64,000 bases of DNA from an uncultured Pirellulaceae bacterium (GTDB lineage Bacteria; Planctomycetota; Planctomycetia; Pirellulales; Pirellulaceae): assembly GCA_937941455.1 (NCBI GenBank), contig CALDHM010000027.1:62001-126000 (forward strand), written 5' to 3'. The translations under genes and the position numbers were made by a program. The notes beneath the pieces were generated by a model. That model did not search any database. It was given only the letters and a program-made list of their open reading frames with translations, and had not been told where the DNA came from. Below, piece by piece: positions 1 through 64,000 of the stretch (position 1 is the first letter of the stretch; each line of letters opens with the position of its first letter).

Positions 1-64
1 CGATTTTCGATGTTTTTGCCACAAACAGTCCTGTTAAAAACGGTGAAGGAAAACCTGGATCAAC

Positions 65-637
65 CTAATTTTTGTCCGCCCGTCCACTGGCCTTGGGATC
101 GCGGAACGGCATGCCGAACATCTTCAGCAACTCGCGGCCGTGATCGTTGTTGGTCGCCGTCGTCACAAACACGATGTTCATGCCTTGCGACCGGGTGAAC
201 TTGTCCGGGTTCAGTTCGGGGAATACCAAGTATTCGGTAAGTCCCAAGCTGTAGTTCCCCTTGCCATCAAACGCCTTGGGGCTGACACCGCGGAAGTCGC
301 GAACCCGGGGGAGAGCCAACGTCAACAACCGATCCATAAATTCGTACATGCGAGCGCCGCGCAACGTGACCTTGCAGCCGATGGCGACACCTTCCCGCAG
401 TTTGAAGCCGGCGATGGAGCGCCGCGCCTTGGTGATCACCGATTTTTGACCGGCGATCAGGGTCAGTGCTTCGGCAGCATCGTCCAGGAGCTTCTTGTCA
501 TTGAGCGCCTGGCCGACGCCCATGTTGATGACGATCTTTTCGAGCCGCGGGATCGCCATCGGGTTTTTTATGCCGAGTCGTTTTCCCAATTCGTCTCGAA
601 TACGATCGACGTACAGTTGATGCAAACGCGCTTTCAT
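65..637 (-). CDS. rplE: 50S ribosomal protein L5
   Basis: L5 binds 5S rRNA and helps form the central protuberance of the large subunit. The 190-aa product is full length for the family. It opens with the usual [20 protein letters not shown]-type N-terminus and contains the conserved [19 protein letters not shown] and [13 protein letters not shown] stretches. It is the last complete gene of the S10-spc operon in the window. Only 23 bp separate its ATG from the rplN stop, where rplX (L24) would be expected. The next gene, probably rpsN, lies off the left edge. Identification is by direct reading of conserved sequence and gene order. Confidence 0.97.
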
Positions 638-660
638 GGTCGATGTTCACTCCACTGGCC

Positions 661-1029
661 TTAGATGACTTCGTTGGCCAAGCTAACAATTTTCATAAAG
701 TTACGATCTCGCAACTCGCGGGCGACTGCTCCGAAAATACGGGTGCCGCGCGGATTGTTGTCTTTGTCGATGATCACTGCCGCGTTCGAATCGAAGCGGA
801 TATAGCTGCCATCCTCGCGTCGTGTCGATTTCTTCGTTCGCACGATCACGGCCCGCACGACGGCCTTTTTCTTGATTTCGCTTCCGGGAATCACGCTTTT
901 GACACTGCAAATGATGATGTCCCCCAGCCGAGCGAAGCGGCGGCGAGATCCGCCCAGGACCTTGATGCACATCAATTCCTTCGCGCCCGTGTTGTCTGCA
1001 ACGTGCAATCGACTTTCTTGTTGGATCAT
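661..1029 (-). CDS. rplN: 50S ribosomal protein L14
   Basis: L14 lies at the subunit interface of the 50S particle. The 122-aa product starts [20 protein letters not shown] and ends with a canonical [10 protein letters not shown] tail, so both ends are intact. The expected downstream gene rplX is absent: the next start, that of rplE, follows after 23 bp. rpsQ precedes it. Family length and motifs match closely. Confidence 0.97.
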
Positions 1030-1114
1030 GTTGTTGACCTAAATTCTGATTCAAAATTCACTCGTGCTGTCCGACCTTGGGCTGGGCGACTTGTCCCGCT
1101 GGGACGAGTCCCGA

Positions 1115-1417
1115 TCAGACACCGCCCGCGCCGGCGGCATCTTCCGCTGGCAACGCATCCTTCAAAGAGACGTCCCCGCTTTTGGCGATCACCTCAACCA
1201 ATTGCCACCGCTTGGTGCGCGACAAGGGACGGGACTCGACGATCCGGACGGTATCGCCGATCGCCGATTGATTGTTTTCATCGTGGACATGGCAAACCGT
1301 GCGGTGCCGCACGAACTTGCCGTATTTCGGGTGGCGGACCTTGCGGCTGATTTCGACCACTCGGGTCTTTTGCATCTTGTCGCTGGTAACCTGGCCGATT
1401 AATTCACGTTTTGGCAT
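1115..1417 (-). CDS. rpsQ: 30S ribosomal protein S17
   Basis: S17 is a primary 16S rRNA-binding protein of the small subunit. The 100-aa product has the OB-fold core, with SDKMQKTRVVEISRKVRHPKYGK and a GDTVRIVESRPLSRTKRW block. It carries about 15 extra C-terminal residues rich in Ala and Gly (EDAAGAGGV) beyond the compact bacterial form. It lies 40 bp downstream of rpmC and 85 bp upstream of rplN, in normal operon order. Confidence 0.96.
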   Translation of the reverse strand: MPKRELIGQVTSDKMQKTRVVEISRKVRHPKYGKFVRHRTVCHVHDENNQSAIGDTVRIVESRPLSRTKRWQLVEVIAKSGDVSLKDALPAEDAAGAGGV

Positions 1418-1457
1418 GGCACTACTCGAACTGATAACTCACTGACTGGGGGCGCGA

Positions 1458-1673
1458 TTAATGGGCGACTTTTCTGGCCCGCTCGGTTTGAATCGTTTTA
1501 ATTCGTGCGATGAGGCGGCGGTTGCGGCGAACCTCAGAGGGAGAATCCAGCCGATCGGTTTGCGATTGGACCCGCAGCTTGAACAGCCTGGTGTTGGCTT
1601 CGCGCAAGCTGGCGGCCAATTGCTCGTCGCTCATTTGCCGCAAGGCGGCAGCACTGTTTTCTTTATCTTTCAT
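1458..1673 (-). CDS. rpmC: 50S ribosomal protein L29
   Basis: L29 sits near the polypeptide exit tunnel. The 71-aa product has the two-helix pattern with MSDEQLAASLREANTRLFKL and the conserved RRNRRLIARIKTI helix. It lies between rplP and rpsQ as expected. The N-terminal extension before MSDEQL is about 13 residues, so translation from the internal ATG cannot be excluded; the first ATG is used here. Confidence 0.94.
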   Translation of the reverse strand: MKDKENSAAALRQMSDEQLAASLREANTRLFKLRVQSQTDRLDSPSEVRRNRRLIARIKTIQTERARKVAH

Positions 1674-1757
1674 GGCTTTCGTCTCGTTAAATTTTGTTCG
1701 GTAAGGACTGCCTGCGGTGGTCCTGGCGGCTGTCTCTCCCGGGGAGAACCTCGGCTT

Positions 1758-2174
1758 TTAGTGCGTGCGGCGCTTGACCATCCGCACGCGCAGCGGCAGT
1801 TTGTGGGCCAAACGAGCGAAACAGATCTTCGCTTGGGCCTCGGTGACCCCACCCAACTCGTACAGGATCGTACCGCGGCGAATGGTGGCAACCCAGTGCG
1901 CGGGTTCCCCTTTCCCCTTACCCATCCGCGTCTCCAGGGGACGGGAGGTGATGGAGCGGTGGGGGAACACGCGAATGTACAGACGACCTTCTCCGCGGAT
2001 GTATTGCTGGGCGGCAATACGACCGGCTTCGATCGTTTGCGCTTTGAGCCAACCGCCGTCCAGCGACTGCAGGCCGTAGTCGCCCAGGACCACGCGGTTG
2101 CCGCGGGTCGCGTTACCTTTTATACGACCTCTTTGGGCCTTTCGATGCTTGACCCGTTTGGGCATCATCGCCAT
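1758..2174 (-). CDS. rplP: 50S ribosomal protein L16
   Basis: L16 is a 50S protein near the A site. The start is placed at the ATG giving MAMMPKRVKHRKAQRG, because family members begin just before the PKR motif. A longer in-frame reading to 2219 would add 15 residues with no family counterpart. A GGAG lies 9 nt upstream of this ATG, and a GAAGG 8 nt upstream of the alternative ATG at 2168. The product is about 138 aa, normal for L16. The gene starts inside the 3' end of rpsC, in a different frame, with a 62-bp overlap, unusually long for this pair. Confidence 0.95.
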   Translation of the reverse strand: MAMMPKRVKHRKAQRGRIKGNATRGNRVVLGDYGLQSLDGGWLKAQTIEAGRIAAQQYIRGEGRLYIRVFPHRSITSRPLETRMGKGKGEPAHWVATIRRGTILYELGGVTEAQAKICFARLAHKLPLRVRMVKRRTH

Positions 2175-2820
2175 CGCCTTCGTCTCCGTAAGTACCTTGA
2201 TTGATCCAGACTTGAACACCGAGGTGGCCTTGAGCGGTCATGGCCTCGGTGAACCCATAATCGATTTTTGCACGCAGGGTGCTCAGCGGCATGGAGCCGT
2301 TGATTTGTTTTTCGCGGCGGGCCATTTCGGCGCCACCCAGGCGGCCAGCCAATTGAATCTTGATTCCCTTAGCACCCGCCTCCATGGTTTCCTCGGCGGC
2401 ACGTTTCATGGTGCGGCGGAAGCTGGCTCGCTTCGACAATTGTTCGGCGATTTTTTCGGCGACCAGTTGCGCATGGATTTCGGGGCGCCCGACCTCTTGC
2501 ACCTTAAGGTTGATGCGCCGGCCGGTGAGGTTTTGCAGCTCCTCTTGCAACGTCTCAATGTCCTGCCCTTTTTTGCCGATGATGGCTGCCGGGCGAGCGA
2601 CGTAGATCATGACCTTGACTTCGTCGCGAGTCCGTTCGATCTCAATGCGATCGATTCCCGCCGCGGCATACTTACCGGTGGGATGCTTCTTGATGAAGTC
2701 CCGGATTTTTTTGTCCTCTACCAGCAGGGCCGAGAACTCTTCCTTGGGAGCGTACCAGCGGCTCTTCCAACCCAGCATCACTCCGGTGCGGTAACCAATT
2801 GGATTTACTTTTTGACCCAT
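2113..2820 (-). CDS. rpsC: 30S ribosomal protein S3
   Basis: S3 lies at the mRNA entry site of the 30S subunit. The 235-aa product has the N-terminal MGQKVNPIGYRTG block, a KH domain (RPAAIIGKKGQDIETLQ) and the C-terminal domain ending KVWI-like (GVQVWINQGTYGD). About 19 residues (from about GDDAQTGQ to KRSYKR) extend past the usual end. They are encoded by DNA that also encodes the start of rplP, so this tail is constrained by two frames. Confidence 0.97.
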   Translation of the reverse strand: MGQKVNPIGYRTGVMLGWKSRWYAPKEEFSALLVEDKKIRDFIKKHPTGKYAAAGIDRIEIERTRDEVKVMIYVARPAAIIGKKGQDIETLQEELQNLTGRRINLKVQEVGRPEIHAQLVAEKIAEQLSKRASFRRTMKRAAEETMEAGAKGIKIQLAGRLGGAEMARREKQINGSMPLSTLRAKIDYGFTEAMTAQGHLGVQVWINQGTYGDEGDGDDAQTGQASKGPKRSYKR

Positions 2821-2832
2821 TGCCGTGCTGCC

Positions 2833-3186
2833 TTAATCTCGTTTAACTTCGTCAACCGACACGCGAATGTGCGACATTCGTTTTTTGATTCCAAAGGCCA
2901 TGCCGCGGGCCCGCGGGCGAATGCGTTTGAACATCGGCCCGCCATCGACCCGCGCGTCCACGACGACCAATTCGGTCACCTTGGCCACACGTCCGGAGTT
3001 TTGCTCGGGGTCCTGAGCATTGGCGGTGGCGCTGAGGATGACCTTCTCGAGCATCCGCGCCCCGCGGTGCGGTTGATACCGCAGGATGTCGAGCGCCTCG
3101 TCCACGAATTTGCCGCGGACTAGTGTCGCCAGGTGTCGAACCTTGCGAGGACTTATTTGAGCGTAGCGATGAGTAGCTGAAAACAT
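2833..3186 (-). CDS. rplV: 50S ribosomal protein L22
   Basis: L22 lines the peptide exit tunnel. The 117-aa product begins MFSATHRYAQISPRKVRHLA. It carries the conserved AEKV-type helix (ARMLEKVILSATANAQ) and the beta-hairpin region with GPMFKRIRPRARGMAFGIKK, where macrolide-resistance changes map in other bacteria. It sits 12 bp before rpsC and 30 bp after rpsS. Length and motifs are canonical. Confidence 0.97.
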   Translation of the reverse strand: MFSATHRYAQISPRKVRHLATLVRGKFVDEALDILRYQPHRGARMLEKVILSATANAQDPEQNSGRVAKVTELVVVDARVDGGPMFKRIRPRARGMAFGIKKRMSHIRVSVDEVKRD

Positions 3187-3216
3187 AGTTGATGACCTTT
3201 GCCGCAGTCGAATCTC

Positions 3217-3492
3217 TTACTTTTCCGCCTTTTTGGCGCCCGAGTGGCCGCGGAAAATCCGCGTCGGTGCGAATTCTCCGAATTTATGCCCAACCATTTC
3301 TTCGGTGATGTAAACCTTCACGTGCGTTTTGCCGTTGTGCACCAAGAACGTGTGCCCAACGAATTCCGGAATCACGGTACAAGAGCGGGCCCACGTCTTG
3401 ATCGGCTCCTTCTTGTTTTCCGCATCTAATTGGGCAACCTTTTGAAAGACATTCTTGTCGACAAAGGGGCCTTTTTTCTGTGATCTGCTCAT
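3217..3492 (-). CDS. rpsS: 30S ribosomal protein S19
   Basis: S19 is a head protein of the 30S subunit that contacts the tRNA A-site region. The 91-aa product contains [39 protein letters not shown] and the C-terminal [18 protein letters not shown], all hallmark stretches of the family. It lies directly downstream of rplB (18 bp) and upstream of rplV. Confidence 0.98.
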
Positions 3493-3510
3493 GAGTCGCT
3501 TTTCTGAAAA

Positions 3511-4368
3511 CTAACGCAATTTCTGGACACCGTAACGTCGCGAGCGGCGGCGACGCAGGATCGCCGAGTTGGATGGTTTGCCGCGCTTGCGGGTCATGCC
3601 ACCCTTGGCTGGTTTGCCGGTGGGGCTGACCGGATGGCGACCACCTTTGGTGCGTCCCTCGCCACCACCGTGCGGGTGATCGTGAGGGTTCATTGCCGTT
3701 CCGCGGACATGCGGCCGGCGGCCCATCCAGCGCTTTCTGCCGGCCTTGCCCAGCACGATGTTCATGTGGTCGGCATTACCTACCTTGCCGATCGTGGCCC
3801 GGCATGCGGCAGGGATGCGGCGGATTTCACCGCTGGGGAGCGAGATTTGGGCCCACTCCGCCTCGCGAGCCATCAAGGTCGCGTAGGAACCGGCCGATCG
3901 ACAGATCTCGCCACCCTGCCCCGGGCGCAATTCGATGTTGTGGATCTCGGTTGCCAATGGGATTTCTTTGAGGGACATGCAGTTGCCGACGTTGGGGGGA
4001 GCCGTTGGGCCATTCATGACCTTGTCGCCGGCCTTCAAGCCTTCCGGAGCCAAGATGTAAGACTTCACGCCGTCGGCATATTTCAGTAAGGCGATGCGGG
4101 CGTTTCGGTTCGGATCGTATTGGATCGAATCGACAACGGCGACGATACCGTCTTTGGTGCGGCGGAAGTCGATGACACGGTACATCTTTTTGTGCCCTCC
4201 ACCGCGATGCCGCGCTGTGATTTTGCCTTGGTTGTTGCGGCCATTGGAGCGGCGTTTGGGCGACAGCAACGACTTTTCGGGCTGTGCACCGGGGGTTAAC
4301 TCGCTGAAATCGCTCACCGTCGCGCCGCGTCGCCCCGGAGAGGTCGGATTGTATTTTCGAATTCCCAT
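3511..4368 (-). CDS. rplB: 50S ribosomal protein L2
   Basis: L2 is required for subunit association and peptidyl-transferase assembly. The 285-aa product begins [20 protein letters not shown]. It contains the [17 protein letters not shown] block and the C-terminal [20 protein letters not shown] segment bearing the conserved His residues near the peptidyl-transferase centre. Length is close to the usual 273-280. Operon position between rplW and rpsS is standard. Confidence 0.98.
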
Positions 4369-4415
4369 GATTCAGATCCTGATTCCCGATGTGCTGGTAG
4401 TTGCCGATACAGGAG

Positions 4416-4742
4416 TTACACGAACGCGATCTTGTCGTCACCTTTGAGCCGGACGATAGCCCGTTTCATGCCGCCGGTTTGTCCCATCCGCATTTTGAAG
4501 CGGCGGGGTTTGCCTTTGCGATTCTGCGTGGCAACTTTTTCGACAGTTACGTTGAACAGTAGCTCGACCGCAGACTTGATTTCCGTTTTCGTTGCCAGCG
4601 GGTTGACCTCGAACGTGTAGTGGTTCGCGGTTTCCGATTTGTAAACCCCCTTTTCCGTCACCAGCGGCCGCAAAATGACTTGGTGCGGTTCCAATTGCAA
4701 TTTGCGATGGGAGGTCTTCTTGTTGGATTTCGTATTTTTCAT
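4416..4742 (-). CDS. rplW: 50S ribosomal protein L23
   Basis: L23 is at the tunnel exit and docks trigger factor and SRP. The 108-aa product has about 20 lysine/glutamine-rich N-terminal residues, then the L23 core: ILRPLVTEKGVYKSETANHY and the KTEIKSAVELLFNVTVEKV helix. RNA-binding KGKPRRF and GMKRAIVRLKGDDKI follow. It sits between rplD and rplB as expected. Confidence 0.96.
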   Translation of the reverse strand: MKNTKSNKKTSHRKLQLEPHQVILRPLVTEKGVYKSETANHYTFEVNPLATKTEIKSAVELLFNVTVEKVATQNRKGKPRRFKMRMGQTGGMKRAIVRLKGDDKIAFV

Positions 4743-4809
4743 TTGAGTTTCTCCATGTCGCCCGACCGCCGCCGATCATATCGAACGGCTTGATCGGCGT
4801 GGTTGGCCG

Positions 4810-5439
4810 TTACGCCTTCGCCGCACTTTTGATTTGATCGAGCGCCTGCCGCGTGAAGACCACGCGACTGGGACGCAGCACCAGCCACGCGTTCAAGTCC
4901 TGGACCGGCGAAACCGAGACCCCTTGGATGTTGCGTGCACTGCGATAAACGACCGGGTCGTGTTTGCCCGTGGCGATCAGAGCGCTTTTCCCCGCGAGCC
5001 CGACGGCCTTCAGGAACCGTGCGACTTCTTTGGTTTTAGGTTGTTGCAGACCGAAATCATCGACGACCAAAACTTCGTTGTCGCGGATCTTGCCAGCGAT
5101 GGCCATGCGGGTTGCCAGCCGCACCGCTTTTTTCGGGAGTCGGTAGGAAAAATCTTTGGTCCGCAGATAGAACGAGTGGCCGCCACCGCGACGGATGTTG
5201 GAGCGACGGCTCCCCGCGCGGGCATTACCGGTCCCTTTTTGACGGTACATTTTTTTGGTGGAGCCGGCGACATCGGAGCGTCCCTTGGTCGCCCGTGTCC
5301 CTTGCCGCTGATTGGCTTGGTACATGACCACGACGTCGTGCAGGAGCTGTTTATTGATTTTGTCAGCGATCGCGGCGGGATCGATATCGTATTTACCGAT
5401 TTCCTTTCCCGACTTGTCGTATACCGGAAGAGATACCAT
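4810..5439 (-). CDS. rplD: 50S ribosomal protein L4
   Basis: L4 binds 23S rRNA and, in some bacteria, autoregulates the S10 operon. The start is placed at the ATG giving MVSLPVYDKSGKEIG because a GAGAGGA lies 9 nt upstream; the longer frame opens only at a TTG inside that spacer. The product is 209 aa. It contains the loop with RQGTRATKGRSDVAGS, RQKGTGNARAGSRR and the conserved RGGGHSF segment. It follows rplC by less than 20 bp. Confidence 0.97.
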   Translation of the reverse strand: MVSLPVYDKSGKEIGKYDIDPAAIADKINKQLLHDVVVMYQANQRQGTRATKGRSDVAGSTKKMYRQKGTGNARAGSRRSNIRRGGGHSFYLRTKDFSYRLPKKAVRLATRMAIAGKIRDNEVLVVDDFGLQQPKTKEVARFLKAVGLAGKSALIATGKHDPVVYRSARNIQGVSVSPVQDLNAWLVLRPSRVVFTRQALDQIKSAAKA

Positions 5440-5457
5440 GGGGCCCAATCCTCTCGA

Positions 5458-6186
5458 CTAACCTTTTTTGTTTGTTTCACGAACGACGACGAAACCACCG
5501 CGAGGACCGGGAATCGCTCCTTGAACGAGGAGCAGATTCGAGTCAACATCGATGCGGACCAGCTTGAGGTTGCGCATCGTCACGCGCTCATTGCCATACT
5601 GGCCCGGCAGCCGTTTGCCCTTCTTGGTTCGTCCGCCACCCCGCCATGAAGCGTGCGACGCGGTACTTCCCAAGTGGCGATGACACTTCTTGACACCGTG
5701 AGTTGCCCGTTGCCCGGAGAAACCATGTCGTTTCATGACCCCCGAGTAACCTCGGCCGCGGGTGTAGCCGATTACATCGACTGCCGTTGCTCCCGACAGA
5801 ATGTCGGCCTTGATTTCCTGGCCGACCTGGAAAGCCGACGCATCGCATCGCAGTTCGCGAATCAGTTTTTTCGGCTCGCAGTTGGCCTTGGGGGCGAGTT
5901 GCCCACCACTTTTGGCGAGTCGTTCTTGGCGTTTACTTTTGATGTTCGCCACATGCCCGCGCTCAGCGCGGCTGGCTTGGCTGGGGCGGGAACGCCGATC
6001 CTTGGCCGGGCGTTTTTTGTCGAGGAAGCCTAACTGAATCGCCGAATAGCCGTCTTTTTCGACCGTCTTGATTTGCAGCACATTGCAAGGTCCTGCCTCG
6101 ATAACCGTCACCGGTGTCACGCGTCCCGATTCGCGGTCAAACACCTGGGTCATCCCGACCTTGCGGCCAAGTATGCCTTTGCTCAT
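5458..6186 (-). CDS. rplC: 50S ribosomal protein L3
   Basis: L3 is an early-assembly 50S protein near the peptidyl-transferase centre. The 242-aa product begins MSKGILGRKVGMTQVFD. It has the VIGYTRGRGYSGVMKRHGF segment and the HRHLGSTASHASWRGGGRTK and GQYGNERVT stretches. A basic insert (KDRRSRPSQASRAERG and following residues, about 55-95) makes it longer than the usual 205-215 aa. A 288-bp spacer lies between it and rpsJ, so it may have its own promoter. Confidence 0.97.
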   Translation of the reverse strand: MSKGILGRKVGMTQVFDRESGRVTPVTVIEAGPCNVLQIKTVEKDGYSAIQLGFLDKKRPAKDRRSRPSQASRAERGHVANIKSKRQERLAKSGGQLAPKANCEPKKLIRELRCDASAFQVGQEIKADILSGATAVDVIGYTRGRGYSGVMKRHGFSGQRATHGVKKCHRHLGSTASHASWRGGGRTKKGKRLPGQYGNERVTMRNLKLVRIDVDSNLLLVQGAIPGPRGGFVVVRETNKKG

Positions 6187-6474
6187 CGCTAATTCGCCTT
6201 ATCTTCAGTTAGCTCATGCCGCACGGAAGGTACTGCTTTGAATTGTTTCGACTGGCATCCTGCGGGCCGAAACGTTCACGAGACAGGCTTATCCCTGCGG
6301 CTTCCAGACCATATTCAATAAAATCCAAAACCTAAACCGAAAAAAGCTCGGCACAAAAGTGCGAGACGTCTCGCTCTCTTGCTCGCTGACCACCCTGATG
6401 GCGACCGACAAGTTCGACTCGAATCAGAACTTGACCGTCAACCCAGTTGATCGTCCAACCTGAAGACCGTCCCG
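6187..6474 (-). other. rpsJ-rplC intergenic spacer
   Basis: This 288-bp stretch separates the first two genes of the S10 operon, normally close together. I see no plausible small gene. It could hold a second promoter or an untranslated leader for rplC-rplE, but no clear -35/-10 pair or regulatory hairpin stands out by eye. Confidence 0.4.
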
Positions 6475-6801
6475 TTACCGAGTGGTCGCCTTGATTTTGA
6501 TTTCGACACCGGCGGGAACACTGAGCTTGTTGAGGGCTTCAATGGTTTTGGCCGTTGCCTGGACGATATCGATCAAACGCTTGTGAGTCCGAATTTCGAA
6601 CTGTTGGCGCGCCTTCTTGTCGATGAATGGGCTGGACAGTACCGTGTACCGCTCGATGCGAGTCGGCAGCGGAATTGGCCCATGAACTTCAGAGTGGGTT
6701 CGCTTGGCCGTGTCGACAATTTCTTGCGCGCTCTGATCGAGCACGGCATTGTCATACGCCTCCATTCGAATTCGAATGACTTCATGACCCTGGCCAGACA
6801 C
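6475..6801 (-). CDS. rpsJ: 30S ribosomal protein S10
   Basis: S10 is a 30S head protein and, in other bacteria, the NusE antitermination factor. The 108-aa product has the canonical [21 protein letters not shown] and [22 protein letters not shown] blocks. It starts with GTG at 6801, supported by a GGGGAGG on the coding strand 5 nt upstream. It is the first gene of the operon here. There is no tuf or fusA upstream, and rplC is 288 bp away, farther than usual. Confidence 0.97.
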
Positions 6802-7383
6802 AAACGCCTCCCCAAATCGACAAACAAAAACTCGTTTTGCGGTCCTTTCCTGGTTGGTGCCGTCGAAAAGGGGACCGCTCGAGACGTGGCCCAGCCAGTC
6901 TCATCAGAAATTCGGAAAACGGTTAGGATACGAATGTTTGCGTTGGAAGTCAACGGGCATCGCAACTATTTTTTCGGGCGTCCAAAAACCCGTTCCACGA
7001 GTTGAAACCCCCGGTTTCTCCGTTTTATCGACAGAGATGCTCTGCCAGGGCCAACGAACTTGCGGGCGGCCCAAACTGTCGCACCTGCTGGCTTGTCGGC
7101 TAGGCGCCGACGCGCGGCGAAAACGTCGGTAATTCGCCTTTTAACCAAGCCCAGTCCTCAGCAACTAGGCTGCGGTTCGACCGGGGTATACGATGGAAAG
7201 GTGCCTGGCGCTGTCGTGGCACGTGGCGCTGTCGTGGCACGCCATGCCAAGTTTCGGCTTGGAGGATTCGTGGCGGTACCATTTTCCAAAAGTCCCTCGA
7301 CGGATGTTACAACGGTTGGCAACCGCGAGGATAAGCATCTCACGCCAGGCTCCGGTTGGTTGGACTCCCAAAGGATTGCTCCC
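6802..7383. promoter_or_regulatory. divergent intergenic region with 18-bp tandem repeat
   Basis: A 582-bp gap lies between the rpsJ start (minus) and the secretin-motif gene (plus) and should contain both promoters. No convincing ORF is present; a 60-residue Arg-rich minus-strand frame at 6966-7148 has no recognisable features. It contains a perfect 18-bp tandem duplication, annotated separately. Confidence 0.5.
7206..7241. repeat. perfect 18-bp tandem repeat (2 copies)
   Basis: TGGCGCTGTCGTGGCACG occurs twice head to tail at 7206-7223 and 7224-7241. It lies about 140 bp upstream of the secretin-motif gene. It could be a doubled operator or a slippage product. Confidence 0.8.
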
Positions 7384-7872
7384 ATGCAAACCCGTCGTTA
7401 CCAGCGGCGCACGATTCTGATAGTCTCTACGATCGCGTGCCTAGTGTCCCTGAGTTGCGGCGTTGGCCGGGCGCAGTTCGGGACCCCGGCAGGAATCACC
7501 GTGCAGCAGCCCGTGGTTTCCGCCTTCAATGTGAACACGGCGGTTGCGGTACCCGATGGAGGGACGATCAGTCTCGGGGGTATCAGCAATTCAGCGCATG
7601 GTAGCGCGCGACGGGGTGTACCGCTGACGGGTGGACCTTATGTCAACCGCTTGTTCAACAATCGCGCCATCGGTTGGGAACAGGGAGCGAGTCAAGCGCA
7701 GGTAACGGTCAAGGTCTTGGTGATGGAAGAACTGGAAGCTCAGGTGCTGGCTGAGGGGGCTCGACGCATGGCGATTCGCAACGCGGAATCGCGCGATCCC
7801 AATGGTTCGGCGGCCACGCAAAAAAAGGCTGATTTCATGTCTCGCAATATCGGCACGCGGAGGCAGCACTGA
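7384..7872 (+). CDS. secreted mini-protein with a secretin C-terminal motif
   Basis: The 162-aa product has a signal peptide (about residues 1-31, RRTILIVSTIACLVSLSCG, cleavage near GRAQ). It then has VPDGGTISLGGI (56-67) and GVPLTGGPYVNRLFNNRAIG (78-97). The pair closely resembles the VPDGGTVLLGG...VPxLxxIPxLxRLF signature that ends the membrane-spanning domain of type II/III secretins. The rest of a secretin is missing. The start ATG is chosen because a signal peptide follows at once; the frame upstream is open but featureless. Function is unknown; it may have derived from a secretin or interact with one. Confidence is high for a real secreted protein and low for any role in secretion. Confidence 0.7.
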   Translation: MQTRRYQRRTILIVSTIACLVSLSCGVGRAQFGTPAGITVQQPVVSAFNVNTAVAVPDGGTISLGGISNSAHGSARRGVPLTGGPYVNRLFNNRAIGWEQGASQAQVTVKVLVMEELEAQVLAEGARRMAIRNAESRDPNGSAATQKKADFMSRNIGTRRQH

Positions 7873-7946
7873 CCCCCATCTCCCCCTCTGCGCTGTTATC
7901 GCCGTCGAGGAGATCCCGATCCGTTTCTGAATTGGAAGCCTCTGCC

Positions 7947-9038
7947 GTGGAAATTCGAGACCTACCAGTGATCGCCAAGGGGCGCGGGGCCCAAATCAAT
8001 CCGAACCATCGATTTGCGCGCATTCAGCTGGAAGCCTCTTGGGAACAAGTCGATCCCGATGACGTGAGCCTGGCACCGAGCGGCTCTCGCACCGAATTCT
8101 ATTGGGACGACACGCAGTCGATCGTCAGCGAAAATGATAGTCCGGACATCCCCTTTCGTTACAGCATCAACCCGTACCGGGGCTGTGCGCACGGCTGTGC
8201 CTATTGTTATGCGCGGCCGACGCACGAGTACTTCAACTTGAGCGCGGGGCTCGATTTTGAAGCGAAAATATTTGTCAAAGCCGGTGCGGCCAAACTATTT
8301 CGGCAGTGGTTGGCACGGCCGACCTACGAGCCCGCCACGGTGGTATTCTCGGGGGTGACGGATTGTTATCAGCCGCTTGAACGGCATTTGCGCATCACGC
8401 GGCAGTGCCTGGAGGTCGCCCGCGAAGCTGGTCAGCCTGTGTCGATCATCACCAAAAACCGTCTGGTGACGCGGGACCTGGACCTGCTGAGTGATTTGGC
8501 GCGGCGGGATGCGGCGCGGGTAGCGATCAGTGTCACTACACTCGAGGAGTCGCTCGCGCGCAGCCTGGAGCCCCGCACCAGTGGTCCCAGCGGTCGCCTG
8601 CGAGCGATCCGCGAATTGACGGCGGCGGGGATTCCTGTGGTGGTGATGGTGGCGCCGATCATTCCGGGATTGAACGATCATGAGTTGCCGCGGATCCTCC
8701 AGCAGGCTCGCGAGGCCGGCGCGATCGGGGCGGGCTATGTGCTGTTGCGGTTGCCGCTGACTGTCGAACCGATCTTTCTCGATTGGCTTTCTCGACATCA
8801 AAGCTTTGCGGCCGAGAAGGTGACGGGGCGACTTCGCGCCATGAGGGGGGGGAAGCTGAATGACAGCCGCTTCGGCGAACGCATGGTGGGGACGGGACCA
8901 CTGGCCGACCATCTGCGTCAGACCTTTCAGATGTTTGCCAAAAAGTATGGGCTCATGACCGACTTGCCACCGCTGTCCACCGCCGGATTTCGTCGGCCGC
9001 TTCCCCGCTCTGGTCAAGGTTGGTTGTTTGAGGTCTGA
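7947..9038 (+). CDS. PA0069-family radical SAM protein
   Basis: The product (363 aa from GTG 7947) carries the radical SAM cluster motif CAHGCAYC near residue 80, preceded by the DSPDIPFRYSINPYRGC segment. It opens with KGRGAQINPNHRF, typical of the PA0069/Rv2578c group related to spore photoproduct lyase-like enzymes. A GGAAG 8 nt upstream supports the GTG; an in-frame TTG at 7932 is the alternative. The substrate is not established for this group; a DNA-repair link is often suggested but cannot be read from sequence. It is monocistronic, 75 bp after the preceding gene. Confidence 0.87.
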   Translation: MEIRDLPVIAKGRGAQINPNHRFARIQLEASWEQVDPDDVSLAPSGSRTEFYWDDTQSIVSENDSPDIPFRYSINPYRGCAHGCAYCYARPTHEYFNLSAGLDFEAKIFVKAGAAKLFRQWLARPTYEPATVVFSGVTDCYQPLERHLRITRQCLEVAREAGQPVSIITKNRLVTRDLDLLSDLARRDAARVAISVTTLEESLARSLEPRTSGPSGRLRAIRELTAAGIPVVVMVAPIIPGLNDHELPRILQQAREAGAIGAGYVLLRLPLTVEPIFLDWLSRHQSFAAEKVTGRLRAMRGGKLNDSRFGERMVGTGPLADHLRQTFQMFAKKYGLMTDLPPLSTAGFRRPLPRSGQGWLFEV

Positions 9039-9110
9039 TGCCATGCCGAACGGGATGTCGTGATCCTTTTGAAGTTGGCGTCTACGCAGATGACTTGCAG
9101 TTGACAGCTA

Positions 9111-9440
9111 TTATTTGGCAGTATGCGGGGAAGCGACGATATCGCCCGTTTGCCTGCGATAGATAAGGCCCAGTTCGCTCGGAGGGAATTTGGCTATCCC
9201 TTCCGCGCGTAGTCGCGGAGCATGCTCTTGTTCGTACTGGTTGAATGCTGCGCGGCTGGCGAACGTGTAGCGGACCTCGAGCGTCAGCGGCTCACCGTCC
9301 CAGCGCACGACGTCGGCCGATGCAGCACCAGCGGCCAACACGTCAGCGAGGTGCTGGTCGATGAGCCATTCCAGCCAGCGTTGTGCAGTCCCTTCGGCAT
9401 CGGTTCCTGTGAATTGGCAGATCACGGAATAAGCGAACAT
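9111..9440 (-). CDS. DUF4286 family protein
   Basis: The 109-aa cytosolic product matches the pattern of the small ferredoxin-like-fold DUF4286 proteins: an N-terminal strand (MFAYSVICQF), WLEWLIDQHLADVLAAG, a VRYTFASRAAFNQYEQEHAPRLRAEG helix and a final strand. Related proteins are stand-alone and of unknown biochemical function. It converges on the radical SAM gene, with 72 bp between the stops. No motifs for catalysis are visible. Confidence 0.7.
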   Translation of the reverse strand: MFAYSVICQFTGTDAEGTAQRWLEWLIDQHLADVLAAGAASADVVRWDGEPLTLEVRYTFASRAAFNQYEQEHAPRLRAEGIAKFPPSELGLIYRRQTGDIVASPHTAK

Positions 9441-9883
9441 GGGGGGAGCCCTCGAGTCTGGGGAGCGCGAGACCGGTTATCATGATGGCTGACCGGCAAG
9501 GCGTCGACAATCATCCTGCCATGCTCGATAATCCAGTTTTGGTGCCAAAACGGGGAGTCAGAACGCGCTCAAATCCGGTTTTGAGGGAGCGGCGAGCCGG
9601 TTCCCCGCAGCTAACGGGTTTTGGCACGAAGCCTAGCGTTCGTTCCTATTTCGTTTTAGGATGCCAAAGTCTGTGGACGACCCGTCCGAGGCGCACATGG
9701 GCCCCGGAGTGGCGGGCAAAGGTCATGGCAACTTGAGCCCAGCACCGTGGCCACGCACTTGGGCCGTATTCCCGGCGGCGGTGAAATCGGCTGCTTGCTT
9801 GCGGTGATGGCCGCAGGGCGGGGACCGAATCACTGTCGATCAGCACTTATCGATTTGTCCAAACCGAAATCAACCGAATCATC
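9441..9883. other. intergenic region with GTGCCAAAAC inverted repeats
   Basis: This 443-bp non-coding stretch lies between divergent genes. It contains a near-perfect palindrome GTTTTGGTGCCAAAAC at 9536-9551. The right arm recurs inverted as GTTTTGGCAC at 9618-9627, so the roughly 90-bp segment 9536-9627 could fold into a long stem. No small gene or tRNA is recognisable. Confidence 0.6.
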
Positions 9884-11008
9884 ATGACCACCATCACCGA
9901 CAACGCCTTGCAAGCACGCATCGAGGCCGCCCAGCGGCAATTGGACGAGCATACCTACGAGATTGTCCAATGGCATTTTCACGAGTCGACTGGCTGTCCG
10001 TTTTGGTTGGAAAAAAAAAGGTCGCTTAAATTCGACCCGCTGACGGAGATTCGTTGTTTTGAAGATTTGCAGAAATTTCCCCCCTTCGAGGACGACTGGC
10101 TGCGAGGCGGGCCGGTCGAACGGTGGCGGCCGCGGGCTTACGCGAATCGCCCGACCTTCGTGTTTGAGACGGGAGGGACGACCGGGATCCCGAAAAGTCG
10201 CGTCGTGATCGAGGATCATCGCATCGACTATGAGCTGTTCAGCGATACGTTGCCAGATCAGTACTTTCCGCGCAATTCGAATTGGTTGATGCTTGGGCCG
10301 AGCGGGCCGCGGCGGCTGCGATTGGCGGTCGAGCACCTTTGCCAGTATCGGGGCGGCATCTGCTTTTGTATCGATTTGGACCCGCGGTGGGTGATCAAGC
10401 TGATCAAAAAGGGTTGGATGGAACATCTCGAGGCTTACAAGCAGCACTGCATCGACCAGGCGATCACGATCTTGACGGCCGGCCACCAAATCAAGTGCAT
10501 GTTCGCGACGCCAAAGTTGCTCGACGCATTGTGCCTCTCCTTGGAGGCACGGGGGACCAATCTGCGGGAACTGGGAGTCACCGGCATTTTTTCGGGAGGC
10601 ACTGAATTCACGCCCCAATGGACGAGGTATTGCGTCGAGGAATTGCTTGGCGGGCCACCCGAGGAAAGCGGAATCTACATGACCCCCACCTACGGCAATA
10701 CGCTGATGGGGCTGGCTTGCAGCAAGCCGATCTCGGCCGCCGACAAATACAAGATCACGTATTATGCACCGCAGCCGCGGGCCGTTACCGAAGTTGTTTC
10801 GTTCGACGATCCTAGGCAAATCGTGGGCTTTGGCCAAACCGGCCGCGTCAAGCTGACGACGCTGACCAAGGAATTTTTCGTGCCTGGATTTCTCGAGCGG
10901 GACGAAGGGGAACGGGAGGAGCCCTGCGAACTGTATCCGTGGCCCGGGGTCAGCGGTGTGCGGCCGTTCCATCAATTGGCCGAATCGACGACTGTCGGCG
11001 TTTATTGA
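9884..11008 (+). CDS. ANL-superfamily adenylating enzyme (PaaK/LuxE-like)
   Basis: The 374-aa product contains the ANL phosphate-binding motif TGGTTGIPKS near residue 98, a YGN-type aromatic motif (TPTYGNTLMG) and a late GQTGRVKLTTLTKEFFVPGFLERDEG block. Such enzymes activate a carboxylic acid as acyl-AMP and pass it to CoA or a protein thiol. It is shorter than phenylacetate-CoA ligase (about 430 aa) and lacks most of the mobile C-terminal domain. In this it resembles LuxE acyl-protein synthetases. The next two genes encode an aldehyde dehydrogenase-like protein and an alcohol dehydrogenase, suggesting acid reduction. The exact substrate is unknown. Confidence 0.75.
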   Translation: MTTITDNALQARIEAAQRQLDEHTYEIVQWHFHESTGCPFWLEKKRSLKFDPLTEIRCFEDLQKFPPFEDDWLRGGPVERWRPRAYANRPTFVFETGGTTGIPKSRVVIEDHRIDYELFSDTLPDQYFPRNSNWLMLGPSGPRRLRLAVEHLCQYRGGICFCIDLDPRWVIKLIKKGWMEHLEAYKQHCIDQAITILTAGHQIKCMFATPKLLDALCLSLEARGTNLRELGVTGIFSGGTEFTPQWTRYCVEELLGGPPEESGIYMTPTYGNTLMGLACSKPISAADKYKITYYAPQPRAVTEVVSFDDPRQIVGFGQTGRVKLTTLTKEFFVPGFLERDEGEREEPCELYPWPGVSGVRPFHQLAESTTVGVY

Positions 11009-11077
11009 GAGTTTATCCCAAAACCAGCCCTCGCTCACGTTTCGGGCTACGGGGGTTGTCGGTTTTAGGGTAGGCTC
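11009..11077. repeat. dispersed imperfect inverted repeat, copy A
   Basis: The left arm GAGTTTATCCCAAAACC (11009-11025) is the imperfect reverse complement of the right arm GGTTTTAGGGTAGGCTC (11061-11077); 13 of 17 positions pair. The loop holds CTCGCTCACGTTTCGGGCTAC. A related element occurs at 27790-27875. It lies immediately after the preceding stop and could form a terminator-like hairpin. Confidence 0.75.
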
Positions 11078-11158
11078 AAAGCCGTATGGGGTTGCTCGCA
11101 ACACGACGGCTCATGCGGCGGGGGGGCATTGAGAGTTTTTCGATAAAGGAAACAAGCT

Positions 11159-12604
11159 GTGATTGAATTAGCTCCCCTGCGCTGGGGCAAGCCTTACGAG
11201 TCGCTCGAAACGATCGAGGTGAATCACTTCTTTACCGGTGAACCGATGGCCCGGATCGGCACCGTCAACGGCGGGATCGTGACCCGCGACTTGCGGCAGG
11301 CCCACAAGGCCCGCGCGGTGTTGCGGCAGTTCTCGATCGACGATTTGATCCAGCGGGCTGGCCGCGCTGCCGAACTTTTCGAGTCGGGAACGCTGACGGT
11401 CGGTTCGGGTCCGCAAAGCCCGGATGATTTCGTGCGGCAGCAGTCGGCCTCGACGGGTTTGCCCGAGCACATGTGCCGAGGGAACATACAGAAAAACGCC
11501 TTTGTTCTGAAGAATATGGCGCAAATCCTCGACGCGCTCACGCGCGGGCTCGACTTGAGTATTCTTTCTCGCGGCTACGGTAAAGAATCCCGGGACGTGA
11601 TCGTCAGCTTCCAGGCTCAGTCCCCCGTCTTGGGAGCAGTGCTGCCGAACAATTCACCCGGAGTGCACACCCTCTGGTTGCCAGTGGTCCCTTTGCAGAT
11701 CGGATTGGCACTGAAACCGGGATCTCAAGAGCCGTGGACGGCTTACAGGATCGCAGCGGCCTTTGCCGAGGCAGGCATTCCCCCCGAGTGCATCTCCCTT
11801 TATCCCGGCGGCCACGACGTGGGGCAAGCCATTTTGGGTGGATGTCAGCGCAGCATGATTTTTGGCAGCTTGCAGACGGTGGCCCAGTATGCGGGGAACC
11901 CCAAGGTGCAGGTACACGGGCCAGGCTTCTCGAAGATTTTCCTCGGCGATGATTGCGTCGATCGTTGGCCGGACTTCCTTGACGTGATGGTCGAAAGCAT
12001 CTTAAGCAACGGTGGTCGCAGTTGCATCAACGCCAGCAACATTTTCGCATCGAGGCATACCCGCGAGATCGCGGCGGCGCTGGCCGAGCGTTTAGGGCCG
12101 ATCGACGCGTTGCCGCCGACGGATCCGCAAGCCGCTCTCGCGGCATTCACCACGCCGGGCATGGGGGCGTCGGTTTGGAAAATGCTCGAGTCCGATTTGC
12201 GCGAGTCGGGAGTCGAGCACATCACCGAACCGTATGGTCCACGACTGGTCGAGCATCCGCGCTGCGCCTATTTGCGGCCGATGATCGTTCACGCTGATTC
12301 ACCCGAGCAGGCGATCGTCGCCAAGGAATTCATGTTCCCATTCGCGACGGTCGTGCAATGCCCGCAGGCTGAGATGATAGCCCGCGCCGGCTACACGCTG
12401 GTGGGGACCGCGATCACCGAAAACGAGCAATGGATCCAGGAGTTGGCCGATGCGACCAACATCGATCGGCTGAACATTGGCCCGATCCCCACGAACCGCT
12501 TGAACTGGCTGCAGCCGCATGAAGGGAATTTGATCGATTTCTTGTTCCGCTCGCGGGCCCTGCAGATGGCTGCGGCTCATCCGGCACTTGCCAGTGTTTG
12601 TTGA
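11159..12604 (+). CDS. aldehyde dehydrogenase-family protein (possible acyl reductase)
   Basis: The 481-aa product has the ALDH fold signatures: a nucleotide-binding segment (SPVLGAVLPNNSPGVHTLWLP, then ALKPGSQEPWTAYRIAAAF) and a catalytic-cysteine motif SNGGRSCINAS near residue 287. It also has the C-terminal KEFMFPFATVVQ block, where ALDHs have E-x-FGP. The GTG start has AAAGGA 8 nt upstream. Placed between an acyl-adenylating enzyme and an iron alcohol dehydrogenase, it could reduce an activated acyl group to an aldehyde, as LuxC does with LuxE; NAD-dependent aldehyde oxidation is the alternative. The length fits both families. Confidence 0.75.
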   Translation: MIELAPLRWGKPYESLETIEVNHFFTGEPMARIGTVNGGIVTRDLRQAHKARAVLRQFSIDDLIQRAGRAAELFESGTLTVGSGPQSPDDFVRQQSASTGLPEHMCRGNIQKNAFVLKNMAQILDALTRGLDLSILSRGYGKESRDVIVSFQAQSPVLGAVLPNNSPGVHTLWLPVVPLQIGLALKPGSQEPWTAYRIAAAFAEAGIPPECISLYPGGHDVGQAILGGCQRSMIFGSLQTVAQYAGNPKVQVHGPGFSKIFLGDDCVDRWPDFLDVMVESILSNGGRSCINASNIFASRHTREIAAALAERLGPIDALPPTDPQAALAAFTTPGMGASVWKMLESDLRESGVEHITEPYGPRLVEHPRCAYLRPMIVHADSPEQAIVAKEFMFPFATVVQCPQAEMIARAGYTLVGTAITENEQWIQELADATNIDRLNIGPIPTNRLNWLQPHEGNLIDFLFRSRALQMAAAHPALASVC

Positions 12605-12618
12605 GGAAGGCCCACGTC

Positions 12619-13812
12619 GTGGACGACCGAAAATATAACGCAGCGAACATGCGCCCCGCGTTGACCCCCTTCGATTTTCGTTTGCGGACGCGGGTGATTG
12701 CCGGACCAAAGTCGATCGAGAGGGTCGCCGAGGCGATCCGGCCGCTCGCTTGTCGGCGGGTGCTGCTGGTGACCGATCCCGGGGTTCGCGCGGCGGGCTA
12801 TCCGGCCCGAGTCGTTGAGGTGTTGCAAGCGGAAGGGATCGAGACGCTGATCTTCGACGGCGCACGGGAGAATCCTACGACCGAACATGTCGATGAGGGC
12901 GTGGCTGTCGCGCGGCCGTTTCGACCGGAGCTGATCATCGGCGTCGGCGGCGGCAGCAGTATGGACTGTGCGAAGGGGATCAACTTTATCTACTCCTGCG
13001 GCGGCAGGATGCAAGACTACTGGGGGGTGAATCTCGCGACGAGGGATCTACTGCCGATGGTTGCCATCCCGACCACAGCGGGAACCGGGAGCGAAATGCA
13101 ATCGTTCGCCTTGATCTCAGACGCCGAAACTCATGTGAAGATGGCCTGCGGAGACAAACGAGCCAGCTTCGCGGTGGCCATCCTCGACCCGCTGCTGACA
13201 CTGACACAGCCTCCGCTGGTGACGGCCGTGACCGGAATCGATGCGATTTCGCATGCCGTGGAGACGTACGTTTCGAAACGACGCACGATAGTTTCGCAGA
13301 TTTTCAGCCGCGAATCGTGGCGGCTGCTCGCGACGAATTTCTCGCGTGTGTTGGCCGACCCGCACGACCTTGAGGCCCGTGCGGCGATGCAGTTGGGGGC
13401 TGCTTGGGCTGGCCTGGCGATCGAGAATTCGATGCTCGGCGCCGCTCACTCGCTGGCCAACCCATTGACGGCGCGTTACGCCACAATCCACGGCCAAGCG
13501 GTCGGGATTTCGCTGCCGCATGTCGTGCGATTCAATGGCGAACAGTACAATACGTGGTACGCGGAGCTCCTGCAGGTGACCGAAGGCTCGGGAATCACCC
13601 CGCAAGCCGAATTGGGAGCGGAGGGGCTGGCGGAATTTCTGACGGACCTTGTGAAGCGGGCCGGCCTGGCAACGCGGTTGGCCACCTGCGGTGTCGATGC
13701 TCACGCGGTTCCCGCAATGGCGAAAGAGGCAGCCAAACAATGGACGGCCCAATTCAATCCCCGACAAGTCTCCGAGGCAGACCTGCGACAACTCTACGAG
13801 CAGGCCTTTTGA
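12619..13812 (+). CDS. iron-containing alcohol dehydrogenase
   Basis: The 397-aa product carries the NAD-binding GVGGGSSMDCAKG motif, the TTAGTGSEMQSFALIS signature and the expected metal ligands. These are D and H in GIDAISHAVETY, H in GAAHSLANPLTARY and H in TIHGQAVG. The family interconverts alcohols and aldehydes with NAD(P). The GTG start at 12619 is preferred because GAGGAAGG lies 8 nt upstream; this purine tract begins at the stop of the aldehyde dehydrogenase gene, implying co-transcription. It would be the last step of the acid-to-alcohol cassette. Confidence 0.88.
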   Translation: MDDRKYNAANMRPALTPFDFRLRTRVIAGPKSIERVAEAIRPLACRRVLLVTDPGVRAAGYPARVVEVLQAEGIETLIFDGARENPTTEHVDEGVAVARPFRPELIIGVGGGSSMDCAKGINFIYSCGGRMQDYWGVNLATRDLLPMVAIPTTAGTGSEMQSFALISDAETHVKMACGDKRASFAVAILDPLLTLTQPPLVTAVTGIDAISHAVETYVSKRRTIVSQIFSRESWRLLATNFSRVLADPHDLEARAAMQLGAAWAGLAIENSMLGAAHSLANPLTARYATIHGQAVGISLPHVVRFNGEQYNTWYAELLQVTEGSGITPQAELGAEGLAEFLTDLVKRAGLATRLATCGVDAHAVPAMAKEAAKQWTAQFNPRQVSEADLRQLYEQAF

Positions 13813-13829
13813 TCACGGGCCGACCTCCG

Positions 13830-15233
13830 ATGATAGTTCGTGCGCCGATATCTTGTTTGCAGTTGATTTGGTATCCGTTGGTTCTCTGCGTAGTCGTCGC
13901 AGCCCTTTGGTGCGGTGGTTGTGCCAAGCCGCCTGACCAGCCAGGGACCGGCGTGACGCAGCCCAGCAACGCCAGCGGCATGACTTCGCCATCCGGCGAG
14001 TCTTCGGTAAATGCCGCGCAGTCCGGCGTGGCTCGGGCAGATGAAGCCGGCGATACGGCCACCGGCCGGAATGCTGTCGCCGATCCGCCGGCGTACAAGC
14101 CCAAGTCGAAACGAGTTGGCACCACAGAATTGCGAGTGAACCCACCGCCTGCCATCAAGGACCACTCGCCCCAATTCGGGTGGCCCTCGTTTCGCGGCAA
14201 CCCGCTGGCGACCGGCGTCGCCTCCAGCGAATTGCCCCAGCCCGAAGAGTTGGAAATTCTGTGGAGTCATCGGGTCCGCAACGGCGAGTTCCAAGGCACC
14301 GCTTGCTTGACCACTCTCAATCAGCGAGCGACGTTGGTGATCGGCGATATGGACGGTTTGGTGCTGGCCTTCGATTTGGAAAACGGGAGGCTGCTGTGGG
14401 ATTTTGAGAGCAAGCTTGGCTATGCTTGCTCGGTGGCCCATCACGGCGGCCGCTTCTTTGTCGGCAACATCGACGGCAAGTTTCTCTGCTTGAGTGAGGC
14501 CGGCGAACTCTTGTGGGAATTCCACGCCGGCAGCCAGATCGATGGCTCCGCGACCTTCTACGAGGATTTGGTGTTGTTTACCTCCCAAGACGCCAATCTT
14601 TACGCACTCCGCCAAGCCTCAGGGGAACTGGTCTGGACCGTTGCTGGCGGCGACCAACTGCGTTGTGCTCCCGTGGTCCACCAGGAGCAAGTCTTTCTGG
14701 CCGGCTGCGACGCGATCCTCCACGGAATTCGCTTGGCGGACCAATCCTCAACGATGGAAATCCCGATCGATTCTCCGACAGGTTGTACGCCCGGAGCCCT
14801 GGGGAGCATGATCTTCTTCGGAACGATGCAGGCGGGATTCAAGGCGGTAGATATTGAGAAAAAGGAGTTGGTTTGGACCTTCGACGGCGGGGGACAATCC
14901 CTGGAATTTCCCGGCAACGCTGCAGTTGCTCCCGAGATCGTGGTGACCGGAGAAAAGGGGCGGCGCGTGTGGGGTCTCAATCCGCAAACGGGGGATGTCC
15001 TTTGGGAACAAACGGTGAGGTCCCCTGTCGAGACGGGCCCTGTCATCGTTGGCGATGTAGTGTACGTGGCCAGCAACGATGGACGGCTCTGGGCCTTTCG
15101 CAAATTGACCGGAGAGGTCATGCTGGAACGCGAATTTCGCGGACGTTTCAAAAGTTCACCGGCTGTCGGCTACGGTCGCCTGGTGCTCGCCTCCGACGAT
15201 GGCACAATCTACTGCCTTGGCCCAGCCAAGTAA
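13830..15233 (+). CDS. PQQ-like beta-propeller lipoprotein (BamB-like)
   Basis: The 467-aa product has an N-terminal hydrophobic segment (about 8-28) ending WCGGC, a possible though non-ideal lipobox. A low-complexity Ala/Gly/Ser/Thr linker follows to about residue 100. Then come repeated propeller blades of PQQ type, such as LLWDFESKLGYACSV, ELLWEFHAGSQIDGS, ELVWTVAGGDQL, ELVWTFDGGG, VLWEQTVRSPVETGP and LWAFRKLTGEV. Such proteins sit in the envelope as scaffolds or assembly factors, and only some bind quinone. It begins 17 bp after the alcohol dehydrogenase; quinone-linked oxidation is therefore tempting but unproven. The frame extends upstream through the dehydrogenase gene but that part is a shadow. 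Confidence 0.8.
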   Translation: MIVRAPISCLQLIWYPLVLCVVVAALWCGGCAKPPDQPGTGVTQPSNASGMTSPSGESSVNAAQSGVARADEAGDTATGRNAVADPPAYKPKSKRVGTTELRVNPPPAIKDHSPQFGWPSFRGNPLATGVASSELPQPEELEILWSHRVRNGEFQGTACLTTLNQRATLVIGDMDGLVLAFDLENGRLLWDFESKLGYACSVAHHGGRFFVGNIDGKFLCLSEAGELLWEFHAGSQIDGSATFYEDLVLFTSQDANLYALRQASGELVWTVAGGDQLRCAPVVHQEQVFLAGCDAILHGIRLADQSSTMEIPIDSPTGCTPGALGSMIFFGTMQAGFKAVDIEKKELVWTFDGGGQSLEFPGNAAVAPEIVVTGEKGRRVWGLNPQTGDVLWEQTVRSPVETGPVIVGDVVYVASNDGRLWAFRKLTGEVMLEREFRGRFKSSPAVGYGRLVLASDDGTIYCLGPAK

Positions 15234-15658
15234 CGCGATGGCCCGTCGGGGAGCGTCTGGCCGCTGGATTCGTCAGGTCGACCATGGGCTGGCCGCGCTG
15301 AGTTGCATCGCCCAATGCTTTCTTCGAGCGTCGTACATTGTGAAGCACGATTCGAGCAGGATCGCGAGTCCTATCGAACGAACAACGAGCGAGTTAACAA
15401 CGCAACCGGCGTTTTCCGGATGCCCCTCAAGCCGTATACTACGGGCAAATCCGGCGCAGCGCCCGCTCGGCCATTCGATGAGGCTGATCGCGCGGCGAGT
15501 GACCCGCGCAGTTCATCTCGCGGACGACTCGTGCCTAGTGGTGCGCAAGGGCCGCCGAGAACGGGCTCGAGCAAACGCCGAGAACCTGCGTGGACAAAAA
15601 ACGACGAGGTCCAGCGGCCCCACCATTGACTGATTCATCAACCCAAATCAACCCGACC
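15234..15658 (+). other. thrS upstream region, no gene recognised
   Basis: This 425-bp gap precedes thrS. Overlapping Arg/Ser-rich frames here have no start signals or motifs and read like chance ORFs. It presumably contains the thrS-infC promoter and leader. I do not see a T-box or a tRNA-like operator by eye. Confidence 0.4.
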
Positions 15659-17686
15659 ATGTCTGCAACCGTTCGCGTCCGACTCCCCGATGGCAAAGTC
15701 AAGGAATTTCCCCAGGCCGTGACGGTCTTGGAGGTCGCCAAGAGCATCGGCTCGCGGCTGGCCAAGGACGCGCTGTGGGGTGACATCGCGGGGCAACCGG
15801 TCCGCCTGGATCATGTCATCCCGGCCGGGTCAGAAGTCCCCCTGCGGATCATCACGCGAACCGATCCGGAGGCGCTCTCGACGTTGCGGCACAGTTGTGC
15901 CCATGTGATGGCCCGGGCGGTGATGCGCGTCAAGCGGCAGGTACAACTCGCGTTCGGACCGGCGCTGGAGGATGGCTTCTACTACGACATCGAGAGCAGC
16001 GAGCCCTTGACCGAGGAGGATTTCCCCAAAATCGAGGCCGAGATGCGGCGGATCATCGAGCTGGACGAGCCGTTTGAGCGGGTTGAAAAAACGCACGACG
16101 AGGCCGTCAAAATTTGTCTCGATTTGCGGCAGCCGCTGAAGGCCGAACACATTCAAACCGAACTCAAGGACGAGCCGACCTTGTCGTTCTATCAACAAGG
16201 CGAATTTGTCGACCTGTGCCGCGGCCCGCATATTCCTTCACCGAAAATGATCGGAGCTTTCAAGCTGATGTCGATCGCCGGCGCTTACTGGAAGGGGGAC
16301 GAGAATCGACAACAACTGCAACGGCTTTACGCTACCGCGTTCTTCACGGAGCAAGACCTCCAACAGCATCTGGATCGGATCGAGGAGGCGAAGAAGCGAG
16401 ATCACCGCATCTTGGGGCGGCGGCTGGGGCTGTTCCATATCGACGACATGGTTGGCCAAGGCTTGATCTTGTGGACTCCCAAGGGCGCCTTCATCAGGCA
16501 ACAGCTCCAAGACTTTATCTCGCAACATCTTCGTCGGCAGGGCTACGAACAGGTCTTCACGCCGCACATCGGCAAACTCGATTTGTACAAGACCAGTGGC
16601 CACTTCCCGTACTACCAGGAAAGCCAATATCCGCCGCTGGTGCAGCGCGAACACTTGCAGGCGTTGGCCGACGAGGGCTGTTCGTGCGGTGAACTTTCCA
16701 ACCGCATGTCCGCAGGGACGATCGACGGCTACCTGCTCAAGCCCATGAATTGCCCGCATCACATTCGGATCTACGCTTCGGAGCATCGCAGCTACCGCGA
16801 CCTGCCGATTCGGCTCGCCGAGTTCGGCACAGTGTATCGCTGGGAACAGTCCGGCGAGATCGGCGGATTGACGCGGGTGCGCGGCTTCACACAAGACGAC
16901 GCCCACCTGTTTGTGACCCAGGAGCAGCTGGCCGATGAACTGGCAGGCTGCTTGGAGCTAGTCAAGATCGTATTCGCCGCGATGGGAATGCATGATTACC
17001 GCGTGCGCGTCGGGTTGCGCGATCCAGCCAGTGACAAGTACGTCGGTAATCCCGACAACTGGGCGTTGGCCGAGGCCGCTTGTCGCAACGCCGCCGCCAG
17101 CCTAGGTAAACCGTACAGCGAGGAACAAGGCGAGGCGGCATTCTACGGCCCGAAGATCGATTTCGTGGTTCGCGACTGCATCGGTCGACCCTGGCAATTA
17201 GGTACGGTACAAGTCGACTACAATTTGCCCGAGCGGTTCGGCCTGGAATATATCGGAGCCGACAACCGCCCCCATCGCCCCATTATGATCCACCGCGCAC
17301 CGTTCGGTTCGATGGAGCGGTTCATCGGCGTCTTGATTGAGCATTTCGCAGGGCAATTCCCCTTGTGGCTCTGTCCGGAACAAGGGCGAATTCTCACCGT
17401 CAGCGAAAAGTCCGAGGAATTCGGGCGGCAGGTTTTGGCGCGGCTTCAGGCCCACGGGTTGCGCATCAAGGGGGATTTTCGCAGCGAAAAGCTGGGCGCG
17501 AAAATCCGCGATGCCCAACTAGAAATGATCCCCTACATGCTTGTCGTCGGCCCGCGAGACGCCGAGGCTGGAACCGTCTCGGTGCGGCATCGCACCCTGG
17601 GGGACATGGGGGCAGTGCCCATCGACGCGCTGGCCGAGCGACTCTGCCGAGAGGTCGCCGACAAGTCCACCCAGCCAGTGACCTAA
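15659..17686 (+). CDS. thrS: threonyl-tRNA synthetase
   Basis: The enzyme charges tRNA-Thr with threonine and edits Ser-tRNA-Thr. The start ATG gives MSATVRVRLPDGKVKEF, the beginning of the TGS domain (about 1-63). The editing domain follows with HSCAHVMARAV and the DLCRGPHIPS metal-site segment. The class II catalytic core has KPMNCPHHIRIY (zinc Cys) and IHRAPFGSMERFIGVLIEH, and an anticodon-binding domain ends the protein. The 675-aa length is normal. A longer frame from 15590 would add 23 residues with no homology. infC lies 193 bp downstream. Confidence 0.97.
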   Translation: MSATVRVRLPDGKVKEFPQAVTVLEVAKSIGSRLAKDALWGDIAGQPVRLDHVIPAGSEVPLRIITRTDPEALSTLRHSCAHVMARAVMRVKRQVQLAFGPALEDGFYYDIESSEPLTEEDFPKIEAEMRRIIELDEPFERVEKTHDEAVKICLDLRQPLKAEHIQTELKDEPTLSFYQQGEFVDLCRGPHIPSPKMIGAFKLMSIAGAYWKGDENRQQLQRLYATAFFTEQDLQQHLDRIEEAKKRDHRILGRRLGLFHIDDMVGQGLILWTPKGAFIRQQLQDFISQHLRRQGYEQVFTPHIGKLDLYKTSGHFPYYQESQYPPLVQREHLQALADEGCSCGELSNRMSAGTIDGYLLKPMNCPHHIRIYASEHRSYRDLPIRLAEFGTVYRWEQSGEIGGLTRVRGFTQDDAHLFVTQEQLADELAGCLELVKIVFAAMGMHDYRVRVGLRDPASDKYVGNPDNWALAEAACRNAAASLGKPYSEEQGEAAFYGPKIDFVVRDCIGRPWQLGTVQVDYNLPERFGLEYIGADNRPHRPIMIHRAPFGSMERFIGVLIEHFAGQFPLWLCPEQGRILTVSEKSEEFGRQVLARLQAHGLRIKGDFRSEKLGAKIRDAQLEMIPYMLVVGPRDAEAGTVSVRHRTLGDMGAVPIDALAERLCREVADKSTQPVT

Positions 17687-17865
17687 AGTTGCATTGCGTC
17701 AGGTTGCATTTTCCAGCAAAATAGGGCCGCCCGGAAACAGCAACCAGTTTGGCGAGCCATGGGCCGATTATAATAACAGACTCCTGCAGGGGCTGCCCAA
17801 ACGGCAAAGCGGACAAACCGCTCGCGCCAAAGGTCGGCCCAAGTCGTTTTTCATTTCCAATTTTT

Positions 17866-17872
17866 GAAAGGA
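17866..17872 (+). promoter_or_regulatory. ribosome-binding site deciding the infC start
   Basis: GAAAGGA lies 7 nt before the ATT at 17880. An in-frame TGA at 17865-17867 rules out starts farther upstream, and the first in-frame ATG (18033) would remove the N-terminal domain. Confidence 0.8.
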
Positions 17873-17879
17873 CCCAGCA

Positions 17880-18407
17880 ATTAGCAAGGGACAAGAGCAG
17901 TCGAAAGACCAAGTACGGATCAACGAAACCATTCGCATTAGCCCCGTCCGGGTTATCGACCAAGATGGCACCCAACTCGGTATCCTACCCACCAAAGAAG
18001 CCCTCGCACGTGCCCGCGAGGCTGGACTCGATTTGGTTGAAGTCTCCCCCGACTCCAAACCTCCCGTTTGCCGCATCCTGGATTACGGGAAATTCAAGTA
18101 CGACAAAAACAAACGCTCCCACAAAAACAAATCGCACGCGTCAAAAATCAAAGAGATTCGACTGCGCCCGAAAACGGGCCAGCACGATATCGACTTCAAG
18201 GTCAAGCAAGCAATCACCTTCCTGCAACACAAGGACAAAGTCCTCGTGACGGTCATGTTCCGGGGCCGCGAACTTGCCCACATCGAGGAAGGGCGCAAAG
18301 TGATGGACGGGATCATCGCCCAATTGCTGGAATACGGCAAACTGGAAAGCCCGCCGCAACAACAGGCCAAACGGATGACCTGCACGATCTCGCCCAAGGC
18401 GAATTGA
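17880..18407 (+). CDS. infC: translation initiation factor IF-3, ATT start
   Basis: IF-3 prevents 30S-50S association and checks start-codon fidelity. The full product is about 175 aa if translation starts at ATT 17880. It then contains the N-terminal [20 protein letters not shown] block, the [22 protein letters not shown] segment, a Lys-rich linker and the C-terminal [15 protein letters not shown] and [14 protein letters not shown] blocks. No ATG, GTG or TTG lies in frame between the TGA at 17865 and the N-terminal domain. Escherichia coli infC also starts with AUU and uses it for autoregulation, so the same control is likely. rpmI and rplT do not follow. Confidence 0.95.
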
Positions 18408-18514
18408 GCATTGCAGCAAAACGGTGGCCAGTCAACGAACTCGCTTTCTTGAGGTGCTCGCTTGCGCTCTCCACAATCGTTGCCGCGCCGCATCGCAGTC
18501 CGGGGCGGCTGCGA

Positions 18515-19216
18515 TCAAAAAGGCCAAGTTGTCCCGAGAGCCGCTTGTTGCTCGCCGATCAATTGTTGGATTCCCCGTTTTGCGGCCGCCAGCATGCTGG
18601 TCAGTTCGCTTTCGGAGAAGGTCGCTTCCTCACCAGTCCCCTGAATCTCGACAAACTGTCCCGAGCCAGTCATCACGACATTCATGTCGACGTCGGCTTG
18701 AGCATCCTGTTCGTAATCCAAATCGAGACAGACACGCCCGTCGACGATCCCCACGCTCACGGCGGCGATACTGTCCCGCAGCGGAATCCGCTTCGGGTCC
18801 GGTAGGTTATGCCGGATTGCTTGCAGGGCATCGACCAGAGCGACGAATCCGCCGGTGATGCTCGCCGTGCGCGTTCCCCCATCGGCCTGCAAGACGTCGC
18901 AGTCGACAACGATTTGCCGCGGCCCCAAGGCTTGTAGTTCGACGACCGCACGCAAACTGCGGCCAATCAATCGCTGGATCTCGTTGGTGCGCCCGTCCAC
19001 CTTCGTCCGTTCGCGTTGCTTCCGTGGACTGGTCGATGCAGGGAGCATGTTGTATTCGGCAGTCACCCAACCCTTGCCGCTGGCCTCCAACCACGGCGGC
19101 ACCGTTTCTTCGACACTGGCCGTGCACAGCACGACGGTTTCGCCGGCTGAAAACAGCACACTACCCGCAGCCATTTTCGTAAAGTGACGTTTGATTTTGA
19201 CGGGACGAAGCTTCAT
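18515..19216 (-). CDS. rph: ribonuclease PH
   Basis: RNase PH trims tRNA 3' ends phosphorolytically. The product has [45 protein letters not shown], the [25 protein letters not shown] substrate/phosphate segment and [18 protein letters not shown]. The start is set at the ATG giving [12 protein letters not shown], which has GGAG 8 nt upstream; the frame stays open to a TTG at 19258. Either way the usual first residues (MR-DGR----) are missing or altered, making it a few residues short (233 aa). It lies 47 bp after the thymidine phosphorylase gene. Confidence 0.93.
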
Positions 19217-19263
19217 CGTTCGCGCTCCATGGCACTCCTTAGGTTCAACAAACAACAAGGTTG

Positions 19264-20544
19264 CTAACCGATCACTTTTTGAATCAGCGGATACCGCGAT
19301 TCCGGGGGCGGGCCGATCGCGATGGCGGTCCGTACCAAATGCTCGGCAATGCCCCGCGTCGTCTCTCGAGTGAAAATCGTCGCCAAGAGATCACCCGCGC
19401 GCACTTGATCTCCCACGTCACATTTCATCTCGATGCCCACCGCGTGGTCGATGGTCTGGCCGAGAAATTTGCGTCCGCCTCCCATTTCGATAACGGCCAA
19501 TCCCAGGCGATCCGCGTCGATCGACGCGATGTAGCCGTCGGACTTGGCGAAAACCGGCGAAGCGTTCGCCCTCGGCCGTTCCTGATGCAAATTCCCCTGC
19601 TGCGCCGCGACCATTTCCTCGAGTTTCGCGCTGGCTCGCCCGCTGGCGATCGCCTCCGCCGCTTGCTGGATGCCCGAGTGCAGATCGGCGGCTTTACCGC
19701 ACATGACGAGGAGTTCGCCGCAGAGACGATTGGTCAACTCCACAACGTCGGCTGGCCCTGTCCCGAGCAGCACGTCTACCGATTCGTCGATCTCGACACT
19801 GTTGCCGATCATCTTGCCCAGCGGACGATTCATGTCGGTAATCAAGGCCTTGACCTGGACTCCCATTTCCCGCGCGGTGCGGACGAGTGATTGTGCCAAA
19901 GCTTCGGCTTGGTCCAGGGTTTTCATAAACGCACCGTTCCCCCATTTGACGTCGAGTATCAAGGCGTCGAGTCCCTCGGCCATTTTTTTGCTCAAAATAC
20001 TGGCAGTGATCAGCGGGATCGAGGGCACCGTTCCCGTAACGTCGCGAAGGGCATAGAACTTTTTGTCTGCCGGTGCGATCTGGTTGGTCGCAGCGGCGAT
20101 GACACAACCGACCTGCTCCACCGTTCGCTGGATTTCCTCGAGCGACAAATCGGTCCTCAAACCGGGAATCGATTCCAGCTTGTCGATCGTGCCCCCAGTC
20201 GTTCCCAGGCCGCGGCCGCTAATCATGGGCACCGCCAGGCCGCAGACGGCCAGCAGCGGTGCCAGCGGGATGGAAATTTTGTCACCGATGCCCCCGGTCG
20301 AATGCTTGTCGACCTTGGGCGGCCCGGCAGCCCAGTTCATCGTCACGCCGGAATGCAACATCGCCCGCGTCAGGCAAACCGTTTCGCGATGGGACATGCC
20401 CCGAAAATAAACGGCCATCGCAAAGGCGGCCATTTGCTCGTTTTTGATTTCATCGCGGGCGTAGCCGTCGATCAGCCACTCGATGTCTTTGTCCTCGAGT
20501 TCCTTGCCATCGCGCTTGGCAACGATGATCTGAGCCGGATTCAT
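19264..20544 (-). CDS. deoA: thymidine / pyrimidine-nucleoside phosphorylase
   Basis: The enzyme splits thymidine (and possibly uridine) into base and (deoxy)ribose-1-phosphate. The 426-aa product has the family signature [41 protein letters not shown], a Lys/Ser-rich active-site region and a C-terminal glycine-rich barrel domain. The start ATG giving [16 protein letters not shown] is used; a longer frame to 20649 would extend into the upstream gene. It begins 7 bp after the glutaminyl cyclase gene. The product could feed deoxyribose-phosphate to DeoC, encoded at the far end of the window. Confidence 0.93.
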
Positions 20545-20551
20545 GAGCGAA

Positions 20552-21442
20552 TCACTTTTTCTGCGGGACAATTTCGACTTGATAAAGGAACGGGCATAGT
20601 TTGCCCGTAACAAACATTTTTTGGAGTCGCCGGTGAACCGCGATGCCATTCATTACCCCCCCCTCGGGTCGCTCTTTGTCGGGCCATAGTCTCGAGAGAT
20701 CGATCAGCCCGATCACTTGGCCCCGCGCCGCATCGATCTCATAAACCAGATCGGTCTGGAATCGGTTGGCGTAAATGCGGCCGTTATTGAATTCTAACTC
20801 GTTCAAATCGCGCGCTGTCGCGTTCCCATGTCGAACGGTGACATTCCGAACCCGCTGCATGGTTTGCGGATCGACATACATCAGTTGGCTGGTGCCATTG
20901 CTGATGATCAAGTGGGTACCATCGGTGGTCAGTCCCCACATTTCTCTATTGAATTCGCGTGTCTCAAGCAGGTTTAGTTCCTGGTCGTAGACCAGGATCA
21001 CGTCGTTCTTCCAAGTCAGTTGATAGAATTTTCCGTTGAGTAGGGTCAGCCCCTCACCAAAAAGGTCGCTGTCCAGATTTTTTTTGACGAGGACCTCGCC
21101 GGTTTTCCAAGCGATTTTTCGGATCGACGATTGCCCAACTAAACCCGTGCTTTCGTACAAATATTCTCCTTCCGGATCGAAGACCAGTCCTTGCGTGAAA
21201 GCGGCGGGATCCTTCGGGTATTTTTCGATCAATTCGACTGAGTAACGCGGCACGTTGGCGAACGCATATTGGAAATACAGCGCCATCGATCCCCCCCCAA
21301 AAACGATCAGCGCGAAAATCAATCGCAAATAATTGCGGTAGGACAAACGAAACGGCGACCTCGCGCCCGGTGCGGGGACATAAGACGGCTCGGACGACGG
21401 AAGCGAAGTTTTTGAGATATCTTTTTTGCGTGCCATGTCCAT
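20552..21442 (-). CDS. glutaminyl-peptide cyclotransferase (beta-propeller type)
   Basis: Glutamine cyclotransferases convert N-terminal Gln of exported peptides to pyroglutamate. The 296-aa product has one N-terminal membrane anchor (about 37-57, YLRLIFALIVFGGGSMALYF). A propeller domain follows, with FTQGLVFDPEGEYLYESTGLVGQSSI, FGEGLTLLNGKFYQLTW, MWGLTTDGTHLIISNG and ELEFNNGRIYANRFQTD, typical of the plant/bacterial family. An internal ATG two codons in is an alternative start. First gene of an apparent operon with deoA and rph. Confidence 0.88.
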   Translation of the reverse strand: MDMARKKDISKTSLPSSEPSYVPAPGARSPFRLSYRNYLRLIFALIVFGGGSMALYFQYAFANVPRYSVELIEKYPKDPAAFTQGLVFDPEGEYLYESTGLVGQSSIRKIAWKTGEVLVKKNLDSDLFGEGLTLLNGKFYQLTWKNDVILVYDQELNLLETREFNREMWGLTTDGTHLIISNGTSQLMYVDPQTMQRVRNVTVRHGNATARDLNELEFNNGRIYANRFQTDLVYEIDAARGQVIGLIDLSRLWPDKERPEGGVMNGIAVHRRLQKMFVTGKLCPFLYQVEIVPQKK

Positions 21443-21613
21443 TCACAGCGAAATTCAAGAATGTTGACTGAGTCGTCTATTGTCGCCAAATGGTTATGCT
21501 TGTCTACCCGCGGCAAGATTCGCCGCACGTTGGCTTGCCCTCGTGCGTCATGCGGAGCGCGAGCCTACAATCGTTGAATCGGACGAATGACATCCCTGCC
21601 CTGATGAGCCGAC

Positions 21614-22495
21614 ATGACAGCGAGCGACAAGCCCGACTCCCTCTGCCCACTTTGCCATGCATCGGCGATGCCGCGATGCGTCAAGCGGAACTTGATGATC
21701 CGTCAATGCACGCGTTGCCAGCACCAATTCTGGATTCCGCCGGACCCTGACTCGCATGTGTCCACTGTCTACGGCGACGAGTACTTTTGCGGGTCGTCTG
21801 GAGGCTATCTGGACTATGTGGGCGAAGAAGCCCTACAGCGTGCCAGCGCTCGGTATTATTGCCGCATGTTGTCTCGGTACACGCGTCCGGGGCGAATGCT
21901 CGACGTCGGTGCTGCCTGCGGTTTTTTCGTGAGAGAGTTTCAGGATGCAGGCTGGCAAGCTGCAGGCATCGAGCCCAACGCGTCGATGTGCGCGGTCGGT
22001 CGCCAGCGATTGCAGGTCGATTTGAGTAATCACGCTTTGGCTGACTTGCCCTCTGCACAACAATTCGAGTTGATCACGTTGATCCAGGTTGTATCGCATC
22101 TGATCGATCCCGCGGAAACGCTACGGCAAATCCGCCAACGGCTCGTCGACGGCGGCCTGTTCCTCGTCGAGACCTGGGATCGGCACAGCTGGGCGGCGCG
22201 GCTGAGCGGACATAGCTGGCATGAATACAATCCGCCGTCGGTTTTGCATTGGTTTACCCGCCGCAGTCTGCGCAACCTGGTGGAGTCGTTCGGCTGGCGG
22301 GCTATCGCCAGTGGCATTCCCCGCAAACGGATCCAAGTCGGCCGCGGTGTGCGTATGATCCGCCATGCGACGGAGCAATCTCGTTTGGGTCGCTGGCTGA
22401 CATGGCCGTTGGGACTCGCGCCGTCGGATTGGACGATTCCGTATTTTCTCGGCGACGCCTTTTGGATGCTGTTTCGCGTCGCTCCCAAGCGGTGA
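21614..22495 (+). CDS. class I SAM-dependent methyltransferase with zinc-ribbon N-terminus
   Basis: The 293-aa product starts with two CxxC pairs (CPLCHA about 11-14, CTRCQH about 32-35), likely a zinc ribbon. A Rossmann methyltransferase follows, with motif I MLDVGAACGFFVREFQ near residue 95 and motif II GIEPNAS; a tail with HWFTRRSLRNLVESFGW completes it. Proteins of this form often modify sugars or lipids in envelope polysaccharide loci. That fits the divergently encoded Wza-like exporter 54 bp away (stops converge). The substrate is not known. Confidence 0.82.
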   Translation: MTASDKPDSLCPLCHASAMPRCVKRNLMIRQCTRCQHQFWIPPDPDSHVSTVYGDEYFCGSSGGYLDYVGEEALQRASARYYCRMLSRYTRPGRMLDVGAACGFFVREFQDAGWQAAGIEPNASMCAVGRQRLQVDLSNHALADLPSAQQFELITLIQVVSHLIDPAETLRQIRQRLVDGGLFLVETWDRHSWAARLSGHSWHEYNPPSVLHWFTRRSLRNLVESFGWRAIASGIPRKRIQVGRGVRMIRHATEQSRLGRWLTWPLGLAPSDWTIPYFLGDAFWMLFRVAPKR

Positions 22496-22549
22496 TCGAT
22501 CCGCAGACGATCGATCGCCGGCTGGTGACGAACGCCGCAGCGAGCCGAT

Positions 22550-23923
22550 CTAGAACCGCTGGAAGGAGTCGAAGTTGAAGACGAGTTGCTGCTGCGGGAA
22601 CACGGAGTAGACGCTTCGAGTCAAATAGAGCTCGACGCCACGCGAGAATCTCAAGATCGGCATCGGGGGCACGATCACGATATCGCCATTGCGCAGCCAG
22701 ATTTCATCCGACGGATACGGGCTGCGGCCGAAGATCGCCCCCGACAAATCGAGCTTGGTCGCCACTAAACGCCAATCCTGGTCGCGGCGTAAAACGACGA
22801 CGTGCCGCAGATTCGCTCCATTGCGATATCCATCGGCAGCCGCAATGGCTTGCAGCACCGTCGTAGGCCCGGTCAGTTCCTGGCGGCCGGAGCGATTGAC
22901 CTCCCCAAGCACGAAAATCGCCGACGGAGCGCTGCGAACCAGATTGGGCGTCACAAAAATTCCGTGGACGTGCTTGCTGTAGCGAGCGTTGACCTCAGCG
23001 GCCAGTTCATCCAGTGTCAACCCGACGGCAGGAACAGCGCCAATCAAGGGGAGTCGCACCACACCATCGGGCATGACTTCGGCACCGATCGTCTGCCCCC
23101 CTTGCCCGAATCGTGCATCGACCGCGTCGCGCAGATCGTTGATTACGATATCCCCTTTCACGATTTGCACGGTGATGGCCGGTTCGCGCACCAATTTGCG
23201 TTCGATGTAGAGGCGATTCAGTTTGTCGGCCAGCTGAGTGACGGTCAGCCCTTCGGCATCGACTGGACCGATCAGCGGCAGCGAAATGGAGCCGTCGGAG
23301 AGGACTTGCAGGCTCTCCCGGTTGATCGACGGGTCGCCTCCCGAGGTGATTTGTAAAATGTCGGCGACACCGATTCGGTAGGGCTCGCTCGAACGGGTGC
23401 GGGACAGGAGATAGTTGAACGAAATCTGATCGCCCACGCGAATCAGATAGACCGGCAAATGCGGTGTGCGATGCGGGCCGATATATTCGCCAAAAGCGAA
23501 ATTTTCCCAGGGAACAGGCGCCGCATGCCGCCATGTCGGTTCGCGATCGAGGCAATCCGCCGTTTGCTGATCGACTCCCAACATGCACTTTTGCGGCAAT
23601 GGATCACGCTGCAGGAATCCCGGGGTGGAGGTTTCCTGATAGACTCTCGACGTGGGATGTGCGGTTTCCTCCGGCCACTGGAAGTTACACAACTCGACGG
23701 CAAGATCGAAAACAGCCGGCTCAACGCCGCGGTCTCCCTGCGCCCCATCGTCCCGCGTAACAAAATTCGACGGTACCGATGATGCGCTGCGGGCGTTTGC
23801 GGCAGCGCCGGTCTTCGCCCGTCGCGCCGAAGTGGACCAAAACCAACCCAGCCCGATGATCAGGGCTACCGTGGACACCAAAGTGATTGTTCGCATCCGC
23901 AGAGAAGATGATGGTCGTTGCAT
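22550..23923 (-). CDS. Wza-like polysaccharide export protein (two export/SLBB units)
   Basis: The roughly 457-aa product has an N-terminal hydrophobic segment (about 13-28). A polysaccharide-export domain follows (YRIGVADILQITSGGDPSIN, VLSDGSISLPLIGPVDAEGLTVTQLADKLN). A second, similar unit follows (VMPDGVVRLPLIGAVPAVGLTLDELAAEVN) with an SLBB-like segment IFVLGEVNRSGRQELTGPTTVLQAIAAADG. These domains form outer-membrane channels for capsule or exopolysaccharide. The C-terminus is FDSFQRF, ending in Phe. The start is the ATG at 23923; a TTG at 23938 is possible. It follows the TPR gene by 55 bp on the same strand. Confidence 0.85.
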   Translation of the reverse strand: MQRPSSSLRMRTITLVSTVALIIGLGWFWSTSARRAKTGAAANARSASSVPSNFVTRDDGAQGDRGVEPAVFDLAVELCNFQWPEETAHPTSRVYQETSTPGFLQRDPLPQKCMLGVDQQTADCLDREPTWRHAAPVPWENFAFGEYIGPHRTPHLPVYLIRVGDQISFNYLLSRTRSSEPYRIGVADILQITSGGDPSINRESLQVLSDGSISLPLIGPVDAEGLTVTQLADKLNRLYIERKLVREPAITVQIVKGDIVINDLRDAVDARFGQGGQTIGAEVMPDGVVRLPLIGAVPAVGLTLDELAAEVNARYSKHVHGIFVTPNLVRSAPSAIFVLGEVNRSGRQELTGPTTVLQAIAAADGYRNGANLRHVVVLRRDQDWRLVATKLDLSGAIFGRSPYPSDEIWLRNGDIVIVPPMPILRFSRGVELYLTRSVYSVFPQQQLVFNFDSFQRF

Positions 23924-23978
23924 GACGTGCGCTACCAATGAGGAGTCAAACTAGTCAAGTGAAAACGAAGATCAGCGA

Positions 23979-25385
23979 TTAACGCCACATGAACCAACGT
24001 TTTCCCTTTTTCGTTGGCGGATCATTTGTACTGCCGGTCGACACGGGCATGTTGGTGCCGGTCGAGGGCCCACGCGTGAAATCACCGGAGTGGTCAGGAA
24101 TCTCGTTGAAGGTTCGCAAATCAACTAACTGAAATTTGTCGCTAAGCAGTCCTGGCTCGGTGCCATCCTCGAGGGCATGCGCCCGGGCGCTCGTGATCTG
24201 AGCCCCGTGGGTGTCCCCCATTTTCTCTTGGACGCGGGCCAGATTCTGGAGACCAGCCAGCGTCGGTTGCATGTTGACACTCAGTTGCAGTGCATCGCGC
24301 GCCTCTGCCAATCGCCCCCCCTTGGCCAACATCACTCCCAATTCATTCGCAGCGGGATAGTTTCTGGAATCGCAGTCCAACGCGGCATAGTGGAGAAGCA
24401 TCACCCGAGCATAGTTGGGGGCCGCGAGCGTCTGGTCCGCCGTAGCGACCGCATGGAGTTTGCCAAGGCAATACAGCGCGCGCGAAGCGATCGGATCGTG
24501 CAGGAACGATTCTCGGAACATCTTACGAGCGTATCCGTAATACATTTGAGCAGCGGCGATGGCCGTCAAGCCCTCTGCCTCGCGCGGCGTGAGGACCTGG
24601 CTGCTGTGCCGCAAGACCTTGGCGGGAACGTCGATGCTTCCCGAGGATGGCGTCGCAAAGAAATCTTCGGCTTCGTCCAAGGCCAGAAATGCCTGTTGGA
24701 GCCCAGCCGACGCGCTGGTGTTCTGCCGTACGGAATCATTGTGCTGCGCGATGATCGATAGTACCTCGTGGAACTCTCGCCGCGCCGTGGCTGTTGCTCC
24801 GCGCCGTGCCAATGATTCACCTCGGGCGAGCTTCGTCAGCACTTGTTCCGTCGGCGGAGGAATCACGTGGGTGACAGGTACTCCGGGAAGTTTCTGGCTG
24901 ACCAATTCATTCAACGCGGGATTACCATCCGCTGCGTCGACGGGCCGAGCCAAGGGACGACCCCGCTGCGAGCCAGTTGCAGGAGACGGTTCTGGGGAAA
25001 ATAGCGACTCGAATCTCGATTCGGACGTCGACGACCGACACGCAAGTTGATCGTTAGTCGGCCGACGATCCTCCGGGAGTTCTTCTCCGCTGGGCTTTCG
25101 ATAGGGATTTGTCGTCCAGCTGTTTTTCGGCTCCGGTCTGCTCGGCGTCTGCGAGACGCTACCAAGGGTCAGAACGTCCTGCAATAAAGGAGAGTCAGCG
25201 ACCGCTTTGGGTGGTCCCTCAACCGGTGAGCCGATGGTAACCACTCGACTCGGTCCAGCCGGATCGAGTGATTCTCTCGCTGGCTTCGAAATGAACGGAC
25301 TCGAGTCAAACCGATGCCACAGCGCAGCGCACAAGATCAGCCCACCAATGATCACCACTGTCGACTTGTCCCAGTATTTGATCAT
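23979..25385 (-). CDS. membrane-anchored TPR protein
   Basis: The 468-aa product, from the ATG giving MIKYWDKSTVVIIGGLILCAALW, has one N-terminal transmembrane helix. A disordered Pro/Ser/Thr-rich stretch follows to about residue 150. The second half contains helical TPR-like pairs such as ALYCLGKLHAVATADQTLAAPNYARVMLLHY and NYPAANELGVMLAKGGRLAEARDALQLSVNMQPTLAGLQNLARVQEKMGD. It ends with KKGKRWFMWR. It may organise the export machinery encoded by the next gene. An upstream ATG at 25412 is an alternative start. The function is inferred only from context. Confidence 0.75.
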   Translation of the reverse strand: MIKYWDKSTVVIIGGLILCAALWHRFDSSPFISKPARESLDPAGPSRVVTIGSPVEGPPKAVADSPLLQDVLTLGSVSQTPSRPEPKNSWTTNPYRKPSGEELPEDRRPTNDQLACRSSTSESRFESLFSPEPSPATGSQRGRPLARPVDAADGNPALNELVSQKLPGVPVTHVIPPPTEQVLTKLARGESLARRGATATARREFHEVLSIIAQHNDSVRQNTSASAGLQQAFLALDEAEDFFATPSSGSIDVPAKVLRHSSQVLTPREAEGLTAIAAAQMYYGYARKMFRESFLHDPIASRALYCLGKLHAVATADQTLAAPNYARVMLLHYAALDCDSRNYPAANELGVMLAKGGRLAEARDALQLSVNMQPTLAGLQNLARVQEKMGDTHGAQITSARAHALEDGTEPGLLSDKFQLVDLRTFNEIPDHSGDFTRGPSTGTNMPVSTGSTNDPPTKKGKRWFMWR

Positions 25386-25466
25386 CGATTCAACGCGAAA
25401 GGAAGGATACATCGCAACTCTACGGTTGTATCGATTACTCCGAATGTTGCGCATGAGCCTGTTATG

Positions 25467-25518
25467 CCGATTTTTCCGAGTGAAATCGGGAAGCCGATTA
25501 TCTGGAGCGAATAATCGG
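25467..25518. promoter_or_regulatory. two consecutive hairpins with matching stems
   Basis: CCGATTT/AAATCGG (25467-25473 with 25483-25489) is followed 4 bp later by CCGATTAT/ATAATCGG (25494-25501 with 25511-25518). Both loops are 9 nt. They lie just upstream of the minus-strand TPR gene and may be operators or leader hairpins. Confidence 0.6.
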
Positions 25519-26155
25519 TAAAATTTGCCCAGCTTGAAATGCTGTCAGGCAATTCGGAGTAAAGCCACATTCGGCATAGTGGCTGGTCGGCCGCGGCTCA
25601 AGAGGCGCAAGTCGCCGTTTTCGACTTGTTTTCAACACGTCCGTCGGGGAGAAGTGATGCCGCTCGGTGGCTCCGCAGGGACGACTGGGATGATGGCTCC
25701 AGCGGCGATCCACGCGAGTAAATTCACCGCGCGGGCTGCTTTGACGGGGCAACCCCGTCGTGCGCCGATCGTCAAGTCTTGATCTAAGTGAACGAGCTTG
25801 TAGGATAGGCCCCATCGAGGACGATCTTTGTGGCGACGCTACTCGCCCTGCTTCGACAAATGCGTCAATTGTCGATGCGAGGCGGAGCCCACGTTAGTCG
25901 GCGGGGACCGCCCGCACGGAGGCGTTCCGCAAGGATAGGCTTTGTTCCGCAACGAGTTGCCGGACGGGTTCGCACCGGGTTTTCCCGAGAATCGCGGGTC
26001 TAGTGCCCTGCGGCGGACAGGTTTTAGTACACAGCCTAGATGATTGCCATCGCGTTTTGCGGTATCAATTGTCGTGTCCTGATCCCTCGCCCGATTGTTC
26101 GCAATACCGTCGCGGTCGAGCCATCACCGATACACTTTTTACCCGATAATTGCCT
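25519..26155. other. intergenic region without recognisable gene
   Basis: About 640 bp between divergent genes. Short overlapping frames on both strands lack motifs and start signals. GTTCCGCAA occurs twice near 25926 and 25944, and a short GGCGG/CCGCC hairpin lies near 25900. Nothing else is identifiable. Confidence 0.4.
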
Positions 26156-27085
26156 GTGATCGAAACGTTATTGATTTCCCAAGATTGCGAATCGTCGGAG
26201 TCGGAATCCGGCCAATACACGCTGGCGATGCTGGCCAAGATGTTGTCCCTTCCGCTTTCGACCTTGAGACGCTGGTATTTGCAGAGGTTGTTGATACCAG
26301 TTTTCGAGGTCAAACGGCTCCCGTATTTCGATTTCTCGCAGCTGGTTTTTGCTCGCGAGCTCGCCAAAATTTTGGCCAACTCACCGCGAGCGACAGCCAT
26401 TGAAAAACAGCTATCGCGGTGGGCTCGGCTGAATCCGGATTGGCAAGCTCGTTGGTCGACACTCGACGTGGTGATCGACGGAACAACGGTCTTGTTCAGG
26501 CAGGATCATAACCGGTTGGTGGAAACGAATGGGCAGTTTCGTTTCGACTTTTATGACAACGATCAGCATGCGGAAGGCGGCTCGCCACCGCGGATTCTTC
26601 CGCTGGAATCATTCGCTTCCCCCGCGGATTCGATTACTTACGACGAGTTGTTGTATGCCGCCTTGGAGCATGAAGATCGGCAGGAACCGCTCCAGGCGAT
26701 CTCCGTGTATCGGCGCCTGTTGCAGACCTTTGGGCCAACGGCTGATGCTTGTTTTGCCCTTGCGGAAATTTTTTATTCGGTGGGTGATTTGGCGGCAGCT
26801 CGCGAGCGCTACTACATGGCCGTTGAACTAGAAGAATCCTTCATCGAAGCGCTCTCCAATCTCGGTTGCGTGCTGGTTGAACTAGGCGAACTGCACGAGG
26901 CGCAGCGGGTCTTCGAACGCGCCTTGCGTCAGCATCCCGACTACGCCGACGTCCATTTTCATTTGGCGAAATTACTCGATCAGTTGCATGCCCATGAGTT
27001 GGCCGCGGAACACTGGCGGCGTTTTCTACAACTCGCCCCCAAGACGCCTTGGTCCGAGGAAGCCAAACAGCGGCTCGGCCGTTAA
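26156..27085 (+). CDS. MerR-like HTH domain fused to TPR repeats
   Basis: The roughly 309-aa product begins with a helix-turn-helix of MerR type: YTLAMLAKMLSLPLSTLRRWYLQRLLIP, then the wing-like VFEVKRLPYFDFSQLVFARELAKIL (about 18-75). A middle region follows. Then come TPR units: ALEHEDRQEPLQAISVYRRLLQTFG, ADACFALAEIFYSVGDLAAARERYYMAVELE, FIEALSNLGCVLVELGELHEAQRVFERALRQHP and YADVHFHLAKLLDQLHAHELAAEHWRRFLQLAP. It could be a regulator that senses a partner protein. GTG 26156 or TTG 26150 is the start; no ATG fits. Its stop overlaps the converging GlsB-type gene by 4 bp. Confidence 0.78.
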   Translation: MIETLLISQDCESSESESGQYTLAMLAKMLSLPLSTLRRWYLQRLLIPVFEVKRLPYFDFSQLVFARELAKILANSPRATAIEKQLSRWARLNPDWQARWSTLDVVIDGTTVLFRQDHNRLVETNGQFRFDFYDNDQHAEGGSPPRILPLESFASPADSITYDELLYAALEHEDRQEPLQAISVYRRLLQTFGPTADACFALAEIFYSVGDLAAARERYYMAVELEESFIEALSNLGCVLVELGELHEAQRVFERALRQHPDYADVHFHLAKLLDQLHAHELAAEHWRRFLQLAPKTPWSEEAKQRLGR

Positions 27086-27438
27086 TCGTCGTAAACGGTG
27101 CGATAGCGCCGTCGGCGGTGTTCGCGGCGAATCTCCAAATCTGCCTCGGGCAGCCAATAACTCCCCATCACACGGTAGAACAACAGCATCACGAAAGCGC
27201 CCCCGACCCCTGCGCTGAAGCCCTCGATGCTCATGGGGCGAATATCTTGGGTCGGATAAAAAAATTTCATGATCGCGCAGCCGATCAGCGTCCCGGCGAT
27301 TCCCATCATCAAGGTGGCCAGAGTTCCCCCCGGTTCCTTGCCGGGCATCAATGCCTTGGCAACCAATCCCAAAATCGTGCCAAATCCAATCCAGGTCAAC
27401 GCGATATTGCCATAGTCTGCGAGGAGTGCGAAATTCAT
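27082..27438 (-). CDS. GlsB/YeaQ/YmgE-family membrane protein
   Basis: The 118-aa product, from the ATG giving MNFALLADYGNIALTW, is mostly hydrophobic with three segments: IALTWIGFGTILGLVAKALM, TLATLMMGIAGTLIGCAIMKFF and a GGAFVMLLFYRVM helix. A basic tail (RREHRRRRYRTVYDD) follows. The GxxxGLVAKxLMPGKEPGG pattern is the signature of transglycosylase-associated (GlsB) stress proteins, small inner-membrane proteins of unclear mechanism. The longer frame to 27489 lacks support. Confidence 0.8.
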   Translation of the reverse strand: MNFALLADYGNIALTWIGFGTILGLVAKALMPGKEPGGTLATLMMGIAGTLIGCAIMKFFYPTQDIRPMSIEGFSAGVGGAFVMLLFYRVMGSYWLPEADLEIRREHRRRRYRTVYDD

Positions 27439-28225
27439 TGCTTTACCGATTCCCTTAAACGACTCAGGACGCAACCCGGCGATTGCCACTCGAACCAGCG
27501 AATGTGCCTGTGACCAGAGAATAGACGTCTTTCAATCGACGGCATCAATCGTGCCGTCTTGGGAGTATGCCACGACAACTGCTGCAACGTTTGAGGCATT
27601 GCGATTACAAAGTTTGTGGCATCAAGGCAATAACGCAAAGGCCAGTTTTGAACGCTAGCAGGTTTCATGCGGGATTCTCTTGCCTATGGTTGGCTGTTGG
27701 CCGTTGGCCTTTGGGATTCATCCAGTCCCGGATTGCCGTCAGCCATCACCGCGGTGCCAACCGGGATATCACTGCTCAGTGTCAGTTCAGAGTCTATCCC
27801 AAAACGTTGCTTGGCTTGCGCTTCGGGTTACGTTACGCTTCGAGTTACGGCTGCTGTCGGCGGTAAGATAGGCTCTTTCAGGATGCTTTAACATTAACAG
27901 CGCCCTCCGGAACGAAATCTTGAGTATTTTTTCACCAATCGGCAATTCCGGAATTTTCGACTTGTTGAGTGATTTTTTCGTCCAAAATGGCGCGGGTAAC
28001 GTAAATGGAACGAAAGCTTTCGCTGGATTGGGGAACAATTGGCCGAGGGATTCTCTCGGACTGGCATTTGATGCGTGTCACGCCTGCGGCCATGGCTTTG
28101 CTGACCAGGCGAGAAACCAGGTTTCTGTGAGGGACGGGTGGCGATGAGGCCACACGCAAGGATTGTCTGCGAAGGTTTTGCAGGAGGGAAACCAACGCGA
28201 GTTTTTACGGAACGAAAACGTTCTT
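27439..28225. other. long intergenic region with a dispersed repeat copy
   Basis: About 790 bp between divergent genes. It holds repeat copy B (27790-27875) and a perfect 12-bp palindrome CGAAAGCTTTCG at 28011-28022. The segment near 28100-28160 is rich in short inverted matches but fits no riboswitch pattern I recognise. Short ORFs here look like chance. Confidence 0.45.
27790..27875. repeat. dispersed imperfect inverted repeat, copy B
   Basis: The left arm GAGTCTATCCCAAAAC (27790-27805) matches copy A at 11009 in 15 of 16 positions. The right arm GGTAAGATAGGCTC (27862-27875) is related to copy A's right arm. The interior carries an internal duplication around GCGCTTCGGGTTACG and CGCTTCGAGTTACG. 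Confidence 0.7.
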
Positions 28226-29107
28226 ATGCAACGGCTCAACCTACCGCAAATCTTGGTCGGCGCGATCGCCTTGACCGGCATTTTTTATCTGGGGATCAAT
28301 TATCAAGGGAGTCATCGCAACGGCGCGAGCCTCAGTAGCGTGGCTGGCTTGGTTGATGAGGACCTCACGTTGCGTCAGCCGATGCTTCCAGCCGCTACCG
28401 ACGATGCCAAGGCAGTCAACGCTCGGCCAGCGCCGGGCTTGCTGCGGGATACCGCCCCTGTTAGTGAAAGAGAACCGGCCAAGGCCTTGCAAGTCGAACT
28501 CCCTAACGCTCAAATCCCGCGCGCTGATTTGCAAGAGACAGGGGCCAGCTCTCGGACCCAACCGCGAATCGTAGAACCCGATTTTTCTCGATTCCACCCC
28601 CCCCCTAAACCAAGCGGGACGATGGTTCCCCTAGCGAATCAGCCGGTTTCGATCATGAATCATGATGAGCCTGCTGCGGTACCGACCCCGGTCGCTCAAC
28701 AGCAAGTGTCCGCGACATCGCAAGGGGCATTTCGGCCGATGTTGCCCCCCGACGGTGCCGAGCAGGGTTCGTGGGTCACACCTGAATTGACCACGTTAAA
28801 TCTGCGGACCCGCGAACAACCTGCGTCACACCCGATCAAAAGTCTCGCAGCACCGCAACAGGAAGCGAACCCACTCTGCTCTGTATCGAAGTTGACCGCC
28901 ATCACCAGTGATCGACCGGGGGGGACGCCAAGTCAGGCGGCAACGTTCCGCGTGCACATCGTTCGGCCTGGAGAAACGCTGCAGTCGATTGCACTTCGTT
29001 ATTACCATCGAGAGGATGTCTATTTGCAAATCTACGCGGCGAATCAAGATGTTCTCGACAGCCCCATCAATTTGCCAGCCGGGGTAACGCTGAAAATTCC
29101 CGATTAG
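28226..29107 (+). CDS. membrane-anchored LysM-domain protein
   Basis: The 293-aa product, from the ATG giving MQRLNLPQILVGAIALTGIFYLG, has an N-terminal transmembrane segment. A long Pro/Ala/Gln-rich disordered linker (about 30-235) follows, and a C-terminal LysM domain ends the protein. Its pattern is FRVHIVRPGETLQSIALRYY, YLQIYAANQDVL and LPAGVTLKIPD. LysM binds peptidoglycan or related glycans, so the protein probably spans from inner membrane to cell wall. An upstream in-frame ATG would add 21 polar residues and is less likely. Confidence 0.85.
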   Translation: MQRLNLPQILVGAIALTGIFYLGINYQGSHRNGASLSSVAGLVDEDLTLRQPMLPAATDDAKAVNARPAPGLLRDTAPVSEREPAKALQVELPNAQIPRADLQETGASSRTQPRIVEPDFSRFHPPPKPSGTMVPLANQPVSIMNHDEPAAVPTPVAQQQVSATSQGAFRPMLPPDGAEQGSWVTPELTTLNLRTREQPASHPIKSLAAPQQEANPLCSVSKLTAITSDRPGGTPSQAATFRVHIVRPGETLQSIALRYYHREDVYLQIYAANQDVLDSPINLPAGVTLKIPD

Positions 29108-29242
29108 CCAATCATGGCCGCGCACCTTACCATGCTCCTTTCGGGGTGAGTCGGCCTGCCAGAGCCGTAGAGAAGGGGCGCGAATCTGCGGCGGTAAGCG
29201 GCAACGTCCTGGAAACCGCGATTGGTTTCGCAGCGGTCGCGG

Positions 29243-30787
29243 TTAGAACTTGATCTTCAAACCTGCGACGATCGCGTCCGAAATGTAGTCGAACCGATCG
29301 TGGATCAGCGGGGGGCTCATCAGGTTGTTGAATTGCACGTGCGATTCACCACCGTTGAAGTACCGGTACTCCAAAAACCAATCGGTATTGCCGCCGACAT
29401 TTCCATTGATGCCTACTAGAAATTGATAGGCGAAATTCGAGTCATTTTTTGAATCGCTGGTCAGTAGCGACATCCCTTGCCAAACGATGTCTTGATCGTA
29501 TCGTGCGAAGCCAATGCCTGCCCCAACATATGGGCGAACGCCAAAAACATTGAGGTTGTTGACATCCCAAATCAGATTGCTCATTCCTGAAAATACTCGA
29601 AGATCTCCCGTGAGTTGGTCTCCACCGTTGGCAAGCGCAGCCAAGTAAGGCTGTTCGGATTCAAACGCACTGGAACGATAGGCTAATTCATTTTCGGCGC
29701 GCAAGTTCGGGCCATGATGAATTCCCAAATTGACACCGCCCAGAGCGCCACTTTTCCCCGTCATACGGCCCGCTGCCAGATTGGAGAACTCAAAATCCTT
29801 CATCGTGTTGTAGCCGACGAAGGCTGAGGCATAGAACATGTCGCCGCAGACATCACCACAGATATTTTGATAGGCACTGCCCGAGTTGAAGCTATCCTCT
29901 GGGCTGTTGGCCAAGACTGATGAAGAGTCCAGAAACGTATCGCCGATCGTTTGCCGTGGCGACGATGCAGGAGGAAAAGTTGGGAGGGATTTTGTCTCCT
30001 CGAACCGGTAGTTGGTTCCTGGATTTTCGGGCACGGGAGGGGGAGGCATCGAGCGGAACTGCTCGGGGGTGAACGGTTGATAGGCGGGATCGGGCTCGAT
30101 TTCACTGGTCGAGGATGGAGGAGTGCTACGCACGGGCGGAGCGGAATAGTCGAGCAGCGGAGTGGAAGCCGTTGGGCTCTGCCAAGGTTGTGGATCTTGT
30201 TTGGGGGATTCGAGCATGCGGCTCGTGGAGGCTTGCTGGGCAGGAGTCGGCTGAGCTCGGTTCGCACGCGGGTTTTGATCTACCGGGGATGGCAGGCTGA
30301 AACCAGGATCAGAAATTTTTGTTGAACCGCTGGGCGGCATTTCATCGGTAAGCGTGACGTTGGGGCGTGATTCCGGAAACCGGAGCAGGTCATCAAAGCC
30401 GGTGACAGGATCTTGCACTTCCTCGAAGTTCGCGAGGCGGACGCCTAAATCACCCCCCGCGCCGCCTGGCATGGATTTGCCAGACGGAATACGAGCTAGT
30501 CGTGGCGTTTGTGCCGGTGGCTTGGGAATCGATCGTGGGGGGGGGAGATTCTGGCTCGTGTTCAGCGAATCATGGGTGTTAGCGGATGAATCTGGCTGAT
30601 CAGTCAAACGAATCCGGGCAACATTCCCCGTACTTTTTTCGACATTCAGCGGCCGAGCAACAGACTGGGTTCCCGACAAGCCCGTTGGTGTCTGAGGCTC
30701 AGTGAGTTGCGAAGATTGTCCCAATAATACGCTCGACAGCGCAAGCCATCCGGCTGAAAGGAAGCCCATCCGAAAGCTGTTGGTCAT
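29243..30787 (-). CDS. outer-membrane beta-barrel protein with proline-rich N-terminus
   Basis: The 514-aa product has a signal peptide (MTNSFRMGFLSAGWLALSSVLLG, cleavage near GQS). About 280 residues rich in Pro/Ser/Thr/Gln follow. A C-terminal region of alternating strands looks like a small barrel: FYASAFVGYNTMKDFEFSN, GALGGVNLGIHHGPNLRAENELAYR, VRPYVGAGIGFARYDQDIVW, FAYQFLVGINGNVGGNTDWFLEYRYFNGG and a final AIVAGLKIKF. The terminal Phe is the classic Bam-recognition residue. AAAGGG lies 9 nt before the ATG. Function is unknown; it resembles OmpA-like porins without the peptidoglycan domain. Confidence 0.8.
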   Translation of the reverse strand: MTNSFRMGFLSAGWLALSSVLLGQSSQLTEPQTPTGLSGTQSVARPLNVEKSTGNVARIRLTDQPDSSANTHDSLNTSQNLPPPRSIPKPPAQTPRLARIPSGKSMPGGAGGDLGVRLANFEEVQDPVTGFDDLLRFPESRPNVTLTDEMPPSGSTKISDPGFSLPSPVDQNPRANRAQPTPAQQASTSRMLESPKQDPQPWQSPTASTPLLDYSAPPVRSTPPSSTSEIEPDPAYQPFTPEQFRSMPPPPVPENPGTNYRFEETKSLPTFPPASSPRQTIGDTFLDSSSVLANSPEDSFNSGSAYQNICGDVCGDMFYASAFVGYNTMKDFEFSNLAAGRMTGKSGALGGVNLGIHHGPNLRAENELAYRSSAFESEQPYLAALANGGDQLTGDLRVFSGMSNLIWDVNNLNVFGVRPYVGAGIGFARYDQDIVWQGMSLLTSDSKNDSNFAYQFLVGINGNVGGNTDWFLEYRYFNGGESHVQFNNLMSPPLIHDRFDYISDAIVAGLKIKF

Positions 30788-31233
30788 CGCCAATGGCCCT
30801 TTCTAAAATTGAACTGAGTGCGAGATCCACGAACTCGCGGGGGGACGATTTAGCAGGTTCGGCCAATTCGAAAAATGCCGATTTTTGCAAAAAATGGATC
30901 AGCTGGGGCCGTGGGGGGGAACGGCAGAGTTTTGCCTAAATTGCCCTTTTTCGCGGCTTTCGCGGGGCCATCCGTTTTCAGGTTTCCGATTCGTTCTACA
31001 ATGAAAGGTTCTTTCGCGGCGGGGGGGCGTGAACAAGTCCTGACTGTGAGAAAGAGGAGCACTGGCCTAGGGGCAGGCGGCAAGCAGGGGGTGGCCGGCG
31101 GGGGGACCTTCCGCCAGAGAGGCAACGGTTGCGGCTCGTGGGCGTCGGAGCGGCAAACGACTGGGCGGGCGGCGTAGAACGTGATAACGACACGAAGCCA
31201 TCAACCAATTTGGGAAACACGACGAAACGATCA
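30788..31233. other. intergenic region between divergent genes
   Basis: About 446 bp with G-rich tracts (runs of seven G near 30915 and 31021). Overlapping Gly/Arg-rich frames extend the M16 gene upstream but have no motifs. It should contain promoters for both flanking genes; none is clear. Confidence 0.4.
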
Positions 31234-32496
31234 ATGAAAACTGCCTCCGCGACGCACCACACCACCTGGGACAACGGACTGACATTGGTGGCCGAACCGA
31301 TGCCTTGGTTGCAGTCAGCCGCCTTCACGATTGCTTATCCTGCGGGTTGCAGGTTCGATCCTGCCGATCGCCTGGGGACGGCTAATTTCACGTGTGAAAT
31401 GGTGTTTCGAGGTGGCGGCCCGTATGACAATCGCGGCTTGATCGAGGCTCTGGAGGAATTGGGTTGTGATTACTATGCAACTTGCGGATTGTATCATACT
31501 TTTTTCGGTGGCGCATTGCCCGCGGCTGGGCTGAACAAGGCGTTACGGGTCTACGCTCAAGTGCTTTCGGCCCCTCATTTTCCGGAAAACCAACTCGAAG
31601 ACGGCCGAGCAGCATGTATCCAGGAGATTCAAGCACTCGAGGACGACTTGGGAGGCAAAACCGCGCTGACGGCGCGGCAACGATATTTCGGAGATCCCTA
31701 CGGGCGGCATGCTGATGGCGATCTCGAGTCGATCGAGGCGCTAACGCTGGCGGAATTGCGCAGATTCTACGACACGTTTTACCAACCGAATGGAATGTTG
31801 ATCGCCGTAGCTGGCCGATTCGACTGGTCCGCCTTGGTCGAACAGGTCGCGGAACTCTTCGGAACGCAGCCGCCTCGGCCGCCCCAGCCGCCCGCCAGGC
31901 AAGCGGGGGTGCGGGGGTATCATCATGTAGCATTCCCGAGTAACCAAACGTATATCTCGATCGCCTGGCCTGGTCTGCCTTATCGCGATCCTGATTTTTA
32001 TCGTCTGCGCGGTGCGATCGGCGTGTTGAGTGATGGGATGAGCTCGCGGCTATTCCGAGAGGTGCGCGAACGGAGAGGTTTGTGTTACTCCGTCGGCGCG
32101 CATTGTTACTCGATCTTGGATCAAGGAGCCGTATTCGCCTACTCGGCAACGACCACCGAATCAGCTCAACAAACGCTCGAGGTGATGCTCGAACAAATTC
32201 GAGCCTTGAGAGAAGGGATCAGCGAGGATGAGCTGCGGAGGATGAAAGTCCAATTTCGCAGCGGGTTGGTCATGAAGCAAGAAAGCTGCCGGGCCCGTGT
32301 CAACAACCTGGTGGGAGATCTGTTTCATTTGGGGCGGATTCGTTCTATGGAAGAAATCCAACAACAAGTCTTGCAGTTGACAGTTGCGGATATCAATCGG
32401 TTCTTGTCAGAGTATCCATTGAATCCAGAGGATATTGTGACATTAGGTGAACAGCCACTTGAGGTAGGGCGTGAAGTACCTTCGACATCAGCTTGA
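31234..32496 (+). CDS. M16-family peptidase homologue lacking the zinc motif
   Basis: The 420-aa product has the M16 (pitrilysin/processing peptidase) fold: DNGLTLVAEPMPWLQSAAFTIAYPAG near the start, IQEIQALEDDLGGKTALTARQRYFGDPYGRHADG, and the C-terminal FREVRERRGLCYSVGAHCYS block. The HxxEH zinc site is replaced by NFTCE in the aligned place (GTANFTCEMVFRGGG versus GVSHFLEHMVFKGT in the next gene), so it is probably non-catalytic. It overlaps the active M16 gene by 26 bp, as in two-subunit M16B enzymes where one subunit is inactive. The chosen ATG gives MKTASATHHTTWDNG; a longer frame exists. Confidence 0.88.
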   Translation: MKTASATHHTTWDNGLTLVAEPMPWLQSAAFTIAYPAGCRFDPADRLGTANFTCEMVFRGGGPYDNRGLIEALEELGCDYYATCGLYHTFFGGALPAAGLNKALRVYAQVLSAPHFPENQLEDGRAACIQEIQALEDDLGGKTALTARQRYFGDPYGRHADGDLESIEALTLAELRRFYDTFYQPNGMLIAVAGRFDWSALVEQVAELFGTQPPRPPQPPARQAGVRGYHHVAFPSNQTYISIAWPGLPYRDPDFYRLRGAIGVLSDGMSSRLFREVRERRGLCYSVGAHCYSILDQGAVFAYSATTTESAQQTLEVMLEQIRALREGISEDELRRMKVQFRSGLVMKQESCRARVNNLVGDLFHLGRIRSMEEIQQQVLQLTVADINRFLSEYPLNPEDIVTLGEQPLEVGREVPSTSA

Positions 32497-33706
32497 TAAT
32501 GGTCTGACGGTGCTGGCCGAGTGCAATCCGGAGGCTTATTTCGCCGCCTTCGGTGTCTTTGTGCGAACGGGAGCCCGCGATGAATCCCCCCCATTGGGCG
32601 GAGTTAGCCATTTCCTGGAGCATATGGTTTTCAAGGGAACCGATCGCCGATCGGCGGACCGGGTCAATCTCGAACTTGATGAAATGGGGGGGAGCAGCAA
32701 TGCCCGCACCAGCGAGGAAAGCACGATCTACCACGCAGCAGTACTCCCCGAATTTCAAAACCAGATGATCGACTTGATGGCCGATCTGATGCGACCAGCA
32801 CTGCGCGATGAAGACTTCGAGACCGAGAAGAAGGTGATCATCGAAGAAATCATGATGTACCAAGACCTGCCGCCGTATGGGGGGCACGAACTTTTGATGG
32901 CGGAATTTTTTGGCGACCATCCGCTGGGCCAGTCGATTCTGGGGACAGTGCAGACCGTGAGCGACCTGACGAGTGCCCAGATGCGGCGTTACTTCGCCGA
33001 GCGATACGTTCCGAGCAACATGGCCATCGTCGCAGCCGGCAATGTCGATTTCGAACAACTCGTTCGCGATGTGGAGAATCATTGTGGCCAATGGCCTGCC
33101 GGCAAGTCGAGCCGATCGATCATTCCCGCGATGCCGCGTGGCGGATTTTCGAGTCTCGTCAAAGAAAATTCCACCCAGCAATACGTTTTGCAATTGGCCG
33201 TTGGGCCCGCATCCACGGACGAAGACCGTTTCGCCATGCGGGTGCTGGCCACTATCTTGGGGGACGATAGCGGCAGCCGTTTGTATTGGGAGTTGATCGA
33301 TTCGGGGCGTGTAGAATCAGCCGGCATCGGCAGCTGTGAGTATCTGGGGACAGGCGCGGTCATGAGCTATTTTTGCTGCGAACCGGAGCGTGCCCAAGAA
33401 AATCTCGAACGCCTACGCAACGTCCAAGCCAGTGCGCTGCGGGGAATCCAGCCGCGGGAACTCGAGTTGGCTAAGCAAAAAATCATCTCGCAAATCCTCT
33501 TGGCCAGTGAACGCACCGAAGCTCGCCTCTTCAATTTGGGAAGCCAATGGTTGGCTGACTTGCCCTATAAGACGCCTGATCAAATCGCCGACTGCTATCG
33601 CCGAGTGACCTTGAGCGACGTCCGTGCCGTGGCGGAGAAATATCCGCTTGCGACCGGCTTCTGCTTGAGCGTCGGTCCGCGCGACGATCTGCAACCGGTC
33701 GGGTAA
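32471..33706 (+). CDS. M16-family zinc peptidase, active subunit
   Basis: The 411-aa product has the intact inverted zinc motif HFLEH (residues 47-51) and the downstream glutamate region EKKVIIEEIMMYQD about 75 residues later. DNGLTVLAECNPEAYFAAFGVFVRTGARDE opens the domain, and GDDSGSRLYWELIDSGRVESAG lies in the C-terminal half. Members degrade peptides or process signal sequences. It starts within the end of the inactive homologue, which suggests a coupled heterodimer made in a 1:1 ratio. No signal peptide is evident, so it is probably cytoplasmic. Confidence 0.92.
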   Translation: MKYLRHQLDNGLTVLAECNPEAYFAAFGVFVRTGARDESPPLGGVSHFLEHMVFKGTDRRSADRVNLELDEMGGSSNARTSEESTIYHAAVLPEFQNQMIDLMADLMRPALRDEDFETEKKVIIEEIMMYQDLPPYGGHELLMAEFFGDHPLGQSILGTVQTVSDLTSAQMRRYFAERYVPSNMAIVAAGNVDFEQLVRDVENHCGQWPAGKSSRSIIPAMPRGGFSSLVKENSTQQYVLQLAVGPASTDEDRFAMRVLATILGDDSGSRLYWELIDSGRVESAGIGSCEYLGTGAVMSYFCCEPERAQENLERLRNVQASALRGIQPRELELAKQKIISQILLASERTEARLFNLGSQWLADLPYKTPDQIADCYRRVTLSDVRAVAEKYPLATGFCLSVGPRDDLQPVG

Positions 33707-33852
33707 ATGGCTGATAGCAGCAGACCAGCTAGCTCGCCGGATTGGTCTAGGGCATGTAGGACGGCCGTGGTAAATTCTTGGGAAAATCCGGCGTTTTTCT
33801 CAAGGATCATCAAGGTGCCCATGGAAGGCTCACCTGATCCCTAATCTCGTCG

Positions 33853-36800
33853 TTGGCTGCCGGTGGAGAAATCACAAGCCAAGGACATGGAGGTCCTCCG
33901 ACGTTGTCGTTCGTTGCTTCGCATTTTCGAGACTCAATCCGATCGGCCTGGGCAGCCCTGTTGGTCTGCTGGTTGAGCGCGCCCCCTTTGGTCGTTGCTC
34001 AAGACCTGCCGGGTTTGGAGACAGCGGATGCTCCGTTGGCGACGCGTCATCAGGAAGCCAGACCGGCTGTCCGCGAGACAAATTTTCGTCTGCGTTTGAC
34101 GTGGGGGGGCGGTCCGCAGGAACCGTGGCATGTCAGCGTTTTTGTCGGCGAGGGACGAATCTCATCGCCGGAAATATTGGCGATGGAGAGCGATGCTTTG
34201 GGCTCCGCCAAAATCGTCGGAGATCAGCAACTTGTCGTCCGCGCTCTCAGCAAAAGCGCCTTTGGTGGCATCGACTTTACGGTCGAGGCTAAAGACGAAA
34301 CGCCGGTACTCATCGAAGTCTATTCCCAGAAGAATCCGGGGATTCGAGCCAGTAAAAAATTTCAACTCGCCGAACTTCGCGATGCCTCGGTCGGTGCGGT
34401 GATCGATCCGCAGGGCAATCGATTTGTCATCGCTCGCACTCCCGGGGACCAGTTGCGAATTGAAACGAGGAGACCGCACCTGATCTTCCAACCGGGTGAA
34501 TCCTGGCAGTTCGCGATGGTTCCCAATTTTCTCGCTGCAGCGAACAACCGGAACCTGCGGTGTGTGGCCCGTCTGCGGAATATCGCTCAACCGAAACAGG
34601 TTCTCGAAACGCTTACATGGGAGCTGCGCCCCGACGACTACGGGGGCTTTGCGGCGTTCGATGGCGAACTGAAGACGCCCGCCATTGAAGGAGTCTATGA
34701 ATTGAGCTTCACGCTGGAGCCCCGCTGGTACCAAGCTGGCTTTTCAAATCGGAATCCCGTGCTGCGAACCATTCAGTTCCTGGTGCTGGCGTCAGAGCCT
34801 CCGGAGCGAAAATCGGATACGCCCTGGTCGCTGGTTCACGATGTGCGCTGGGATGAAGCCGCGAAGGACAATTTCCCAGCCCGCGTGGCCTCGATGATCG
34901 ACCCATTCAACAAGCTCCGCAGTTCCCCGCCAGCAACCGAATCCCGGCGCGATCCGATCACTCTCCGCAGCGGAGATCAACGCATCGCGACGCTGGCCGT
35001 TCCCGATGTGAATCGCCCCTATTTGGTTCGCGTTCGCTACCAAGCGTCGGGAGCATCGAGTCTGGGTATGAGTCTGCTGGACGCAGATCGACTCGGTGGG
35101 TTTTCCAACTTCGGCTTCAATACCGGCGTTGTTCAATCAAGGGACTTCACCGCGTCCGATGACGAAGTTCCATCACGCGACTATTTAGTTGAAATGGTGA
35201 TTTGGCCAAATAACAAGAATCCGTCGTTGCTGGTAGCCAATCGCAGTCAAGGGTGCGATATTCTCGTGACGCATGTCGAGGTCTGGAGTGGGCCCGAGCG
35301 TTTAGTTGGACGGAATCATCGCGGCAACTCGCGCGGAATACTCGCCTTCGCTGAGTTGCCGCTCTTTGCTGAAAATTTCAATGGCGAGCGGGCAGTCGAT
35401 CAAGGAACCGGCGAACTGATCGACGATTGGCAAACGTTTTATTCGGCCGCCGATCGGCTGATCCAGTATCTAAAATTTTCAGGATACAGCGGCTTGATGA
35501 TTTCCATCAACGGCAACGGTGGTTGCCTCGCACCGCTGCAAAGTCTCCCCTCCAATCCGCGATATGACACCGGGAGATTCTCCTCGACGGGACAGGATCC
35601 GCAACAAAAAGACCTTCTGGAAATGCTGTTTCGCATGTTCGATCGCGAGGGCTTACGACTGATACCAGCCGTTACCTTTGCGGATCCCCTGCCGAGTTTA
35701 GAGTCGATCGCCGAGAGCGAAGGACAAAACACCGTTTGTTTGGTTGATGATCGAGGCACGGTCTGTCCGCCGAATCAAGTCCTGCCTCGCTACCATGCGT
35801 TGACTTCGTCCGTACAGGACGCGATGACCGAAGTATTGGGCGAGGTGTTGGACCGCTACGCGGCGCATCGTAACTTTGAAGGGCTTGCCGTTGTCTGCAG
35901 TGGCCATACCTACGCGATCTTGCCTGGCCGCCGGTGGGGATATGATCGAGAAACGGTGAAGACGTTCGCCGAGTCTCAGCCGGGGCTGAATTTAGAATCG
36001 AGTCCGGAATCCATCAAAGAATTCATCGATCAAGAGTTGTTAGGGCGGCGGCGGCAAGATTGGATCGCGTGGCGCTGCCAACGCTTAATGCAACTGTACC
36101 AGCGCTGGGAAACGCTGATCAGCCTGCGCAAGCCGCAAAGCAAGCTGTATCTAGCCGGAATCGAGCTCTTTCGCTCCGGCGACCTGCCCCAACAGCTGAG
36201 TCCATCGCTGCGGAAATCGGCCAGCGCAACCGAAGCCTTGCGCGACTTGGGCTGGGACGCCAAGGCTCTCGCGACACTGCGACATACGGTCGTGCTCCAG
36301 CCCACTCGCATCGCGCCTACTGAGTCGCTCATCAAGCAACGAATCGAGCTGAGCCAAAATCGCAGTCGCGGTTTGGCGGAATTCCACGGGCAGCAGCCAC
36401 ACGCTGCGACCTTGTTCATCCACCGCGACCAATGGATTCGCAGCCAAACACCTGCCGCGCAGACTGGCCAAAACCCAGGCGCATGGTATCGTCTCCAACC
36501 CATCGCTCCACCGGGACAGTCGGGTTTGAAGCGATTTGCTGAAGCGATCTTCCGCAACGATGCGGTGGAGCTGTTCGATGGCGGCTGGTTGATCGCGACC
36601 CAAAACGATCCCACTTTTCAACGATTCGCAGCCGCCCTGCATGAGTTGCCGAAGGAAAAATTCCGAGACGTCTATCCGCGCGGTTCGCAGCAATCGCGGC
36701 GACCGGTGGCCGTGCGGCAGTCGAGTTCTCGCGAGGGTTGGCTGGCTTACGCGGTCAACAGCAGTCCTTGGCAGTGTCGCGTGACCCTCAACTTCAAGGT

Positions 36801-37764
36801 GCATCCCGATCAACTGCAACTGATCCCGCCGGTAGGTGAACAGGTGAATCGCCACAATGCCTTGCAAACCAAAGTGACCTTCGAACTCGAGCCCTTCGCC
36901 TTAGTGGCTCTCCGCGCCCGGTCCGCCGACTTGATGGACTTCGAAGTGCAGATGCCCGTACAAGCCGCGACGGCTGTCCGCAGCTATCTCCATCGACTGC
37001 AATCCAGCTTGGCGTCCGCGACGGAACCGCAGCCGATCCAAAAACTTGCCAACCCGGAGTTCTTTCGCGGCCAAGGGGGCTGGCATTTCCCCAAACAGCC
37101 GGGCCAAACCGTCAACTTCATTCCGACGGCCCCCCAAAGTGTGTCCGACGCGATGCAGCTGACTTCGACAGGAACCGTGGCCTGGGTTCGCAGCGATTGG
37201 TTCGAAGCACCCGAGTCGGGACGGCTGTCGCTGGTCGTCTGGATGAGAACCCCGGATGCCGCCGCACAACCTCCCTTGCGAGTCGCCATCGAGTCCGAAG
37301 CCACGCCGCTGGAGTACTACCGCTACGCGGAGTTCGGATCTTTGTTGCCGGATCATCCCGAGCAGCAGTTGACGAGTGAATGGAAGCCCTTCGTCGTGCA
37401 TTTCGATGACCTTCCGATGCACACCGCGGCTCGCTTGCGAATCGGCTTCGACTTGATGCGAGCCGGGACCGTCGAGATCGACCGGATCGAGCTGTACGAT
37501 CGCCTGTTCGAAAAGAGCGAGTTGCAGGCTCTCACCCAATTGATTGCATCGATTCGCCCCTTGACGACGGACCCTGACTTGGTCGACGAAGCCCGCTTCT
37601 TGCTGGAGGGTTATTGGCCGCAGTTTATCGATCAGTTGTTCAATGCGACGCCTCGCGATTCCTCAACCGCGTCACCGGCGGCCACGGAAACGGCCGAAAA
37701 CCACGAATCGTCTAACGACTCGGGCCGATCAGGGTTTATCTTCCGTCGTCAGCGTCGGCGTTGA
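33853..37764 (+). CDS. giant secreted protein with glycosidase-like TIM-barrel region
   Basis: The 1303-aa product has an N-terminal signal-like helix (about 30-49, AWAALLVCWLSAPPLVVAQ). Beta-rich segments follow to about 480. The middle (about 520-800) resembles family-10-like glycoside hydrolase barrels: QYLKFSGYSGLMISINGNGG, LLEMLFRMFDREGLRLIPAVTFADPLPSL, and later FIDQELLGRRRQDWIAWRCQRLMQLYQRW. The C-terminal part (about 1080-1230) looks like a carbohydrate-binding jelly roll (GGWHFPKQPGQTVNFIP...SGRLSLVVWMRTP). The start is TTG 33853 and uncertain; no in-frame ATG precedes the signal segment. Substrate unknown; enzymatic activity is inferred only. Confidence 0.7.
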   Translation: MAAGGEITSQGHGGPPTLSFVASHFRDSIRSAWAALLVCWLSAPPLVVAQDLPGLETADAPLATRHQEARPAVRETNFRLRLTWGGGPQEPWHVSVFVGEGRISSPEILAMESDALGSAKIVGDQQLVVRALSKSAFGGIDFTVEAKDETPVLIEVYSQKNPGIRASKKFQLAELRDASVGAVIDPQGNRFVIARTPGDQLRIETRRPHLIFQPGESWQFAMVPNFLAAANNRNLRCVARLRNIAQPKQVLETLTWELRPDDYGGFAAFDGELKTPAIEGVYELSFTLEPRWYQAGFSNRNPVLRTIQFLVLASEPPERKSDTPWSLVHDVRWDEAAKDNFPARVASMIDPFNKLRSSPPATESRRDPITLRSGDQRIATLAVPDVNRPYLVRVRYQASGASSLGMSLLDADRLGGFSNFGFNTGVVQSRDFTASDDEVPSRDYLVEMVIWPNNKNPSLLVANRSQGCDILVTHVEVWSGPERLVGRNHRGNSRGILAFAELPLFAENFNGERAVDQGTGELIDDWQTFYSAADRLIQYLKFSGYSGLMISINGNGGCLAPLQSLPSNPRYDTGRFSSTGQDPQQKDLLEMLFRMFDREGLRLIPAVTFADPLPSLESIAESEGQNTVCLVDDRGTVCPPNQVLPRYHALTSSVQDAMTEVLGEVLDRYAAHRNFEGLAVVCSGHTYAILPGRRWGYDRETVKTFAESQPGLNLESSPESIKEFIDQELLGRRRQDWIAWRCQRLMQLYQRWETLISLRKPQSKLYLAGIELFRSGDLPQQLSPSLRKSASATEALRDLGWDAKALATLRHTVVLQPTRIAPTESLIKQRIELSQNRSRGLAEFHGQQPHAATLFIHRDQWIRSQTPAAQTGQNPGAWYRLQPIAPPGQSGLKRFAEAIFRNDAVELFDGGWLIATQNDPTFQRFAAALHELPKEKFRDVYPRGSQQSRRPVAVRQSSSREGWLAYAVNSSPWQCRVTLNFKVHPDQLQLIPPVGEQVNRHNALQTKVTFELEPFALVALRARSADLMDFEVQMPVQAATAVRSYLHRLQSSLASATEPQPIQKLANPEFFRGQGGWHFPKQPGQTVNFIPTAPQSVSDAMQLTSTGTVAWVRSDWFEAPESGRLSLVVWMRTPDAAAQPPLRVAIESEATPLEYYRYAEFGSLLPDHPEQQLTSEWKPFVVHFDDLPMHTAARLRIGFDLMRAGTVEIDRIELYDRLFEKSELQALTQLIASIRPLTTDPDLVDEARFLLEGYWPQFIDQLFNATPRDSSTASPAATETAENHESSNDSGRSGFIFRRQRRR

Positions 37765-37796
37765 TCGACCGATTTCGCAAACGATTCGCCTTCGAA

Positions 37797-39791
37797 TTAG
37801 CTGTGGGAATCGTCGCGCTTGTTAGCCAGCAACGGAATGTAGACCGTTTCGAGATAGGCTCGAAGTTGGTGTCCTCGACTAGCTGCCGCGTTGATTCGTT
37901 GCAAAATTTGCCTCATGGCCTCGTGCGATGCCACCGCTTCGATCCGCAGGAGTTCGCGCCCCTCGGCATTGGCTTTCGGACCGATGTGTCTATCCCAGCA
38001 ACGGCTGGCGGTAAAAGCACTGACGCCCCCGTCTTCCAGGATGTCGGCGATTTCGTCCTCCAGGCTCAGGTCACCGATCACGGTCAGGCGTTGTGCCGTG
38101 GCGGGTCGGCGGTTACGGCTGGCGAGGTGATGCGAGGTCATGGGCTCGAGTTGGTCCAAGCCAAGCAACTCCAATTGCAGGCCTTGCAGGCGGAAATCAT
38201 CTTCCAGGTGATGCAATTTCTCCATCACACTATGATCGACCATCTTCGTTTTAGTCAGGTCGAGCAGGACGCTTTTTCCTTGATTCAGACCTGCTATTTC
38301 GATAGTTCGGCGGACGGCGATCCAGTTGCTGAAGACCAGGGATTCCCCTGCGGCGATTCGCACCGAATGGCCGTCGATCGGCTCCACGTTGAGGGCCGGA
38401 AAAAATAAGGTCCGCAAGGGAACACCTTGCGCAAGATGCATCAGGAATTTTAAGCCGATCCCAATCGCGATGCCGATCAATAAATCCGTTGCGAGTACGG
38501 CAACTAACGTCACAACGAAGATCGCCAGTTGATCGAGGCCGATCTTAAAGACATTGATGAATTCTTGGGGATGCGCTAGGCGAAAGCCCGTGTACACCAA
38601 CATACCCGCCAGTGCTGCTAAGGGAATCTGATGCAACAGCATCGGCAGCAGTGACACGCAAGCCAGCAAGAAAATTCCATGCCAGAAATTAGCGAAGCGA
38701 GTTTTTCCCCCGTTATCGATGTTGGCCTTGCTGCGGACGATTTCGGAGATCATGGGCAGGCCGCCCACCAAGCTGCTCAAGACATTTCCGGCGCCCACCG
38801 CGATGATGTCGCGGTCCATATCGCTGCGCCGCTTCCAGGGATCGAGCAAGTCCACAGCCTTGGCACTCAGAATCGACTCCAAGCTGCCAATGATGAAAAA
38901 CAAGGCCACCCATTTCCAGGCGATCGGCTGCTGCAGAACGGTGAAGTCGGGGGTTTGAATATTCGAAAAAACTCCGAAGATTTTTTCGGGTACCGCCACA
39001 AGATACTTTTCGCTCAACTGGTATTCGTGATTGTGCAAGAAGTACGAATGCTGATGGAGCAAATCGAAGAACCACCCCAGAGGAACAGTCAACGCGAGCA
39101 CGACCATCGGTGAAGGAATTCGGCGCAATGCCGGAAATTTTTTTCCAACCAATGGCCATAAAAACATCACCAGAATACTGAGCATCCCGATCAAAGCGAT
39201 CACGGGATTGGCCTCGACGATGAATTCGGGAATCCTGCGGATCAAGTCGAGGGGTTCGCCGTTGACACTCAACCCCAAGGCGACGGGGATTTGCTTCGAA
39301 ATGATGATGAGACCGATCGCCGCTAACATCCCATGAATCGCCGCGACTGGGAAAAACTCCCCTACAATCCCGGCGCGGACCAGCCCAAACCCGATTTGGA
39401 TAATAGCCGCCGCGAATCCGACCGCCAGCGCCGCTCGGTAGGCGTTGGTGTCGATCTCGGTCCAGCCCCCCGTCATGCCATCGCCACCGAACGCCTCGAT
39501 GCAGCCCAGTACGATCACAATCAGGCCTGCAGCGGGGCCCTTGATCGTCAGCTCCGAATTGCTGAACAGCGTCCCGATGCCCCCGCCGATGATTGCCGTG
39601 AATACGCCAGCAACAGGCGGAACCCCCGAGGCAACCGATATGCCCAAACAGAGCGGCAGAGCCAGTAGAAAAACCATCAAGCCCGACATCAAGTCGGATT
39701 GCCAATAGGCTTTAAACCCCTGCCAATTACCGACAGGTTTGTCGCCGAGCCACGCGGTCGATTCGGCATTCGTTTTCGAGAGGTCAGTCAT
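37797..39791 (-). CDS. SulP-family anion (bicarbonate/sulfate) transporter
   Basis: The 664-aa product is a SulP permease with about 10-12 membrane helices: SGLMVFLLALPLCLGISVASG, GIGTLFSNSELTIKGPAAGLIVI, FIIGSLESILSAKAVDLLDPWKRRSDMDRDIIAVGAGN and LPMISEIVRSKANIDNGGKTRFANFWHG. A C-terminal STAS-like domain has SVLLDLTKTKMVDHSVMEKLHHLED. Such proteins import sulfate or, as BicA, sodium-dependent bicarbonate. Here it is the last gene of the DabA operon; its ATG overlaps the previous stop by 8 bp (ATGACTGA). Bicarbonate import is therefore the favoured guess. Confidence 0.9.
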   Translation of the reverse strand: MTDLSKTNAESTAWLGDKPVGNWQGFKAYWQSDLMSGLMVFLLALPLCLGISVASGVPPVAGVFTAIIGGGIGTLFSNSELTIKGPAAGLIVIVLGCIEAFGGDGMTGGWTEIDTNAYRAALAVGFAAAIIQIGFGLVRAGIVGEFFPVAAIHGMLAAIGLIIISKQIPVALGLSVNGEPLDLIRRIPEFIVEANPVIALIGMLSILVMFLWPLVGKKFPALRRIPSPMVVLALTVPLGWFFDLLHQHSYFLHNHEYQLSEKYLVAVPEKIFGVFSNIQTPDFTVLQQPIAWKWVALFFIIGSLESILSAKAVDLLDPWKRRSDMDRDIIAVGAGNVLSSLVGGLPMISEIVRSKANIDNGGKTRFANFWHGIFLLACVSLLPMLLHQIPLAALAGMLVYTGFRLAHPQEFINVFKIGLDQLAIFVVTLVAVLATDLLIGIAIGIGLKFLMHLAQGVPLRTLFFPALNVEPIDGHSVRIAAGESLVFSNWIAVRRTIEIAGLNQGKSVLLDLTKTKMVDHSVMEKLHHLEDDFRLQGLQLELLGLDQLEPMTSHHLASRNRRPATAQRLTVIGDLSLEDEIADILEDGGVSAFTASRCWDRHIGPKANAEGRELLRIEAVASHEAMRQILQRINAAASRGHQLRAYLETVYIPLLANKRDDSHS

Positions 39792-41241
39792 GAGTTGAAT
39801 TCCTTATCGCACCAGAAATGTTTTCGTTGATTGATTCTCGCACGTCTCGCGGCGCAGTAGCCGCACGGCGTCGCAGTAGTTCTTGGGCGGCATGGTAACG
39901 CGAGTTGGCCTGCCATTGCGGGAACAAACCGCCGAGGACCATGAGTAATGCCAAGACCACGATCGTTAGCCGCTCCGGTAGACTCGCTTGCATCGATATG
40001 GTCGCCGGGGCGATCGACCCAGTAAAAATTCGGAAATAGGCCCGCAGAGCACCGATTCCATTGAAGGCCATCACCACCACGACCAGCGCTCCGACAATGG
40101 AGTAGACGTGAATCGCTCCTTCCACAAACAATTCTCCGCCGATGAAACCAATCGTGCCGGGAAAGCCGATGCCGGACAAAACTGCCAGCAAGAAAAAGCC
40201 GGCGAGCGCTGGCATCTGCCCGTACAGACCATGGAAGTCATTCAGGCCCACTCGCCCCACACGCCCTTCCACCGCGCGAATGACGATGCCGAGCGCCGTC
40301 AACGATATCCCCGATGAAAACCATAAGATCAAGCCGCCCGTCAATCCGATCGTGGTCACTGATTCGAGACCGATCAGCACCAGCGATACGTTACCCAACA
40401 CCAGATAGGCGAAAAATTTACGCGTATTCGTTTGCACGACCGCCATTCCACTGGCATAAACCGCGCTCAACAGCGAGACGAGGGCGATGGCCCGCAGGAT
40501 CTCTGCGGACGTAAAGGGAAACACCAGGCGAACGACACCGAGCGCCCCGATCATCGGCACCACGAACAAAATCGCGGTTCCCAGAGTCGCCCGCTCGAAC
40601 AAATCGATCATCCAGGTGTGAAACGGTACGCAGCCACAGCGGATGACCAAGCCCAACGCCAGCAACAAATCCCCCACGAATGGCCGCGCATCGATTTCTA
40701 CCGCTGACCATGCCATCCAACTTCCCACGGCAATCAGCGCCATCGACAATGCTTGGTGCAAAGCGAACAGTTGCCAAACCTGACCGCGGGCGCGCAACTC
40801 GAAGATCGGCAAAAGGTTTTGCAGCAACAGCAAACCGACAAACCACCGCGGCTCGCGGCAACTCAACAAGGCCAGCAACAAGCTCAGCGAAACAAGGGTT
40901 AGCGCGAAGGGAAATCGGGATTGCTTCGAGCGAGGAGTCACGAATGTGATAGCGAAATATAGTAGTGCGCCGAACGCAAATAACGGGGCGCTCAATTCAT
41001 CGATCACCAAGAATTCGCTGCCAAGCCAGCGTTCCCAGAAATTCAAGCGGTCGTGCGCCTCGAAGCTTTTCAAGCTCTCGAAGTCCAGCCAGGCAACCAC
41101 GGCACACAACAACGTGATCCCCAGCGCCAGAACGGTGAGGCCCCAGCGCCGCCGATCATTGCGGAGACTGCTTACGATGATCGAGGCGAGTAGAGGAATC
41201 GCCAACGCGGCTTCGATCCAATATCCGTGTAACTCAAGCAT
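39784..41241 (-). CDS. second antiporter-like (NuoM/N-like) membrane subunit of the DAB operon
   Basis: The 485-aa product is a polytopic membrane protein of the proton-conducting NADH-dehydrogenase/MrpA family. It has about 14 helices, including LALGLVIRCGCVPFHTWMIDLFERATLGTAILF, which aligns with the PFHxWLPDAxxxAPT region. The lysine usual in the preceding helix is replaced by Arg or shifted (VIRCGCVPF), and the WE-L-G glutamate helix reads LLLLQNLLPIFEL. It is therefore a diverged paralogue of the preceding DabB-like subunit. ATG 41241 is used: it overlaps the previous stop by 8 bp (ATGCTTGA). A longer frame upstream is a shadow. Confidence 0.82.
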   Translation of the reverse strand: MLELHGYWIEAALAIPLLASIIVSSLRNDRRRWGLTVLALGITLLCAVVAWLDFESLKSFEAHDRLNFWERWLGSEFLVIDELSAPLFAFGALLYFAITFVTPRSKQSRFPFALTLVSLSLLLALLSCREPRWFVGLLLLQNLLPIFELRARGQVWQLFALHQALSMALIAVGSWMAWSAVEIDARPFVGDLLLALGLVIRCGCVPFHTWMIDLFERATLGTAILFVVPMIGALGVVRLVFPFTSAEILRAIALVSLLSAVYASGMAVVQTNTRKFFAYLVLGNVSLVLIGLESVTTIGLTGGLILWFSSGISLTALGIVIRAVEGRVGRVGLNDFHGLYGQMPALAGFFLLAVLSGIGFPGTIGFIGGELFVEGAIHVYSIVGALVVVVMAFNGIGALRAYFRIFTGSIAPATISMQASLPERLTIVVLALLMVLGGLFPQWQANSRYHAAQELLRRRAATAPRDVRESINENISGAIRNSTHD

Positions 41242-42613
41242 CCGCTTCCTCACCAGGTTGATGGAATTTCGCCGTGACCTGATTGCCAAACCAAGCGATC
41301 CCATTCGACTCGAGACGACTGCACCAACGGAAAAATTCCAACCAAGGTGCAACCAGGCCGCGATCGAGCAGTAAATCCAGGTAGCCTCGCTCTAGCCCGA
41401 AGCGGTAGAGCCAGGGTTGCATTTCCGCCGGTTTTGAGTCCTCGAGCTGCGAGAGCCGACTCATCGCGATTTTCCGACCGACCGCGGTTTCAATGTTGAA
41501 ATAGTCCTGAAGCAGGTTCGAGGCACGCAGCAGTTGCAGCGTCCGCAAGAAGGCATGCCCGATAATGTGTGTCAGGGCCAGGTAGTACCAACCCATGCCG
41601 ATTTCGACGACGATCAAACCGACTTGTGTCAATGCCGAGAAGGCCAGCACGCCCTTGATATCCGCCTGAACTCTGCCGATCAGGTTCGCCACGATGGCCG
41701 TCGCCAGACCGATTGCAATAACCAGCGCGGTAAGACCTGCAGAGTTGGCGATCAGGGGGCTGACCCGCAGCAGCAAAAAGGCCCCTAAGTGAATCGACAG
41801 AGCACCGTAAAAAATGGCGCTCGATGGCGTTGGCCCCTCCATGGCCCGCGGCAGCCAACCTGAGAACGGAATCAATGCCGATTTCGCCGCAGCCGCCAAT
41901 AACAGCAATCCTCCTACGCTGAAGGCCTCCCGGCCGCTGAGCAGGGATACCGCGTTGGGCCAAGCCCCCTGACCGGTCAAATGATCGAAATCCCCCTCGC
42001 CGGTCAGATGGTGCATCATCACCACAGCCACCAGAAACAGAGCGTCAGATATTCGGTACACGGCCCAAACCCGCAAACCGTTGTTCACCGGTCCGCGGCG
42101 CTCGTGGAAAAAACCGACCAACAAGGCCGATGCCAACCCCACCAGTTCCCAACCAAAAAAAAGTACCTCGATCGTGCTGGCCAGAAAACTCAGACTCAAC
42201 CCGAAGGAAAACAACGCATAGAACAAAAAGAAGCGTTGGTATCCCGCCTCGCGATGCAAATAGTTCGATGCGAAAGCCGCTACAGTTCCGCAGAGTAAAT
42301 AACTTAGAGTCGCCAGCGGCACTGACAGGCGATCGAAGACAAATTTCAGATGAAAATGGAAATGCTCTTCGGGCAAGATCACCCAATGACCAAATTCCAG
42401 GATCGTTTCCGTGCGGCCAGCGGCGATCATCATGCCAGCCACTCCGAAAATTCCCACGAGCCCAAGCAAGTTCGTCAACAAACTCAGTCGACCGATCACT
42501 TGCTCCCGCAGAGACACATTCAGTAGGCTGCAAAGTCCAATCGTACCGGCCAGCAAGCTCGGAGCGAACACGGCCAAAAATGCACTCGCCGCAAAAAAAG
42601 TCGAATCAAGCAT
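41234..42613 (-). CDS. dabB: DabB-like proton-conducting membrane subunit (NuoL family)
   Basis: The 459-aa product has the NuoL/MrpA core: VLFFGWELVGLASALLVGFFHERRGPVNNGL with the functional Glu, then AVYRISDALFLVAVVMMHHLTG, LLLAAAAKSALIPFSGWLPRAMEGPTPSSAIFYGALSIHLGAFLLLR with the Lys, and a later IKGVLAFSALTQVGLI helix. In dissolved-inorganic-carbon (DAB) systems, DabB couples a cation gradient to the DabA enzyme. It directly follows dabA with an 8-bp overlap (ATGCTTGA). The ATG at 42613 gives MLDSTFFAASAFLAVFAPSLL; frames upstream lie inside dabA. Membrane location is clear; the coupled ion is not. Confidence 0.88.
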   Translation of the reverse strand: MLDSTFFAASAFLAVFAPSLLAGTIGLCSLLNVSLREQVIGRLSLLTNLLGLVGIFGVAGMMIAAGRTETILEFGHWVILPEEHFHFHLKFVFDRLSVPLATLSYLLCGTVAAFASNYLHREAGYQRFFLFYALFSFGLSLSFLASTIEVLFFGWELVGLASALLVGFFHERRGPVNNGLRVWAVYRISDALFLVAVVMMHHLTGEGDFDHLTGQGAWPNAVSLLSGREAFSVGGLLLLAAAAKSALIPFSGWLPRAMEGPTPSSAIFYGALSIHLGAFLLLRVSPLIANSAGLTALVIAIGLATAIVANLIGRVQADIKGVLAFSALTQVGLIVVEIGMGWYYLALTHIIGHAFLRTLQLLRASNLLQDYFNIETAVGRKIAMSRLSQLEDSKPAEMQPWLYRFGLERGYLDLLLDRGLVAPWLEFFRWCSRLESNGIAWFGNQVTAKFHQPGEEADA

Positions 42614-45600
42614 GAACCACTCCTGATCGGTGCCGTTCGTAGATCGTATTCCCCACCGGCCCAATTCCCGCAAAACGTAGATCCTCGCGCTTGCCGGAAT
42701 ACCAATCGCTCGATGTTTCCGCTCGCGGCCGAGTTGTTTTGCTGCCTTGGTAGAGTACGAAATCGCCCCGCACATACCGTCGAATTTCTGGACGCTGCGG
42801 ATCCAACAAAGCAAGCTGCAACCACGAATTTCTCACGATTTGCTCAAAGTAGGGATTGGCTGCGAAGACCTGATGAATTCCTTCTTCGGTGGCCTCGACG
42901 ATCAGCAGCAAACGCAAGGGTTGATGGATCTCGACCATTTGCCAGGGCAGACCGGTTCGCAAATCGCTTTGCGCTCCATCCATCACACCCAACAGTGACG
43001 TGATATTGTGGGGCAGCTTCGTGCCGCAGCCGAGTCGAACAGGGTCGGCGTACGAGAAGAAATACTCCAGGTTGATGCCACCGCACACAGGGACGACCGC
43101 GCCGAGAATTCGTGACAGAATCGTCAAATTCGCATCGTCCACTCGCGTGTCGTAACTGTGCAAGAAAGCCCGCCGATCAAAAAAGATTCCGCGCGTCCGC
43201 TCGCGTCGGCCCACGATGCAAATCGCATTGGTGGCGTGGCCGCACTCAGGGCGAGCTTGAGACAAATCTTCGACCCGCCCCTGAACGTGTTTGACGGCAT
43301 CTCGAACGGATAGTTGCAAGGGCGCCGACATGAAGCGGCGACAACGCTCATGTGCATTGCGACGAGCCGCCTCGACCAGGGCGGCACGGGCTGCGACCAA
43401 ACGGGGCTGCACCCAGCCGGGGATCGCTTCGACATCGAAAAAGGTCAATTGGTCATTCGCCGTATTATGGAAGGCACCCACGAACCAAGTATCGACGGGA
43501 ATCACCAGATTTCGTTCGGCCAGGCGACTGCGGACGCGGGGATCATTAGCCATTTGCGCGAAGGCTCGGGCATTCGGACCGCCATGACCTCCACCGCACG
43601 CGCCGCAATTGTAAGCCGAGCCGTGGGGGTTGTTCAGGCTGGTCGATCCATGACCGACGATGATGACCAGCGGCGACCAGTCCCCGATCAAACCAAGATC
43701 GTGCAGGACACGGTGAATAATCTCAGCCATTTCATCGACCGAAAAGCCCGGAAGTCGATGAATCGCTGCCTCGGGTTGTTGCTGGAGATTGAGTCGAGTT
43801 TTCGCGGTGGTCTCGAACCACCCTGCAAACTGGCGACTAATCAAACCGGTGACCCGTGGAAAAAGAACTCGCATGACCAACGGGATAACGGCGAGCAAGC
43901 CCACGAGCGACGTGATGATTCCTGACAAAAACGAACGACTGTGCAGGTGCAATCGCTGTTGCCATTCACCGAGATTGCGGCGTCGACTCGCTCGCTCCTG
44001 AGCTTGGGCCAATTCTTCTCCTTGAAATTCCTCGGTGACGCCATGTTTGGGTTCGATGACGATGGGACAAAGCGGAATCGCTTGAAATGATTCAGCAGCT
44101 TGATAGAACATGGCCACACCGAAAAATCCAGCGGCACCCCAGGTCCGCGCCCGCGGTTCGACTTCCTCCAAATGCCGCCGAAAAGATTCCTCGCGCTCAT
44201 CGATGCAGGCGATCATGTCAAACAGGTAGCCGGAACCCTGGGGTATTGCAGGTTCCGCCCCGCGGTTTGCACCCGTTGTCGATATGCCAGAGATATCGGA
44301 AACAGGCTGTTCGGCTAGATTTAGAATCGCGTCGAAACATTCGTGTCGCCAATTTCTCTCGAAGGCTGCCTGAAAAACCAAACAGCGCTGATACTCGTCG
44401 AAGGCGCGAATTTCATCCAAGACCTTATGCCAATTGGCAGCAGACATCGAAAACAGTGTCTTCGGATACCATCCCAAGCCACGGGCAAGTTGAAAAATCG
44501 CGTAGGCTTCGCTGCGAATTTGGCCCAGCGATTTTTTCTGCAACGACTCCGCAGCGACCGTTCGCAATTGTGACAACGGGAGATCGTCGCAGTCCGATTG
44601 ATTTGCGAGCCATCGCAAGGCCAGTCGATCCAGAATCAAGCGAACCGCTAAGAATTCAACCAGCGTTCCCGCTGGAACCGGCTGAGAAACTCGGTCCGGC
44701 CGTTTTTCGATCTGCCAGATCATCCCGGCAAAACCGCGCAACGCCAAGAGGGTTTGCGCTAGGTAATCAGGCACCTCCGCGGAGGTCACCCCCAAGGCCG
44801 ACAGACTTTCGGCGATGCTGTGCAGGGGAGACAGACCCCGCTGTTCGACTTGGTGCAATTCGGCTTGCAGCGGCCGCAGCCAGGGAGCGAGCAACTCGGT
44901 GCGGCTGTCGAAAATATCCGAAAAGGCTTGCCAAAATCCAGCCTCCCTGCGAGGCATCATCGTTTGGCTGAGGCCTTGATCCAAAAAGGCGCTGCAAAAT
45001 GGGATCAGACGTTCATGGACCAGCCCATCGGCATCGACCCCTTTCCATTGCAAAAGAGCATCCCGATGACGAATGAAATGGACATTCTCCGACCATCGCG
45101 GAAAACGCGAGACCGCGCGAAAACAAATCTGCCACAACATCTGCAACGTCAGCGATTCCCAGGTCTTGTCAGACCAGGATGACGCCCGGTCGAAGCGAAA
45201 CTGGGATCGCAACGCGTCGCACTTTTTGACGAAACGTTTTAGCTCCGTTCGCTCAGATTCCGTCTCGTTGCTGGGATCGGCACTACCATTGACATGATCG
45301 AGGCAACGGAGTACCCAACGCCGGGTATTCTCGACCAGCGCTCGTTTGAGATCGCCCGATGTAGTGCTGGGAAATCGTTCAAAAGCTGCGGTCTCGGCGA
45401 TGACCCAGTCGAGTTCCTCCGGGAGGACCGCTTGGACCGGTTGATGCAGTAACTCGCGTCGGAGGTGAAACCGCGTACCCAGCAAACCGACGAACAAGTC
45501 CGCCTCGTGTCCTAACGATTCCTCCAAAGCGGCCTCCACATCTTCGGTGGAAAACGCCCCTTGCTTCCATGCCTGACGATACCACGATTCCGGCAGCATC

Positions 45601-45773
45601 GTTCGGCAGTTCAACGTCTTCGCGCCTGCCCGGACGCCTTCGTCAAATGGCATGCCCTCGAAAGCATGCAGTGTGTTGTGATGAATAAACACGGTCAGCG
45701 GACCTTGCGACGGGAGCAAATGAGCCGCATGGTCGATCGCGTGTTGAATTTCCTCGATCGTTAATGTTGACAT
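42606..45773 (-). CDS. dabA: DabA-like DUF2309 protein (inorganic carbon accumulation)
   Basis: DabA is the soluble, beta-carbonic-anhydrase-like subunit that hydrates CO2 vectorially. The 1055-aa product (start ATG giving MSTLTIEEIQHAIDHAAH) keeps the predicted zinc-site residues of the family. These are C523 and D525 in ACIDEREE, H708 in VGHGS and C723 in YNCGACGGGHGG. The H708-to-C723 spacing of 15 equals that of H524-C539 in the characterised Halothiobacillus DabA. The early FIHHNTLHAFEGMPFDEGV segment is also typical. It leads a four-gene operon. The longer frame to 45947 adds 58 residues with no homology. Confidence 0.92.
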   Translation of the reverse strand: MSTLTIEEIQHAIDHAAHLLPSQGPLTVFIHHNTLHAFEGMPFDEGVRAGAKTLNCRTMLPESWYRQAWKQGAFSTEDVEAALEESLGHEADLFVGLLGTRFHLRRELLHQPVQAVLPEELDWVIAETAAFERFPSTTSGDLKRALVENTRRWVLRCLDHVNGSADPSNETESERTELKRFVKKCDALRSQFRFDRASSWSDKTWESLTLQMLWQICFRAVSRFPRWSENVHFIRHRDALLQWKGVDADGLVHERLIPFCSAFLDQGLSQTMMPRREAGFWQAFSDIFDSRTELLAPWLRPLQAELHQVEQRGLSPLHSIAESLSALGVTSAEVPDYLAQTLLALRGFAGMIWQIEKRPDRVSQPVPAGTLVEFLAVRLILDRLALRWLANQSDCDDLPLSQLRTVAAESLQKKSLGQIRSEAYAIFQLARGLGWYPKTLFSMSAANWHKVLDEIRAFDEYQRCLVFQAAFERNWRHECFDAILNLAEQPVSDISGISTTGANRGAEPAIPQGSGYLFDMIACIDEREESFRRHLEEVEPRARTWGAAGFFGVAMFYQAAESFQAIPLCPIVIEPKHGVTEEFQGEELAQAQERASRRRNLGEWQQRLHLHSRSFLSGIITSLVGLLAVIPLVMRVLFPRVTGLISRQFAGWFETTAKTRLNLQQQPEAAIHRLPGFSVDEMAEIIHRVLHDLGLIGDWSPLVIIVGHGSTSLNNPHGSAYNCGACGGGHGGPNARAFAQMANDPRVRSRLAERNLVIPVDTWFVGAFHNTANDQLTFFDVEAIPGWVQPRLVAARAALVEAARRNAHERCRRFMSAPLQLSVRDAVKHVQGRVEDLSQARPECGHATNAICIVGRRERTRGIFFDRRAFLHSYDTRVDDANLTILSRILGAVVPVCGGINLEYFFSYADPVRLGCGTKLPHNITSLLGVMDGAQSDLRTGLPWQMVEIHQPLRLLLIVEATEEGIHQVFAANPYFEQIVRNSWLQLALLDPQRPEIRRYVRGDFVLYQGSKTTRPRAETSSDWYSGKREDLRFAGIGPVGNTIYERHRSGVVHA

Positions 45774-46622
45774 GAATGGACTATCGAAATGGCGGTAATC
45801 GATAATGAATCTGGATTCGAACCCTAACGTACAGAGGCCGAATCGAGCAATCGGCGGTGCGTCAAGGGTTGATTTTGAAAATGCCCCCGACGGCGTTTCA
45901 GCACACAACGGCGAACCAACCGCGGAACGCTCGGCGAAGCTGACCAAGAATTTGATGGGTAAACCAAGGCGTTTTGGTGAAGATAGCTCTATCGTCAGCC
46001 TGATTGTTGCTCAAAAGATTTGCCGAAGTGCTCGGAACGATCATCCTGAACTTCTCGCGGTTACGATTGGCGGAACGACTCCGATCGCAAAGCCGACAAC
46101 TGGGGAGACGGGCGACAGATTTTATTATGCGCAGGTTGGCGGGCCGCGAGGTTGTTGAGGTAGGTGACAGGCCGTTAAGACCGGAAGTGACGGCTCGATC
46201 GACAAGATTTCATCAGCCGCGCGGTCGAATAGGCTCTCGATTGCCGAGCTGATTTGAGCCGCGTCAAAAGAAATCGACTTCGTGGCTTCTTTGGAAAATT
46301 CGGCGATTTCGAGAACTGCCGCCAGCGGCCGACTATCGCTCGAATACTGAGGGCGATCGGCAAATAAAAAGACCCCAATCAACGACGAAACAAGTGAGAC
46401 TAAAATCAGTCGCACGGCGTTGTTTCGGCAGGAATCGGTCATTCGCAACATGCGTTAAGCCTAGACCGTAGAGGTGAACCGGTAAAGGCCGATGTGACAA
46501 TTCGCGCGAATTCCTGCGACGGTTGAATGCTCTGGATTCCGCGCGATTGCTCCTTGATGGCTGGTAACAAGCCCGTGTCTAGAGCCAATGGGCTAAGAAT
46601 TTGCCGATAATATAATATCGAC
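45774..46622. other. intergenic region between dabA and the von Willebrand A gene
   Basis: An 849-bp divergent gap. It should contain the DAB operon promoter (minus) and the vWA gene promoter (plus). A TATAAT at 46611-46616 sits 7 nt before the vWA ATG, without a matching -35 box. A weak small ORF lies at 46125-46451 minus. GGATTCGAACCC at 45813-45824 resembles a tRNA T-loop complement but no tRNA can be folded around it. Confidence 0.45.
46125..46451 (-). CDS. possible small membrane-anchored protein
   Basis: This 108-aa frame begins with ATG and has one hydrophobic segment (about 13-30, VRLILVSLVSSLIGVFLFA). An amphipathic region with FSKEATKSISFDAAQISSAIESLFDRAADEIL follows, then a Pro-rich tail. 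That arrangement looks like a real small anchored protein, but no ribosome-binding site or family is recognised and it lies alone in a long gap. A chance ORF remains possible. Confidence 0.35.
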   Translation of the reverse strand: MLRMTDSCRNNAVRLILVSLVSSLIGVFLFADRPQYSSDSRPLAAVLEIAEFSKEATKSISFDAAQISSAIESLFDRAADEILSIEPSLPVLTACHLPQQPRGPPTCA

Positions 46623-47648
46623 ATGGCATCCAACAAACTGAACATTTCGACGAACAAACGATGGCAGCCGGGACTTTTGAGCTTCCTACTGCACGCAGGC
46701 TTGTTGATCCTGGCGAGTTTGTGGGTGTTCCAGCAACCTGCCTCGGTCGGGGGGGGCTTGCCTGATCGAGTTGGCGAGATCGTCCTCGCCACCGCGACTT
46801 CCGACCGACAGACGGTCGAGTACCACGCGGAAAACGAAGCCCCCGCGGATTCCGCCAATTCTGCTGCAGACATTCCCCAATTGCCCGATGCACTCACGCA
46901 ACCGGAAATTCCGCCGATTGAGAGGACTCATGTTGAGGGAGCCGGACCCCCGCTCGAGATGTCCGAGTCCGCAAACCAGATGCAGCAGTCGTTGTCGGCG
47001 AGTCGGATTGAACATACCTTGAGCGATCACGATCTCGAGGCGATCGCCCGCGAACAGCGCGCCTTGGGCAATCGGCAACCGCAGGGACCCCTAGTCGCTG
47101 CATCACTGTTCGGCAGCGGTAAAATCGAGGGTCGCCGATTTGTATTCGTGATCGATCGATCGGCCAGTATGGGGGATTCCGGATTAGGCGTCTTATTTCT
47201 GGCCCGCAAAGAATTGGCCAATGCGGTCGCCGCGTTGACGCCGGAGAATCATTTTCAAGTGTTGGTCTACAATGATAAAGTCACGATGATTGGCGAGCGG
47301 AACATGCTGGCCGCGAACGAAGAGAATCGCCGCCGCTTGACGCAATTTATGGGCAGCATCGCAGCTTTTGGTGCGACGAATCACGAAGCCGGCATGTATT
47401 CGGCCCTGGCCCTGCGGCCCGACGTCATCATCTGGTTAGCCGATGGCGGTTACCCCGAAATGAATGCCAACCAGATTCGTTCGTTTTTGTCGACTGCAGG
47501 CCAGCGAGTTGCGGTACATTCGTTTGAGTTCGGCACCAAACCGGACCCGCCTGCAGGATCGTTCATGCGCAAAATGGCGGAGGATGCTGGCGGGACATAC
47601 CGCTACGTGAACGTGGATGAGTGGAAGCGACAAAATCAGGAACGTTAG
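46623..47648 (+). CDS. membrane-anchored von Willebrand factor A domain protein
   Basis: The 341-aa product has one N-terminal transmembrane helix (about 17-36, GLLSFLLHAGLLILASLWVF). A variable linker (about 40-155) precedes a VWA domain (about 165-335). The metal-binding DxSxS site is intact (FVFVIDRSASMG), followed by the conserved ATNHEAGMYSALALRPDVIIWLADGG stretch holding the MIDAS Thr and Asp. VWA proteins bind protein partners via a metal ion. The next ATG follows its stop with no gap (TAGATG), so it is coupled to the 680-aa gene. Partner unknown. Confidence 0.86.
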   Translation: MASNKLNISTNKRWQPGLLSFLLHAGLLILASLWVFQQPASVGGGLPDRVGEIVLATATSDRQTVEYHAENEAPADSANSAADIPQLPDALTQPEIPPIERTHVEGAGPPLEMSESANQMQQSLSASRIEHTLSDHDLEAIAREQRALGNRQPQGPLVAASLFGSGKIEGRRFVFVIDRSASMGDSGLGVLFLARKELANAVAALTPENHFQVLVYNDKVTMIGERNMLAANEENRRRLTQFMGSIAAFGATNHEAGMYSALALRPDVIIWLADGGYPEMNANQIRSFLSTAGQRVAVHSFEFGTKPDPPAGSFMRKMAEDAGGTYRYVNVDEWKRQNQER

Positions 47649-49691
47649 ATGAGAGCCTGTCCCCTAGTCGGCTTGGCGAAACGCCAACGCTTGGGCAATG
47701 TGCGTTGGGTAGTTTGGTTGCTGCACGTCCCGTTACTGGCAGCGTTGTTTCATCCAGCGGCGAGTCTCGGACAAATCCCGGTGACTCTGGTCTACCAAAA
47801 CGGCACGACCGTATTCGTCGAACTCGTTGATGAGGCCTTCCCTGGAATTGATGAGGCCACCGGGGAACCACGGCCGATACCCTGGTCGGAAATTCGTTGT
47901 GTCATCTTTCGCAAAGCGGCGGGGTCGTCGGAACGAGAGATAGTTGCTACGGCGATTGCCAAGCTCGACGCTGCCGACTATCAAGAGCGAGAAGAAGCCG
48001 AAACCAAACTTTTGCAACTGCCAACGCTGCAAAATTATCGCGGCTTGCTACAGGCCGAACTGGACCATCCCAGCCTCGAGAAGCGTTACCGCGTGGCCCG
48101 CATCCTCAAACAAATCGACCGGTCGCGGTCAACCACGGCGCGGACGCGTTCCCCGCGGCCTGCGCTGGCAACCGAACAAGATTTCGTGCGTTTGAAAACC
48201 GGCCAAACGCGCATCCTGAAATTGGCGCAACAGCGAATCGCCTGTCGCTGGCGTGGCCAGGTCATCCAACTGGCAACCGATCAACTTGAACGCATCGTGT
48301 CAGGCTGGCCAAAACTCGCCGCCGATGTCGACGCGACTCCGCGGATGAATCGAGTTCAAGTGGTTCAGGCCAGCGAGCAAGCGAATGACTGGCGCGACGC
48401 GCCGGAATGGAATTTCGCAGTCGATCGAGGAGGATTTTCGCTCGAACCGTTCCACCTGGTCCAAGACGAATTCGTTGATCGCGGCGTGCGTTTGTTTTCG
48501 GAGCGGAATTTTCAAGTCATCGTGGCCGACATCAGCAACGTCACCAACGACGGGCCGGTGCTGAAGTCCTTGTGCGTCTATGATGGCGAGAAGTCGCGGC
48601 GGATTTTCAGCGGAAGAATCCGGGTCAGCTTTTGTCTGCCGGATTTGCCCGAAATCCCAGCCACGGTTGATGCTGTCGGATTTCAGCTGGCCATCATCGA
48701 TAATCCCAAAGATGTCGTGATGGATGCCTACGATGCCGAGGGCCGCATCATCACCCGCATCGAAGCGGGGGGGGAACGCAACCAATTCTTCGGCTTGCGT
48801 TCCGAAATTCCAATTGCTTTCGTCGAGATGAAATTGAATGAGCATTTACAGACGCTCGACCGCGACATCGACAAATCGTACTCCCTGCAAACCTTTCGTC
48901 ACTCGTCGCCGCGACCAGCGACGACTTACGTCAATCGCCGGCCTGACTATGCGGTGCGGCTTCGCTCCGGTGAAGTTTGGTTCGTTCCGGAATTGGCCTG
49001 GGACGATGGAGCGCTGCGAATCGATGATGCTGTCTGGGGACCGGTGGAAATTCCCCTGGCCGAAATCGCGGCGATCCAGGGACCGGAATCGCCGTGGCGT
49101 GAGCCATCGTCCCGAGCCTCGGGTTGCTTCGTCAAACTTGCTGACGGTTCGATCTTCAAGTGCGATCCCCAGGATGGCTTGTTCGTCTCGACGCGGCAGC
49201 CATTGTGGCGCGTTCGGGCCGATAATGTGGAGGCGATCTGGTTTCCCAAAGATGAGTTGCGTTACCCCCGGGAGGACGATTTCAGTGAGACTTGGCAAGT
49301 CGTCCTCGTTTTCCCAACGTGCCGCTGGCTGCTGCCCGAGCTCAAGGTTACTCCCCGAGATATTGCCTGGGATACACGGCGGGGAGAACTCAAGCTCCCC
49401 GAATTATTGCCCACAATCAAGGAGGCCTACACCCGCGAAAACGACCTGGTGACGCCTCGCTTCGACAGTTTTGCTCTGGTCGGGTCGCGAGAGACGCAAA
49501 GTCCATCGGTATGGTTTGCCCCGGTGCGATCGGCGTCCCAACCGATGGTGCTGCTACGAAACGGCGAAAGATTCGATCTGGCCGCCCACTTCAAATTGGC
49601 GGCGGTCGACGGCGACGCCCTGGTACTGACCGATGCCGATGGGTTAACTTGGAAGATCAAGTGGAGCGAAGTCGCTCTCGTGAAATTCTAG
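47649..49691 (+). CDS. large exported protein of unknown function coupled to the VWA gene
   Basis: The 680-aa product has an N-terminal hydrophobic segment (about 18-42, VRWVVWLLHVPLLAALFHPAASLG) suggesting export. A helical segment with KLDAADYQEREEAETKLLQLPTLQNYRGLLQAEL lies near 95-130. Repeated beta modules look alike: IPVTLVYQNGTTVFVELV, DYAVRLRSGEVWFVPELAWDDGALRIDD and MVLLRNGERFDLAAHFKLAAVDGDALVLTDADG. A region near 270-400 (FQVIVADISNVTNDGPVL, VGFQLAIIDNPKDVVMDAYDAEGR) has jelly-roll-like spacing. I do not recognise a family. It starts immediately after the VWA stop and the two may form a surface complex. Confidence 0.75.
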   Translation: MRACPLVGLAKRQRLGNVRWVVWLLHVPLLAALFHPAASLGQIPVTLVYQNGTTVFVELVDEAFPGIDEATGEPRPIPWSEIRCVIFRKAAGSSEREIVATAIAKLDAADYQEREEAETKLLQLPTLQNYRGLLQAELDHPSLEKRYRVARILKQIDRSRSTTARTRSPRPALATEQDFVRLKTGQTRILKLAQQRIACRWRGQVIQLATDQLERIVSGWPKLAADVDATPRMNRVQVVQASEQANDWRDAPEWNFAVDRGGFSLEPFHLVQDEFVDRGVRLFSERNFQVIVADISNVTNDGPVLKSLCVYDGEKSRRIFSGRIRVSFCLPDLPEIPATVDAVGFQLAIIDNPKDVVMDAYDAEGRIITRIEAGGERNQFFGLRSEIPIAFVEMKLNEHLQTLDRDIDKSYSLQTFRHSSPRPATTYVNRRPDYAVRLRSGEVWFVPELAWDDGALRIDDAVWGPVEIPLAEIAAIQGPESPWREPSSRASGCFVKLADGSIFKCDPQDGLFVSTRQPLWRVRADNVEAIWFPKDELRYPREDDFSETWQVVLVFPTCRWLLPELKVTPRDIAWDTRRGELKLPELLPTIKEAYTRENDLVTPRFDSFALVGSRETQSPSVWFAPVRSASQPMVLLRNGERFDLAAHFKLAAVDGDALVLTDADGLTWKIKWSEVALVKF

Positions 49692-49722
49692 TAAGCCAAA
49701 ACGGGGCGAGCCATCACAACCC

Positions 49723-50493
49723 ATGCAGCGTAATAGTCAGCGCGTCAAATTTTCCATTCGATCGGGCATCACGCTCGCGGGAATTCTGGAATTGCCCCCT
49801 GCCGGTGAGCCGCGGTCGTTCGCCGTGTTTTCCCACTGTTTTACCTGCACGAAGGATTTGAAGGCCATCGTGCGGATCAGCCGCAGGTTGGCAGCGCTCG
49901 GCTTCGCCGTATTGCGATTCGATTTCACGGGCTTGGGCGATAGCCAAGGCGATTTCAGTGCGACGACGTTTCTTGACAACGTCGCCGACTTGGAATCGGC
50001 CGCCGCATTTTTGACGGCGGAGTATCGAGCGCCCGAGTTGTTGATCGGCCACAGTCTCGGCGGCGCGGCCTCGATCGTGGCCGCTCAGAACTTGCCGAGC
50101 GTGCGCGCGGTGGTCAATATCGCGTCCCCAGCCAACACCCTGCATCTGGCCAATCATTTGGTGCGGCTAAATCCTGATATCGAGACCGCCGGAGCTGGAG
50201 AGGTCGTGATCGGCGGGCAGCGCCATCTGATTCGCTCGACAATGATCGAGGTCCTGCGCGGCCATGACCATCCGGCCAGCCTACGTGCCCTGACGCTCCC
50301 TTTGCTCGTCATGTTTTCGCCCGCGGACGAGACGCTTCCCTTCCGGCATGGCTGGGACGTTGTGCAGGCGGCCGGCGGCCCCGCGTCGTTCATCAATTTG
50401 GACGGCGCTGATCATTTGCTGGTAAACCAACCGTTCATCGCCGACTATGTGGCCGGGCTGATCTCAGCCTGGGTGGTGCGGTATCTGGCCTGA
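49723..50493 (+). CDS. alpha/beta hydrolase
   Basis: The 256-aa cytosolic product has the hydrolase fold. Its oxyanion segment is FAVFSHCFTCTKDLKAIVRISRRLAALGFAVLRFDFTGLGDSQG. The nucleophile elbow is GHSLGG (Ser at about 111), followed by VMFSPADETLPF (acid Asp) and the final LDGADHLL (catalytic His). The SHCFTCTKD segment is typical of hydrolases found fused to OsmC domains; here no OsmC domain follows. It lies 31 bp after the preceding stop. Substrate unknown. Confidence 0.86.
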   Translation: MQRNSQRVKFSIRSGITLAGILELPPAGEPRSFAVFSHCFTCTKDLKAIVRISRRLAALGFAVLRFDFTGLGDSQGDFSATTFLDNVADLESAAAFLTAEYRAPELLIGHSLGGAASIVAAQNLPSVRAVVNIASPANTLHLANHLVRLNPDIETAGAGEVVIGGQRHLIRSTMIEVLRGHDHPASLRALTLPLLVMFSPADETLPFRHGWDVVQAAGGPASFINLDGADHLLVNQPFIADYVAGLISAWVVRYLA

Positions 50494-50498
50494 GCGAG

Positions 50499-51269
50499 TC
50501 AGGCTGCCCGCGGCTGTGCCGCGGCTGGCGACAAACTCCGCAGTTCCTCCAAAATTGGGCCGCGGAGTGTTTTTCCAAGCTCTTGCAGGATCTCGATCAC
50601 CGGCTCGCCATCCAGGATGCGGTGGTCGAAGGTCAGCAGCGTTTGGCTTTCGCCGTTTTTGGAGACCACATCGACGCCCAACGTCGTGGTGGTTGGCGAA
50701 ACATGGCAGGTCCCGTACACATTTTTGAAACAGGACAGGCTCATGCCGAAGGTCCCCATCTGCCCTGCAGCGGAACCCACGAAAATCTCGCGCAGCAAAA
50801 ACCAGCAAATTTTCCGTAGCCAACGAGGCACCTTGGAAAATCGGACTTGATGGCGGAACTGCTTGATGGATTCCACGGGAGCTGCGCGATACTGGTCGTA
50901 GCGTTCTTGCAATTTCACCAGGGAGCATTTTTCTGGCTCCGAGAAGCGGCCAAAGAACAATCGCTCCTCCCCTTCGTGCTCGCGACTGACCGTCAGCATT
51001 GCGACATTCGTGGGATGCTGGTACAGATGCGGCCAAGGCCAGCGGACGTATAACTGCCGCAGTTCAGGTCGCGCTTGTGCCACCAGCGCATATGCCTTGA
51101 GGAACAACACGTTCCAAGCGATACGAGGAGATACCTTGCGGCGCCACTCGGCGAGTTCCTCGACATCGATTTTGGCGATTGCCCCGGCCAAGGGAATTCG
51201 CAACGCCATCTCGCTAATATCGCAGACCAAACGTCGACCTGGTCCCAGCGTTCGTCGTCGCCCGTTCAT
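50499..51269 (-). CDS. stand-alone 2-oxoacid dehydrogenase E2-type acyltransferase domain
   Basis: The roughly 256-aa product matches the catalytic domain of dihydrolipoamide acyltransferases. The active-site motif is FDHRILDG (His about 216, Asp about 220), preceded by the GTFGMSLSCFKNVYGTCHVSPTTTTLGV sheet. It lacks a lipoyl domain and an E1-binding domain, so it cannot act as a normal E2. It may be a CoA-dependent acyltransferase of the chloramphenicol acetyltransferase fold. The ATG at 51269 gives MNGRRRTLGP; an earlier TTG or ATG is possible. It is convergent with the hydrolase gene, stops 5 bp apart. Confidence 0.82.
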   Translation of the reverse strand: MNGRRRTLGPGRRLVCDISEMALRIPLAGAIAKIDVEELAEWRRKVSPRIAWNVLFLKAYALVAQARPELRQLYVRWPWPHLYQHPTNVAMLTVSREHEGEERLFFGRFSEPEKCSLVKLQERYDQYRAAPVESIKQFRHQVRFSKVPRWLRKICWFLLREIFVGSAAGQMGTFGMSLSCFKNVYGTCHVSPTTTTLGVDVVSKNGESQTLLTFDHRILDGEPVIEILQELGKTLRGPILEELRSLSPAAAQPRAA

Positions 51270-51470
51270 CCGTGAACTCCCTTGGAAATGCAATCACGCC
51301 GCATTCTAATCGTTCGACCTGTTCGCTCAACCCAAGTTTTCGCAATTCGGCTAGCACTAAGAAGCGATGAGGTAACTTGGCGTATTCAAACAAACGGGGA
51401 TAACCTAAAATAGCGAGCAGTGAATTGACCAACCGACGAATCGACCCACAACCGACACAAGGCCTGGACC

Positions 51471-52766
51471 ATGGACGAAGCCGAGAAGAAGAACTATCGC
51501 AAACGGCAAATCGCGAATCACGAGTTGCATCCCGAGACCCAGATGATGGGCTACGGCTACAGCCCGCATCTGTCCGAAGGCGCTCTCAAGCCGCCGGTGT
51601 TTTTGACCTCGACGTTCGTCTTCAAGAATGCCAAAGCTGGTAAGGATTTTTTCGATTTCAACTCGGGCCGCCGCCAGCCCGGCCCCGGCGAAGAACCCGG
51701 GTTGATTTACTCACGCTTCAACAACCCCAATCTCGAGGTTCTCGAGGATCGCCTGTGCCTATGGGAGCAAGCGGAAATTGCCGGCGCATTTTCTTCCGGT
51801 ATGGGGGCGATTTCGACCGCCATGCTGGCGTTTCTTCGCCCCGGTGATGTCATCATGTTTTCGTCGCCAATTTATGGCGGGACCGAGACCTTGCTGGAAA
51901 AGGTCATGGTCAACTACGGGATCATTCCGGTCCCCTTCTTCGATGGTGTCCGGCACGAGGCTCTTGACGCGGCGGCGGAAGAGGCGATCAGTCGCGGTCG
52001 CGTCGGCATGATCTTGGCCGAAACGCCCGCCAATCCCACGAACGATCTGGTGGACCTCGCCTACTTACGGAAAATCTCTGAGCGCATCGGCGAGCGGCAA
52101 AATGGGCATCGCCCTCCTTTGGCCGTTGACAATACATTTTTGGGCCCTTGCTACCAACATCCGCTGCAGCATGGCGCCGATCTCGCGATGTATTCCCTTA
52201 CCAAGTACGTCGGCGGCCATTCCGATCTCGTTGCCGGCGCGATCGTCGGTACCAAAGAGTCGTGCCGGCCGATCCGGGCCTTGCGAAGTGCCATCGGAAC
52301 GCAACTCGATCCCAACAGCGCTTGGATGCTGCTACGTTCGCTGGAAACCTTGAGTGTGCGGATGGAAAAAGCCAATGCCAACGCGCGAATCGTTGCTGAG
52401 TTTTTGCGGCAGCATCCGAAAATCGAGAAGGTGAATTATTTGGGATTTCTCAAGGAATCCGACCCTGCCTACGACATCTATCGGCGGCAGTGTTTGGCTC
52501 CTGGCTCCACGTTCTCGTTCTATATTCGCGGTGGCGAAGCCGAAGCGTTCCGTATGCTCGACGAACTGCAAGTCATGAAACTGGCCGTGAGCCTCGGCGG
52601 CACCGAAACGTTGATCAGTCATCCAGCGACCACCACGCACTCCGGCGTTCCCAAGGAAACGCGGCAGCGGCAAGGGGTCACCGAATCGATGATCCGAATT
52701 TCTGTCGGCATCGAACATCCGGATGATCTGGTATTCGATATCGAACAAGCTCTCAGTCACGTTTGA
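51471..52766 (+). CDS. cystathionine gamma-synthase family PLP enzyme
   Basis: The 431-aa product is a Cys/Met-metabolism PLP enzyme. It has [93 protein letters not shown] (Schiff-base Lys about 245), and the C-terminal [45 protein letters not shown]. Members make cystathionine, homocysteine or degrade methionine; which one cannot be read. An insert of about 15 residues ([18 protein letters not shown]) precedes the tyrosine loop. No SAM riboswitch is seen upstream. Its end overlaps the converging PGPGW gene by 14 bp. Confidence 0.9.
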
Positions 52767-53208
52767 CTTCTCGCAACGCCTCGGCCTCATCATCGCTCTC
52801 GTTGGCAACGAATTCGAACGGCGGTCGCCCGTAGCCCTGCCGGATCCAATTGGCTGCTGCGCGGACCGGCTGGATCTTTATCAGGTGCCGTTCCAATTGA
52901 CGTTTGCGGGGAAAGTCCATCAGGATCAGGCCGAACAAAATGGTCAACAGCCCTTGCCCGGGCAGCACCAGCATGGCGAGTCCAGCCAAGAGGACGATTA
53001 CTCCCAAGATGTTTTTCCCGATTATCAACGCCAGGTGCCACACAGGATGCCGCGTGGGCCAGTCGCGCACCGGACGCCGCAAGAAATAATCCGCCGGCAG
53101 TCGAATCACCAAAACCGGCAACAGCAGCAGCGAGCCGAAAAACATCACGACGCTCGCCGCGCTAATGATGGCTACGATCGCTTTGTGATCCTCTAACCAA
53201 GCCCACAT
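52753..53208 (-). CDS. PGPGW-type putative membrane protein
   Basis: The 151-aa product has two or three membrane helices ([64 protein letters not shown]). A variant of the family's P-G-P-G-W motif reads [14 protein letters not shown] basic amphipathic segment ([19 protein letters not shown]) and an acidic tail follow. Function of the family is unknown. The gene is convergent with the PLP-enzyme gene. Confidence 0.7.
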
Positions 53209-53440
53209 GTTTCGATCTGCAAAAATCCAGCGAATACCTTATCAAAACGACCGCGCCGACGGCATATTGCGGAAGAGATCGGAGCCGGTGCCCACCGGCT
53301 GAATTCGCGAACCGCACGTGGTGATTTGACAAAGTTCGAGTTTGAAATGGAGTAGAATCGAGATCGAACCGATGCGGACGTCTGTTCCGCCGCGGATCGA
53401 TGTCGTGGATTGCATCATTATTACTCAAACGGGTGCTGAC

Positions 53441-55072
53441 ATGCAGACACTGCTCCGAATGTTCGTCATCAGTTCTGGATTATGTGGATTCCTGGGCCTT
53501 GGGCTCGCACAAGAGACTGCCGATCCCAAACCGTTGCTGCTAGAACCAATGCCCGCCGCGGCACGCGCGGGAGAGCAAGTTCAAGACACCCAGCTCCAAG
53601 GATGGCTACGCGAGATCGATGAGTACGCGGTCAAGGTCCAGCGCGATTGGAACGTGCCCGGCATGGCGATCGCGATCGTTCACAAAAACCAAGTTGTGCT
53701 CTGCAAGGGCTACGGCGTGCGGCGACTCGATCGCGACGAACCGGTCGACGGCGATACCTTGTTTGCCATCGCGTCCAACTCCAAAGCGTTCACGGCCGCC
53801 GCCTTGGGAATCCTGGTCGACGAGGGGAAGCTGCGATGGGACGACCCCGTCATCAAGCATTTTCCCGAATTCATGATGCCCGATCCCTATGTGACGCGTG
53901 AAATGACGATTCGGGACTTGTTGTGTCATCGCTCAGGCCTGGATACCTTTAGCGGCGATCTGCTCTGGTACGACACTCGATACAGCCCGCGCGAGGTGGC
54001 CGATCGCATCCGCTTCTTGCAGCCGACCAGCAGTTTTCGTAGCCGCTATGGCTATCAGAATCTCATGTACATCGTCGCCGGATTGGTCCTCGAGCGCGTG
54101 TCGGGGCAGAGTTGGGGAGCGTTCGTCACCAAGCGCATTCTCGAGCCGCTACGGATGACGCGCACGACCGTCAGCGTCGCGGATATGACCGACAATTTCG
54201 CTTGGCCGCACAACGAATCGGGGGGCAAGGGACTGCGAGTCCTGCCGCTGGGCCGTGTCGATAATGCCTGGGGGGCATGCGGGTTGAACGCATCCGCTGG
54301 CGATTTGGCCAAGTGGATGTTGTTTCAACTGAACGGCGAGAGCTTCGCTGGCCAGCGCCCGCTTTCCGCCGATCGGCTGCGTGAGTTGATGGAGCCGCAG
54401 ACGATTATTCCGCTGTCGCCTGCTGCGATCGAGGCGGAGCCAACCCGGCATTTTCAGGCTTATGGTTTAGGCTACGTCCTGCACGATTGGCACGGTCGCA
54501 AGATCGTCGGTCATAGTGGTGGATTGGATGGAATGATTTCTTATCTGGCGATGGTGCCCGAGGAGCAATTGGGCGTCGTCGTGCTGACGAATAGCGAGTC
54601 ATCCGCCAGCCGATTCCTTCGCGATCGCGTTATCGAGTGTTTCTTGAATGTCGCAGAGCGTGCCGATCGCAGTGCCGCGGCGATCGCGCGGCTCGCTCAA
54701 ACCGATCAACAGCAAGCGGCGGAGAGGAACCGGATCGACGACCTGCGCAAACCGGATACGCAGCCCAGTCTGCCGCTGGCCGATTTCGTCGGTCGTTATC
54801 GTTGCCCCCTGTATGGCGATGTCGTCGTCGAGCACGTCGATGATCGGTTGGTGCTGCGACTTGATCCTGCAGCGAATTTCGTAGCGGATCTTTCTCATTG
54901 GCACCTCAACACGTTTCAGATCCACTGGCGAGAAACGGTGAATTACAATTTCCCCCGCGGTTTTGTGACCTTTACGATCGACGGAGACGGTCGCCCAGAT
55001 CAGTTGATGATCGACCAGCCGAATAACGATTTCTGGTTTTACGAATTGAAACCGCGACGGGTACGGGAATGA
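53441..55072 (+). CDS. exported beta-lactamase-like serine hydrolase
   Basis: The 543-aa product, from the ATG giving MQTLLRMFVISSGLCGFLGLGLAQE, has a signal peptide and then a class C beta-lactamase/PBP4-type domain. The nucleophile motif is S112-N-S-K115, the second motif is YGYQN and the third is GHSGGLDG. DLLCHRSGLDTFSGDLLWYD and LNASAGDLAKWMLFQLNG are also typical. A C-terminal DUF3471-like domain follows (about 440-543, LPLADFVGRYRCPLYGDVVVEHVDDRLVLRL). Such enzymes are esterases or D-aminopeptidase-like rather than resistance determinants. An upstream in-frame ATG is rejected for lack of a signal sequence. Confidence 0.88.
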   Translation: MQTLLRMFVISSGLCGFLGLGLAQETADPKPLLLEPMPAAARAGEQVQDTQLQGWLREIDEYAVKVQRDWNVPGMAIAIVHKNQVVLCKGYGVRRLDRDEPVDGDTLFAIASNSKAFTAAALGILVDEGKLRWDDPVIKHFPEFMMPDPYVTREMTIRDLLCHRSGLDTFSGDLLWYDTRYSPREVADRIRFLQPTSSFRSRYGYQNLMYIVAGLVLERVSGQSWGAFVTKRILEPLRMTRTTVSVADMTDNFAWPHNESGGKGLRVLPLGRVDNAWGACGLNASAGDLAKWMLFQLNGESFAGQRPLSADRLRELMEPQTIIPLSPAAIEAEPTRHFQAYGLGYVLHDWHGRKIVGHSGGLDGMISYLAMVPEEQLGVVVLTNSESSASRFLRDRVIECFLNVAERADRSAAAIARLAQTDQQQAAERNRIDDLRKPDTQPSLPLADFVGRYRCPLYGDVVVEHVDDRLVLRLDPAANFVADLSHWHLNTFQIHWRETVNYNFPRGFVTFTIDGDGRPDQLMIDQPNNDFWFYELKPRRVRE

Positions 55073-55345
55073 CGTTGTTTGGAAATTTAGGCGAAAACGC
55101 GGATGGATTCAGTTTTCGGAATGGGGGGTGGCGAGGCAGGTTCGCCGCGACCGCTATATTCGTTACAACGGTGTCAAAATCACGAAAAACTTCCGCTTTT
55201 TTTTCGGATTCGATACAAACTGCACGTATGTTTTCGAGTAGCTTGCCTCCAGGGTGTCACCCTGGCCACTGCGTGGCAACTTAGATCGCAGTCTAAATTC
55301 GCCTCAACCTGCCGACCCGCCACTAACCCCAGCCTCGGATGCCTC
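55073..55345 (+). other. intergenic region, no gene recognised
   Basis: A 273-bp gap before the PilZ-like gene. The downstream frame is open through it, but the reading is low-complexity and unlike protein. It probably holds the promoter. Confidence 0.35.
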
Positions 55346-55840
55346 ATGTTTGGAATTTTTGCGAAGAGCTCGAAGCAAGATTTCGTGTCCCAGATGCGTC
55401 GCCTCATCGAGTTGACCAAAAGCTCGAAATGGCATGACGATGATTTGCGGATCTCGAAACGGTGGAAGCGAACCTTACCGGTTTTTTATGCTCCTTGGTT
55501 TGGGGCTCCGATCAAGGCCGACGAGGTCAAATCTGGGATTTGCATCGATCTCAGCGAAACGGGCATGAAGCTGCTGTTGGTCGACCCGCCGCGCGACGCG
55601 AAGTATATGGTTTCATTCCCGACGATCGAACGAGAGCGATTGGAATACCTTACGTTCGTCATCGAAAAAAGGCATGCCAAGCGGATCGTACCGGGAATTT
55701 TTTCCATTGGCGGAGCGATCAACAGTTTCGTCGATCCGTCAATGTTGGGAAAGGAACATTTGAAAGGACTCAGCCAGCAACTCTCTGGTTCCGAGTTGCT
55801 CACGAGTCAATTAAAAACGGTACCGTCAACTGTCGGCTAA
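55346..55840 (+). CDS. small protein with possible PilZ-like fold
   Basis: The 164-aa product starts MFGIFAKSSKQDFVSQMRRLIEL and has a helical N-terminus. A beta-rich part follows: RTLPVFYAPWFGAPIKADEVKSGICIDLSETGMKLLLVDPP, MVSFPTIERERLEYLTFVIEKRHAKR. The D-L-S-E-T-G-M-K-L segment resembles the DxSxxG strand of PilZ c-di-GMP receptors, but a clear RxxxR is not present. A longer frame to 55103 is open yet lacks sense. Family assignment is tentative; a cytosolic regulatory role is only a guess. Confidence 0.55.
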   Translation: MFGIFAKSSKQDFVSQMRRLIELTKSSKWHDDDLRISKRWKRTLPVFYAPWFGAPIKADEVKSGICIDLSETGMKLLLVDPPRDAKYMVSFPTIERERLEYLTFVIEKRHAKRIVPGIFSIGGAINSFVDPSMLGKEHLKGLSQQLSGSELLTSQLKTVPSTVG

Positions 55841-55913
55841 CGAGCTAGAATCTTTAACCGACGATAGCAGCGTGCCGATCTCATTCGCCGCGAGGTGCAG
55901 CAAAATCAGGGTA

Positions 55914-56495
55914 CTAGTTGCGGATCAACGACATGAATTCAGCCCGGGTCGATTCGTTCGACTTGAAAATCCCCCTCAGGGCACTGGTGACCGTCGAACT
56001 ACCATGTTTCTTCACGCCGCGAATCGACATGCATGAATGTTCGGCCTGTACCACGACGGCAACACCCATAGTGTCGAGGCGGGTGTTGATAAGGTCGGCG
56101 ATCTCCTGAGTCATACGCTCCTGGACTTGGGGCCGCCGTGCGATTTCTTCGACGACGCGAGCAATCTTGCTCAATCCGGTGACTTGGCCATTGGGGACGT
56201 AGGCTACGTGAGCCTTACCGGAAAACGGCAGCAGATGATGTTCGCACATGCTGGTGAAGGGGATGTCGCGAATCAGCACCATTTCGTCGTAAACTTCGGG
56301 AAAGACGACTTCGAGATGCCGCTCCGGCTTGAGGTGCAAACCGGCGAACATTTCGGCGTACATCCGGGCGACTCGCCGCGGGGTGTCTAGCAATCCTGGG
56401 CGCTGGGGGTCTTCGCCTACTGCCTCGAGGATTTCTCTCACGGCTTCCTCGATACGGTCCAAATCGACGGGGGTATCGATCATCACTTTGTCCAT
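55914..56495 (-). CDS. folE: GTP cyclohydrolase I
   Basis: The enzyme makes dihydroneopterin triphosphate for folate and other pterins. The roughly 193-aa product has RPGLLDTPRRVARMYAEMFAG, the zinc motif SMCEHHLLPFSGKAHVAYVPN, SKIARVVEEIARRPQVQERMTQEIAD and EHSCMSIRGVKKHGSSTVTSALRG. Start is placed at the ATG giving MDKVMIDTPVD, with GGAG 8 nt upstream; an ATG seven codons earlier is an alternative. It stands alone, convergent with the PilZ-like gene and divergent from mnmA. Confidence 0.97.
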   Translation of the reverse strand: MDKVMIDTPVDLDRIEEAVREILEAVGEDPQRPGLLDTPRRVARMYAEMFAGLHLKPERHLEVVFPEVYDEMVLIRDIPFTSMCEHHLLPFSGKAHVAYVPNGQVTGLSKIARVVEEIARRPQVQERMTQEIADLINTRLDTMGVAVVVQAEHSCMSIRGVKKHGSSTVTSALRGIFKSNESTRAEFMSLIRN

Positions 56496-56728
56496 GTCAT
56501 CTTCTCCGCAGGTCATGTCTCGGCCTTATCCGTCATTTCTTGGACCAGTTAACCAGGTCTATTGTAGATCGGAACCGACACGGGGCAAAGTCGCAAAAAA
56601 CCCATGGATCCGCGCGGTTGAGGCCGCTAAATTTCCATCGATCACGGGAAGCATCAACTTTTGTTTTGTTGATAAACTGAAGCAAGTCGTTATCATTCCA
56701 CATCAATCCTTTACCATCGCATTGCTGC

Positions 56729-57847
56729 ATGTCCCGTGTCGTTTTAGCCATGTCCGGAGGGGTCGATTCCAGCGTTGCAGCGTACCTGCTCCGCGAGGCT
56801 GGACACGATGTCATCGGCGTCTTCATGCGACACGGCGAGCAGAGCATCGCTGCCTGCGCGGTGGATGGGAAGCGGGAAAATTCTCCGCTGCTACCGATTC
56901 TCGACACCCGTACCGATCACAAGCAAGGTTGCTGTAGTGCCTCGGACGCCGCCGACGCTCGCCGCGTGGCTGACCGCTTGGACATTCCCTTTTACGCGCT
57001 CAACCTGCAAGCGGAATTTCGTGGCATCATCGATTACTTCGTCAGCGAGTACGCCGCAGGCCGCACCCCCAACCCTTGCGTGATGTGCAACAACCGCATC
57101 AAGTTCGGCAAGCTATTCGCCTATGCCGACTCGGTCGGTGCGCAATATGTGGCGACCGGTCACTACGCGCGCTTGCGGCAGGTCGAGGGCGAAATTCGCC
57201 TGCTGCGCGGCATCGACGAAAACAAGGATCAGTCGTATGTGCTGTTCGGCATTCGCCCGGAGTTGCTGCCGCGCATGCTGTTGCCGGTTGGTGAGTACGA
57301 CAAGCCCACCATTCGCGCTCTGGCCGCACAGATCGGACTAAATGTCGCCACGAAAAAGGACAGCCAAGAAATTTGTTTTGTTACGTCGGGGCACCATGGC
57401 GACTTTGTCCGTGCCCGCACTGCTGGTTCGAGTACTGCCGGCGAAATCGTGACGACCGCGGGCGAGGTTGTGGGCAGGCACCGCGGCATCGAGGGATTCA
57501 CGATCGGCCAGCGGAAAAAATTGGGCGTGGCCATGGGCGAACCCTACTTCGTCGTGCGCATCGACCGGGAAAATCATCGTGTCGTCATCGGCCGCAAGGA
57601 AGAATTGGGGAGGCTCCAATTGACGGCGTCCGACACGAATTGGTTGGTGCGACCGCCTAATACGGAGTTCGAGTGCCTGGCGCAGATCCGTTACAATAGC
57701 GGAGCGGTGCCAGCCACGGCTCGGCCCCTGGGGAACAACCGAGTAGAGGTAACGTTCGCCGAGCCCCAATTCGGTGTGGCCCCGGGCCAAGCGGTCGTCG
57801 TTTATGACGGCGATCGCGTACTCGGCGGAGGCTGGATCGATTCGTAA
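56729..57847 (+). CDS. mnmA: tRNA 2-thiouridine(34) synthase
   Basis: MnmA adds sulfur to U34 of tRNA-Glu, -Gln and -Lys. The 372-aa product has the PP-loop AMSGGVDSSVAAYLL near residue 6 and the two catalytic cysteines in RTPNPCVMCNNRIKFG and DSQEICFVTSGHHGDF. The GATGHYARL-like ATGHYARLRQ segment, KDQSYVLFGI and the C-terminal GVAPGQAVVVYDGDRVLGGGWI domain are also present. Length is normal. It divergently neighbours folE. Confidence 0.96.
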   Translation: MSRVVLAMSGGVDSSVAAYLLREAGHDVIGVFMRHGEQSIAACAVDGKRENSPLLPILDTRTDHKQGCCSASDAADARRVADRLDIPFYALNLQAEFRGIIDYFVSEYAAGRTPNPCVMCNNRIKFGKLFAYADSVGAQYVATGHYARLRQVEGEIRLLRGIDENKDQSYVLFGIRPELLPRMLLPVGEYDKPTIRALAAQIGLNVATKKDSQEICFVTSGHHGDFVRARTAGSSTAGEIVTTAGEVVGRHRGIEGFTIGQRKKLGVAMGEPYFVVRIDRENHRVVIGRKEELGRLQLTASDTNWLVRPPNTEFECLAQIRYNSGAVPATARPLGNNRVEVTFAEPQFGVAPGQAVVVYDGDRVLGGGWIDS

Positions 57848-57896
57848 CCTTCTCCATTTCTCAAAAAATTTGCCACGTAGGATTTTGAGGTTGAAC

Positions 57897-59333
57897 ATGA
57901 GGCGGAACCTTTGCAGTGCGATCGCCGTCGCGGTTTTCGGGCTGTTCGCTTTCCTGCCCCCTGTCGTTTCGGCGCAAGTCGAACGTTATGAATTGGGCAA
58001 ACGCTTGCGGCGATTCGAGGACGCGTGGCAGACGGCCCCGGAGCGGCAGCGGTCCGATTCCGCGAAGCCGATGATCGATGCAGTCAACAGCTTTTTCAGT
58101 CTTCGGCTGCAAACGGCGATGGCCAAGTTGGATCAAGCCTGGCTGATTGCCGCCGACCGCACTCTGAGCGACTGGCAGACGGCGGTACTCCGCTATCGCC
58201 TTGAACCATCCGCGATGGTGGTCGACGACAACCTGAATGCGTTGCGGATCGCGCTCAGGGCCAGCTACGGAGGAAAAACCGAGCCACCGGCCGATACACT
58301 CGTAGGGATCCAGGTGGTTGACGGCACAGGGCAAAGGCTGGTCAGCGCCGAGCGTCCGTGGAACGAAGCCACCGCAGGTTTTGACTTAAATCTCGCCACC
58401 CTTCCATCAGGTGATTTCGTCATTCGCGGGACCGTTGTCAACCACGGCGAGACGTTCCCGTTGTTGCCGACGAGCCTCAGCAAAATCGACCGTCTGTCCT
58501 CAAGGCTGGAATCTGTCGAGCGGTCACTGGCCGAACAATCAGACCGCTGGAGCGACAGTCTGCGGGCGACAATCAAGGAGCGGATCAATTTGCTCAAACG
58601 GGCCCAAGGTGCCACCATTCTCGAAACCGATTTCCCATTCGGCCGCCTGCTGGCGGAGTCCGAGCAAGCACTGACGGCCGAAAACCCGCATCAGTTGCTT
58701 GCCGTCGGCAGCCGCGATCAAGACCAGTGGTTGGTGCTCGCTGAGAAACGAAAACAGGTTGCCGTACGCGTCCGAGCGCCACGGGATGCGGCAGGGCCAC
58801 TCCCTGTCCTCTTTCTATTTCATGGGGCCGGCGGCAGCGAGAATATGTTCTTCGAAACGTATGGTTCGGGCCGTGCCGTGAAGCTGGGAATCGAGCGGGG
58901 TTGCTTGGTCGTAGCGCCGCGACAGGGGTTGGGCGGGCTCGCACTCGACTGTGCCGAGATGCTCGACTTGCTCGCTCCGTTCTACGAGCTCGATCGTTCT
59001 CGAGTCTTTCTGATCGGTCACTCGATGGGAGCCGCTCAAGTCATTCGCCAGGTTTCGCTGCATCCCGAACTCCCCACGGCAGCCAGCGCCATCGGAGGCG
59101 GGCGGCCCATCCGCGATCCGCGGGCCATCGCCCAGGTGCCTTGGTTCGTCGCGGCCGGAGCCCTCGATTTCGGCAGGTCCGGAGCCAAGGCGTTTTTCGA
59201 GAGTGTACGCGATGCGGGAGGCCAACAGGTGCAGTACCAGGAGTATCACGGCGTGGAGCATATGGTGATTGTGCAGGCAGCGCTCGATGACGTATTTCGG
59301 TTCTTTGATCAGGCGGGGCAACGTGGTCGATAA
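57897..59333 (+). CDS. exported alpha/beta hydrolase (esterase)
   Basis: The 478-aa product, from the ATG giving MRRNLCSAIAVAVFGLFAFLPPVVSAQ, has a signal peptide. A helical N-terminal region (about 27-250) follows. Its C-terminal hydrolase domain has VLFLFHGAGGSENMFF, a nucleophile elbow GHSMGA (Ser about 376) and a final YHGVEHMV bearing the His. Such PHB-depolymerase-like esterases act in the periplasm or outside; substrate unknown. A GAGG lies a few nt before the ATG. The next gene probably starts inside its end. Confidence 0.85.
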   Translation: MRRNLCSAIAVAVFGLFAFLPPVVSAQVERYELGKRLRRFEDAWQTAPERQRSDSAKPMIDAVNSFFSLRLQTAMAKLDQAWLIAADRTLSDWQTAVLRYRLEPSAMVVDDNLNALRIALRASYGGKTEPPADTLVGIQVVDGTGQRLVSAERPWNEATAGFDLNLATLPSGDFVIRGTVVNHGETFPLLPTSLSKIDRLSSRLESVERSLAEQSDRWSDSLRATIKERINLLKRAQGATILETDFPFGRLLAESEQALTAENPHQLLAVGSRDQDQWLVLAEKRKQVAVRVRAPRDAAGPLPVLFLFHGAGGSENMFFETYGSGRAVKLGIERGCLVVAPRQGLGGLALDCAEMLDLLAPFYELDRSRVFLIGHSMGAAQVIRQVSLHPELPTAASAIGGGRPIRDPRAIAQVPWFVAAGALDFGRSGAKAFFESVRDAGGQQVQYQEYHGVEHMVIVQAALDDVFRFFDQAGQRGR

Positions 59334-59739
59334 TTTTCATCCCGAGTACGCGCGAGCCTGTTTCACCTCCGCAAAATTTCCGGAAGATTGGCCTGCCTCA
59401 TTCGCCGTGATCACAGGCTACGCGCGGACTGGCACGCACAAACCTGCCGAGACCAACGAACTGGCGGACGAAAACCTGCGCGAAGAACTCCAACGCCGCG
59501 GCGTATGGTATTGGCGCCTGACGGGTTATTCTCCGGAAACCTTCCACGCCGAACCCGGTTGGGCCGTCGAACTCCCGTTTGGGCTTGCCTGTGATTTAGG
59601 GCAAGAATTCGACCAGGACGCTATTTATTTCGTGATCGGCGACGAGCTGTTTGTCAGCCATTGCGATGATCGACGCCAACTCGTTGCGATCGGATCCTTT
59701 CGTAAGCGGTTGCGTCGGGAACCTAAAATTGTTGGCTGA
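59323..59739 (+). CDS. DUF3293 family protein
   Basis: The 138-aa product resembles the family pattern: a Y-x-T/F opening (FHPEYARACF), ASFAVITGYARTGTHKPAETNELADENLREELQRRGVWYWRLTGYSPE and a FGLACDLGQEFDQDAIYFVIGDELFV block with the G-x-x-F-x-Q-x-A-I-Y core. Function is unknown. The GTG at 59323 overlaps the hydrolase stop (59333). An upstream open extension to 59269 is also possible, so the start is uncertain. Confidence 0.72.
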   Translation: MVDNFHPEYARACFTSAKFPEDWPASFAVITGYARTGTHKPAETNELADENLREELQRRGVWYWRLTGYSPETFHAEPGWAVELPFGLACDLGQEFDQDAIYFVIGDELFVSHCDDRRQLVAIGSFRKRLRREPKIVG

Positions 59740-60183
59740 CACGAATCGCGGTTTGTTGCTGCTTCAAGTCAATGCCAGCATCGTTCGGTTGCGACCCTTG
59801 CGGCGGATTGTTCGACAAGGATAACAGAAGCGATTCCACGATTGAAAATTGCGAATCTTGCACCAGCTCGGCATAAAACCCTGAATTGCCGCGCAGGCCG
59901 CTGACCGAATGTCGCGTGTTTTTTTTTCCATAGCAAGGGATAAAATGTCGGCGTGACCTAGGTTCGGCTATGGCGTGAACAACGCGGAGTGAATTAACCT
60001 TTGGCCACGGCACTCGCGCCCGTAGGTGGCGCGGCCGAACGCCCAACGATGTCGATAGGTTACTGGCGGCAGCGCTTCCCTCGACGATGTTCGGCAGGGT
60101 TCTGCGGGTAGCCACCACAGGATAGATCATTTGACACGATTCGAATCGGCCGGATTCGCAAGCTTTTCACGTCAGTCAATTGC
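59740..60183. other. intergenic region with possible conserved small frame
   Basis: About 444 bp. A minus-strand frame ending at 59723 looks protein-like in its last 50 residues (SGFYAELVQDSQFSIVESLL, then a Gln/Asn-rich end VSQQF), but no start codon or ribosome-binding site near that segment is convincing. The plus strand should contain the kinase promoter. No other feature. Confidence 0.35.
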
Positions 60184-62475
60184 ATGTCGTACGACAAGAC
60201 CGAACTACAGACCCCAAAGCAATTGGAGGAGGCCCAAGCGATCAGTCGCACCGGAGCCGGTCCGCCGCGCGAGATTCCGGGTTACACGATCCTCCGGCCG
60301 CTCGGCTCCGGCGCGTTCGGGGAGGTTTGGCTGGCGATGCACGAGATCACGCGCCGCCGTGTCGCCATCAAATTTTACAATCAACGGAGTCTTGCCGATG
60401 TCCGCGGCCTCGCCAAAGAAGTTGAAAAACTGGTGGTACTTTCGGCCGATCGTTACGTGGTCCAATTGCTTGATGTCGGCTGGGAATCCGATCCGCCGTA
60501 TTACGTGATGGACTTCATTGAGCACGGATCGCTTGAGGATTTGCTGCGGTCCCGCGGAAAACTCCCCGTTAACGAAGCCCTCGAGATTTTCCAGGAGACG
60601 GCTCGCGGGTTGATGCATTTGCACGGTAAGGGGATTTTGCATTGCGACCTGAAGCCCGGCAATATTTTGCTCGACCAAGACCGGCATCCTCGACTCGCAG
60701 ACTTCGGGCAATCGCGGCTTTCGCATGAGGCAGTACCATCGCTCGGCACCTTGTTCTACATGGCCCCCGAGCAAGCGGACCTGTCGGCGCTTCCCGACGC
60801 GCGGTGGGATGTCTATGCGCTCGGGGCGGTCTTTTATGCCATGTTGACCGGAAGACCGCCACATTATGACGAAACGGCCACCAATCAGATCGAGTCGAGC
60901 GGCGATATCCACCAGCGACTCGAGGCCTACCGTCGCCGTATTCTCAAGTCTCCCCCACCCAGCGGTCATCGGGCGATTCCTGGCCTCGATCGCCATTTGG
61001 CAGAGATCATCGATCGCTCGATCGCCAGCAATCCCCATCGACGTTTTGACAGCGTGCAGTCGGTGATGCTCGCCTTGCAGCAGCGACAAGACATGATTCA
61101 GCGGAGACCGCTGTTGATCCTGGGTTTGCTTGGACCGTTGCTGTTGATCTTGATCATGTCGTTGTTCGGTTGGCAAGCCTATCGCCGCGCGGTACTCGAT
61201 TCGGATCGCGCGATCACGCAGAAGGCGGTCGAGGCCAATCGATTTGCAGCCAGGTTAGCGGCTCGTACCGCTTCGGAACAATTGGATGCCTATTTCCGGG
61301 AATTGACGGATTTGAGCCGCGATCGGGACTTCAAGGCCGCCGCTACCGCGCTGCTGCGGGACGAAAGCTTTCGGGAGTTAGGCCGAAAAATCTCGGATCC
61401 CAGCCGGAACAACGATCCCAGCATCAAGTATCTTCGCGATGAGTTTCTGGCTCACCACCAGCGACAGGCCTTGCAAGAATGGCTGGTCAATCATCACCTC
61501 GAGCGGCGGCCGCCGCACGTCGCCAGTTGGCTCGTGTACGATCGCATGGGAAATCAGGTCATCGGTGTGTTCGTCGATCCGGAAACCGGCAAGGTCGACA
61601 GCAAACCCAGTCACACACTCGGCAAGAACTACAGTTTCCGTTCTTACTTTACGGGACTCTTGGAGGATCTGATCGACGAATCTCCAGACGCGCCGTCGCG
61701 CTTTTTGGTCGATGCCGATCCGCTGCAGCGGAAAATCGTCAGCGGGAAATCGCTTAGCTCCGTATTTTTGAGTGAGCAGAGCGCGACGTGGAAGATCGCA
61801 TTTTCCGAACCACTGTACGAAGGCTCGGAAGTGATCGGCGTCGTCGCCTTGACCGTGCAAATGGGAGAGTTTGTCCACTTCGATGCGGGCCGTAATCAAT
61901 ACGCGATGATGTTCGACGGTCGGCCGGGACCGAAGCAAGGGGTGATTTTGGAACATCCGCTATTTGGCCAGTTGCAAAATAAAAACGCTGCCCCGGTGAA
62001 AGACGCGGTCAATTTGCGCGTGAACCTGGACGAGATCGCGGTGCCGATTTTACGCGACCCGCTGGGACAATTGCCGATCGGCGAGGAATATCAGGCCGAT
62101 CGCTTGGTGGCGACCGCATCGATCCCTTTCACTGGCGAGGGCCAACAGGAAATCGATTCGGGATTGATCGTTGCGGTCCTCGAAGATTACGCCGGCGTGA
62201 TCCGCCCGTCTCACGATCTGGGCAATCGACTGATGCGGATGGCAGCGACCGCCGCGGCGATCCTCCTGCTGGTCGCCTTGGCAATGTGGGGCCTCGTGGC
62301 CAGAATGTTCAACGTTTCGCGGCGACGTCTGGCGCGGGCCGTCACCGGGTTGCCCGGAACCGAATCCCTATCGTCACCGCGTTACAGCGATCGCACCACG
62401 TTGCCGCGATCGGGAACTCCCGTCACGAACGCCACGACGGACACCGATAAACAACCAGGAGAACCATTACGGTGA
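60184..62475 (+). CDS. transmembrane serine/threonine kinase with external sensor domain
   Basis: The 763-aa product has an N-terminal eukaryotic-like kinase domain (about 34-300). The glycine loop is LGSGAFGEVWLA, the ATP Lys is K63 (VAIKFY), the catalytic loop HCDLKPGN, the metal motif ADFGQ and the substrate loop MAPEQA, so it looks active. TM1 (about 309-332), a periplasmic region of about 350 residues resembling a double Cache sensor (YDRMGNQVIGVFVDPETG, GKNYSFRSYFTGL, ATWKIAFSEPLYEGSEVIGVVALTVQ) and TM2 (about 682-708) follow. A short cytosolic tail ends the protein. The GTG of deoC overlaps its stop by 4 bp. Confidence 0.92.
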   Translation: MSYDKTELQTPKQLEEAQAISRTGAGPPREIPGYTILRPLGSGAFGEVWLAMHEITRRRVAIKFYNQRSLADVRGLAKEVEKLVVLSADRYVVQLLDVGWESDPPYYVMDFIEHGSLEDLLRSRGKLPVNEALEIFQETARGLMHLHGKGILHCDLKPGNILLDQDRHPRLADFGQSRLSHEAVPSLGTLFYMAPEQADLSALPDARWDVYALGAVFYAMLTGRPPHYDETATNQIESSGDIHQRLEAYRRRILKSPPPSGHRAIPGLDRHLAEIIDRSIASNPHRRFDSVQSVMLALQQRQDMIQRRPLLILGLLGPLLLILIMSLFGWQAYRRAVLDSDRAITQKAVEANRFAARLAARTASEQLDAYFRELTDLSRDRDFKAAATALLRDESFRELGRKISDPSRNNDPSIKYLRDEFLAHHQRQALQEWLVNHHLERRPPHVASWLVYDRMGNQVIGVFVDPETGKVDSKPSHTLGKNYSFRSYFTGLLEDLIDESPDAPSRFLVDADPLQRKIVSGKSLSSVFLSEQSATWKIAFSEPLYEGSEVIGVVALTVQMGEFVHFDAGRNQYAMMFDGRPGPKQGVILEHPLFGQLQNKNAAPVKDAVNLRVNLDEIAVPILRDPLGQLPIGEEYQADRLVATASIPFTGEGQQEIDSGLIVAVLEDYAGVIRPSHDLGNRLMRMAATAAAILLLVALAMWGLVARMFNVSRRRLARAVTGLPGTESLSSPRYSDRTTLPRSGTPVTNATTDTDKQPGEPLR

Positions 62476-63176
62476 GCGAATCCATCGCCCGCATGATCGA
62501 TCATGCCCTGCTGCATCCCACTATGACTGAGGACGAAATCCGCCAGGGCTGCGAGTTGGCCAAGAGCCTGAATCTCAAAAGCGTTTGCGTGAAACCCTTC
62601 GCCGTCCCTCTGGCTAACTCCGTCCTGCACGGGAGCAACACGCTGGTAGGGACAGTGATCGGCTTCCCGCACGGGGGTCAGCCTAGTGAAATCAAATCGG
62701 CCGAGGCGACCTGGGCTTTGCTGCATGGTGCCGCCGAACTCGACATGGTAATCAACATCGGCTGGGCCCTCCAAGGGGCCTGGCAGGCTGTCCAGGATGA
62801 CATTGCGACCGTCGTAGCTGTCGCCCGGCCACGCCAGGCGATCGTCAAGGTGATTTTCGAGACCGATTACTTGAAGGATCCCGAGGTGATCGCCCGCTTG
62901 TGCGAGCTCAGTGAGGCAGCCGGCGCCGATTTCGTGAAAACCTCGACTGGTTTTGGCTTCGTCAAGCAACCTGACGGCCGCTACGACTACACCGGGGCCA
63001 CCGTCGAACAGATCGCTTTGATGCGCCGCAGTTGCTCGATCGGCATCAAGGCTTCTGGAGGAGTTCGCGATTTCAAACAGGCTCAGGCCTTGATCGCGGC
63101 CGGCGCCACGAGGCTGGGGACCAGCGCGTCGGCGGCGATCGTGCGGGGCGAGGGCCGCGACGAACGAAGCTATTGA
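62472..63176 (+). CDS. deoC: deoxyribose-phosphate aldolase
   Basis: DeoC splits 2-deoxyribose-5-phosphate into glyceraldehyde-3-phosphate and acetaldehyde. The 234-aa product has IDHALLHPTMTEDEI, VGTVIGFPHGGQPSEIK, ADFVKTSTGFG with the Schiff-base Lys, and GIKASGGVRDF with the second conserved Lys. The start is a GTG overlapping the kinase stop (GTGA), indicating translational coupling to the kinase; an upstream AGGAG-type site (GGAGAACC) is seen. With DeoA it could degrade deoxynucleosides. Its end overlaps the next gene's end by 7 bp. Confidence 0.95.
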   Translation: MSESIARMIDHALLHPTMTEDEIRQGCELAKSLNLKSVCVKPFAVPLANSVLHGSNTLVGTVIGFPHGGQPSEIKSAEATWALLHGAAELDMVINIGWALQGAWQAVQDDIATVVAVARPRQAIVKVIFETDYLKDPEVIARLCELSEAAGADFVKTSTGFGFVKQPDGRYDYTGATVEQIALMRRSCSIGIKASGGVRDFKQAQALIAAGATRLGTSASAAIVRGEGRDERSY

Positions 63177-64000
63177 TCGCCGGAACCAGAGGTATTTTCG
63201 GTTCGCACCGTTGCCGCTTTCTTCTTGGAAAATTCACGATTGAAAATCTGCGGATCGAAGGGATCCTCAACTGCTCCCACTCGCCGTTGCGACGTCAAAT
63301 TGGGGATAGTCGGCGGAGGCTCACTCGCAGCTTGAGACGCCAGCTTGATCGTCGCTTGTTCCATGGCCGACGATGAAATGACGCTGGCCGGTGCCGCCGC
63401 GACTTCGGCCCGCGCGGCTGTGACCATGATGCGGGGAATTTCGGCTCGCCGGGCCGGTTCAGCCATCAAATGTACCCATTCGGCCAAAATCTGATGCTCT
63501 CGCGATTCGAGGTCGATGGCAGATTTCGCTTGCCTGCCATGAGCGGTAATCGCGAACGTTAGCAGCGGGCTGGTGTCAGGTTGATCCGGATCGAGGTAAC
63601 GCAACGCTTGATAGATGTTCTGCTGGCTCATCCGCTTGGGGATCGTCACGCCACTGGCTACGCTCAAAATGGGATAGACATCGCTGGTGCGGTGATGGCA
63701 ACCAACCGTCGCGCAGTTCTTCGCCAAAATCGGTTCCACGACGCGCTTGAAGCCCGCCAAGCCGAGTTCAGGCATATTTTTCAGCTTGGCATCGAGTTCC
63801 CAACCTGGAATCGTCGCCTCCGCTCCGCTTGTCAATGCTGTCGATGGTTCCGAAGAAAAACCAGCGAGTTGTACCATCGCGTCGGGCAGGACCTCGCGAA
63901 CCGTCGTTTTGTTTCGGCTCGGTGCGTCGGTCGTCGCCGTGGCCACGGCCACGTTGGTCGATGGCGATGCACTCGAAGTCTCAAGGGCCGCAGACTTTTG
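63170..64000 (-). CDS. partial protein with a CX4CH haem-like motif
   Basis: The frame runs open to the right edge, so only the C-terminal 276 residues are present. It is Ala/Ser/Thr-rich. A folded region (about 63170-63830 in reverse) has MPELGLAGFKRVVEPILAKNCATVGCHHRTSDVYPILSVASG and a helix TSPLLTFAITAHGRQAKSAIDLESREHQILAEWVHLM. NCATVGCHH has CX4CH, a spacing sometimes seen in planctomycete c-type cytochromes; CXXCH is absent. The remainder is low-complexity. The family is not recognised; haem binding is only a possibility. It is convergent with deoC. Confidence 0.65.
   Translation of the reverse strand, partial: QKSAALETSSASPSTNVAVATATTDAPSRNKTTVREVLPDAMVQLAGFSSEPSTALTSGAEATIPGWELDAKLKNMPELGLAGFKRVVEPILAKNCATVGCHHRTSDVYPILSVASGVTIPKRMSQQNIYQALRYLDPDQPDTSPLLTFAITAHGRQAKSAIDLESREHQILAEWVHLMAEPARRAEIPRIMVTAARAEVAAAPASVISSSAMEQATIKLASQAASEPPPTIPNLTSQRRVGAVEDPFDPQIFNREFSKKKAATVRTENTSGSGDQ

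Follow-up and report, generated by a model that had tools for sequence, protein, structure and literature searches.

Gene content of the locus

The window analysed here is a stretch of 64,000 nucleotides from an uncultured Pirellulaceae bacterium, and its reverse strand carries, between positions 37797 and 45773, four genes in the order dabA, dabB-like, nuoM-like and sulP (Table 1). The profile matches listed in the table confirm the four-gene operon proposed by a sequence-only reading of the same DNA. Consecutive genes overlap by exactly 8 nt at all three junctions (ATGCTTGA, ATGCTTGA and ATGACTGA), and the PF00361 NuoL-like partner that marks a DIC complex directly adjoins DabA. This order fits the neighbourhood of the COGNAT "clade C" of ybcC/COG3002 (assigned by its published description and not by a tree), in which DabA lies upstream of a NuoL homologue together with NuoM (COG1008) and SulP (COG0659) (PMC5700660). 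Such a neighbourhood has been in print since 2017, so the four-gene set is not the novelty that the sequence-only reading took it for. Describing known DAB systems as DabA plus DabB was also too narrow, given clade C and the third small membrane protein of DAB1 (PMC13144422).

Table 1. Features of the DabA locus, in positions of the window
Feature	Position	Strand	Basis
dabA (class II), 1055 aa, beta-carbonic anhydrase-like zinc subunit	42606..45773	-	PF10070
dabB-like, 459 aa, NuoL-type core of about TM1-11 plus 102-aa tail	41234..42613	-	PF00361, PF00662
nuoM-like, 485 aa, second antiporter-like subunit	39784..41241	-	PF00361 (profile scan run on 39784-41250); NuoM/NdhD matches
SulP-family permease, 664 aa	37797..39791	-	PF00916, 192 bits; SLC26/SulP structures including 6ki1
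dabA/dabB overlap, 8 nt	42606..42613	-	
dabB/nuoM-like overlap, 8 nt	41234..41241	-	
nuoM-like/sulP overlap, 8 nt	39784..39791	-	
Codon of C523, zinc ligand (D525 and R527 follow)	44205..44207	-	aligned to C351
Finger-like helices, DabA residues 588-653; S622 at the Glu444 position	43815..44012	-	alignment, model
Codon of H708, zinc ligand	43650..43652	-	aligned to H524
Codon of C723, zinc ligand	43605..43607	-	aligned to C539
Codon of H846, at the DabA2 Leu658 position	43236..43238	-	RPECGH vs RPEWGL
Codon of Glu370, TM12 acid of nuoM-like	40132..40134	-	

A second class of DabA

The DabA protein matches PF10070 over the entire model (positions 1-747 of 747; 736.3 bits, E 6e-221) and is homologous (E 2.8e-67) to DabA2 of the Halothiobacillus neapolitanus DAB2 complex (DabA2-DabB2, PDB 9rd0; PMC13144422). 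In the alignment, C523, D525, H708 and C723 correspond to C351, D353, H524 and C539 of DabA2, R527 corresponds to R355, and the H-to-C spacing is 15 in both proteins. The sequence-only reading had named the same four residues and the same spacing and had staked itself on finding them in a correct alignment; they are there in the alignment to DabA2, and with this conserved active site the assignment of the operon to the PF10070 DAB family is borne out. C523, D525, R527, H708 and C723 are invariant in 70/70 aligned rows (ORFs of about 780 aa or more, plus the window DabA and DabA2), which are related and not independent sequences. The phylum set comprised 78 DabA places; four partial ones were left out (G199:C682, G328:C438, G065:C993 and G191:C228). 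A Foldseek search with the DabA model gave no match with E <0.001, and a second structural comparison matched the model to the carboxysomal beta-carbonic anhydrase CsoSCA (Z 9.4, rmsd 4.9, 324 residues), the DAB2 entry being absent among the structural-match rows for both the DabA and the DabB models. The pLDDT of the DabA model is <50 at C723 and at H846.

An unrooted tree separates the DabA proteins into two groups (SH-aLRT 100), which we name class I (DAB2-type) and class II. Class II is a second DabA class defined by its sequence, and it is new within the literature searched; the trees of Desmarais 2019 lie outside that coverage and may describe it. In DAB2, the substitutions E444A and E444Q abolish activity, and the finger that carries this glutamate probably forms the periplasmic half-channel together with TM12-13 of DabB (PMC13144422). 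The window DabA has S622 and no acid at this position, in a finger modelled as helices 588-611, 615-637 and 639-653, partly with pLDDT <50. Glutamate occupies position 444 in 15/17 class I rows (DabA2 included) and in 6/6 plasmid outgroups, and of 50 class II rows 48 have a letter there, with an acid in 0/48. The alignment is loose along the finger, and in the class II subtype with longer DabB an acid lies about 10-15 residues downstream. A second row set, retrieved with a class II query and overlapping the first class II set in part, gave 0/80 with a letter; since its cut-off of >300 bits to the window DabA drops class I, it shows the uniformity of class II and not the differences between classes. 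At the transition-state position 658, where the leucine is described as strictly conserved among 150 homologues (PMC13144422), class II proteins have His (or Asn), the window DabA having H846.

The two membrane subunits

The locus resembles DAB2 in pairing a PF10070 protein with a NuoL-like subunit and in retaining the zinc ligands, the Asp-Arg dyad and several DabB proton-channel residues. It differs in that dabA comes first, in its longer DabA, in the extra NuoM-like and SulP proteins and, at the residue level, in a Glu for Ser356 of DabA and, in a shorter DabB, a Glu at the I151 position, a Tyr for H260 and an Arg for K347. No DabB membrane helix beyond TM11 was found in the window protein: its 102-aa tail has no hydrophobic segment after residue 340 at the threshold used, and the last membrane helix of the model, which aligns with NuoL 7p7e_L (Z 38.0, rmsd 3.5, 405 residues), spans residues 343-378. 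Hydrophobic segments are absent from 28/29 DabB tails of three-gene loci (one of these being a fragment); class I tails measure 184-193 aa with 3-4 such segments in 14/16 loci, a list in which the tails of L034 and L036 reach 500-536 aa. These 16 were left after 4/20 entries were set aside, all of which had landed in the class I tail list: L061, L097 and L099 are three-gene loci whose DabA is broken or partial, and in L098 the DabA is partial. L072, which ends at a contig edge, was sorted as DabA-DabB. Where class II DabB is longer and lacks a NuoM partner, its tail carries a TM12-type acid in 19/19 rows with a letter, of 20. The absence of the finger Glu444, the histidine for Leu658 and the end of DabB at about TM11 are the most informative differences from DAB2, and the sequence-only reading had missed them.

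A proton-pumping NuoM is marked by a Glu in TM5 and by a Lys in each of TM7 and TM8. The window NuoM-like protein has none of them, with L139, R201 and M230 at these positions. TM5 Glu and TM8 Lys are each found in 0/32 NuoM-like rows (0/63 and 0/62 with a letter in the second set), and an Arg stands at the TM7 Lys position in 32/32 (62/64 in the second set). Because these residues are missing, the "extra pump-like subunit" of the sequence-only reading is unlikely to be a pump, and we do not favour a full pump here; the fixed Arg might still move ions. The TM12 acid is retained in 30/31 rows with a letter (60/61 in the second set), Glu370 of the window protein sitting one residue off E407 of E. 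coli NuoM. By itself this retention is weak evidence, since complex I subunits have TM12 acids ancestrally. Among the PDB matches of the NuoM-like protein, the subunit 4 entry 6tjv_D ranks first, with ordinary NuoM very close behind.

Conservation and genomic context

DabA, DabB and NuoM form a conserved module: DabB and the NuoM-like gene lie downstream of DabA in 57/60 loci with enough downstream sequence, L108, L110 and L133 having a DabA with neither DabB nor NuoM-like gene nearby. SulP follows the module in 19/42 loci, is near it in 21/36, and is found within the fetched stretch of 14/32 three-gene phylum-set loci, window included, some of the contigs being cut. Thus the co-occurrence of four genes that the sequence-only reading proposed to check holds for DabA-DabB-NuoM-like, and SulP is optional. 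An accessory role is therefore likelier for SulP than that of a structural subunit, which we do not favour; the window protein matches at family level only. Some loci of the wider relatives are apparently phylum-set records (L157/L074, with identical DabA, L120/L061 and L158/L060).

A beta-carbonic anhydrase gene lies in the fetched stretch of 13/31 three-gene loci, versus 0/16 class I loci. Across 392 planctomycete genomes, PF00484 occurs in 54/61 genomes with DabA versus 179/331 without (raw counts); we reject the idea that DAB stands in for carbonic anhydrase in this phylum. Unless the two differ in expression or location, a coexisting carbonic anhydrase would short-circuit a bicarbonate pump. 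PF00016, the RuBisCO large subunit sought as a sign of a Calvin-cycle CO2-concentrating mechanism, has no match in the source assembly (96% complete), which extends to the whole assembly the absence noted earlier, and it matches in 2/61 DabA genomes.

Discussion

The four genes encode a known type of membrane machine that probably relies on a proton gradient to convert CO2 to bicarbonate, and the residue patterns suggest that two membrane proteins share the proton path, unlike in the one studied enzyme. Our leading reading, which falls just short of an even chance, is a second-class DIC-accumulating complex in which the zinc CO2 hydratase DabA sits on a two-protein membrane module forming a single proton path. 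DabB would supply the cytoplasmic half-channel and Glu370 of the NuoM-like subunit the periplasmic one, the role of DabA Glu444 and DabB TM12-13 in DAB2, and inward proton flow would drive CO2 to bicarbonate. One step further, a cell that lacks RuBisCO may spend this bicarbonate on biosynthetic carboxylations. SulP probably acts as an accessory carrier of anions, perhaps of bicarbonate.

More tentatively, class II as a whole may represent a second way of building a proton-driven CO2 hydratase, with the relay acid in TM12 of the NuoM-like subunit (or in the longer DabB tail) and not in the DabA finger, with the canonical beta-carbonic anhydrase histidine at the active site, and with coupling and catalysis partitioned unlike in DAB2. 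The class I loci L032 and L033 speak against the split path, having a Gly at position 444 and a DabB tail that shows no TM12-type motif, and L034 and L036 against strict complementarity, since Glu444 and an acid-bearing motif in the long DabB tail occur together. The literature searched yielded no activity report for any class II member. The relay acid has apparently been swapped, lying in the DabA finger in one class and in a membrane partner in the other, class II having lost the finger acid and having the canonical histidine. This swap bears on the coupling of CO2 hydration to proton flow in DAB enzymes and yields a short list of single-residue tests.

An unlikely alternative is that the complex imports bicarbonate together with sodium, the mechanism argued for MpsAB, and that SulP offers bicarbonate a second way in. 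A Na+/HCO3- symport mechanism has been proposed for the homologue MpsAB (PMC13144422), SulP is a neighbour and DabB retains the NuoL-like ion pair; however, DAB2 needs no sodium (PMC13144422) and the CO2-hydrating zinc site is intact in all aligned DabA rows. Equally unlikely, class II DabA could be a membrane-anchored carbonic anhydrase of the ordinary, freely reversible kind, the antiporter-like proteins serving pH homeostasis. The His (or Asn) at position 658, where ordinary beta-carbonic anhydrases have Gln or His (PMC13144422), and the neighbouring beta-carbonic anhydrase genes would fit. Against this, the L658Q substitution in DAB2 gave no CO2 hydration in vitro (PMC13144422), the gene set stays together, and most of these genomes already have a beta-carbonic anhydrase.

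To a pair of pumps, with DabB and the NuoM-like protein each translocating ions, we give slightly less credence than to the preceding alternatives; we prefer a single CO2-hydrating enzyme served by one split proton path. Two pumps were the view of the sequence-only reading and a printed proposal for operons with several membrane subunits (PMC5700660), and the retention of the extra subunit and the Arg fixed at the TM7 position are in line with it, but the TM5 Glu and TM8 Lys are missing from every NuoM-like row with a letter. Least probable of all, the NuoM-like protein would be a mere scaffold replacing the missing DabB helices, protons leaving by another route, as the loss of its TM5, TM7 and TM8 residues and the lack of both acids in L032 and L033 might suggest, a view opposed by its nearly universal TM12 acid.

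Unlike here, PMC5700660 gave DabA no function and proposed outward ion translocation, and its clade C passage is silent on the residue changes, the short DabB and the carbonic anhydrase neighbours. A literature search for DUF2309 with Planctomycetes found no paper, and one for planctomycete DabA and bicarbonate gave none on DABs by title. In the cyanobacterial NDH-1MS CO2-uptake complex, the CO2-hydrating protein likewise sits on two subunits, one NuoL-like and the other NuoM-like. The CupA of NDH-1MS is not known to be related to DabA. Unlike DAB, NDH-1MS is driven by electron transfer (PMC13144422).

MpsAB of Staphylococcus combines the same two families and supplies bicarbonate to a heterotroph (PMC8567241). 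The same source holds that DAB/MpsAB and carbonic anhydrase rarely coexist, yet it names bacteria with both. The presence of DAB alongside beta-carbonic anhydrase in planctomycetes, almost all of them without a RuBisCO match, bears on this view. A staphylococcal plasmid relative has the DabB-DabA order and class I residues.

A conserved system distinct from DAB2

The window operon belongs to a real and conserved system, one of the PF10070/DIC-accumulating complexes and not of the DAB2 type. Open frames and Pfam matches bear out the positions and families that the sequence-only reading gave to its four minus-strand genes (dabA, dabB-like, nuoM-like and sulP). With the starts used, each of the three junctions is an 8-nt overlap, which would fit a single translationally coupled operon. 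The frames of 1303 and 680 aa near the operon (see table) have no Pfam match at E 0.001. Neither the gene set nor its layout is new: a passage of PMC5700660 already describes, as 'clade C', ybcC (DabA) upstream of a NuoL homologue, often with COG0659 (SulP) and COG1008 (NuoM) nearby.

Among PDB sequences, the sole relative of the window DabA at E up to 1 is DabA2 of the Halothiobacillus neapolitanus enzyme DAB2 (9rd0_A, phmmer E 2.8e-67), and the reference residues for DabA and DabB were those found in sections of the DAB2 structure paper (PMC13144422). Window C523, D525, R527, H708 and C723 align on DabA2 C351, D353, R355, H524 and C539 and are invariant across 70 aligned DabA rows. On the sequence side, the active site whose loss would have spoken against the earlier reading is thus kept, in the window and in all 70 rows.

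PF10070 is present in 61 of 392 phylum-set genomes. Neighbourhoods were taken for all but four partial of 78 DabA places (the window being one), and their genes were sorted by likeness to the window proteins. Three layouts were found: (i), DabB-DabA (16 loci, none with a NuoM-like or SulP gene in the fetched stretch); (ii), DabA-DabB-NuoM-like (31 loci and the window); and (iii), DabA and then a longer DabB, with no NuoM-like gene. SulP lies within the fetched stretch of 14 of the 32 three-gene loci (window included), downstream on the same strand in eleven. With 13 three-gene DabA rows as queries, genome_contigs gave 570 relatives, of which the best 80 were kept. Most of the 80 are planctomycete records; some carry the label Verrucomicrobia or Akkermansia, some just 'bacterium', and one each comes from Acidobacteria and Gammaproteobacteria. 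Among these 80, DabB and the NuoM-like protein each occur in 57 of the 60 loci whose downstream sequence reaches 3.1 kb or more; SulP follows in 19 of 42 loci with at least 5.5 kb.

Long class II dabA genes (see below) stand without a recognised dabB or nuoM-like gene nearby in L108 and L110 (Schlesneria bins) and L133. L131, L139, L154 and L170 are bins whose labels read Akkermansia muciniphila or Verrucomicrobia, a species label that looks surprising; in them SulP lies upstream of closely related class II dabA. In L077, L078 and L079 (family f46), two divergent DabA-DabB operons stand back to back and belong to different subtypes of class II. An in-frame TGA interrupts dabA in L061 (G130) and L120; the L061 NuoM-like protein also lacks the TM12 acid.

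Two classes of DabA

In a maximum-likelihood tree of 92 rows, made by a quick method, unrooted without outgroup and with several long branches, the DabB-DabA and DabA-first sequences, here named class I and class II, are split (SH-aLRT 100). Sequences from Halothiobacillus, Staphylococcus, Haloarcula, Nocardia, Methylocystis, Rhizobium and a Bacteroidota plasmid group with class I; the window DabA sits inside its own clade on an unusually long branch (1.07). Three positions (DAB2 numbering) follow the split. Class II has Glu at 356 (48/50), His or Asn at 658 (50/50; His 47, Asn 3) and no acid at 444 (0/48 rows with a letter), as does a wider, partly overlapping class II set scoring above 300 bits to the window DabA (78/79; 80/80, His 76 and Asn 4; 0/80). 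Class I has Ser356 and Leu658 (17/17 each) and Glu444 (15/17), and all three occur in six of six plasmid outgroups. According to parts of PMC13144422, position 658 is Gln or His in ordinary beta-CAs, with a proposed role in stabilising the transition state. The class II His may hint at a different catalysis, but it is suggestive and no proof, because Leu658 of DAB2 can be replaced without loss in vivo (same sections).

Class I occurs together with three-gene class II in seven phylum-set genomes (G381, G333, G137, G350, G389, G181 and G238) and with longer-DabB class II in an eighth (G268), so one class does not simply replace the other. L154, a bin labelled Akkermansia muciniphila, has both dabA classes on one contig.

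A proposed split proton path

In three-gene DabB the ion-pair residues of NuoL are kept, among them a Glu at the I151 position (29/29 versus 0/16 in class I; wider set 67/67). Tyr replaces H260 (29/29; 67/67) and Arg replaces K347 (28/28 and 65/65 rows with a letter). The tail past the K347 equivalent measures about 90-120 aa, and 28 of the 29 rows, one of them a fragment, show no hydrophobic segment in it. The AlphaFold model of the window DabB (12 sequences, mean pLDDT 74.2; Z 38.0 to E. coli NuoL) places the last membrane helix at 343-378 and, at low confidence, amphipathic helices beyond; the comparison in PMC13144422, in the part consulted, has DabB2 diverging from NuoL from TM12 onward. 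The NuoM-like protein has neither the TM5 Glu nor the TM8 Lys (0/32 each) and has Arg at the TM7 Lys position (32/32); of the 31 rows with a letter in its TM12 motif, 30 carry an acid there (wider set 60/61). Among the longer class II DabBs that lack a NuoM partner, six tails fit the C-terminal stretch of the NuoM-like profile well (E below 1e-13, best 2.8e-30) and the rest weakly or non-significantly; all 19 rows with a letter have the TM12-motif acid.

Most rows of either class thus have one acid where DAB2 puts its periplasmic half-channel. It sits in the DabA finger in class I and in TM12 of a membrane protein in class II, and on this complementarity, a correlation among related sequences, we base a model in which DabB and the NuoM-like protein may share one proton path. 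No description of such a mechanism was found in the literature searched. Four class I loci are exceptions, L032 and L033 with neither acid and L034 and L036 with both. L032 and L033 have Gly at the Glu444 position and no TM12-type motif was found in their DabB tails; the DabB of L034 and L036 is very long (a frame of 851-887 aa) and has a NuoM-like motif, next to a DabA of about 1100 aa.

Carbonic anhydrase and carbon context

The sequence-only reading saw no RuBisCO, and indeed the whole window assembly has no large-subunit match; 2 of the 61 DabA genomes have one. The system would supply inorganic carbon for uses other than the Calvin cycle; the simplest such use would be bicarbonate for carboxylases of biosynthesis. 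Of 31 three-gene phylum-set loci, 13 have a beta-CA gene within the fetched stretch, against 0 of 16 class I loci, and in 11 of the 13 it stands upstream of dabA, on the opposite strand and within about 2.1 kb; among the best 80 of 570 relatives, 6 of 36 loci with both flanks have one. None was found around the window operon (30001-52000); the one PF00484 match in its assembly is partial and lies on a different contig. Excerpts of PMC8567241 state that MpsAB and carbonic anhydrase rarely occur in one species, yet name bacteria with both. By eye, the Asp-Arg dyad in the first motif of the diverged beta-CAs of three loci no longer has its Arg.

Features of the window and of the DabA neighbourhoods
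Feature	Locus	Position	Remark
dabA	window	42606-45773	
Next open frame upstream of operon	window	46623	divergent
Open frame past SulP	window	33853-37764	1303 aa, convergent
Open frame	window	47649-49691	680 aa
Diverged beta-CA after SulP or NuoM-like gene	L056	14853-15461	PF00484, 61-80 bits
Diverged beta-CA after SulP or NuoM-like gene	L070	1365-2015	PF00484, 61-80 bits
Diverged beta-CA after SulP or NuoM-like gene	L062	12926-13567	PF00484, 61-80 bits
Divergent beta-CA upstream of class II dabA	L049, L050, L051, L052, L053, L056, L058, L067, L070, L071, L074
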